From a virus, in the IMG/VR virus record IMGVR_UViG_3300025146_000074, positions 1 to 22,405 of that record: a stretch of 22,405 bases of DNA; one strand, 5' to 3'. Every line of letters starts with the position of its first letter. Position 1 is the first letter of the stretch. The position numbers were made by a program, and so were the translations under genes. Positions 1 through 22,405 of the stretch are shown one piece after another. The notes below the pieces were generated by a model, which saw nothing but the letters and a program-made list of their open reading frames with translations, was not told the origin of the DNA and did no database searches.

Positions 1-2
1 TC

Positions 3-407
3 ACCCCCGGCCACTTGATCGCGTTGAACGGCTCCAGCAGGGTGGTGGTTCACGCCACGGCGGGAGGCAACGCGGCGGTGATGGTCGCGATCGAGGAGGA
101 CCACATCGGACACGACATCGACGATGACTATTCCTCCGGTGATCTCGTCATGTACGAGCATCTTCCTCCGGGGGCGGAATGGCAGGCGATCCTCACCACG
201 AGTCAGACCGTCGTGCAGGGGGACTTTTTGGAGTCGGCGGGGAATGGGCGGCTCAGAAAGCACACTCCCCCGGTGATGGATTCAACCCCGGACCCGGCCA
301 CTCCGGGTGGGGGAAGCACTTTGTACAGCAAGGGGATCGTGGCCCAGGCTCTTGAAGCCGTGACCACGACGGCGGCGGTAGCCCGCATCAAGGTGCAAGT
401 GGTTTAA
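3..407 (+). CDS. Capsid decoration/cement-like protein, 3' part
   Basis: The frame is open from the first base of the window and ends at TAA 405-407, so the gene begins upstream; a TTG at 15 is only an internal codon. The visible 134 residues are Gly/Ala/Val/Thr-rich and beta-like, without long helices. The stretch VVQGDFLESAGNGRLRK, then a flexible Pro/Gly segment, then GIVAQALEAVTT and a final ARIKVQVV strand follow the pattern of small phage cement proteins of the DUF2190/parB-like type: a 'G-D-x-L-x-S-x-G-x-G-x-L' turn, then an 'AxALEAVT' strand ending in a hydrophobic beta strand. These proteins sit on the outer capsid surface and stabilise the shell. Its place directly upstream of the major capsid gene supports this role. 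Family assignment rests on pattern only. Confidence 0.6.
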   Translation, partial: TPGHLIALNGSSRVVVHATAGGNAAVMVAIEEDHIGHDIDDDYSSGDLVMYEHLPPGAEWQAILTTSQTVVQGDFLESAGNGRLRKHTPPVMDSTPDPATPGGGSTLYSKGIVAQALEAVTTTAAVARIKVQVV

Positions 408-412
408 GGGGG

Positions 413-426
413 CCCTGAGACCAGGG
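413..426 (+). promoter_or_regulatory. Small intergenic hairpin upstream of capsid gene
   Basis: CCCTG (413-417) and CAGGG (422-426) are perfectly complementary around the 4-base loop AGAC. The hairpin lies six bases after the stop of the decoration gene and about 30 bases before the capsid start. No T-run follows, so it is unlikely to be a strong terminator. It might act as an mRNA-stability or processing element. Function is inferred from position only. Confidence 0.3.
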
Positions 427-434
427 GACCAAAA

Positions 435-457
435 CCTTTACATCGAAGGAGAGGAAA
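435..457 (+). promoter_or_regulatory. Capsid-gene leader with strong RBS, repeated at 1553
   Basis: The leader reads CCTTTACATCG followed by AAGGAGAGGAAA and the ATG. The AAGGAG core is a strong Shine-Dalgarno match and fixes the capsid start at 458. The same CCTTTACATCG plus a purine-rich ribosome site recurs before the gene at 1577 (copy at 1553-1563). These are the only two leaders in the window that look alike. Confidence 0.6.
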
Positions 458-1450
458 ATGAATAAGAAGTTGGTTTCGACCCCCGATCAGTTCGTTCCCT
501 CTGCGGGGGCGTATGCCGGTGCCATGTTTCTGAAACACGGACTGAATCTCAACGCCCTCCGCACGAACGATCTCCTGCGGAAGGATGAATGGATTCAGTT
601 CGATACGGCGTTGGTCCATGAAGCGATGATCCGGCTGAACGGAATCGCTGATCTCGTGGCGAGAGGGCTGATTTACAATTTGCCCAACGCCCTCGGGAAG
701 ACGATCGTTCAGTGGGAAAAGATCTCCGACATGGACCCGGCGGTCCGGAGCATGGACGGGGCGCGGCGGGGCGACAGGGACCGCCAGGACTTCACCCTGA
801 ACAACATCCCCGTGTACATCACGCACAAGGACTTCAACCTCAACCTGCGCATGCTGGAAGGGTCGCGGACCCTGGGCCAGCCGATCGATGTGACGCAGAT
901 CCAAACGGCTACTCGGCTGATCGTTGAGAGCAACGAGGATGCTTTGTTCAACGGGCCGGGAATCACGGTAGACGGGAACACCGCCTACGGATACACCACC
1001 CATCCGAACCGGAATCTGGGCACCATCGCGGAGCCGTGGACGGATTCGGCAACTACCGGCGAGGATATGCTGGATGACGTGATTCAGATGATCACGTCGG
1101 CGCACGGCGACCGGATGTTCGGTCCGTTCATGCTGTACCTTCCGTCGGGGTACATGACGGCCACGATGGATGACTACAAGGCCAGTTCCGACAAGACCAT
1201 CCTCCAGCGGATCAAGGAACTGCCGGGCATCCTCGACGTGAAGGTGTCCGATCAGTTGGCCGCCGGGAACATGGTCCTGGTGCAGATGACCAGCGACGTG
1301 GTGGACTTGATCTCCGGGGAGCAGCCCCGGGTCGTCACCTGGGACATCGAGGGCGGGTTCATCCTGTGCTTCAAGGTTCTGGACATTCTCATCCCCAGGA
1401 TCAAGACGGACGCCCAGAACCGTTGCGGGGTGGTCCACTACTCCGAGTAA
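458..1450 (+). CDS. Major capsid protein, encapsulin-like HK97 fold
   Basis: A 330-residue shell protein. It resembles the encapsulin/linocin-like branch of HK97-fold capsid proteins: a helical N-terminus (about 40-80), a central strand-turn segment with IPVYITHKDF (117-126), the helix before ESNEDALFNG (157-166), which matches the encapsulin 'E-D-x-x-(I/L)-F-x-G' signature, and a C-terminal beta segment DIEGGFILCFKVLDILIPRI typical of the axial domain. No separate scaffold or maturation protease is visible in the window; one could lie upstream. The ATG at 458 has a very strong ribosome site. Codons end mostly in C or G and arginine is mainly CGN, unlike most other genes here, as expected for the most abundant virion protein. 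It lies between the decoration protein and the head-tail connector genes. Fold assignment is by motif, not structure. Confidence 0.88.
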   Translation: MNKKLVSTPDQFVPSAGAYAGAMFLKHGLNLNALRTNDLLRKDEWIQFDTALVHEAMIRLNGIADLVARGLIYNLPNALGKTIVQWEKISDMDPAVRSMDGARRGDRDRQDFTLNNIPVYITHKDFNLNLRMLEGSRTLGQPIDVTQIQTATRLIVESNEDALFNGPGITVDGNTAYGYTTHPNRNLGTIAEPWTDSATTGEDMLDDVIQMITSAHGDRMFGPFMLYLPSGYMTATMDDYKASSDKTILQRIKELPGILDVKVSDQLAAGNMVLVQMTSDVVDLISGEQPRVVTWDIEGGFILCFKVLDILIPRIKTDAQNRCGVVHYSE

Positions 1451-1524
1451 GGGGTGCGGTAAGGGGATCGTAACGATAGGGATAATTTTGGGGATAGGGT
1501 CGCGGGGGACGCCCCTGGCCCGAT

Positions 1525-1550
1525 AAGAGAGGCCTAATCCCACCTCTCTT
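1525..1550 (+). promoter_or_regulatory. Perfect 8-bp hairpin after capsid gene
   Basis: AAGAGAGG (1525-1532) pairs perfectly with CCTCTCTT (1543-1550) around a 10-base loop. A smaller GC hairpin (GGGG 1504-1507 with CCCC 1512-1515) precedes it. Both lie in the 126-base gap after the capsid stop. The tail after the stem is CCCCTTTACA, poor in T, so a rho-independent terminator would be weak at best. A partial terminator or a 3'-end stabiliser of a capsid transcript is plausible, because phages often need far more capsid mRNA than downstream mRNA. Confidence 0.4.
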
Positions 1551-1576
1551 CCCCTTTACATCGTAGGGGAGAGACG

Positions 1577-2092
1577 ATGTTACCAGAGGATTTGGTCAGA
1601 GTTAAGGTGATTGGAAAGTACCACCGTCCAGGGCGTGGGGCGGGGCTATATTCTTTGGGGGAGATCCTCGTCGTCACCAGAAAGCAAGCTCAGGCGGGGC
1701 AGGGGGTGTTGATCGAGGAGAATGAGCCTATTCCCGCTTCCCCGCCCAAGGAGACGCAGAGGTATGAAAAGTTCTTCCCCCCCAAGGCCAAAAAAGAGGA
1801 ACGGGGAGAGGAACAGGGAGAGGAACGGGAGGACGAATCTCATCTCAAATCCTCTGAAATTCCAGGTTCTCCGCCTCCTTTGCCGGAGACTTCTGTGGAG
1901 GAGGACCTCAGACCTACCGTGTTGTTAAGAAGGGAATCCGTAGAGGGGCGGGGGGTGAGGTACATCAAGGAGGATGGAAGCCCCGCCCACATCGGGCGTC
2001 TGGGAACGAAGCAAGAGGAAGAAGCCGTCATAAAGACCCAGACCAGAAAGGCCAATGAGGCCGGGTTCAGGTTGGAAGTAGTTGATTCCTAG
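1577..2092 (+). CDS. Unknown virion-associated protein with N-terminal beta module and charged linker
   Basis: A 171-residue protein not recognised as a named family. Residues 6-47 form a compact module: VRVKVIGKY, a PGRGAG turn, then GEILVVTRKQAQAG. This looks like the small SH3-like phage module of the type 'I-R-V-K-V..G-x..P-G....G-(E/D)-V-x-x-V-T'. A similar module opens the GT8-like enzyme at 3061. Residues 50-110 are low complexity, Pro- and Glu/Lys-rich, including three 4-residue repeats (EERG/EEQG/EERE), and are surely disordered. Residues 125-171 form a second short ordered region (RYIKEDGSPAHIGRLG, then a helix). Position between the capsid and adaptor genes, and the leader shared with the capsid gene, suggest a head-associated protein, perhaps a head fibre or decoration tether. 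That role is inference. Confidence 0.7.
   Translation: MLPEDLVRVKVIGKYHRPGRGAGLYSLGEILVVTRKQAQAGQGVLIEENEPIPASPPKETQRYEKFFPPKAKKEERGEEQGEEREDESHLKSSEIPGSPPPLPETSVEEDLRPTVLLRRESVEGRGVRYIKEDGSPAHIGRLGTKQEEEAVIKTQTRKANEAGFRLEVVDS
1796..1831 (+). repeat. Three tandem 12-bp repeats within coding sequence
   Basis: GAGGAACGGGGA, GAGGAACAGGGA and GAGGAACGGGAG follow each other without a gap and encode EERG-EEQG-EERE in the disordered linker. The copies differ by one or two bases, as expected from replication slippage that tunes linker length. Confidence 0.8.
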
Positions 2093-2100
2093 GGGGTGCC

Positions 2101-2460
2101 ATGGCTAGGGTCACTTCCATCGAAGTCAAGGAAATCATCTCCACGGACATCGCGGACCTTACCGCGTACATAACGGCGGCGAATCTGTTGGTGACGGAGG
2201 TGCTGGGAGGCCTCCTTTCGGATGCTCTCCTCAAAGAGATAGAGCGTTGGCTCTCCGCCCACCTCATCGCCAGCGGCGGGGAGGAAGGGGCGCGGATTGA
2301 AGAGGAACGCATCTTTGAGGCGTACGCGGCGAGATACGGGGGGAAGTTTGGCTTCGGATTGTCGGGCTCCAGGTATGGCCAACAAGTGGCCATCCTTGAC
2401 ACGACGGGCAGAATGGTCTCTCAAGGGACCGTCAAGCCCGCCGTATTCAGGATGATGTAA
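2101..2460 (+). CDS. Head-tail adaptor / connector protein (gp6-like)
   Basis: A 119-residue, mostly helical protein. The N-terminal half has short helices (IADLTAYITAANLLVTEVL), then the helix IERWLSAHLIASG. The C-terminal part ends in SGSRYGQQVAILDTTGRM and KPAVFRMM. The 'Y-(L/A)-(T/S)-A-H' helix followed by 'S-x-R-Y-G-Q-Q-x-x-x-L-D-x-T-G' is a pattern I associate with phage head-tail connector proteins that dock under the portal ring and extend the DNA channel. Length fits the family (about 100-130). The start has a G-rich ribosome site four bases upstream. The stop TAA shares its last base with the ATG of the next gene, coupling the sugar cassette to this virion gene. Confidence 0.75.
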   Translation: MARVTSIEVKEIISTDIADLTAYITAANLLVTEVLGGLLSDALLKEIERWLSAHLIASGGEEGARIEEERIFEAYAARYGGKFGFGLSGSRYGQQVAILDTTGRMVSQGTVKPAVFRMM

Positions 2461-3077
2461 TGAATCGTACCGTTGAGAGGGTCTGGGGCCGTAATGACGT
2501 AGCATATGTGCTGGCTTCTGGGCCCTCTCATGGTCTCATAGATTTAGATTTGTTACGTGGACGTAAGGTGGTGATTACGAACAACATGGTGTTTAAAACG
2601 CCTTGGGCCCCGATTTTATGCGTCCGTGACAAATTGTGGTGGAAGGAGTACCAAGGCCGCCCTGAGTTTCAAAGTTTCGAGGGTGAGGTCATCACGGTAG
2701 TCCCTAATCATTTCCATAAAAATCTCACGTTTTTGAATTATGGGGGAAGTGATGGCCTCAGCCGGGACAGGTACACCGTCTACGGGTTAAACTGCGGCCA
2801 AATGGCCATGAACGTCGTATTCCTAAAGGGGGCGGGCACTATAATTCTGATAGGTTTTGATATGCGGAAGGTGAACGATTTGGATCATGGGTGTGAACCA
2901 CATAAGAGGCCCGTCAAGGAAGAAAATTATAGTAGGTTCATAAGAAACATGGCTGTGATGGCATCGGAATTGCGCGACGAGGGTATAGAAGTCCTCAATG
3001 CTACACCGGGTAGCGCTCTTCCTTATTTCCCAATAATTTCCATGGAGGAGGCCCTTCGTCGTGGCAGACTTAATTAG
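2460..3077 (+). CDS. DUF115/Maf-like putative sugar transferase
   Basis: A 205-residue cytoplasmic protein with a Rossmann-like layout. An N-terminal strand and loop VLASGPS (17-23) is followed by VVITNN (37-42), a central NCGQMAMNVVFLKGAGTIILIGFDM (111-135, strand-helix-strand) and a C-terminal LNATPGSALPYFPI (179-192). This order matches the DUF115 (MptE-like/Maf) superfamily, common in phages. Some members are linked to transfer of acidic sugars to flagellin; others are pterin pyrophosphokinases. A sugar-transfer role fits the neighbours, but the donor and acceptor are unknown. Its ATG overlaps the adaptor stop codon (TAATG) and its 3' end overlaps the next gene by 17 bases. Base composition is clearly more A/T-rich than the capsid gene. 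A non-catalytic sugar-binding role cannot be excluded. Confidence 0.65.
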   Translation: MNRTVERVWGRNDVAYVLASGPSHGLIDLDLLRGRKVVITNNMVFKTPWAPILCVRDKLWWKEYQGRPEFQSFEGEVITVVPNHFHKNLTFLNYGGSDGLSRDRYTVYGLNCGQMAMNVVFLKGAGTIILIGFDMRKVNDLDHGCEPHKRPVKEENYSRFIRNMAVMASELRDEGIEVLNATPGSALPYFPIISMEEALRRGRLN

Positions 3078-4047
3078 GTGCGTAGTTAGGGGAAAGATGA
3101 ACCTTCCGGGAGGCGGGAGGGTTCCAGAGGGGGAAGTAATTGAGGTAACCCTTCATCAATATAAGAATTTTAGGGACGCTCTTGAGATCGTGAAAGACCC
3201 TCCCCCCCTTCCGATATTGAGGAATAATCCTCCAATGTCTCGATTCGAACCTCGCACAAAGGAAGGGCCCGAAATTCAAGGACTAATAAGTTTGGAATGG
3301 ACGGGGCCCGTCACGGTGGCGTGCGTGCTTAGGCCGTCTAAGGATTTTTCAGTGAATGTGGTGGAATTACTGTACCGTCAGTGTAGACGGTGGCTGTCAA
3401 GAATGGGTAGGTTCGTTTGTCTTACGGAAGAATCCGAGATGATGTTTAGCCCTGGTATAGAAGTGGTGCCTCTTCTACACCCTGAGTGGGCCACAAAACA
3501 TTCTAAACTCGAACTTTTTCGCCCCGAATTGTTGGAGGATTGGGGCCGAGTGTTGTACATGGATTTGGATACGATACTGTGCGGAGATTTAAACCCATTG
3601 GTGTCGTATGCCGGTAGGTTCGCGATGTTGATAGACGTAAACTTCCCCGACAACCCCGGCTCCGGTGTGATGTTATGGGGCCCGGATCGCAGGATGTCAG
3701 AAATATATTATGACTTTTTACGGATGCCTCCTGGGGAGCAAATAAGAAAATACCCCATCGGGGGCGGGCGTGGTGACCAGTTGTTCATACGCAATCACAC
3801 CCCGTACGCACCCCATTACATACAGGATTTTTTCTCGGGGGCGGTTTCCTTCAAGAAGCATTTCCGAGGAGAGGACGCCCCACCGGATATGCCCCTCTCG
3901 ATGGTATATTTTCATGGGAGGCCGAAGCCTTTTGAAGCGGCCATGAAGTATAAACAGTATCGTAACATATTTGAGCCATGGCTTAAGGAATATTGTGAGT
4001 TAGATGAGGAAATCAAGTCTGTTTGGCCCTATAGGGAGGAGGAATGA
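3061..4047 (+). CDS. GT8-like glycosyltransferase with N-terminal docking module
   Basis: A 328-residue protein in three parts. Residues 4-45 are a small beta module (IRCVVRGKM, PGGG turn, PEGEVIEVTLHQY) resembling residues 7-47 of the protein at 1577. Residues 46-78 are a Pro-rich linker. Residues 80-315 are a GT-A fold transferase: TVACVLRPS at the first strand, VLYMDLDTILCGDL (164-177) with the metal-binding DxD at 168-170, GRGDQLFIR (236-244), and YFHGRPKPF (283-291), the GT8-type C-terminal 'H-x-G-x-x-K-P'. These enzymes are retaining and use a nucleotide sugar with a divalent metal. The GTG start at 3061 follows GGAGGAGG (3044-3051). Members are usually known from lipopolysaccharide or glycogenin-type reactions. 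Here the donor might be UDP-sulfoquinovose made by the gene at 5268. The acceptor is unknown. Confidence 0.8.
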   Translation: MADLIRCVVRGKMNLPGGGRVPEGEVIEVTLHQYKNFRDALEIVKDPPPLPILRNNPPMSRFEPRTKEGPEIQGLISLEWTGPVTVACVLRPSKDFSVNVVELLYRQCRRWLSRMGRFVCLTEESEMMFSPGIEVVPLLHPEWATKHSKLELFRPELLEDWGRVLYMDLDTILCGDLNPLVSYAGRFAMLIDVNFPDNPGSGVMLWGPDRRMSEIYYDFLRMPPGEQIRKYPIGGGRGDQLFIRNHTPYAPHYIQDFFSGAVSFKKHFRGEDAPPDMPLSMVYFHGRPKPFEAAMKYKQYRNIFEPWLKEYCELDEEIKSVWPYREEE

Positions 4048-4622
4048 TGCATCTATACCCTCATGGCCGTGTTCCCAACAACCACCCGCAAGTGATACAG
4101 TTCTGCGTAGAAGCGAATGGGTGGATCAGAGGGGTGGAGGTGGGCTTGGGGCGGGGACAGAACATGTCGCACCTCATGTCCACATGTCCACACCTTCACA
4201 TGATAGGGGTAGACGTGTTTAGACACATGCCAGAGGCTCCCGGGGAGGAAGCTTATAGGGCCATGAACCACGAGGGAAACAGAAAGCGTTTGCGTACCCT
4301 GGAAAAGGCCTTTTCCGAGAGGTTCAGGGTTCTCGAAATGACTTCTCGGGAGGCCTCCTTCCGGGTGGAAGAGGAGAGCGCCGATTTCGTTTTCATAGAT
4401 GCGGACCATTCCACGGAGGGGTGCCTAGAAGATATTGGACTGTGGGCCCCAAAAGTAAAAATAGGCGGGTGGATTCTTGGACATGACTATAACCGCTTTG
4501 GGATTAACGAGGCGGTTAATAAAGCGTTTGGTGGATTTCCGGACGTCGATTATCAAGTTCTTCCATATTCGGTATGGGCGAAGAGGAAAGAGGTTTCCGA
4601 TGTGGTTCGTACCTACGCGTAA
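4044..4622 (+). CDS. Class I SAM-dependent methyltransferase
   Basis: A 192-residue protein with the Rossmann methyltransferase motifs in order: motif I VEVGLGRGQN (31-40), acidic post-I residue in IGVDVF (Asp57), FVFIDADHSTEG (115-126) as the strand-4 acidic motif, and KIGGWILGHDY (139-149) after strand 5. This layout is that of Methyltransf_24/TylF/rhamnosyl O-methyltransferase-type enzymes, many of which methylate sugars. In this context an O-methyl cap on a glycan is the simplest reading; a protein or small-molecule substrate is possible. The ATG overlaps the preceding TGA by four bases and follows GGGAGGAGG. The 3' end overlaps the next gene by 23 bases. Confidence 0.8.
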   Translation: MMHLYPHGRVPNNHPQVIQFCVEANGWIRGVEVGLGRGQNMSHLMSTCPHLHMIGVDVFRHMPEAPGEEAYRAMNHEGNRKRLRTLEKAFSERFRVLEMTSREASFRVEEESADFVFIDADHSTEGCLEDIGLWAPKVKIGGWILGHDYNRFGINEAVNKAFGGFPDVDYQVLPYSVWAKRKEVSDVVRTYA

Positions 4623-5271
4623 CAGGCCGGAAAGGCTGCAGAGGTTCCTCGACGGTTGCATCGCCACCGGAATGATCATGCCCGGTCTCATAGTAGTGGA
4701 CGGCGAGGACGGCGGCGATTACTCGAGCGTTAAATTGCCGCTTAATTGGAAAATTGAAACAGCTTCCGTACGGATTGACGCGGGAGGAAGGCAAGAGTGC
4801 TATTTTAGGTCTTACCCCGACGCTAAGTTCTACAGCATCGTGAATGATGACGTGGTACCAGAAACCCCTAAATGGGACGTGGAACTGGCTCTAGAGGCCG
4901 GAGATTGGAACGTAGCTTATCCTTGGGACACGTTGAGTGAAATGGCGACCCAATTTCTGGTAGGTGGGAAGTTATGCCACGCCGTGGGGTCTTTTTCACT
5001 TGGCTTCATGCACACCATGGTGGACCGGGCGTGGATGGATATAGGGGCCGCCCTAGGAAGGTTGAAATTCCGCAAAGATATTCGTCTCCGTCATGAACAT
5101 TGGAGCAGAGGGCTCGCACCGAGAGACGCCACGTATAAGCGGGAGTTAAATGGGGTCTCGACTATCGCTCATGATCGCGCCCGGTACGCGGCATGGAAGA
5201 CAGAAGAATTCCCTGCGCTTATCGCGCATCTGAAAACCGTTGTCCCATTTTCTCTTGGAGCCCCCACATGA
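4600..5271 (+). CDS. GT2-like (GT-A fold) glycosyltransferase
   Basis: The frame is open further upstream, but the ATG at 4600 is chosen because it follows AGAGGAAAGAGG (4582-4593) and opens directly into the first strand of the fold, FVPTRNRPERLQRFL. The 223-residue product has the GT-A order: VPTRNRP (4-10) for nucleotide binding, LIVVDGEDGGDY (30-41), FYSIVNDDVVPETP (77-90) with the metal-binding acidic pair at 83-84, and WMDIGAALGRL (145-155). A late LRHEHWSRGLAPRDATY (163-179) resembles a conserved phage glycosyltransferase family in which 'H-x-H' precedes 'D-x-T-Y'. It is shorter than typical GT2 enzymes and has no membrane segment, so it should be cytoplasmic. Donor and acceptor are unknown. 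It ends in ATGA overlap with the UDP-sulfoquinovose synthase gene. Confidence 0.75.
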   Translation: MWFVPTRNRPERLQRFLDGCIATGMIMPGLIVVDGEDGGDYSSVKLPLNWKIETASVRIDAGGRQECYFRSYPDAKFYSIVNDDVVPETPKWDVELALEAGDWNVAYPWDTLSEMATQFLVGGKLCHAVGSFSLGFMHTMVDRAWMDIGAALGRLKFRKDIRLRHEHWSRGLAPRDATYKRELNGVSTIAHDRARYAAWKTEEFPALIAHLKTVVPFSLGAPT

Positions 5272-6464
5272 AAATCCTTGTCCTCGGAGCCGATGGATAT
5301 CTTGGCTGGCCTACGTGCCTTCATTTTTCTATAAGAGGACATGAAGTCCACGCTCTAGATAGTTGCGTGAAGCGTAGGCTTCTATTTGATTTGGGTAGGA
5401 ATACCTTAGTACACGTGCATGGGTTTCAGGACCGTATATCGGCATGGACCAGTATGACGAAAAAGAAAATCGAGGGATGGGAATGTAGTTTGATAGGAAG
5501 CTATGCTCGGTTGTCCAAGATTCTTCATACCATACGTCCGGACGTAATAGTTCACTACGCTGAACAACCTTCTGCTCCCTTCTCTATGATGAATGCGGCT
5601 TCCGCCGTGTACACTCAGGAGAACAACGTTTTGGGGACACTGAACTTAATGTTCGCGGTTAAGGAAGAATGTCCGGAGGCTCACATCATAAAATTGGGGA
5701 CCATGGGGGAATATGGAACCCCAGGTATAGTAATTGAGGAGGGGTGGTTAAACATAACCCACAGAGGGAAGACCGCAAGGGTTTTATACCCTAAGAGTCC
5801 AGGCAGTTTTTACCATGCGTCAAAGATACACGACTCTACGAATTTAGAATTTGGATGTAGGGCGTGGGGCCTAAGGGTGTCTGATTTGAATCAGGGGGTG
5901 GTGTATGGGTTTAGTACCCCCGAGACTGAAAAACACTCTTATTTAGGGACAATGTTGTATTATGACGACATTTTTGGGACAGTGTTGAACCGGTTTATCC
6001 ACCAAGCGGCTGTTGGCCACCCCTTGACGGTGTATGGGAGAGGAGGCCAGACGAGAGGTTTTATAAACATAATCGACACCATGAAGTGTGTAGAAATAGC
6101 GGCTCTCAATCCTGCCGATCCTGGAGAGTTTAGGGTGTTTAATCAATTTACAGAAACGTATTCTGTATCGGCTCTCGCAGGGGTGGTGGAGAAAGCCGCT
6201 ACCGCTCTCGGAATGGAAGTTAAGAGAGAAAACATTGAAAATCCGAGGGTGGAGGCGGAATCCCATTACTACGACGCCGTGAACAGTGGTCTAAAGGCTC
6301 TTGGCCACCGTCCGACTAGACTGACTATCGACATGGTAAAGGAAATGCTACGCGTAACGGTGGAAAACAAAGGTAGAATAGACACGAAGGCTATACGTCC
6401 TTCCGTGAAGTGGAGAGAAAAAGGCTGGGAGGACCCTTGTGCCGTGGCTCCTTCTGTGTTATAA
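5268..6464 (+). CDS. sqd1: UDP-sulfoquinovose synthase
   Basis: A 398-residue NAD-dependent short-chain dehydrogenase-type enzyme that makes UDP-6-sulfoquinovose from UDP-glucose and sulfite. It is recognised from near-identical family blocks: LVLGADGYLGWPT (NAD-binding GxxGxxG, 4-16), QPSAPFSMM (100-108), AVYTQENNVLGTLN (113-126), KLGTMGEYGTP (142-152), FYHASKIHDS (181-190), LNQGVVYG (207-214), GHPLTVYGRGGQTRGF (250-265), GEFRVFNQFTE (286-296) and NPRVEAESHYY (325-335). The catalytic Thr145 and the Tyr182-x-x-x-Lys186 pair are present; as I recall, these are also the residue numbers in Arabidopsis SQD1. It is full length without a plastid transit peptide. The ATG at 5268 overlaps the previous stop (ATGA), with GGAG seven bases upstream; an in-frame extension from 5193 would overlap the GT2 gene and is rejected. 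The family normally serves sulfolipid synthesis in phototrophs and some other bacteria. Finding it inside a phage structural operon is unusual. Confidence 0.95.
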   Translation: MKILVLGADGYLGWPTCLHFSIRGHEVHALDSCVKRRLLFDLGRNTLVHVHGFQDRISAWTSMTKKKIEGWECSLIGSYARLSKILHTIRPDVIVHYAEQPSAPFSMMNAASAVYTQENNVLGTLNLMFAVKEECPEAHIIKLGTMGEYGTPGIVIEEGWLNITHRGKTARVLYPKSPGSFYHASKIHDSTNLEFGCRAWGLRVSDLNQGVVYGFSTPETEKHSYLGTMLYYDDIFGTVLNRFIHQAAVGHPLTVYGRGGQTRGFINIIDTMKCVEIAALNPADPGEFRVFNQFTETYSVSALAGVVEKAATALGMEVKRENIENPRVEAESHYYDAVNSGLKALGHRPTRLTIDMVKEMLRVTVENKGRIDTKAIRPSVKWREKGWEDPCAVAPSVL

Positions 6465-6485
6465 TGGAGGGTAGTGCCCCATAGC

Positions 6486-6491
6486 GGGAGG
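6486..6491 (+). promoter_or_regulatory. Ribosome binding site deciding the 6498 start
   Basis: GGGAGG ends six bases before GTG 6498. The competing GTG at 6474 has its GGAGGG too close for good initiation, which favours the shorter protein. Confidence 0.55.
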
Positions 6492-6497
6492 CTTAAG

Positions 6498-6875
6498 GTG
6501 TCCATAGCCAGCAGGATAGCCTCAAGGATTTCTGCCCGCTCTCAAAAAATAGGGAAAACCGTTACCATTCGCAGAGTGGTGCAGAACTATGTAGTCGCTA
6601 CGGGGAAGACCTCGGTGGTCAGTACGACGGATATTTCTGGTAAGGCGATGATAACCACGAAATCCAAAAGTAACCCTTCTGGAATGAATCCGGAGGAGAC
6701 TCTTCGGTTCTTTCTTCCCAAGCACACGTCCATCACCTTCGATCCGGCGGTTGGAGATATTGTGGTTATTGGGACGGACATGTCCGTGGGGCCTTTTTAT
6801 CGGATCGTGAGGTCCATCCCCAAGAACGTAGGAGAGGACAATTACGGTTTCCTCATCCTCTGTGGTAACGTGTGA
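6498..6875 (+). CDS. Probable head-closure (stopper) protein
   Basis: A 125-residue protein from the GTG at 6498, which has GGGAGG (6486-6491) at ideal spacing. An alternative GTG at 6474 adds eight residues but sits only two or three bases after its GGAGGG. The N-terminus is Ser/Arg-rich (SIASRIASRISARSQKIG). The rest is beta-rich, with TVTIRRVVQNYVV, a disordered Lys/Ser stretch, and VGDIVVIGTDMSVGPFYRIVRSI near the end. That last segment resembles the 'G-D-x-I-x-x-x-G-x-x-Y-x-I' barrel of phage head-closure proteins. Position between the adaptor (now separated by the cassette) and the HK97-gp10-like gene is where a stopper normally lies. Assignment is mainly by gene order. Confidence 0.55.
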   Translation: MSIASRIASRISARSQKIGKTVTIRRVVQNYVVATGKTSVVSTTDISGKAMITTKSKSNPSGMNPEETLRFFLPKHTSITFDPAVGDIVVIGTDMSVGPFYRIVRSIPKNVGEDNYGFLILCGNV

Positions 6876-7585
6876 TGATTAAGCCGCGTGGAGCCATTGG
6901 TGGTAATGAAGTTTATGGGTGGGATTTCGTGGGGAAAACCACCGGTATGATTATTGACCCTATATCAGGTACGGCGGGAGAGGTAACTTCTCTAGGCCGA
7001 AGATTTATCCCCGGACACACTGAGACCCCGGTGATACGGACGCTGGTTAAAAATAAATTTCCGGGGGGAGGTGCCCATACCTCCATAAACAGAGTATTTA
7101 TAGGAACATCCGTGGGTATTCAGCCCCGCCCGGGTCAGCAGGTGTTGATGTCGGGAGACGTGCCAGGATTTCTGGCTTCCGATTGGCAAGGACTCCTCGA
7201 AAAAATGATGAAAAGAATTGAGCAAGATGTCATGGATCGAGTTCTGTACGCCACCCAGACCGCACTTAAGGTGGTGTTTGAAACTTCCCCTATGAACACG
7301 GGGTACTATAAATACAATCATCGTGCGGCATTGAACAATACTGATGTGGGACTGGACCCGTCCCAAAAACCGGATAAGAAAATTCCGGTTCCTTCGAGTT
7401 CCGAGTTGATTGCGCGAGAGATGGGGGCCATCGAAGGGGCGGAGTTAGGGGAGGAAATAGTTTTAGGGACAGCTGTCCCTTACTCGGATTTTGTAGAAGG
7501 GGGAGGTAAGAACACTCGGTCACACAACGTGTACAGCCTAGCAGCCTTAGCGGCCACGGTGGTGTTAAGGGAGATGTTTGAATAA
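6872..7585 (+). CDS. HK97 gp10-like neck / tail-completion protein
   Basis: A 237-residue protein. The C-terminal half carries the HK97 gp10 pattern: a long helix (about 105-140), SPMNTGYYKYNHRAALN (the family's 'S/T-P-x-x-T-G-x-L-x-x-S' block), a loop, then VPYSDFVEGGGKNTRSH (the 'Y-A-x-x-V-E-x-G' block) and a final helix. Family members join the neck to the tail during siphovirus assembly. The N-terminal hundred residues are beta-rich and longer than in typical gp10 homologues, so this is an extended version. The GTG at 6872 overlaps the previous TGA; ATG at 6875 is an equally plausible start. Confidence 0.75.
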   Translation: MMIKPRGAIGGNEVYGWDFVGKTTGMIIDPISGTAGEVTSLGRRFIPGHTETPVIRTLVKNKFPGGGAHTSINRVFIGTSVGIQPRPGQQVLMSGDVPGFLASDWQGLLEKMMKRIEQDVMDRVLYATQTALKVVFETSPMNTGYYKYNHRAALNNTDVGLDPSQKPDKKIPVPSSSELIAREMGAIEGAELGEEIVLGTAVPYSDFVEGGGKNTRSHNVYSLAALAATVVLREMFE

Positions 7586-8004
7586 TGGTCATCGCCGGGT
7601 ACGAGGAAGCTAACAACCTAATTCGGGCGGCCTTTGACTCCGGATGGTTGGATTCAAATGTACCTGTGCTGTATGATAACTTTCAGCAGGACCCGGATGC
7701 GGACGCTCCGGAGCCCCCGTTCCTGAGGGTACAGATTCAACAGGCATTGTCCAGGCAGGTGTCCATGGCCAACGATAAGAGGGTACGGAAAGATGGGCAG
7801 ATAGTAGTGGAGATCCTGGTGCCCGCTGGAGAAGGGGAGGGGCGCGCCCTTGAATTAGCGGACGATGTAGAGACGATACTCGAAACGAAGAACTTTGGCG
7901 GAGTTCAGATGGGAACGTCGAGAAAAGTAAACGTAGGGTCCGTGAAAAGCGCTTGGAAGCTAAACGTGGTCACGGATTTCTATTTTGACGTGTTCCGCAC
8001 CTAG
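7585..8004 (+). CDS. Tail terminator protein
   Basis: A 139-residue alpha/beta protein: an N-terminal helix (AGYEEANNLIRAAFDSGWLD), then PVLYDNFQQDPDADAPEPPFLRVQIQ, VRKDGQIVVEILVPAGEGEGRALELADDVETILE and a C-terminal WKLNVVTDFYFDVFR. The 'P-x-x-(Y/W)-x-N-x-x-x-x-P' start, the 'G-x-x-x-V-x-I' strand and the helix 'G-x-x-x-A-x-x-L-A-D' are hallmarks of the DUF4128/gpU-like tail terminators that cap the tail tube. Position between the gp10-like gene and the major tail protein is standard. The ATG shares the final A of the previous stop (TAATG). Confidence 0.82.
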   Translation: MVIAGYEEANNLIRAAFDSGWLDSNVPVLYDNFQQDPDADAPEPPFLRVQIQQALSRQVSMANDKRVRKDGQIVVEILVPAGEGEGRALELADDVETILETKNFGGVQMGTSRKVNVGSVKSAWKLNVVTDFYFDVFRT

Positions 8005-8018
8005 AGGAGACTACGGAA

Positions 8019-9182
8019 ATGTCTGATGCCAATAGGACTTTGCTGTCGTATGTAGAAGAGTCCGTCTTCGGGACGACTCCTGTATCTGCGCTGAAAAATT
8101 TCCGGTTCACGGGGGAAAGCCTGGACCACACCACGGAATCTTCGCAGAGCGCGGAGGTGCGGGCGGACCGCCAGATTCCGGACCATATCCGCACAAACGT
8201 CGGAGCATCGGGAGATCTGAACTTCGAACTGTCCTACTCGGCCTTGGACGACTTCCTCGAGGGCCTTCTAGGGGCGGATTGGCCCGCAACGGTGAGCATT
8301 TCCAGGACGGACATACAGGCCATCGCCCCAAACAACGTGTTCTCCACGGTGGCTGGAGATTTCTCGGGCATTCAGATCGGGCAATGGGTCCTGGTGGCGG
8401 GGTTCGATACCGGGGCGAACAACGGATACTTTCTGGTGACAGATAAGCAGTCGGATTCATCGGGCGACTGGATTCAGGTCACCGGTGGCACCCTGGTGGA
8501 CGAGGCGGCGGGAGATACCGTCACCATCAAGGGAACTTGCATCTTCAACGGAACCACGGCCAAGAGCTACTCGATCGAGAAGCACTTCCAGGACGTGAGC
8601 AAGTTCGATTCCTTCGTGGGCTGCAGGGTTGGGGCCATGTCTCTCAACATCGCGGCGAATGCCATCATCACGGGGTCCCTCTCCCTCACAGGTCTCCGTG
8701 GAGCCGCAACTCAAGTGGCTACCATCGGGACGGGGGCGAACGTAGCGGCACCCACGAACGACGTGATGAATGCGATCGATCACGTGGCGGCGATCCGTGA
8801 GGGTGGGACATTGGTCACGCAGGACATCACGGCGATCACTCTGGCCATTACCAACAACCTCCGCGCCCAACCCGCCGTTGCGACTCTTGGGGCGGCGGGA
8901 ATCGGAATCGGATCGTTCAACGTGTCAGGCACGTTCAATGCCTATTTCGAGGACCGTTCTTTCCTCGATAAGTACCGTGGGTTCACCGAAACGAGCCTAG
9001 CCTTCCGGGTCATCGATGGGGACGGGAACGCTTACATGTTCAATCTCCCTGCCATCAAGTTCTCGGGGGGCCCCGTGGTGATCCCTGGCCAGGACCAAGA
9101 CGTGATGGTGGACCTGTCCTTCGTGGCGAAGATGGACACCGTGGCGAGCAAGATGCTCAGCATCACGCGGTTCCCGGCCTAG
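8019..9182 (+). CDS. Major tail (tube) protein
   Basis: A 387-residue tail-tube subunit. The start SDANRTLLSYVEESVFGTTP and the following SLDHTTESSQSAEVRADRQI are typical of phage tail-tube proteins ('Y-x-x-E-x-x-(F/Y)-G-x-x-P' then 'S-x-E-I-R-x-D-R'). NVGASGDLNFELSY (about 68-81) is the beta hairpin with its conserved glycines. A separate beta insert occupies about 90-170 (FSGIQIGQWVLVAGF and IQVTGGTLVDEAAGDTVTIKG). The C-terminal half resumes the tube fold (GIGSFNVSGTFNAYFEDRS, GPVVIPGQDQDVMVDLSF). The ATG follows AGAGGAGA. Codons end mostly in G or C, as in the capsid gene and unlike neighbouring neck genes, which fits high expression. Confidence 0.88.
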   Translation: MSDANRTLLSYVEESVFGTTPVSALKNFRFTGESLDHTTESSQSAEVRADRQIPDHIRTNVGASGDLNFELSYSALDDFLEGLLGADWPATVSISRTDIQAIAPNNVFSTVAGDFSGIQIGQWVLVAGFDTGANNGYFLVTDKQSDSSGDWIQVTGGTLVDEAAGDTVTIKGTCIFNGTTAKSYSIEKHFQDVSKFDSFVGCRVGAMSLNIAANAIITGSLSLTGLRGAATQVATIGTGANVAAPTNDVMNAIDHVAAIREGGTLVTQDITAITLAITNNLRAQPAVATLGAAGIGIGSFNVSGTFNAYFEDRSFLDKYRGFTETSLAFRVIDGDGNAYMFNLPAIKFSGGPVVIPGQDQDVMVDLSFVAKMDTVASKMLSITRFPA

Positions 9183-9224
9183 TGGCCGGAAAGTAAGTCG
9201 GGATTAACTTAAGGAGGAATTGGG

Positions 9225-9722
9225 ATGAACGAAGAACGAAAAGAGACGGAGATACCCGTGGGAACGGAAACGCCCGTGATTCCAGAAAAGGTGGAAAGGA
9301 AAGGGACCTATGCGGCCTATTACACTTCCAAGGAGAAGGAGGAGGAGGGGGCGTGGGTCACCTTGATGGACGGATCTGAATGGAAGCTGTCAAGAACAAG
9401 CTCTAAGCGGGCGCAGGAAGCTCTTCGGAAGGCGCAGCAGCCTTTCCAAAATATCACCCAGAGGGCAGATCGGCGCGGGGGACAGGTTCCCACGGAGATT
9501 CAGGATCAGATCAACATCAATTGGATCATGAATGGGATCGTGCAGGAATGGAAAGGTGTTACGGACCGAGAAGGAAAAGAGGTTCCCTGTTCTAAGGAGA
9601 ATAAGGCCAAGGTCCGTCAAATTTTGATGGATCTTCCTGATATGCAGGTGGACCTCATCCTGGAGGCGGCGAAAGCCGCGCACTATCAGGAAGAGCAGGA
9701 CGAGAACAACTTGGGAAACTGA
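9225..9722 (+). CDS. Tail assembly chaperone G (zero-frame product)
   Basis: A 165-residue, charged, mostly helical protein directly after the major tail gene and with a strong AAGGAGGA ribosome site. It has an N-terminal acidic/basic stretch (1-28), a short beta part (YAAYYTSKEKEEEGAWVTLMDGSEWKL) and C-terminal helices ending LEAAKAAHYQEEQDENNLGN. Its last codons are the -1 slippery heptamer GGGAAAC, so a fraction of ribosomes bypass the TGA at 9720 and make the longer GT protein. In lambda-type tails both forms bind the tape measure and recruit tail subunits, and neither stays in the finished virion. Sequence alone is not diagnostic; position plus the slip site make the call strong. Confidence 0.82.
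   Translation: MNEERKETEIPVGTETPVIPEKVERKGTYAAYYTSKEKEEEGAWVTLMDGSEWKLSRTSSKRAQEALRKAQQPFQNITQRADRRGGQVPTEIQDQININWIMNGIVQEWKGVTDREGKEVPCSKENKAKVRQILMDLPDMQVDLILEAAKAAHYQEEQDENNLGN
9713..9719 (+). promoter_or_regulatory. Programmed -1 ribosomal frameshift site GGGAAAC
   Basis: The zero-frame codons are TTG GGA AAC followed by TGA. G-GGA-AAC fits the X-XXY-YYZ slippery rule exactly and lies immediately before the stop. A -1 slip continues CTG AAA GAG TGC and stays open without interruption into the 9758 frame. A hairpin begins about ten bases downstream. Confidence 0.92.
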
Positions 9723-10057
9723 AAGAGTGCCTCGCCTTTCAATTAACTTATGGCGAGGTGATGGAGACGCTGCTCAAGAAGGAGGACAGGGGGGAAAGAG
9801 TACCGGCCCTTGAGAATATGCCGGTACTCTTTCCCCACCTACAGTTTTATTGGGAGGCATTCTGGTCCTTGCAAGGTAGCCGGAGAATGGGGTTTGGGGT
9901 GGGGCCCATACCGGTCAGTGAAATGAAGGATTACCTTGAGATCATGGGCGAAACTGATTCCGATGAAGTAAGAAGGTTTATGAGGTACATCTCGGAATTA
10001 GACGCCGTGTATCTTAAAAAGATGAACGAAAGGGCTAAGAGCCGGACGAGGAAATAG
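9719..10057 (+). CDS. Tail chaperone T extension (made as GT by frameshift)
   Basis: This is the -1 frame part of the GT fusion. Zero-frame residues 1-165 (9225-9719) are followed by 112 residues from CTG at 9719, giving a predicted 277-residue GT. It continues KECLAFQLTYGEVMETLLKK and is helical, with FPHLQFYWEAFWSLQ, MGFGVGPIPVSEMKDYLEIMG and a basic C-terminus (KKMNERAKSRTRK). 'F-x-x-L-x-x-x-R-x-x-G-x-G-x-x-x-I-P' resembles helical T domains of siphovirus tail chaperones that contact the tail tube. A GTG at 9758 could in principle start a separate 99-residue protein but has no convincing ribosome site and lies inside the stimulatory stem. Confidence 0.85.
   Translation: MKECLAFQLTYGEVMETLLKKEDRGERVPALENMPVLFPHLQFYWEAFWSLQGSRRMGFGVGPIPVSEMKDYLEIMGETDSDEVRRFMRYISELDAVYLKKMNERAKSRTRK
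9730..9758 (+). promoter_or_regulatory. Frameshift-stimulating hairpin
   Basis: CCTCGCC (9730-9736) pairs perfectly with GGCGAGG (9752-9758) around a 15-base loop; two more G-T pairs can extend it outward. The stem begins ten bases after the slippery heptamer, near the usual spacing for a -1 stimulator. The large loop could allow a pseudoknot. Confidence 0.75.
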
Positions 10058-10067
10058 GGGGCTTCTA

Positions 10068-13000
10068 GTGCCGACGATTAAGATAGGCATACGGCTTCCT
10101 ACGGCGGGGATTTCCGCTGATTCTAAACTAGCACGGGATCAGCTTAGGTTAATAGCCCGCGAGGCCCAAACCACCGCCAACTCCCTGCGTAAATCCGCCG
10201 TGGGTATGTCTGACCCCATAACGAGAGTCGCGGAGGCGGCTGTGTTCGCCGCCGCTTCGTTCCGGGAGTTGAAACTGGCGGCGCAAGAACTTAAGAATAC
10301 TGGGGCGGGGACGTTCTTTAACAAGATCCTCGCGGACGCGGTACACACTCATGGTAAGATTGAAAATATAAGTAGAGCCCTAGAGCGGTCTAGAGTAGAC
10401 ATGCTACGGAACCTTGATGTGATGTTCAAGGGCCAGCTTAACCAAATAACCGAGGTCGCTAGGCAGATAAACCAGACTGCTGTTAAGACCTTTGACGCTC
10501 TCGAGAAGGTGCGGGAAAAGGAGTCTTTGGGCGGAGACCCCCTGCGCCGCAAGGGTCAGCCCGGTACGACGGCTGCGGACGTTCAACGCATGTCCTTGGA
10601 ATTGGAGGAGGAAACCGCTAGGAAAAAGGTTAGGATCAATGCGGCCAAGGACGAGGCTCTGGTTAGACAGGAACACATCACCCGGGGCGAAATAGCAAAG
10701 ATTAATAAGAGATTTACTGATGCGGAATTTAAGCTCAAGGCTTCTCTCAGGGAGGAAGACCTTAAAAGAGCTATTGAATCCAATAGGATAATAACTGAGA
10801 AGAACGTAGAGGCTGAGAAACAAAAATTAGCCTTGTCTAAGAGTAACATTGAGGCTGGCCGTTCTGCGGAGTTGGAAAGAGTCGATAGGGCGCGGATAGA
10901 GCGTCTTAAAGAGGTCGCGAAGGCGCAGAACGAACTTAACGTGGAGACGGCTAAGGAAGAGGCGCAACTTGTTACCGCCAAGGTAGCCTCGGGAGAGCTT
11001 GACAAAGCGCACACGTCCCTTGCGCGCCAAAAGATCAGGCTCACGGAGTTAGTCGCTAATGAAAAGATCACTCAGGAAGAGGCCAATAAGCAATATGAAC
11101 TAACCAAGACTAGGCTTCTATCAGTAGGCGATGCCCAGAACGCGTCGGGCAAAAAGATGGTCCGCGCCGTTAAGGACCAATCAACAGCTATTGATGAGTT
11201 TAATGTACGGGAGGCCCGGCGGGCTATACTTTTAGGACAAGGATCGGCGGCGCAATTAAAATTTGCGCAGGTTCAAAGAGACTTGAATAAGGACGTTCAC
11301 GCCGGTCTCTTGACGCAGGACGCAGCAAATGATAGAATGGTGCGGGCCAGGAAGGTGTTCTTCGGTGGAGCGGAGGCGGTAGGAGCCACGCAGAGGAGGC
11401 TCCAGGGCCTCCGTGGAGAATTAAACGAGGTTGGCCGGGTCATGAGGATCGCTTTGGGTCCCCTTTCCCGGGCAGCTTCGGCGGTTACCAACTTCGGCAT
11501 CTTGATCGAAAGTACGTCCATTAAGATGGCGGTCGCCGTTGGCGGATTCCTTTTAATGGCTTTCGGTGCGGTGAAAGCCGCGAAAGCGTATATAGAATTT
11601 GAGAAGGGGCTGGTGGGCGTCCGCAAAACCACTGATTTGTCGGCGGCGGGTATGGAGGTCCTCAGTGACAATTTTCTCAGGATGTCCACTCGCGTAAACA
11701 TTGGGGCGTCGGAATTATCGGGGATCGCACAAATAGCAGGACAGATGGGAATTAGGGGAGTGGAGGACATTGCGTCCTTTACGGAAGCCATAGCAATCCT
11801 TACCAAAACCACCTCCCTCACCGGTCCAGACGCAGCCACGAAGATCGCGCAGCTCTTATCCATCACGAATGAGGCGGCCAATACCGCCCCTCGTCTAGCC
11901 TCCGTCATAGTGGATTTGGGCAATAAATTCGCGGCAAATGAGTCCCGTATCGTTGAGTTCGGTGTAGACGTGGCGCGGGTCGGGGCAGCTTTCGGGGTCA
12001 CGGCTACGCAGTCATTGGCCATGGGTACGGCTCTGGCGCAATTGGGAGCTAATGCGGAATCAGGCTCCACCGCCGTGGGTAGGCTCTTCGCTAAGATGAA
12101 TGAGGCCATAGACGAGGGAGGCATAAGGCTGCAACAGTTCGCCGAAATAACGGACCGCAGTACCCTTCAATTTACTGAGTTGTTCAGGAAGGATGCCATG
12201 GGAGCGGTCCTTGAATTCATAAAGGGCCTTAACCTTTTACAAAAGCAGGGGGCTTCTACGGCCCAGGTGTTAAAGGACCTTGAAATCGGGGGATTTAGAG
12301 AGATTAAGTCCCTTCTTCCCTTGGCTAAGGGGTATCAGGTCGCGGCACAGGCGCAGAGGGACGCCAGTACCGCTTTCAGGGACGGCAAGAAGCACCTCAC
12401 GGAATTGGAAATCGCAAATAAGTCATTCGGCGCGTCGGTGGACTTTGTAGGGAGGAAGCTTAATGTAATCGCCGTAGAAATAGGTAGGGACCTGCTGCCC
12501 GTGATGAGGGCTCTCACTGGATCATTAAACTGGGTCCTAGACCATCAATTGGCTATAGAGACGGCTATATTAACTATAGCCACGGCTTTTGCGGCATGGG
12601 CAGCCGCCGCTAATGCAAATCCTTTCCTACGGGCCGTGAGCATCGGCGCGGCGATAATCTCCTCCATACCGGTGTTAGCCCGCTTAATGAAGGAATTAGG
12701 GGGGAAGGGGTCTCTTGAGGGCGGTAAAGCGATCATTGATGAATTAAAAATACAGCAACAGCAAATCGGGGTCGCCACTGAGCAAAACCTCGCATCCATC
12801 CAGAAGAACCTTGAGGTGGCCGTAGCCTACCGCGACAAGATAGAGGGTGTAATATCTGTACTGCAAAAGAAGATGGAGACACCGAAGATAGGGTCTTCCT
12901 TCGGAGTCACGGCTGGAGGCGGCCTCATGGTGGGGGCCGAGAGGGCTAAAATACAAAGCGAAATTAAATCTCTTCGGGGTGAAGCAGACGAGCTAGATGT

Positions 13001-16000
13001 TTTATTGGCCCAGATGCGAGTTCAAATGGAACATAGAATGTCTGGGGGCTTCGTTGAGGGGGCGCGGGAAATTACGGTTTCCACCAAGGAATTAGAAAGC
13101 GCCGTGGAGACCGTGGAGAAATTAAAGCGAGAAATGGTCTATTTTGGGGAACAGGCCGGAGTAATAACTTTCGGTGGACTAGCCTTGAAGGAGGAAGTGG
13201 ATGACCTTCGTGAGGCTAGTGAGATAATTGAGAAATTGGCTGGCGGCAGGGGGCGGTCAATACGTCAAGACGTGTTGGAGGGATTCGTTAATCGGACGGG
13301 TTTAGGGGCCAGGGCAGAGGAACGGGACCCCTTCGGCCTGGGGTTCCCTATCGATGCTGAGGAAGTCAAAAGGAACCTCGCGGCCTTGATTCAGGCCCGC
13401 CGTATGAACGAGGAGAGCATCAAGAAAGGAACGCAGCACCTTAAGGATCAGACTGAGGCTGTAAGGAAGCTAAACAAGGATCAGAACGATCTGGTCCTCA
13501 TGATGAATGCGGAAATTGCGGCCATAAATGCGGAAGTGGCGGGGCTTAACGAATCAGAGCGTGCTAAATTCATGGCGGTGGCCACCAATAAGCTTCTCGA
13601 GAAGGCCACCAAGGACGGCACCCTGGCTTATCTCGAGGAGATAGACGCGATACGGAAGGTAGGTGAGGCGGCGGGTGGGTTGTTTGATGCTAGAAAGCGT
13701 CTCGCGGAATTTAAGAAGGCGGAGGAAGAAGCCCGTCAAGCTTTGATGGAGCCCTTTTTACAAGCCATAAGGTCAATTCAGGACGCCTTTGCCGATATGT
13801 TTAAGAGCATCTTTGACGGCGGCATTAATTCCGCTAAGGACTTTTCTAGGCGGATGTTTGACATATTTAAGGGTATGGCCGCGCAGATTGCGGCGGCGCT
13901 GGTACTCCGTCCCGTCCTGGGGGGAGTGGTAGGGGCCATAGGGGTTCCGGGCCTAGCCACGGCCCTCGGGTTTCCTACTCCGCTAGGTGGCGGAGGCGGT
14001 GGCGCGGCGGGAGGCGGTGGTGCGGCGGGAGGCGGTGGCCTTTTATCTTCCTTAAGCTCTCTGGGCGGGATCCTTTCTCTCGGACAAAGCACTATTTTAC
14101 AGGGTCTGGGGACCGATTTGGGCGTTTGGTTGTCGGGTGGGGCTGGAGCCTTTGACGTGGCGGCGGGCGAGGGGGCCTCTGGATTGGCAAGTTTCCTGCC
14201 CGGGGCTTTAGGCAACGCGGGCCTCAATGCTCCTTGGGCCATCGCAGGGTCGTTAGGGGCGAATCTTTTGGGTTTAACGAAACGAAATACCTTAAGCGGG
14301 GGGATCGGAGGCGGTATAGGAGGATTGTTGGGCGGAGCCTTCCTGGGGCCGTTGGGGGCGATCGGTGGCAGCTTCCTGGGAAGCGCGGTGGGCTCTCTGT
14401 TCGGTCCCGACAGGCGCAAGGTGACGGGGGCCAAAGTAGACGCCTCTACCGAAGCCCAGGTGGTGGAACTCGCTACCGGACTCTTGCAATCCCTTGGCCT
14501 TCCCTCCGCCGGAGGCCGCGAAACTTTCGGATCATCGACGTGGATAGGCAATCTCGCCCGTAACATGGGGGAGGGGAACATACCGGGGTCCGTACAAGGG
14601 GCTTTTAATTTCGGTTTCCAGCAGATTCTTCGGGCATCCGAGGAGTTTAAGTCCCTAGGCGAAGTGATAAACCGCATCAACTTCATAGACGTGGAACAGA
14701 CCATTAAAGATGTACAATTCGCTATGGCTTTCATGGCGGAGGACTTCGCCCTAGGGAAGGAAGAGATATCAGATGCCAAGAAGGCCCTGGACGCAATAAA
14801 CGGGGCGTTTGAGGAAGCTAGGCCCGTCGTAGAACGCCTGGGGCTGAGCCTCCAAAAACTCACTGACGCACAGTCAAAGGCCATATCGAAGCTGCAAGAG
14901 GATTTCAATGAGGCCGTTAGACTTCAAATCCTGGCTCTAGAGGACCCTTTGGCCCTGGCCTTGGAGGAGCAGGAAAAGGTGGCCAAGGAGAGGCTCCGGA
15001 ATGCGGAAGATTTGGGGATCGATCTCCTGGACGTAACAAGGCTCAATGAATTAGAACGCCTTAACATAATGAAGGAAAGTAACGACAAAATCCTTGAGGA
15101 GGAGCGTAAGGCGTCGGAGGAGAGGCAGAAGCTGGTAGACGATCTTATTAAATCTATTAATGGAGCTAGAGACTCCGTTCAATCCTCCCTCATAAAGCTT
15201 ACGGGAAGCGCGGAATCTCCCCTCGGAACGCTACCTGCTCTCGCCGTGGCCCAGGGAGAGTTTCTTAAGGTAAGGGCCAGGGCATTTGCTGGCGACCCCG
15301 AGGCTATGGGGGAGTTGGGTGCGGCGGGGGAGAATCTTCTTTCATTAAGCAGGCAAGCTTTCTCTTCAACCCCAAGATTTTTCGAGGATTTTAACTACGT
15401 AATAAGTACCCTTAGAGAAGCGATCACCGCTACCGAAGCCGTGATGCCGGAGGACCCCGCCCAGAAGCTGATAACCCAGATAGAATTGCAAACGCAGGGG
15501 CTTCTCTCGGCCATAGGAGGGCAGACCGGAATAATTGAGAACAGCGCCAAGAAGCAATTTGATGAGGCTCTCAAGCAGACGGGGGCCATTAAGGACGTTT
15601 CCGGGAACGTTCTGATTTCTGCCCAAAACAATTCCGCTGGATTGCGGAGGGTGTCCACGGACGTTAGCCAAGGGTTGCTCCCCATCGAACGCAACACGGG
15701 TCTCCTTCCCGTCAAGATAGAAGACGTTGAGAAGGCCATATCTCCTCTGGCGGGAGCGATATCCGCCATGTCCACTTCAATAGCTCTTCTGGCCGCCTCC
15801 TCCGGTGGGGCCACCAGTAACACCATTTTGAATGCCCTAGTGTCCATTACCACCGCTCTTAATACTTTCTTCCCCTTCTTGTCCAACTCCCTTTTCCAGA
15901 TGACCTCGCCCGCCTTGGGGCTGCAATGGTTGGTCAACTTAGGAAATATAAGGGTACCCGCGTTCAAGGATGAGGGATCATTCAGAGTAGGGGGATATGG

Positions 16001-16238
16001 TGGCCCCGATAGCCAGTTCGTTCCATTTTGGGCCACGCCGGGGGAGAGAGTATCTGTAACGCACGGGCCGGAGGACGGTGAGACCGTTGAGATGCTTAGG
16101 GCGATAGGTAAGGCTATCGAGAGGGGAAATAACGACGCGGAGGAGCGGGAGGCCATTCTTAGAAAAGAGATTCGAGAATTGAGAGAAGTAGTGAGAAGGC
16201 AGCAGAATTCCTTGGATAGACTTATAACCAAAGTATAG
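10068..16238 (+). CDS. Tape measure protein
   Basis: A 2056-residue tail-length ruler, scaffolded by G/GT, that runs inside the tail tube and is likely ejected with the DNA. Residues 1-460 are long charged heptad-rich helices. Hydrophobic stretches at about 483-505 and 830-875 look membrane-active. Residues about 510-690 match the TP901-type tape-measure domain (FEKGLVGVRKTT, then GVTATQSLAMGTALAQLGANAESGSTAVGRLFAKM). More coiled coil follows, then hydrophobic Gly/Ala-rich segments at 1270-1350 and 1405-1446 with a polyglycine hinge at 1306-1324. Residues 1650-1800 are again coiled coil. The C-terminus carries SQFVPFWATPGERVSVT and a final helix (2015-2050). The GTG start follows AGGGGG. At about 0.15 nm per residue the tail would be roughly 300 nm. 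No lysozyme-type or metalloprotease motif was seen. Confidence 0.95.
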   Translation: MPTIKIGIRLPTAGISADSKLARDQLRLIAREAQTTANSLRKSAVGMSDPITRVAEAAVFAAASFRELKLAAQELKNTGAGTFFNKILADAVHTHGKIENISRALERSRVDMLRNLDVMFKGQLNQITEVARQINQTAVKTFDALEKVREKESLGGDPLRRKGQPGTTAADVQRMSLELEEETARKKVRINAAKDEALVRQEHITRGEIAKINKRFTDAEFKLKASLREEDLKRAIESNRIITEKNVEAEKQKLALSKSNIEAGRSAELERVDRARIERLKEVAKAQNELNVETAKEEAQLVTAKVASGELDKAHTSLARQKIRLTELVANEKITQEEANKQYELTKTRLLSVGDAQNASGKKMVRAVKDQSTAIDEFNVREARRAILLGQGSAAQLKFAQVQRDLNKDVHAGLLTQDAANDRMVRARKVFFGGAEAVGATQRRLQGLRGELNEVGRVMRIALGPLSRAASAVTNFGILIESTSIKMAVAVGGFLLMAFGAVKAAKAYIEFEKGLVGVRKTTDLSAAGMEVLSDNFLRMSTRVNIGASELSGIAQIAGQMGIRGVEDIASFTEAIAILTKTTSLTGPDAATKIAQLLSITNEAANTAPRLASVIVDLGNKFAANESRIVEFGVDVARVGAAFGVTATQSLAMGTALAQLGANAESGSTAVGRLFAKMNEAIDEGGIRLQQFAEITDRSTLQFTELFRKDAMGAVLEFIKGLNLLQKQGASTAQVLKDLEIGGFREIKSLLPLAKGYQVAAQAQRDASTAFRDGKKHLTELEIANKSFGASVDFVGRKLNVIAVEIGRDLLPVMRALTGSLNWVLDHQLAIETAILTIATAFAAWAAAANANPFLRAVSIGAAIISSIPVLARLMKELGGKGSLEGGKAIIDELKIQQQQIGVATEQNLASIQKNLEVAVAYRDKIEGVISVLQKKMETPKIGSSFGVTAGGGLMVGAERAKIQSEIKSLRGEADELDVLLAQMRVQMEHRMSGGFVEGAREITVSTKELESAVETVEKLKREMVYFGEQAGVITFGGLALKEEVDDLREASEIIEKLAGGRGRSIRQDVLEGFVNRTGLGARAEERDPFGLGFPIDAEEVKRNLAALIQARRMNEESIKKGTQHLKDQTEAVRKLNKDQNDLVLMMNAEIAAINAEVAGLNESERAKFMAVATNKLLEKATKDGTLAYLEEIDAIRKVGEAAGGLFDARKRLAEFKKAEEEARQALMEPFLQAIRSIQDAFADMFKSIFDGGINSAKDFSRRMFDIFKGMAAQIAAALVLRPVLGGVVGAIGVPGLATALGFPTPLGGGGGGAAGGGGAAGGGGLLSSLSSLGGILSLGQSTILQGLGTDLGVWLSGGAGAFDVAAGEGASGLASFLPGALGNAGLNAPWAIAGSLGANLLGLTKRNTLSGGIGGGIGGLLGGAFLGPLGAIGGSFLGSAVGSLFGPDRRKVTGAKVDASTEAQVVELATGLLQSLGLPSAGGRETFGSSTWIGNLARNMGEGNIPGSVQGAFNFGFQQILRASEEFKSLGEVINRINFIDVEQTIKDVQFAMAFMAEDFALGKEEISDAKKALDAINGAFEEARPVVERLGLSLQKLTDAQSKAISKLQEDFNEAVRLQILALEDPLALALEEQEKVAKERLRNAEDLGIDLLDVTRLNELERLNIMKESNDKILEEERKASEERQKLVDDLIKSINGARDSVQSSLIKLTGSAESPLGTLPALAVAQGEFLKVRARAFAGDPEAMGELGAAGENLLSLSRQAFSSTPRFFEDFNYVISTLREAITATEAVMPEDPAQKLITQIELQTQGLLSAIGGQTGIIENSAKKQFDEALKQTGAIKDVSGNVLISAQNNSAGLRRVSTDVSQGLLPIERNTGLLPVKIEDVEKAISPLAGAISAMSTSIALLAASSGGATSNTILNALVSITTALNTFFPFLSNSLFQMTSPALGLQWLVNLGNIRVPAFKDEGSFRVGGYGGPDSQFVPFWATPGERVSVTHGPEDGETVEMLRAIGKAIERGNNDAEEREAILRKEIRELREVVRRQQNSLDRLITKV
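13992..14039 (+). repeat. Tandem 18-bp repeats in tape measure gene
   Basis: Two complete copies (13992-14009 and 14010-14027) of GGAGGCGGTGGYGCGGCG and a 12-base third copy (14028-14039) encode GGGGAAGGGGAAGGGG. The copies differ at one base. The repeat makes a flexible Gly/Ala hinge between two hydrophobic segments. Confidence 0.85.
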
Positions 16239-16250
16239 GGGACGGAAAAC

Positions 16251-17204
16251 ATGACCCTAGTATACGCGGACAGGGTTCAACAGACGACTCAGACCGAAGG
16301 GACTATTACATATTCATTGGACGCCACCATTCCTGACGGGAAACAGTCTATCCTTGCCGCCGTAGGGGACGGAAACACTTTTTATTATACCGTGGAGGAT
16401 GGAGATAATTGGGAAGTGGGCCTAGGGACGATACATGCTGGGACCCCCAACACCGTTGAAAGAACGACAATACTTAAGTCCAGTCAGAGTGATTCTTCAG
16501 TAAACTGGGGGGTTGGAACCAGAAACATATTTTTAGGGCTTCCAGCGGATGTCGCCAACTCCATTTTTAGTGAAGTTGTGGGATTTGTGGTGAACCTTTC
16601 CTCCCCCAACGGTAGGACGTTCACCAGGAGGTCTATCGCGGCTGGAGACGGTATAGGGGTGGTGAACGGAGACGGTCAGAGCGGGAGCCCCACCATCACC
16701 TCCACCTCGAGGGTCTTGAACCGCGACGTTACCGCAAGATCAGTAGATAACACGGTGACTGAAACGTCTATATACTCCTTTTCGGTCCCCGCCAGCACCC
16801 TAGGGACGGATAAAAAATTGAGGTTGACCGTATTCGGTGAGATAAGAAACTCCTTTGGCGCGGCAACGTTCGCGGTAAGGGGGAAATATGGGGCCACTAC
16901 GTTCAGTACGTTCTCCTCCCTTAGCAACGCCGTTGAAGCGACGGGCAGAGCCATAAAGATGGTCTTTGAGATAGCGGCGTTTAACTCCGCTAATGCTCAG
17001 ATCGGTGTAGGAGAGCTTAACGTAGGAGCAAATGGGGGATTCGGAGGCTCCGCCACAGGGTTCGGAGCCGTGGGCCACACGATAAAGACCGATATGGCCG
17101 AGGACAGTGCCTTATCCAAAACCCTTGAGGTTACGGTGCAGCACGACACCGCCGACCCCAGCATTGAATTCATTTCGAGCGGTGCCATCCTGGAGCTAGT
17201 GTAA
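16251..17204 (+). CDS. Tail fibre/tip protein with virion-anchor domain
   Basis: A 317-residue protein in two parts. Residues 1-100 are a beta-rich anchor domain (DRVQQTTQTEGTITYSLD, then YYTVEDGDNWEVGLGT and TVERTTILKSSQSDSSVNW). The same domain starts the protein at 19757, and it is frequent at the N-terminus of phage tail fibres. Residues 115-160 include a fibre-like linker (GDGIGVVNGDGQSGSPTI). Residues 170-317 form a beta-sandwich tip (DNTVTETSIYSFSVPASTLGTDKKLRLTVFGEI), a module recurrent in phage fibres. A receptor-binding or capping role is likely. The ATG follows AGGGGACGG. Its stop abuts the next start directly. Confidence 0.7.
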   Translation: MTLVYADRVQQTTQTEGTITYSLDATIPDGKQSILAAVGDGNTFYYTVEDGDNWEVGLGTIHAGTPNTVERTTILKSSQSDSSVNWGVGTRNIFLGLPADVANSIFSEVVGFVVNLSSPNGRTFTRRSIAAGDGIGVVNGDGQSGSPTITSTSRVLNRDVTARSVDNTVTETSIYSFSVPASTLGTDKKLRLTVFGEIRNSFGAATFAVRGKYGATTFSTFSSLSNAVEATGRAIKMVFEIAAFNSANAQIGVGELNVGANGGFGGSATGFGAVGHTIKTDMAEDSALSKTLEVTVQHDTADPSIEFISSGAILELV

Positions 17205-18941
17205 ATGTTTAGTAGAGTAGCCTTCTCGGTACTTCCTTTCTCGGTACTTCCGGACGAGGATGATCTATCTATACCTAGCTCCCTGTCCCTTATATTGGCT
17301 GACCGGGATGCGGATTTATTGTTTTTATTGGTGGGGGAACCCTTGGCCCTAGGATCCACGGTCCACGGAGGCCTTCCCCTCTCTGGCATGTCGGTCCCAG
17401 GCATGTCGCTAGAGGACGAGGAGTACTCCGTAGAAGGTAGCATAGTCCTGATAGCCGATAAGGAGTTTCATACGGAGCCGGAAGATGACCCTGCCAATAA
17501 AACGGCTAGCCCCCGGTTGATTCAACCTTTCAATTTTAGGATTGATGTACCCTTATTTAATTCTGGAGAATCTAGAGGAAGGTCTGCCATAGGTAACGTT
17601 GACATAATGAATGATGACGGGGGGATCGATAGCTTAATGGACGTAGTGTGGGTAGGCAGGACGGTCAGGATTAAGGTCGGTGGAACCACGAACGTAGGAA
17701 AATGGAACGAAAGGACTTTGACGTACTCGGAAATGGAGACGATATTTAAAGGGACGGTAGAAACCGTATCCTGGGACGAGTCTAAGATAACTCTTGGCAT
17801 CCGGGATTCCTCCTCCCGGTTGAATAAACCCATCCAATCCTTGGTCTATTCTGGGTCTGGAGATTTTGAGGGAGACGCGGACCTCGCGGGTAAGAACAAG
17901 CCTATGTCTTTTGGCCGAGTGTTTAATGCCTCCCCCGCGTTGGTGAATAAAGTTAACAACGTGTTTCAAGCCCATTACAGGTCCATGCAATCCGTGGACG
18001 AAATCAGGGACCAGGGATTGCCTTTAGTATCGGACGGAGATATCACTGATTCGAGCCTAGGACTCTCCAGCGTCTTAGATTGGACCCCCGTTGCGGCCCA
18101 CTATATAACCGACCTCAACTTAGGGCTAATACGCCTCGGGAACGCCGCAGCCGGAAAGGTTACTTTTGATGGGCATGGGGACAATGAAGGGTCTTATATA
18201 GACACATTGATTGAAATATTTAGGAGGGTCGCGGTTACGTTTGGAGCGGTATCGGACCCGGATGAAATAGATGTCAATGCCTTCACCCTTGCCCTGCTGA
18301 GAGAATCTTCCGAGGCCGGACTATTCGTAGGAACGGAGCCTAGAGACATTTCTGACGTTCTGGACGAATTAATGTTTAGTGCGGATGGCTGGTGGTCGTT
18401 CACCAGAGAGGGTACCCTCACCGTAGGCATATTTAGGGACCCGGATGGAGAGGTTGCCACAAGAACCGTAACGGATACCGTCATAGAAAACTTCTCCTTA
18501 GCGAAGGAGGAGGCTGGGCAGCCCGCATGGAGATACGCTTTGGGATATAAGAGGAACTGGTCTCCCCAGACCAGAGATGAGCTTGCTGACACCGTTACGG
18601 CCTCCAATAGAGAATTATACTCAGAGGAGTATCGGTACGTCTCCTTCTCAAAGTCCTCTCTCAGGAGCATATACACCGAAGCTAAGGATGTTAAGGTGGG
18701 GAGCTTGCTATATGACCAGACGGAGGCTCAGACCCAGGTTAACCAGAGGGGGGCCAGAGACTCTGGAAAGAGGAGAAAGTATAAGTTGAGGTTGTCCAGA
18801 GACTTATTCCAATACCGGGTAGGTCAGGTGATAACTTTGGTGTATGATAGGTTCGGGCTAGAGAATGGAAAGAACTTTTTCGTAACAGCCGTAGTTGAGA
18901 ACGCGGTCACTAGGATAACGGAATTGGAGATACTGGGATGA
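17205..18941 (+). CDS. Tail tip / baseplate hub-like protein
   Basis: A 578-residue protein. After a short N-terminal segment with a duplicated FSVLP comes a long linker, then SIVLIADKEFHTEPEDDPANKTASPRLIQPFNFRIDVP (about 78-120) and RSAIGNVDIMNDDGGIDSLMDVVWVGRTVRI (about 127-160). The latter follows the 'G-x-I-x-I-x-N-x-D-G-x-(F/I)-D-x-L' pattern of a tail-tip family that I associate with siphovirus hub or wedge proteins. Later blocks are LAGKNKPMSFGRVFNASPALV (about 228-248) and a C-terminal beta region (FQYRVGQVITLVYDRFGLENGKNFFVTAVVENAVTRITELEIL), similar to the final OB-like strands of hub proteins. Position between tape measure and fibre genes fits. The ATG at 17205 follows the previous stop with no gap, and the end overlaps the next gene by four bases. 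Confidence 0.65.
   Translation: MFSRVAFSVLPFSVLPDEDDLSIPSSLSLILADRDADLLFLLVGEPLALGSTVHGGLPLSGMSVPGMSLEDEEYSVEGSIVLIADKEFHTEPEDDPANKTASPRLIQPFNFRIDVPLFNSGESRGRSAIGNVDIMNDDGGIDSLMDVVWVGRTVRIKVGGTTNVGKWNERTLTYSEMETIFKGTVETVSWDESKITLGIRDSSSRLNKPIQSLVYSGSGDFEGDADLAGKNKPMSFGRVFNASPALVNKVNNVFQAHYRSMQSVDEIRDQGLPLVSDGDITDSSLGLSSVLDWTPVAAHYITDLNLGLIRLGNAAAGKVTFDGHGDNEGSYIDTLIEIFRRVAVTFGAVSDPDEIDVNAFTLALLRESSEAGLFVGTEPRDISDVLDELMFSADGWWSFTREGTLTVGIFRDPDGEVATRTVTDTVIENFSLAKEEAGQPAWRYALGYKRNWSPQTRDELADTVTASNRELYSEEYRYVSFSKSSLRSIYTEAKDVKVGSLLYDQTEAQTQVNQRGARDSGKRRKYKLRLSRDLFQYRVGQVITLVYDRFGLENGKNFFVTAVVENAVTRITELEILG
17223..17252 (+). repeat. Tandem 15-bp duplication
   Basis: TTCTCGGTACTTCC occurs at 17223-17236 and again at 17238-17251, an exact in-frame 15-base step that duplicates FSVLP at the start of the hub-like protein. 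Confidence 0.85.
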
Positions 18942-19744
18942 GCAACATTCTGATAGCGACCCCTATATTCTCGGATTTGGGAGTAATCACCGCCGGGTCC
19001 CAGACCGCCGATATGAATGCGGAAAACTTGCTAAAGATACAACCCACGGATGTTCTCAGGGCGGTGGATCTGAACAACGTTTACGTGGTCGAGGATCTCT
19101 TGGCTGCAAAGACTATAAATCTGGCAGCCCTCATGTTTCATAACGGCACCAGCGCCTCCCAATGGAGGGTGAGGGCTGCGACCTCCGAAGCGAACCTCAC
19201 CGCCGCCCCAGGATACGACAGTGGACTGGTTGACATGTGGGGGAAGTCAGGGTTAGACGACGACGGGTGGGAGAAGTATCACTCGTTCATGTGGTTTGGT
19301 AACCTCCCTAAGACGTACCAATGGTGGAGAATAGACGTTTCCGACCTCTCTAACCCCGCAGGGTATTTCCAAGCCGGTAGGCTTTACCTTTCCAACGCCT
19401 TCGTTCCCACCATAAACGCCGCATACGGTTGGGGGACTGGGATCAGGGAGAACTCCTCCAGGTCCCAGACTTCGGGGTCCAACACGTTTAGCGCCTCAAG
19501 GAAGGTTTCCAGGGTCCATAATTTTACCCTACCCTTCCTGTCGGAAGATGAAATGTACGGTAACGTGCACAAGATAGAGAGGCTCAGGGGAAACTCTAGG
19601 GACGTGTTGGTGCACTTTGACGTTGAGAACGGCGACAGGATCATGGATTGGGCTTATTACGGGCTTATGAACATAAAGGGGGAAATCAATAACCCCGTAT
19701 TCGAACAGTATGAAAAAAAATTTGAAATAGAGGAAATCTTGTAG
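18938..19744 (+). CDS. Beta-rich tail tip protein
   Basis: A 268-residue protein of no firmly recognised family. The first half (about 25-150) has strand patterns of a galactose-binding/discoidin-like sandwich: TINLAALMFHNGTSASQWRVRAATSEANLT, then TYQWWRIDVSDLSNPAGYFQAGRLYLS. Such folds often bind glycans at phage tail tips. The second half (VHNFTLPFLSEDEMYGNVHKIERLRGNSRDVLVHFD) resembles C-terminal parts of phage tail proteins encoded next to the hub. The ATG overlaps the hub gene's stop (ATGA). Glycan binding is inferred from fold pattern. Confidence 0.55.
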   Translation: MSNILIATPIFSDLGVITAGSQTADMNAENLLKIQPTDVLRAVDLNNVYVVEDLLAAKTINLAALMFHNGTSASQWRVRAATSEANLTAAPGYDSGLVDMWGKSGLDDDGWEKYHSFMWFGNLPKTYQWWRIDVSDLSNPAGYFQAGRLYLSNAFVPTINAAYGWGTGIRENSSRSQTSGSNTFSASRKVSRVHNFTLPFLSEDEMYGNVHKIERLRGNSRDVLVHFDVENGDRIMDWAYYGLMNIKGEINNPVFEQYEKKFEIEEIL

Positions 19745-19756
19745 GAGGGGTTCAAA

Positions 19757-21457
19757 ATGTACTTATCCGTAGGGAACAAGGCCCGGGAAAAGACCTCCAC
19801 GTCCGGGCCCGGTACGTATAGTTTGGATGGAATCGTCAGTACTTCCTACATCACTCTGGCCTCAGCCCTCATCGCCACCATGGGTGGAAGCGGCCCATGG
19901 TTGATGGTACCATATCACGTTACCGATGGAATCGACTATGAAATCGGATACGGCACCCTCACGGATGACGTGGTGGATACCTTGACCCGGGAAAGGATAG
20001 TCGAGTCCTCCAACAGCAACAACGCCGTCAGCTGGCTGTCAACGGTAAAGACCGTAATCCTCGGGTTCCCCCCGGCACAATGGATGAGGTTAATGTCCGG
20101 CGTCAGCCCCCGTTTGGCCCTGAACGATAATGGATCGGCGGTGGCAGCTGGGGAATTGGTGAAGGTGGACTCTCCTGAGAACAGTTTCATGAAGACCGTG
20201 GCGGGGGACGAAGGCACCCACAATAAATACAGCGTCTCGGCCTGGGGGTCGGACAACGCCGCATATGACCTTCTCGTCTCATTGGGGTATGTTGTAGTGA
20301 ACTGCGTGGGCACCCCGGTCATCGGTGAAGGCGTATCGGCCTCAGGGACGGCCGGGAAAGTTAAGACAGCAGTTACTGGAGATTTTGTAATTGGTTACGT
20401 TGTCAAGACGGCTGGCCTAACGAATCAAGTTGGCGTTGTGATGTGCGGATGGCGCGAATCAAACATACTTAAGGAGCACAATGCTGCTGGTACTCACAAG
20501 CCCACAGAAACAATAGCTTCCCTTGGTCTCGCCCGCAAGAACTTCGTCATCAACGGCGCCGCCGACGTGATGCAGGTGGGGGCCTATACCCTTGTTAAGG
20601 ATGTGTATGGCCAAGGCCCCGACATGTTCATGGGAATGGCTACCGGGACGGCGGTAAGTGCAGGCACGTTTTCCAGAACTACTGGCGTAGTTGGGACAAC
20701 GGACCAGTACGCTTTTCACTTTTCAAGCATTACGCTTACTGGCTCTGGCATCATTTATCTTAGGGGAAGAATCGAAGCTCAGGATTGTTACAGTCTCAAA
20801 AACGCTACATGTACTTTCTCTTGCCTAGTTAAACATGACGTGGGCTCGAATGTCAACTTCACCCTCTACGTCCGTAAGGCAAATGTAAGCAACAACTTTT
20901 CGGCAGTAACTGAAATTGGAAACAGTGGAGCCACGGCGGTTGTCACGGCAACCAGTACTCGGCTTACTTTTACTGTGGCGATGGGCAACGCTTCAAACGG
21001 CGTTGAACTTGAGATCAAGGCTGAGGTTGGAGCTGTTACCACGAAAAACGTCTACATTGGTGAAGTCCAGCTTGAGAAGGGCTCCGAGCGGACGGATTTC
21101 GAACGAATGCCGGTGGCACTGACCCGGGTAATGTGCCAGCGGTACTGGCAGCAGAGCTACAACGATGCAACGGCGGCAGGGACTTCTACGCAGGTTGGTG
21201 TTGTGGAAATGGTTGACCCGATAATGAGTGGAGAATTCTTTGTTCGATTTGGCATTCCGATGAGAACTACACCGACGGTTATATCTTACAGTCGAACAGG
21301 GGCTAGCGGAAAATATCGCGATGAATCTAGTAGTGCTGACTTTGATGCTACGCCAGCGCGAATAGGGCAGAATGGATTCGTTAATCAGTTTGCTACGTCG
21401 GGGGCTGCGGATGAAACAAAGTCCTTCCACTACACCGCCGACGCGAGGCTCCTATGA
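19757..21457 (+). CDS. Tail fibre / receptor-binding protein
   Basis: A 566-residue modular fibre. Residues 1-110 are the anchor domain shared with the protein at 16251 (TYSLD at 20-24, YEIGYGT at 61-67, then RERIVESS and ILGFPP). Residues 115-235 are a beta domain with turns like those of small cement proteins (IGEGVSASGTAGKVK). Residues 255-470 form a carbohydrate-binding-module-like sandwich, from KNFVINGAADVMQVG to VYIGEVQLEKGSERTDFERMP, the usual fibre 'G-x-x-Q-L-E-x-G-x-x-x-T-x-F-E' end. The C-terminal 95 residues (MCQRYWQQSY) are the variable tip. The ATG follows GGAGGGG. From about 20350 onward the third codon positions become more A/T-rich, suggesting the distal part was exchanged by recombination. 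It probably recognises a host surface glycan. Confidence 0.78.
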   Translation: MYLSVGNKAREKTSTSGPGTYSLDGIVSTSYITLASALIATMGGSGPWLMVPYHVTDGIDYEIGYGTLTDDVVDTLTRERIVESSNSNNAVSWLSTVKTVILGFPPAQWMRLMSGVSPRLALNDNGSAVAAGELVKVDSPENSFMKTVAGDEGTHNKYSVSAWGSDNAAYDLLVSLGYVVVNCVGTPVIGEGVSASGTAGKVKTAVTGDFVIGYVVKTAGLTNQVGVVMCGWRESNILKEHNAAGTHKPTETIASLGLARKNFVINGAADVMQVGAYTLVKDVYGQGPDMFMGMATGTAVSAGTFSRTTGVVGTTDQYAFHFSSITLTGSGIIYLRGRIEAQDCYSLKNATCTFSCLVKHDVGSNVNFTLYVRKANVSNNFSAVTEIGNSGATAVVTATSTRLTFTVAMGNASNGVELEIKAEVGAVTTKNVYIGEVQLEKGSERTDFERMPVALTRVMCQRYWQQSYNDATAAGTSTQVGVVEMVDPIMSGEFFVRFGIPMRTTPTVISYSRTGASGKYRDESSSADFDATPARIGQNGFVNQFATSGAADETKSFHYTADARLL

Positions 21458-21765
21458 AAATTACCCAGGCGAAGTGGCAGGACGCGAACCACACCCTCTG
21501 CCGAGCCGTGGTGGACGGTGTGACGATGAGCGTTCCCGAAGGCTCTCCGCATTGGCCGTATCTTCAGAAGGCCATCGCGGAAGGGCTTGTTGTGGAGGGC
21601 GCCGATCCGGAGCCTACGGCGGAGGAAAAACTTGACGCGACAGCAGGCCAAGAAGTTAATACAAAGGCCCTGACCTCGTTTGCGTTGGCTCTAAAAGAGC
21701 AGTTTCCGGTTTTGGATGTAGTGAAATTAGCATCTCGCGCGAAGGCTATTTGGAAGACTCTTTAA
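21454..21765 (+). CDS. Small tail-fibre-associated protein
   Basis: A 103-residue protein whose ATG overlaps the fibre stop codon (ATGA), implying coupled translation. The N-terminal half (MKITQAKWQDANHTLCRAVVDGVTMSVPEGSPHWPYLQKAIAEG) is a small beta-plus-helix domain often encoded just after phage fibre genes. The C-terminal half is helical (TKALTSFALALKEQFPVLDVVKLASRAKAIWK). It could be a fibre chaperone or a minor tail protein; the exact role is unknown. Confidence 0.6.
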   Translation: MKITQAKWQDANHTLCRAVVDGVTMSVPEGSPHWPYLQKAIAEGLVVEGADPEPTAEEKLDATAGQEVNTKALTSFALALKEQFPVLDVVKLASRAKAIWKTL

Positions 21766-21777
21766 CAGAGGGCAGCC

Positions 21778-22140
21778 ATGTGGGATTTCTTCTCTAAGGT
21801 ACTGGCAGCTTTCATAAACCAGGGGCCTTGGTTCGCCTTTTCCATTCTCTCTGGGTTTATGGTGCTCGGAGCCGGATATGCGCTGTATAAATTATTTCTA
21901 AAGGAGCGCCGGTCGTCGCAGGACCGAGTTGGCGATTGGGTACAGATAGTTAAAGAAAACTCCAATACGAACGGTAAGTTGGTTACGTGCCTTGAGTCGC
22001 AAAGGTCTTACATGGAAGAGAGTACCCGGACCATGCTCCAAGGATTAAACGACATTCATGACCGTCTGACGGCGGCGGAGGTGGAGAGGCAGAAGGCGCT
22101 CACCGCCGTCTTAATGGAGGTGACTAGGCGTGAGAAATAA
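21778..22140 (+). CDS. Small membrane protein, putative holin or lysis accessory
   Basis: A 120-residue protein with one clear transmembrane segment (PWFAFSILSGFMVLGAGYAL, about 17-36), a basic flank (KERRSSQDR) and a long charged helix (52-118) likely to form a coiled coil. One membrane helix with a cytoplasmic coiled coil, placed after the fibre genes, fits a class III-type holin or another lysis-module membrane protein. No lipobox or endolysin domain was seen in the window. Its end overlaps the next gene by 11 bases. Confidence 0.55.
   Translation: MWDFFSKVLAAFINQGPWFAFSILSGFMVLGAGYALYKLFLKERRSSQDRVGDWVQIVKENSNTNGKLVTCLESQRSYMEESTRTMLQGLNDIHDRLTAAEVERQKALTAVLMEVTRREK
22116..22123 (+). promoter_or_regulatory. 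Ribosome binding site for the last gene
   Basis: GGAGGTGA, a near-perfect anti-Shine-Dalgarno complement, lies inside the preceding gene and ends six bases before GTG 22130. It fixes the start of the overlapping downstream gene. Confidence 0.75.
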
Positions 22141-22405
22141 AGACTTCTGGATAATAGCTTTTAGAATGTTCATGGCCATAGGAGGTACTCTGGTCTTCGC
22201 CCTCTTGGCCTGGGAATATCACAAGCTAAGGACCATGGCCAATGGGTCTACCTGGCTAGCTAGGGTTTTCGCCAGCACGTCCCAATTCTTCACGTTGTTC
22301 TTCCTGGGGATGTTGCTTCTCACGGTTTCCGACCTATATCTTCTATATAGCGGAGGGGGAACCATTAGGACCGCTGCTACTTTCTTCCGGTTGATGCTGT
22401 TCGCA
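22130..22405 (+). CDS. Partial multi-pass membrane protein, lysis region
   Basis: The frame opens at GTG 22130 and stays open for 92 codons to the window edge. The product starts MRNKDFWIIAFRMFMAIGG. It has a hydrophobic helix at about 7-28, a second at about 54-75 (FFTLFFLGMLLLTVSDLYLL) and the start of a third (AATFFRLMLF) at the edge. At least two membrane segments and translational overlap with the single-pass protein at 21778 suggest a holin pair or another membrane protein of the lysis region. No family was recognised. Confidence 0.65.
   Translation, partial: MRNKDFWIIAFRMFMAIGGTLVFALLAWEYHKLRTMANGSTWLARVFASTSQFFTLFFLGMLLLTVSDLYLLYSGGGTIRTAATFFRLMLFA

Follow-up and report, generated by a model that had tools for sequence, protein, structure and literature searches.

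A putative glycosylation module with an SQD1-family gene in the head-neck block of phages

The best-known places in which sulfoquinovose occurs are the membranes of photosynthetic organisms and the S-layer glycans of archaea. A viral gene of the SQD1 family, encoding a putative UDP-sulfoquinovose synthase, is carried by a Mu-like virus from the Cariaco Basin, where it is treated as an auxiliary metabolic gene, and the accessible part of that source describes no cassette like the one presented here (PMC7785012). This was the one paper found on a viral UDP-sulfoquinovose synthase. Virion use of such an enzyme is not reported among the literature matches listed; in a roseophage paper, sulfoquinovose occurs in the reference list only. 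Virion glycosylation by phage-encoded transferases has been described for mycobacteriophages Che8, Corndog and Myrna, on capsid and tail proteins. Like our locus, these phages encode glycosyltransferases of their own, but a sulfonated sugar is not reported for them in the accessible part of the source (PMC12363180). In coliphage P1, the operon pmgO-pmgP-ppp-pmgQ is annotated with a late promoter and with functions in morphogenesis that are putative, and pmgO and pmgQ are dispensable for plaques according to the accessible parts of two reports (PMC9024508, PMC10695390).

Here, we analyze a 22,405-nt stretch of DNA (the window) from IMG/VR virus record IMGVR_UViG_3300025146_000074, in which five sugar-related genes, A to E (2460–6464), lie between a putative adaptor gene and a head-closure gene. 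All features discussed are on the plus strand. The upstream landmark of the block is the major capsid protein gene (458–1450; DUF6260/phrog_771), followed by a gene for a small neck-region protein (1577–2092) and the putative head-tail adaptor gene (2101–2460), whose sole match is a PHROG without assigned function (5.5e-7) and which is named by its position. Downstream of the cassette are genes for the head closure or stopper protein Hc1 (6474–6875, GTG start), the Neck1/tail completion protein (6872–7585) and the tail terminator (7585–8004), with modest profile matches for the first two (4.9e-5 and 4.5e-4) and 1e-18 for the third. A preliminary description of this DNA had proposed a five-gene cassette inside the neck block, and this was confirmed, as all five reading frames are open and share one strand. 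It had also described every junction as an overlap, which holds for the five junctions from the adaptor to E (adaptor/A 1 nt, TAATG; A/B 17 nt; B/C 4 nt; C/D 23 nt; D/E 4 nt), whereas E is separated from the 6474 gene by a 9-nt gap. Overlaps are usual in this block (closure/Neck1 4 nt, Neck1/terminator 1 nt), so those in the cassette show polycistronic packing and nothing special.

In line with a cassette that interrupts the usual gene order, the homolog of the putative adaptor gene lies next to the following gene in four relatives lacking the cassette. There, it is followed by one small gene at −1 (L013), +12 (L015), −1 (L024) and +6 nt (L257), with a weak connector-type PHROG match in one of the four (L013, 0.0045). 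A sharp compositional border was considered and rejected: GC3 is 0.541 in the insert versus 0.625 in other genes, yet Neck1 has 0.515, leaving the insert without a clear border. No promoter- or terminator-like sites exceeding shuffled expectation were detected between positions 1400 and 7700, and no tRNA genes were found in the longer contigs. An origin by chance or artefact was also rejected, as four further IMG/VR contigs of the same phage encode an E protein that is 100% identical; the DNA of three same-phage contigs (G002, G004 and G006) was compared with the window.

The gene identities given in the preliminary description are supported by profile, PDB and predicted-fold matches. Gene A (2460–3077) matches phrog_4603, a phage 'alpha-2,3-sialyltransferase' family (4.2e-28, 183 residues), and its predicted fold resembles both HPPK (Z 11.7, rmsd 2.7, 147 aligned) and the GT42-type sialyltransferase CstII (Z 11.3, rmsd 3.8, 177 aligned). 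Gene B (3061–4047) is GT8-like, matching phrog_1962 (2.3e-30) and scoring 13.3 bits against Pfam Glyco_transf_8, under the 24.3 cut-off; a D-x-D motif (YMDLDT) was read by eye. Gene C (4044–4622) encodes a class I SAM-dependent methyltransferase (Methyltransf_24, 1.5e-15). Gene D (4600–5271) matches phrog_14945 (4.9e-20) and 132 PDB chains at E ≤ 0.001, the matches listed being glycosyltransferases, which points to a GT-A fold; D has no match in Pfam, leaving GT2 membership itself tentative. The N-terminal stretch of B (3061–3264) is a possible tether domain, as judged from pairwise matches only: it matches the N-terminal part of the protein encoded at 1577–2092 (E 0.002; 32% over 75 aa), and in L112, where A and B are fused, the fusion shares an N-terminal stretch with a neighboring stand-alone protein (50% over 40 aa, 4e-11). 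A tether-domain HMM built from five other small proteins of the neck region missed both copies in the window.

Two of these genes have homologs in the P1 operon, with PmgO homologous to A (26%, 2e-12) and PmgQ to B (30%, 5e-25). Being dispensable for plaques, these P1 relatives are not assembly factors. P1 differs in having no homolog of C, D or E from pmgN to pmgS and in carrying the ppp phosphatase gene in its operon. In the Pseudomonas phages D3 and PMG1, an A homolog is situated between capsid and adaptor, and head closure is followed by a methyltransferase and an unassigned protein, with no match to B, D or E within the 11.5-kb stretch compared.

Homologs of D were found in 12 IMG/VR contigs representing seven phage types (L006/L112, L213/L214 and L250/L251 each counted as one). 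In each of the 12 contigs, D is followed by E, directly so in six types; in L216, a radical-SAM-like ORF intervenes. Alongside D-E, B-type genes are present in 7/7 types and C in 6/7; a scan of viral contigs with a two-row B query recovered the window phage and L006's contig only, and the remaining B homologs come from local comparison of contigs. The module is located in the head-neck block of unrelated phages in 6/7 types, comprising siphophage and podophage and four different capsid families: the window, L112 (PF05065 capsid), L214 and L215 (portal phrog_332 and capsid phrog_3437, then tail tubular proteins in L214), L216 (protease phrog_53, capsid phrog_29) and L250 (E, then Hc1 and Neck1). 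With four capsid families, this placement is not accounted for by common ancestry of the head genes. As a rough guide only, the probability of at least 6/7 types in the block is 6.4e-6 to 3.8e-3 for a hand-chosen placement probability of 0.1–0.3. These counts cover D-linked E only, since PF05065 failed as a capsid marker on SQD1-family contigs (above cut-off in 2/48).

Family A is likewise tied to the capsid gene. Among 40 contigs examined, it is downstream of the capsid gene and on the same strand in 23/23 contigs with a PF05065 capsid, and within 3.2 kb of it in 21/23, compared with a mean of 3.9/23 and a maximum of 12 in 20,000 draws of random placement. As a closure marker in this survey, phrog_161 failed (1/40 contigs). 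The link to virion genes noted in the preliminary description thus recurs, both for the module and for family A.

This recurrent head-neck placement is not required for modification of the host surface, an acceptor also raised in the preliminary description, which the same enzymes might serve late in infection, for superinfection exclusion or to keep progeny off debris. Among proteins encoded next to viral SQD1-family genes, 8/145 are NeuB, and NeuB and UDP-GlcNAc 2-epimerase each account for 6/92 neighbors of the Pro101 cellular loci introduced below (from the top 80 of at least 578), as would suit a surface glycan. The cassette, on the other hand, encodes no membrane protein or membrane transferase, no flippase and no lipid-linked priming enzyme, and A–E have no clear transmembrane segment, which makes a host-envelope acceptor less favored; we regard it as unlikely. 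The neighbor-protein sets (A9 and A11) were unrelated proteins pooled for scanning, A9 excluding minus-strand ORFs and A11 proteins >900 aa.

Gene E (5268–6464) encodes an SQD1-family, UDP-sulfoquinovose-synthase-like SDR. It matches solved SQD1 in the PDB at 3.5e-136 across 385 residues (residues 2–386), and its full-length identity to the Arabidopsis enzyme SQD1 is 53%. Against the NCBIfam model for UDP-sulfoquinovose synthase (NF041015), it scores 421.5 bits (3e-126), short of the curated equivalog cut-off of 575. Like Arabidopsis SQD1, cyanobacterial SqdB and Sulfolobus Agl3, it has kept catalytic Thr145, Tyr182 and Lys186 as well as M146, E148 and H183; T145, M146, E148, Y182 and H183 are found in 76/76 viral rows and K186 in 75/76, with X in one (table not dereplicated, partial E of L274 omitted). 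It differs from those enzymes in its partners, which are phage glycosyltransferases, and in having Pro101 (window and L006), Lys168 and Ala170. Our cellular set consists of the 80 loci most similar to the query out of at least 578, plus Arabidopsis (81 rows); here, Arg101 is present in 57/81 rows, Pro101 in 20/81, R168 in 81/81 and D170 in 80/81. In the viral rows, Pro101 predominates (74/76). None of the 80 cellular loci in this set is flanked by homologs of A–D, and no SQD1-family match was found in the INPHARED phage collection.

Arg101 is essential in Agl3, where the R101A mutant is inactive according to the accessible part of the source (PMC4388408). This result, together with the prevalence of Pro101 in viral rows and the changes at positions 168 and 170, would fit a re-tooled SQD1 relative that no longer adds sulfite and whose product, to be transferred by D, would instead be a 6-deoxy sugar, a 4-keto-5,6-ene or a sugar bearing another nucleophile. 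An SqdX-like gene lies near 32/56 Arg101 but 0/19 Pro101 cellular loci of the same set (Fisher 4.6e-6), which suits such an enzyme and also led us to disfavor sulfolipid synthesis. The remaining catalytic residues that we checked are all conserved, however, and the neighbors of these 19 Pro101 loci include 4/92 PAPS-reductase-domain proteins and one APS kinase; as a sulfite source, the former suggest that Pro101 enzymes still use sulfite. We consider re-tooling doubtful. No gene for sulfite production was recognized among the phage genes inspected, an unsystematic selection outside the block. In view of Pro101 and the score under the NCBIfam cut-off, sulfoquinovose itself is no more than the likely product of E. 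The sulfonated sugar of the preliminary description is suggested by the family of E and weakened by the absent Arg101 and the low score, and that interpretation as a whole, which also presumes late expression and modification of virions or host envelope, is partly supported.

In the E tree, the window and L006 are separate from the other D-linked E's, which counts against the reading favored below. The window E also falls outside a viral-only clade, and this bears on whether the cassette might be DNA- or nucleotide-modifying, or auxiliary metabolic cargo (for sulfolipid or sulfur storage) parked in a late operon. A separate group of viral SQD1-family genes does have dCMP deaminase (14/145), ParB (10/145) and DNA methylase (8/145) among its neighbors, and in L239, the seventh phage type, the module is apart from recognized structural genes, a placement that likewise counts against the reading favored below. 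However, the window E is not a member of the viral-only clade, B and D are glycosyltransferase-like, the cassette has no lipid transferase and six of seven types have the module in the head block, making this explanation highly improbable.

Overall, we favor a phage glycosylation module that acts in the cytosol and is encoded in the head-neck block, with a virion protein as its most likely acceptor, a reading to which we give a probability of roughly 0.45. From its family and catalytic residues, E would oxidize and dehydrate UDP-glucose and add sulfite, yielding UDP-sulfoquinovose or another 6-sulfo sugar that closely resembles it. This sugar would be moved to the acceptor by D, a GT-A transferase with E alongside it in each of the phages found. 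B and A (with its sialyltransferase/HPPK fold) may prime the glycan or extend it, and C may add a methyl group. With a virion protein from the same block as acceptor, particles would bear a glycan that is small, anionic and possibly methylated. Only tentatively do we extend this to a transferable five-gene module of unrelated siphophages and podophages for sulfoquinovose-type virion sulfoglycosylation, in which D would be a new sulfoquinovosyltransferase whose substrate is protein or a glycan linked to it, and in which families A and B, with P1 PmgO and PmgQ among their members, would form a widespread, unrecognized core of virion glycosylation.

If true, a viral module that decorates particles with a sulfoquinovose-type sugar would put this sugar to a new purpose, altering particle charge and recognition and making D a candidate sulfoquinovosyltransferase. 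As the A and B homologs of P1 are late and dispensable, virion modification is testable in this classic phage, for which knock-outs exist, and through PmgO and PmgQ, particle glycosylation by common phages would become directly testable.

Positions 2460-6464 of the 22,405-base window, which comes from an IMG/VR virus record, are filled by five plus-strand genes, A (2460-3077) to E (5268-6464). Family searches bore out the gene labels of the preliminary description, assigning A to phrog_4603, B (3061-4047) to phrog_1962, C (4044-4622) to Methyltransf_24, D (4600-5271) to phrog_14945 and E to SQD1. The gene before A (2101-2460) is a putative adaptor, named by position only. From this gene through E, successive overlaps measure 1, 17, 4, 23 and 4 nt, as had been claimed for every junction, but the head-closure gene (6474-6875) starts after a 9-nt gap behind E. 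Because other neck junctions in the window overlap as well, the overlaps of the cassette represent normal packing. Within the block, no promoter or terminator signal exceeded shuffles, an absence with which shared transcription would be compatible, though it is no proof of late expression.

E aligns over residues 2-386 to solved SQD1 (53% identity) and keeps the catalytic Thr145, Tyr182 and Lys186 together with their neighbours Met146, Glu148 and His183. Its residue 101 is proline; in Agl3, the Sulfolobus UDP-sulfoquinovose synthase, exchange of Arg101 for alanine is reported to abolish activity (PMC4388408). Residue 101 splits the cellular SQD1 family: among the best 80 of at least 578 cellular loci, chosen by similarity to the query, plus Arabidopsis SQD1 (81 rows), 57 have Arg101 and 20 have Pro101, while viral rows have Pro101 in 74 of 76 cases. 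A SqdX-like gene, which we take to be such from its adjacency to sqdB in a Calothrix relative, lies near 32/56 cellular Arg101 loci vs 0/19 Pro101 loci, placing the Pro101 enzymes outside sulfolipid operons. The 92 proteins neighbouring the cellular Pro101 genes include NeuB (6), UDP-GlcNAc 2-epimerase (6), cytidylyltransferase (4) and PAPS-reductase domains (4). As a sulfite source, the PAPS-reductase domains favour a reading in which Pro101 enzymes still add sulfite, for surface sugars. In our judgement, there is about a two in three chance that E makes UDP-sulfoquinovose or a close analogue.

The remaining enzymes were compared by structure and family. The D model (mean pLDDT 86) matches GT-A glycosyltransferases, including polypeptide GalNAc-transferases and chondroitin polymerase, and B gives a consistent though weak GT8 signal. 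For the A model (pLDDT 94), the closest structures are those of archaeal HPPK (Z 11.7, rmsd 2.7, 147 aligned) and of Campylobacter sialyltransferases (CstII: Z 11.3, rmsd 3.8, 177 aligned); no Foldseek E-value for this model was ≤0.001. None of A-E has a clear membrane segment.

With seven D sequences as queries, D was found in 12 IMG/VR contigs, four of them from the window phage and the others from six further types, and each of the 12 encodes E downstream of D. B-type genes occur in 7/7 phage types and C in 6/7; A can be clearly recognized in the window, in L112 and in L216, while profile comparison supports it in L214 (4.7e-6) and leaves it no more than borderline in L215 (0.0016). The podophage L214 reads portal, scaffold-like ORF, capsid, A-like, B, C, D, E and tail tubular proteins, an order that L215 shares as far as its contig extends. 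In L216 the tape measure is preceded by protease, capsid, A, B, C, sulfotransferase, D, a radical-SAM-like ORF and E, and in L250 the order is B, C, C, D, E, head closure and Neck1. L112 carries an HK97-type capsid upstream of a fused A-B protein, D and E, with neck genes downstream recognized by eye only. The exception in placement is L239, whose neighbours resemble lysis and replication genes (by eye). Four capsid families lie beside the module, and its position thus recurs on unrelated backgrounds. Conservation of D (47-68% identity) does not parallel that of E: in L112 the closest E (68%) goes together with the most distant D (47%), and in the E tree the window pair stands apart from other D-linked rows. 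From these comparisons, E seems exchangeable within the module. A viral UDP-sulfoquinovose synthase has been published (PMC7785012), as has phage virion glycosylation; the accessible text of the open-licence literature searched describes no sulfosugar module that is centred on D-E and set in the head-neck block.

Relatives found by capsid or SQD1 searches uphold the idea that the cassette interrupts an otherwise contiguous order: in 4/4 relatives with both genes (L013, L015, L257 and L024, Brevundimonas phage StAshley), the adaptor homologue lies right next to the small gene that follows it, a gene which is itself weakly identified. L257 carries a different sugar cassette one step upstream, at the capsid/adaptor junction, including relatives of A, B and E. 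Downstream of the presumed stopper gene, L011 and L012, whose capsids are related, show GT2-like ORFs (by eye) and a methyltransferase ORF; the L011 methyltransferase matches C (5e-9), and the one ORF of this group scanned (L011:12029-12742) had no PHROG match. Given these differing sites, the head-neck block seems to accept sugar cassettes at several junctions. Sulfotransferase-domain proteins in related cassettes (L216:7227-7835, PF17784, 3e-32; L257:12213-12917, a weak match) are a possible second route to sulfated glycans. L112 also has a second sugar-type cassette on its reverse strand (11709-14878), upstream of a portal-like gene, with DegT aminotransferase, methyltransferase-like and Gfo/Idh/MocA oxidoreductase genes.

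Relatives of A are encoded in at least 555 viral stretches; phage isolates that carry A include Pseudomonas D3/PMG1-type, Caulobacter and Brevundimonas phages. Of 80 stretches kept, 77 are other than the window phage; among these, 17 have a B relative, 8 a C relative and none a D relative. In 40 of the 77 tested for position, a PF05065 capsid gene was detected in 23, with A downstream on the same strand in 23/23 and within 3.2 kb in 21, where uniform placement along the contig in question would give 3.9. This null is simple, as it treats strand as fixed and is applied to fragmentary contigs. In coliphage P1, PmgO is a relative of A and PmgQ of B; the available text of PMC9024508 and PMC10695390 reports no plaque defect for either, and the word stem 'glycosyl' is absent from the main text of the paper on the P1 virion proteome. 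Beside pmgO, pmgP (L286:3153-3779) resembles a second, diverged family A member (phmmer 0.031), with a GNSAYGALNLA motif by eye, and is similar to the ORFs described as A-like in L214 and L215.

Other observations concern the window phage and viral SQD1-family genes at large. A 48,969-base contig (G002) contains the window at 100%, and downstream of it (L110:12043-17064) lie PurZ-like (best PDB match PurZ 7odx, 2e-47), DatZ-like (6zpa, 4e-5) and PolA/DpoZ-like (7pbk, 2e-42) genes; the phage genome may, judging from these genes, contain 2-aminoadenine (Z). The SQD1-family tree has a virus-only clade of 39 rows (in part loci L217 to L275), possibly with a nucleotide- or DNA-related role; neighbour proteins scanned at viral loci include dCMP deaminase (14/145) and ParB/DNA methylase proteins (10/145 and 8/145). 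NeuB nonulosonic-acid synthase homologues (8/145) occur at loci outside the D group, for example L201:1275-2069, where viral cassettes combine nonulosonic-acid and SQD1-family genes.

Soluble enzymes, the virion-gene neighbourhood on unrelated backgrounds and the precedent of virion glycosylation described for mycobacteriophages (PMC12363180) favour a virion protein as the glycan acceptor over the main rival, in which the module modifies the host surface. For a virion acceptor, a tether can be proposed: in L112, the opening stretch of the fused A-B enzyme recurs in a separate protein encoded nearby (50% over 40 aa), and in the window, B has a weaker likeness (0.002) to the product of the gene at 1577-2092. 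An HMM test of the shared N-terminal stretch failed; if real, the stretch could carry the transferase to the particle.

Follow-up and report, generated by a model that had tools for sequence, protein, structure and literature searches.

A phage glycosyltransferase carries an N-terminal module related to capsid-adjacent proteins

Gene order of the window and its sugar-enzyme cassette

The window, the whole stretch of 22,405 nucleotides analysed here, is a 22.4 kb virus record of a tailed phage, an uncultured bacterial virus. Its genes lie in the order decoration protein, capsid protein, a small protein (the 1577 protein), connector, an island of sugar enzymes (2460-6464), and head closure and tail genes (Table 1). 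The same genes are found, 100% identical, on four further contigs, which therefore provide no independent check by variation. Family 1 encapsulins are relatives of the capsid protein (458-1450; PF04454, E 7e-7). The 1577 protein occupies the same position as capsid-adjacent proteins of other phages. According to the initial annotation, the 1577 gene shares a leader with the capsid gene; this was confirmed, as CCTTTACATCGWAGGRGAG lies ahead of both genes where 0.01 matches would be expected.

Table 1. Features of the window, with coordinates, strand and supporting evidence.
Feature	Position	Strand	Evidence or remark
Leader ahead of capsid gene	435..453	+	CCTTTACATCGWAGGRGAG
Major capsid protein, DUF6260/encapsulin-like	458..1450	+	PF19774 E 2e-23; PHROG 771
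Identical leader ahead of 1577 gene	1553..1571	+	CCTTTACATCGWAGGRGAG
1577 protein, small protein of 171 aa between capsid gene and connector gene	1577..2092	+	
1577 protein module, residues 5-50	about 1589..1726	+	BLASTP to glycosyltransferase
1577 protein low-complexity linker, residues 51-113	1727..1915	+	low confidence in model
1577 protein C-terminal domain, residues 114-170	1916..2086	+	strands-helix-strand, pLDDT about 90
Head-tail connector-like protein	2101..2460	+	syntenic in relatives
Sialyltransferase-like protein (PHROG 4603)	2460..3077	+	E 4e-28
Glycosyltransferase ORF with N-terminal module, 328 aa, GTG start	3061..4047	+	
Glycosyltransferase module, residues 3-46	about 3067..3198	+	BLASTP to 1577 protein; capsid-adjacent profile match at residues 8-39
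Glycosyltransferase Pro-rich linker, residues 47-80	3199..3300	+	sequence
GT8-like catalytic domain (PHROG 1962)	3301..3960	+	E 2e-30, residues 85-300
Methyltransferase (Methyltransf_24)	4044..4622	+	E 1.5e-15
Second glycosyltransferase (PHROG 14945), start taken at MWFVPTR	4600..5271	+	E 6e-20
UDP-sulfoquinovose synthase (SQD1) homologue	5268..6464	+	1QRR E 5e-136, full length; NF041015 E 2e-125

The glycosyltransferase (GT) ORF is preceded by a good Shine-Dalgarno sequence (GGAGGAGG), and its start overlaps the stop of the upstream gene by about 13-17 bases, as it does in the orthologues of loci L110 and L111. The catalytic domain contains DLD at residues 168-170 and FHG at residues 284-286, both in invariant alignment columns. 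Profile searches matched this domain to Gat1 (6MW5, E 2.6e-9), the GT8 enzyme 5GVV (9e-5) and glycogenins, while its score against the GT8 family PF01501, 13.3 bits, lies below the gathering cut-off of 24.3. Its closest relatives of solved structure, Gat1 and glycogenin among them, are GT8 enzymes that modify proteins.

The start chosen for the second glycosyltransferase is also present in its orthologues. The active-site motifs of the SQD1 homologue retain their T, Y and K, and the protein scores 418.6 bits against NF041015, below the equivalog cut-off of 575. Relatives of this protein are encoded in 98 stretches of viral contigs. Its presence suggests that some phage product bears a sulfonated sugar; a literature search combining phage and SQD1 found nothing relevant.

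In loci L110 and L111, the GT, methyltransferase, second GT and SQD1 homologue follow in this order directly behind a capsid gene of family PF19821. Loci L192, L193 and L195 overlap these two and show the same cassette order, and L194 contains the same cassette genes plus a second GT8 copy, with extra genes between; its two GT8 copies are adjacent within the cassette (7004-8468). In L125, an HK97-type capsid gene is followed by a small module protein and then by sialyltransferase-like and GT8 genes, an arrangement also seen in L119, a locus that does not include the capsid gene. Altogether, the cassette is found behind capsid genes of three families (PF19774, PF05065 and PF19821). Conserved cassette order was observed in the window (2460-6464), L110, L111, L192-L195, L306, L348 and L358, and the capsid gene, where it is on the locus, lies ahead of the cassette.

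The GT module is homologous to capsid-adjacent proteins

The initial annotation had proposed that the GT and the 1577 protein share a small N-terminal module, each followed by a Pro-rich linker. Residues 3-51 of the GT align with residues 5-53 of the 1577 protein with 17/51 identities (33%; BLASTP E 8e-5), and the alignment score of 55 compares with a shuffle mean of 22 and was equalled by none of 5000 shuffles. Given that the window encodes about 30 proteins, the pairwise E-value alone would be borderline, and we therefore retested the link with an independent profile. Using the window capsid protein as query, 80 loci were fetched from other phages. In most of these, the small protein directly behind the capsid gene consists of the module and a low-complexity linker, sometimes with a second domain; overall, the module family occupies this position in 57/81 capsid loci. 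The input to the profile was 57 proteins from other phages, each with its gene immediately after the capsid gene; the window was excluded.

This profile matched the GT with an E-value of 3.3e-4 among 7025 ORFs, the next unrelated ORF being at 0.46, and the GT was the sole match outside the capsid-adjacent position. The real N-terminus scored 22.9 bits, compared with 9.5 bits for the best of 20,000 shuffles. Using hhalign, the GT ranked first among the window proteins tested (91.6%, E 8e-7) and the 1577 protein second (16.6%, E 0.0015), with all others at 3% or less. Against a plain HMM of the capsid-adjacent family, the 1577 protein scored 3.6 bits and was not a match. Judged by sequence, the 1577 protein is a divergent member of the module family, one that the HMM alone would miss, and the profile comparisons establish homology of the GT module to the capsid-adjacent proteins. 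The link is closer than generic SH3-like similarity. The Pro-rich stretches following both modules were also recovered (KDPPPLPILRNNPP and ENEPIPASPP).

The shared module is also supported by AlphaFold2 models, one of the GT module (pLDDT 79, from a 34-row alignment) and one of the 1577 protein. The GT module is predicted to contain strands at residues 4-9 and 26-30, a helix at 31-36 and a strand at 41-43; the 1577 module, strands at 6-10 and 30-34 and a helix at 35-40. The order and spacing of strands and helix are identical, the lists of structure matches overlap, with both models matching GINS B domains, and unrelated folds for the two N-terminal segments were not seen. The C-terminal domain of the 1577 protein gave weak fold matches (Z 4.3 or less); ends resembling this domain were noted by eye in L026, L056, L095, L100 and L205.

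The predicted fold is a common one, with GINS B and L9-like domains among the GT-module matches at Z 4-5.7. The module could accordingly be a generic small beta domain serving GT folding, dimerisation or substrate binding, its likeness to capsid-adjacent proteins reflecting common fold only. We regard this explanation as very improbable: the sequence profile link is specific, the orthologous GTs of L110, L111 and L194 manage without the module, and the module of a second fusion (L306, below) resembles its own neighbour closely in sequence.

We also considered whether the GT acquired its module by recent copying from 1577. This is disfavoured by their GC3 values (0.38 against 0.64) and by the closer match of the GT module to the capsid-adjacent protein of L043 (score 67) than to the 1577 protein (55). 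Searches for the module elsewhere were negative: tblastn against INPHARED phage records gave no match to either window module, no PHROG or Pfam family rose above cut-off, a PDB sequence search with the module profile returned chance-like matches only, and the profile found none in 299 bacterial genomes in a search run without a positive control.

A second fusion with a different module

Further cassettes were fetched with the SQD1 homologue as query, which led to L306, the closest relative by this protein (68%). The L306 capsid is HK97-type (PF05065), a family other than that of the window capsid. Its gene is followed by a homing-endonuclease ORF, a further small gene and a 103-residue module protein (5380-5691). 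The homing-endonuclease ORF (3772-4776), directly behind the capsid gene, is of the GIY-YIG/NUMOD3 type. At 5699-7327 lies a 542-residue fusion of a module, a Pro-rich linker, a sialyltransferase-like domain and a GT8 domain. The GT8 domain and its preceding linker are 58% identical to the window GT, with the end of the linker (FxxRTKxGPExQG) kept. The fusion module shares 49% identity with the free module protein encoded beside it (E 9e-14, 20 sd). In contrast, it does not match the window modules (at most 1.3 sd above shuffles), and profile-profile comparison found no link between the L306 module type and the main module family; homology of the two types is therefore not claimed. From these comparisons, it follows that the modules of orthologous GTs differ, and that each is similar to a head-region protein encoded in the same genome. 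A third module-like protein, with an acidic linker and a basic tail, was noted by eye in L306 near the connector genes (10357-10665) and showed no sequence link to the other two L306 modules.

Among 382 cassette enzyme ORFs, we screened for N-terminal extensions resembling another protein of the same locus. Two fusions were found in all. L306 ranked first (z 17). The window pair scored z 5.1, among a few compositional matches; its support comes from the profile evidence. Almost all of the other cassette GTs are without the module, which is therefore not essential to the enzyme. Those of L110, L111 and L192-L195 have a short N-terminal extension and no full module; the short N-termini of the L110 and L111 enzymes, tested as half-modules, showed no clear similarity. 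A likeness between the starts of the GT and methyltransferase in L111 (MVxVR...IRxDxLxPR) was weak, about 0.7% of shuffles being as good, and was set aside.

The chief rival to a targeting function is accidental fusion, in which the cassette inserts beside the module gene and the module is now and then joined to an enzyme with no targeting role. Since the cassette adjoins the module gene, such fusion would be easy; the two are neighbours in many phages (L095, L125, L205, L365), and fusions are as rare as the screen found them. However, the two fusions are independent, lie on orthologous GTs, each include a linker and each match a head protein of their own phage, and the window GT module still fits the family profile. 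Over 39 codons, the two L306 module copies have a dN of 0.60 and a dS of 1.38, indicating mild constraint, although near saturation. Given the independent, genome-matched case in L306, we consider accidental fusion less likely, and on balance unlikely.

Proposed docking at the assembling head and comparison with known systems

We propose, with slightly better than even confidence, that the GT module acts as a docking domain, bringing the enzyme to the assembling head for glycosylation there. In this account, the simplest one, the module would seat the free protein on the assembling head and would also carry the enzyme to it, most likely to the prohead lattice during infection, and the docked GT8 domain would, together with the other cassette enzymes, add a sugar to the capsid or to a capsid-bound protein. 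We infer that the module binds the capsid and that the capsid is the acceptor, possibly of a sulfoquinovose-derived sugar. The suggestion in the initial annotation that the GT and the 1577 protein share a partner gains indirect support from the 57/81 capsid-adjacent position and from the pairing of the L306 fusion with its own head-region protein.

An extended version of the docking proposal, which we hold tentatively and at a little short of an even chance, is that GT docking modules are exchangeable and copied from the phage's own capsid-adjacent protein, matching the enzyme to the adjacent capsid, and that proheads are what the cassette decorates, the added sugar possibly being a sulfonated one. 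With two fusions, the sample is small.

Alternatively, the module could bind the portal, connector, terminase, protease or free module protein, with the GT modifying the bound partner, or else a protein of the neck or tail. Related modules near connector and tail genes (the L306 protein at 10357-10665, by eye, and L291 and L292) and the additional activity of lambda gpFI in DNA packaging (PMC4856287) are in keeping with such a partner. However, the position directly behind the capsid gene is the commonest one for the module across capsid families, and we consider a different head partner improbable.

Phage capsid glycosylation is known in a few cases, and we know of no described way for a phage enzyme to find its capsid. 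If docking is correct, a module shared with the capsid-adjacent protein and replaced along with the capsid type would amount to a targeting code, and a function could be assigned to a very common small head protein.

Lambda gpFI (PF14000) resembles the 1577 protein in that its gene lies behind the capsid gene and in its small beta domain, linker and second domain, and has been described as binding to the gpE lattice (PMC4856287). Unlike the GT, it is a packaging chaperone with no enzyme fusion. Its C-terminal domain (2LSM) matches the GT module at Z 4.2 and 2.2 A over 44 residues, a match that had been predicted before the structure search; it stands at rank 31, with GINS and ribosomal L9-like domains above it, and Z 4.2 is usual for small domains, so this match between structure and model would be no proof of kinship. 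No sequence link between the module and gpFI was found, and the PF14000 profile matched neither the GT, the 1577 protein nor 37 module sequences. By analogy with gpFI, the putative capsid tether proposed initially is plausible. The further suggestion that the GT is packaged in the virion found no support; gpFI is absent from a mass-spectrometry list of lambda virion proteins (PMC10721106), which speaks mildly against it and, by the same analogy, makes transient docking of the GT likelier than packaging.

DUF7210 (PF23843) is a small phage domain of which several prophage copies, directly behind the capsid gene, match the module profile; the GT module scores 14.2 bits against DUF7210, below the gathering cut-off of 27. 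These relatives accompany another capsid family. DUF7210 differs in that tail genes neighbour some of its copies (L291, L292), and the fold is therefore not confined to capsid partners. In L297, L299, L300 and L301, the capsid-like gene is of a further type, and DUF7210-type prophage proteins with a C-terminal region GxPRTE(A/S)L are encoded immediately behind it.

Among enzymes, Gat1 and glycogenin, to which the catalytic domain is closest among solved structures, have to our knowledge no such N-terminal module. In phages P1 and P7, pmgQ/hdmD and hdmB place PHROG 1962 and 4603 close together, as in the window, and are annotated as head morphogenesis; they differ from the window GT in lacking the module, with the match beginning at the GT domain. 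In the Maravista genome, GT genes lie near the 3' end, unlike those of the window, and the passages on mycobacteriophage virion glycosylation in PMC11256854 report no targeting module. The same passages, citing Freeman 2023, link phage GTs of mycobacteriophage Che8 to glycans covalently attached to the major capsid protein.

Follow-up and report, generated by a model that had tools for sequence, protein, structure and literature searches.

The window, by which we mean the whole 22,405-nucleotide stretch of IMG/VR virus record IMGVR_UViG_3300025146_000074 that was analysed, carries five overlapping or abutting genes (2460-6464, all on the + strand) between a presumed head-tail adaptor gene and a head closure gene. 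Head decoration, major capsid and presumed head-tail adaptor genes lie upstream of this cassette, and head closure, neck, tail terminator, major tail and tape measure genes lie downstream; the carrier is a siphovirus-like phage. Its major capsid protein (458..1450, +; phrog_771, DUF6260) is 38% identical to annotated Brevundimonas phage major capsid proteins. The presumed adaptor (2101..2460, +; phrog_37884; homologous to StAshley L238:7403-7789, E 1e-14) forms the left insertion edge, and the head closure protein Hc1 (6474..6875, +; phrog_161, E 5e-5) forms the right one. Brevundimonas phage StAshley has homologues of the capsid (E 2e-72) and of the adaptor, and no cassette. There, the next small structural gene, in the connector position, comes immediately after the adaptor homologue, a correspondence that is read from gene order, the StAshley connectors being too diverged for a phmmer match.

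The first cassette gene (2460..3077, +) encodes a GT42/DUF115-like glycosyltransferase with the PHROG label 'alpha-2,3-sialyltransferase' (phrog_4603, E 4e-28); it has no Pfam match and no PDB sequence match, and its homologue in L006, a contig from another sample, is 34% identical and fused to gene 2. Gene 2 (3061..4047, +) encodes a GT8-like UDP-sugar glycosyltransferase (phrog_1962, E 2e-30; weak PDB match to the GT8 Skp1 galactosyltransferase 6mw5, E 0.002), gene 3 (4044..4622, +) a SAM methyltransferase (Methyltransf_24, E 1.5e-15) and gene 4 (4600..5271, +) a phage glycosyltransferase (phrog_14945, E 6e-20). The probable start of gene 4 is the ATG at 4600, while the mechanical open reading frame opens at TTG 4477. 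Homologues of gene 4 occur in L006, L024, L026, L027, L050 and L061, and Streptomyces phage glycosyltransferases are 25-28% identical to it. Gene 5 (5268..6464, +), whose ATG overlaps the stop codon of gene 4 (ATGA), is by sequence, fold and tree a candidate SQD1-family nucleotide-sugar sulfonate synthase of what we call the P101 clade. A preliminary description had counted two glycosyltransferases beside it; there are three glycosyltransferase-like genes and the methyltransferase.

The 398-residue product of gene 5 belongs to the SQD1 family and has the SQD1 fold. It is 53% identical to Arabidopsis SQD1, and phmmer searches of the PDB return the SQD1 chains 1qrr, 1i24 and 1i2b (E 1e-135 to 1e-136; 1qrr, 3.5e-136) as its sole matches at E < 1e-10. 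An AlphaFold2 model built from a 28-sequence alignment (pLDDT 89.6) superimposes on SQD1 with a TM score of 0.94-0.96 and an rmsd of 1.3 A, whereas the same model reaches a query-normalised TM of at most 0.7 with GalE-type enzymes. Sequence, fold and family scores together rule out an ordinary UDP-glucose epimerase, as the preliminary description had anticipated. The NCBIfam model for UDP-sulfoquinovose synthase, NF041015, matches the protein over its whole length (421 bits, E 3e-126), short of the curated cut-off of 575 bits. That cut-off is narrow and not decisive, because a CysH-fused homologue that carries the canonical Arg101 also misses it (347 bits). No SQD1-like entry was found among the best viral predicted structures, and a search of 50,697 phage records returned only ordinary SDRs at ~24% identity. 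Among IMG/VR contigs, at least 80 carry SQD1 homologues.

With the SQD1/SqdB enzymes of Arabidopsis (1QRR/1I24), cyanobacteria and S. meliloti the protein shares its length, fold, NAD motif and DLNQGVVYG motif. The catalytic residues T145, Y182 and K186 are kept, and likewise H96, M146, E148 and Y149. The earlier claim of a block-for-block match therefore stands for the NAD motif, T145, Y182 and K186, but it had missed that the position aligned to Arg101 is a proline (EQPSAPFSM versus EQRSAPYSM). Alanine substitutions H95A, R101A, M145A, Y182A and K186A each inactivate Agl3 of Sulfolobus acidocaldarius (Zolghadr et al., PMC4388408). R101 is present in Arabidopsis SQD1, in S. meliloti SqdB and in SqdX-linked genes, and it is common to the validated UDP-sulfoquinovose synthases examined (SQD1, Agl3 and S. 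meliloti SqdB; Agl3 from PMC4388408). The protein in the window thus lacks an arginine that the validated UDP-sulfoquinovose synthases share, and the expectation that it retained every known catalytic requirement failed at this residue (R101A is inactive in Agl3; PMC4388408).

The substitution is not peculiar to this phage. Residue 101 is P in 77, R in 2 and not covered in 1 of 80 viral sequences, so that 77 of the 79 scorable viral homologues belong to the P101 clade. The only R101 sequences in the viral collection are L014 and L021; the latter, whose contig measures 104.8 kb, clusters with actinobacterial genes and is possibly cellular in origin. For bacteria, the 80 sequences closest to the query carry R in 56 cases, P in 20, A in 2, S in 1 and C in 1; as best matches to the query these give biased clade proportions, while the neighbourhood contrasts described below were not selected on. 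In a 129-row tree the change between R and P occurs once, the non-R set forming one side of a single branch (SH-aLRT 96). A second tree, to which 32 loci were added and from which column 101 was dropped, again has one such change. A one-clade AU test rejects 'P only', an expected outcome, since the P101 group includes the A101 and C101 rows; the P/R count remains 1. Position 101 and a K/R difference at position 35 are the only columns that strongly discriminate the two clades. L006 aside, the nearest tree relatives of the window's gene are bacterial. By these sequence comparisons, P101 is a distinct lineage of the SQD1 family, common in uncultured phages. Since the window's protein and its whole clade have proline in place of Arg101, the plain label 'UDP-sulfoquinovose synthase' outruns the evidence.

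Gene neighbourhoods, taken from simple ORF calls, separate the two clades as well. SqdX adjoins 33 of the 56 bacterial R101 loci. Beside P101 genes, bacterial or viral, there is no confident SqdX match; the SqdX-like matches near them are weak (~60-100 bits where a score is given) and resemble general glycosyltransferases. The window itself holds no SqdX/SqdD sulfolipid synthase, as already remarked in the preliminary description, and in view of the absence of SqdX we reject a sulfolipid (SQDG) role for its gene. The related suggestion of a product other than SQDG, probably a non-lipid glycan, is supported by the same absence in the window and beside its P101 relatives. In contrast, homologues of the nonulosonate genes NeuA, NeuB or NeuC accompany 10 of 20 bacterial P101 genes and 0 of 56 R101 genes (Fisher p 2e-7, shared ancestry ignored), and 13 of 73 viral P101 genes. 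Operons that join the P101 gene to NeuC, NeuB and NeuA are found in L015, L019, L097, L090, L219, L220 and L221. The order is NeuC-2HADH-NeuA-SQD1-NeuB, small extra ORFs included, in viral L015, L019 and L029, and NeuC-MT-NeuA-SQD1-NeuB in L097. In the three phages the operon of NeuC, 2-hydroxyacid dehydrogenase, NeuA-like, SQD1-P101 and NeuB genes spans L015:1963-6523, L019:3866-9415 and L029:3570-8833; in L015 and L019 it adjoins a gene that looks by eye like a ribonucleotide reductase gene, and other phage genes. A neighbour cluster first labelled GT2 proved mixed, the L015 and L156 gene being a NeuA-like cytidylyltransferase. In proteobacterial L219 (L219:416-6315), SQD1-P101, NeuB and NeuC lie directly 3' of a gene of flagellin/hook-associated type (by eye), an arrangement that suggests flagellar glycosylation.

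Likewise, sulfite supply recurs beside P101 genes. Falkowbacteria locus L090 reads CysH-CysD-CysN-SQD1-NeuB, over an NCBIfam cut-off; CysH over such a cut-off also adjoins the P101 gene in L089 and in viral L032 and L033/L035 (L035 bears the same CysH match as L033), and L126 has CysN/C and CysD nearby. Among gammaproteobacterial P101 loci, L230 has CysH over its cut-off, and L224 and L226 have CysH-like matches below it. The 32 further loci (16 P101, 16 R101), nearly all from one proteobacterial class, include complete NeuA/B/C at 3 of 16 P101 and 0 of 16 R101 genes, which is not significant alone. Three P101 loci of this set have CysH or a CysH-like gene upstream of SQD1; among the R101 genes, one is CysH-fused. 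Added sampling of Patescibacteria contributed one locus only. CysH produces sulfite and adjoins relatives of the window's gene, which makes sulfite use by the P101 clade a reasonable inference. NeuC normally acts on UDP-GlcNAc, and its co-occurrence suggests that part of the clade acts on a HexNAc.

Two R101 loci also pair the family with sulfite production. In L210:610-2643 (-) a single ORF joins a PAPS/APS reductase (CysH, 263 bits, over its cut-off) to an R101 SQD1 domain, a sulfite maker joined to a sulfite user. On a Pelagovum plasmid (L172:6001-7907) an R101 SQD1 homologue is followed by an annotated phosphoadenylyl-sulfate reductase.

We favour, at odds slightly better than even (roughly 0.55), the reading that the P101 protein is a nucleotide-sugar sulfonate synthase that uses sulfite, belongs to a distinct non-lipid clade and supplies phage glycosyltransferases. 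By analogy to Agl3 and SQD1, such an NAD-dependent SDR would oxidise C4 of a UDP-hexose with its tightly bound NAD+. A 5,6-elimination would then release the 6-hydroxyl, with E148/Y149 as candidate acid/base, and sulfite would be added at C6 before C4 is re-reduced to give a UDP-6-deoxy-6-sulfo-sugar. The co-substrate sulfite is suggested by the CysH/CysD/CysN neighbours of relatives. The product would be UDP-sulfoquinovose or, more speculatively, UDP-6-sulfo-HexNAc. Late in infection, the cassette glycosyltransferases and methyltransferase may attach this acidic sugar to structural proteins of the phage or to the host surface; sugar substrate, acceptor and timing are all predictions. A complete pathway was looked for in the window's own phage and not found: NeuB is absent from the window and from a 49-kb sister contig, and CysH from contigs up to 49 kb. 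The phage would therefore take sulfite and nucleotide sugar from its host. Against this reading, the inactivity of R101A Agl3 means that sulfite addition might be lost, the pathway context comes from relatives, and in some carriers the gene lies within what seem to be replication modules, away from structural genes. A bolder form, to which we give about one chance in four, is that P101 enzymes are UDP-GlcNAc 6-sulfonate synthases that, with NeuC, NeuB and NeuA, would lead to CMP-9-deoxy-9-sulfo-nonulosonic acids, phages having captured both whole operons and the lone synthase, the latter in head-neck glycosylation cassettes, for sulfonated virion sugars.

A second viral P101 group has DIMQG for DLNQG (L034, L046, L049, L055, L070, L076 and ~25 similar contigs). 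It lies in what appears by eye to be a replication module, with a dCMP deaminase gene just upstream and ParB-methyltransferase and PolA-type genes downstream; a role in DNA modification is conceivable.

The strongest competitor, although less probable, is an ordinary UDP-sulfoquinovose synthase in which Arg101 is dispensable and the sole difference lies in the acceptor, which would be a glycan and not diacylglycerol. The close identity and superposition with SQD1, the conservation of all other tested catalytic residues and the scarcity of columns that divide the clades speak for it; the invariance of R101 in validated SQD1, Agl3 and S. meliloti SqdB, its necessity in Agl3, the strict clade split and P101 neighbourhoods with nonulosonate genes and without SqdX speak against it. 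Conversely, sulfite addition might be lost, because R101A kills Agl3 (PMC4388408). The R101P scaffold would then be a UDP-sugar 5,6- or 4,6-dehydratase, or would use a non-sulfite nucleophile, and make no sulfonated sugar. Agl3 deprived of sulfite does yield UDP-glucose-5,6-ene and needs R101 for activity (PMC4388408), and TunA is a natural 5,6-dehydratase (PMC8987622), but P101 genes of unrelated bacteria and viruses are repeatedly linked to the sulfite makers CysH/CysD/CysN, which speaks against this reading, the less likely of the two. We reject, as very improbable, a bacterial gene island in a chimeric or contaminated phage contig, which the bacterial tree neighbours would fit, in view of the contig agreement and the L006 cassette described below and of the interleaved ATGA-type overlaps.

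Over 12-14.5 kb, four further IMG/VR contigs of 29-49 kb match the window without a difference, three of them spanning both cassette edges, and with the window they probably represent one phage population. L006 differs in capsid family and encodes a head protease; it carries the fused gene 1+2, gene 4 and an SQD1 homologue 68% identical to the window's between capsid/decoration and adaptor/Hc1 genes. These agreements answer the concern, raised at the outset, that 2460-6464 might be a bacterial chimera. An ORF at L006:3775-4779, between the capsid and decoration genes, has by eye a homing-endonuclease look (GIY-YIG/NUMOD). The order GT8-MT-GT-SQD1 recurs in L024/25, L026, L027, L050 and L061, and without MT in L006; the SQD1 proteins of the former group share only 43-47% identity with that of the window. 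Genes for Hc1, neck and terminator come after the cassette in L061/62, as do tail genes in L024; in L026 the capsid gene comes before it. Glycosyltransferases in the structural operon thus recur at one site in different phages (the window, L006, L026, L061/62 and L024). Sulfotransfer_4 sulfotransferase genes lie inside two window-type cassettes (L027:4227-4835 and L061:2231-3016). From the late-operon placement and the recurrence behind capsid genes, we favour virion decoration as the putative destination of the sugar; host-surface modification is a possible alternative.

Virion decoration has a precedent, itself a proposal, in mycobacteriophage Corndog, where an O-methyltransferase and glycosyltransferases (gp35-gp38) in the structural operon were proposed to modify the capsid (PMC4351075). 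The shared feature is glycosyltransferase and methyltransferase genes in a virion operon; the Corndog group lies between portal and protease genes, and the accessible text of that report places no SQD1-type gene there (PMC4351075). Agl3 is an SQD1 member that serves N-glycans and so, as predicted for the window's enzyme, a glycan and not a lipid; unlike the latter it is an archaeal cell enzyme that has and needs R101 (PMC4388408). From SQD1/SqdB the window differs in Pro101, in having no adjacent SqdX/SqdD sulfolipid synthase and in its phage structural operon.

The preliminary description knew of no SQD1 gene among virion genes, but SQD1 in a phage has been known since 2020, when a putative UDP-sulfoquinovose synthase was annotated in a Mu-like virus from the Cariaco Basin and linked by its authors to glycosylation (PMC7785012); the IMG/VR homologues add to this. 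That case, likened to ours by its description, is a single contig for which host N-glycosylation was proposed, and the accessible text mentions neither residue 101 nor a clade or cassette (PMC7785012). No further report of a viral UDP-sulfoquinovose synthase was found in the open-access literature, and no open-access paper was found linking nonulosonate with sulfoquinovose. The P101 clade, its SqdX-free context linked to nonulosonate and sulfite genes, and the head-neck cassette look undescribed.

Together, our data show that residue 101 sets the sulfolipid-type synthases apart from a large clade, mostly viral, whose genes are tied to those for sulfite supply and surface sugars, and this split poses a simple, testable enzymatic question. 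Viral 'sqdB' annotations should be read with caution as signs of sulfolipid metabolism. The P101 clade suggests that a sulfonated surface sugar, as yet undescribed and perhaps an analogue of sialic acid, is encoded in the structural operons of uncultured phages.
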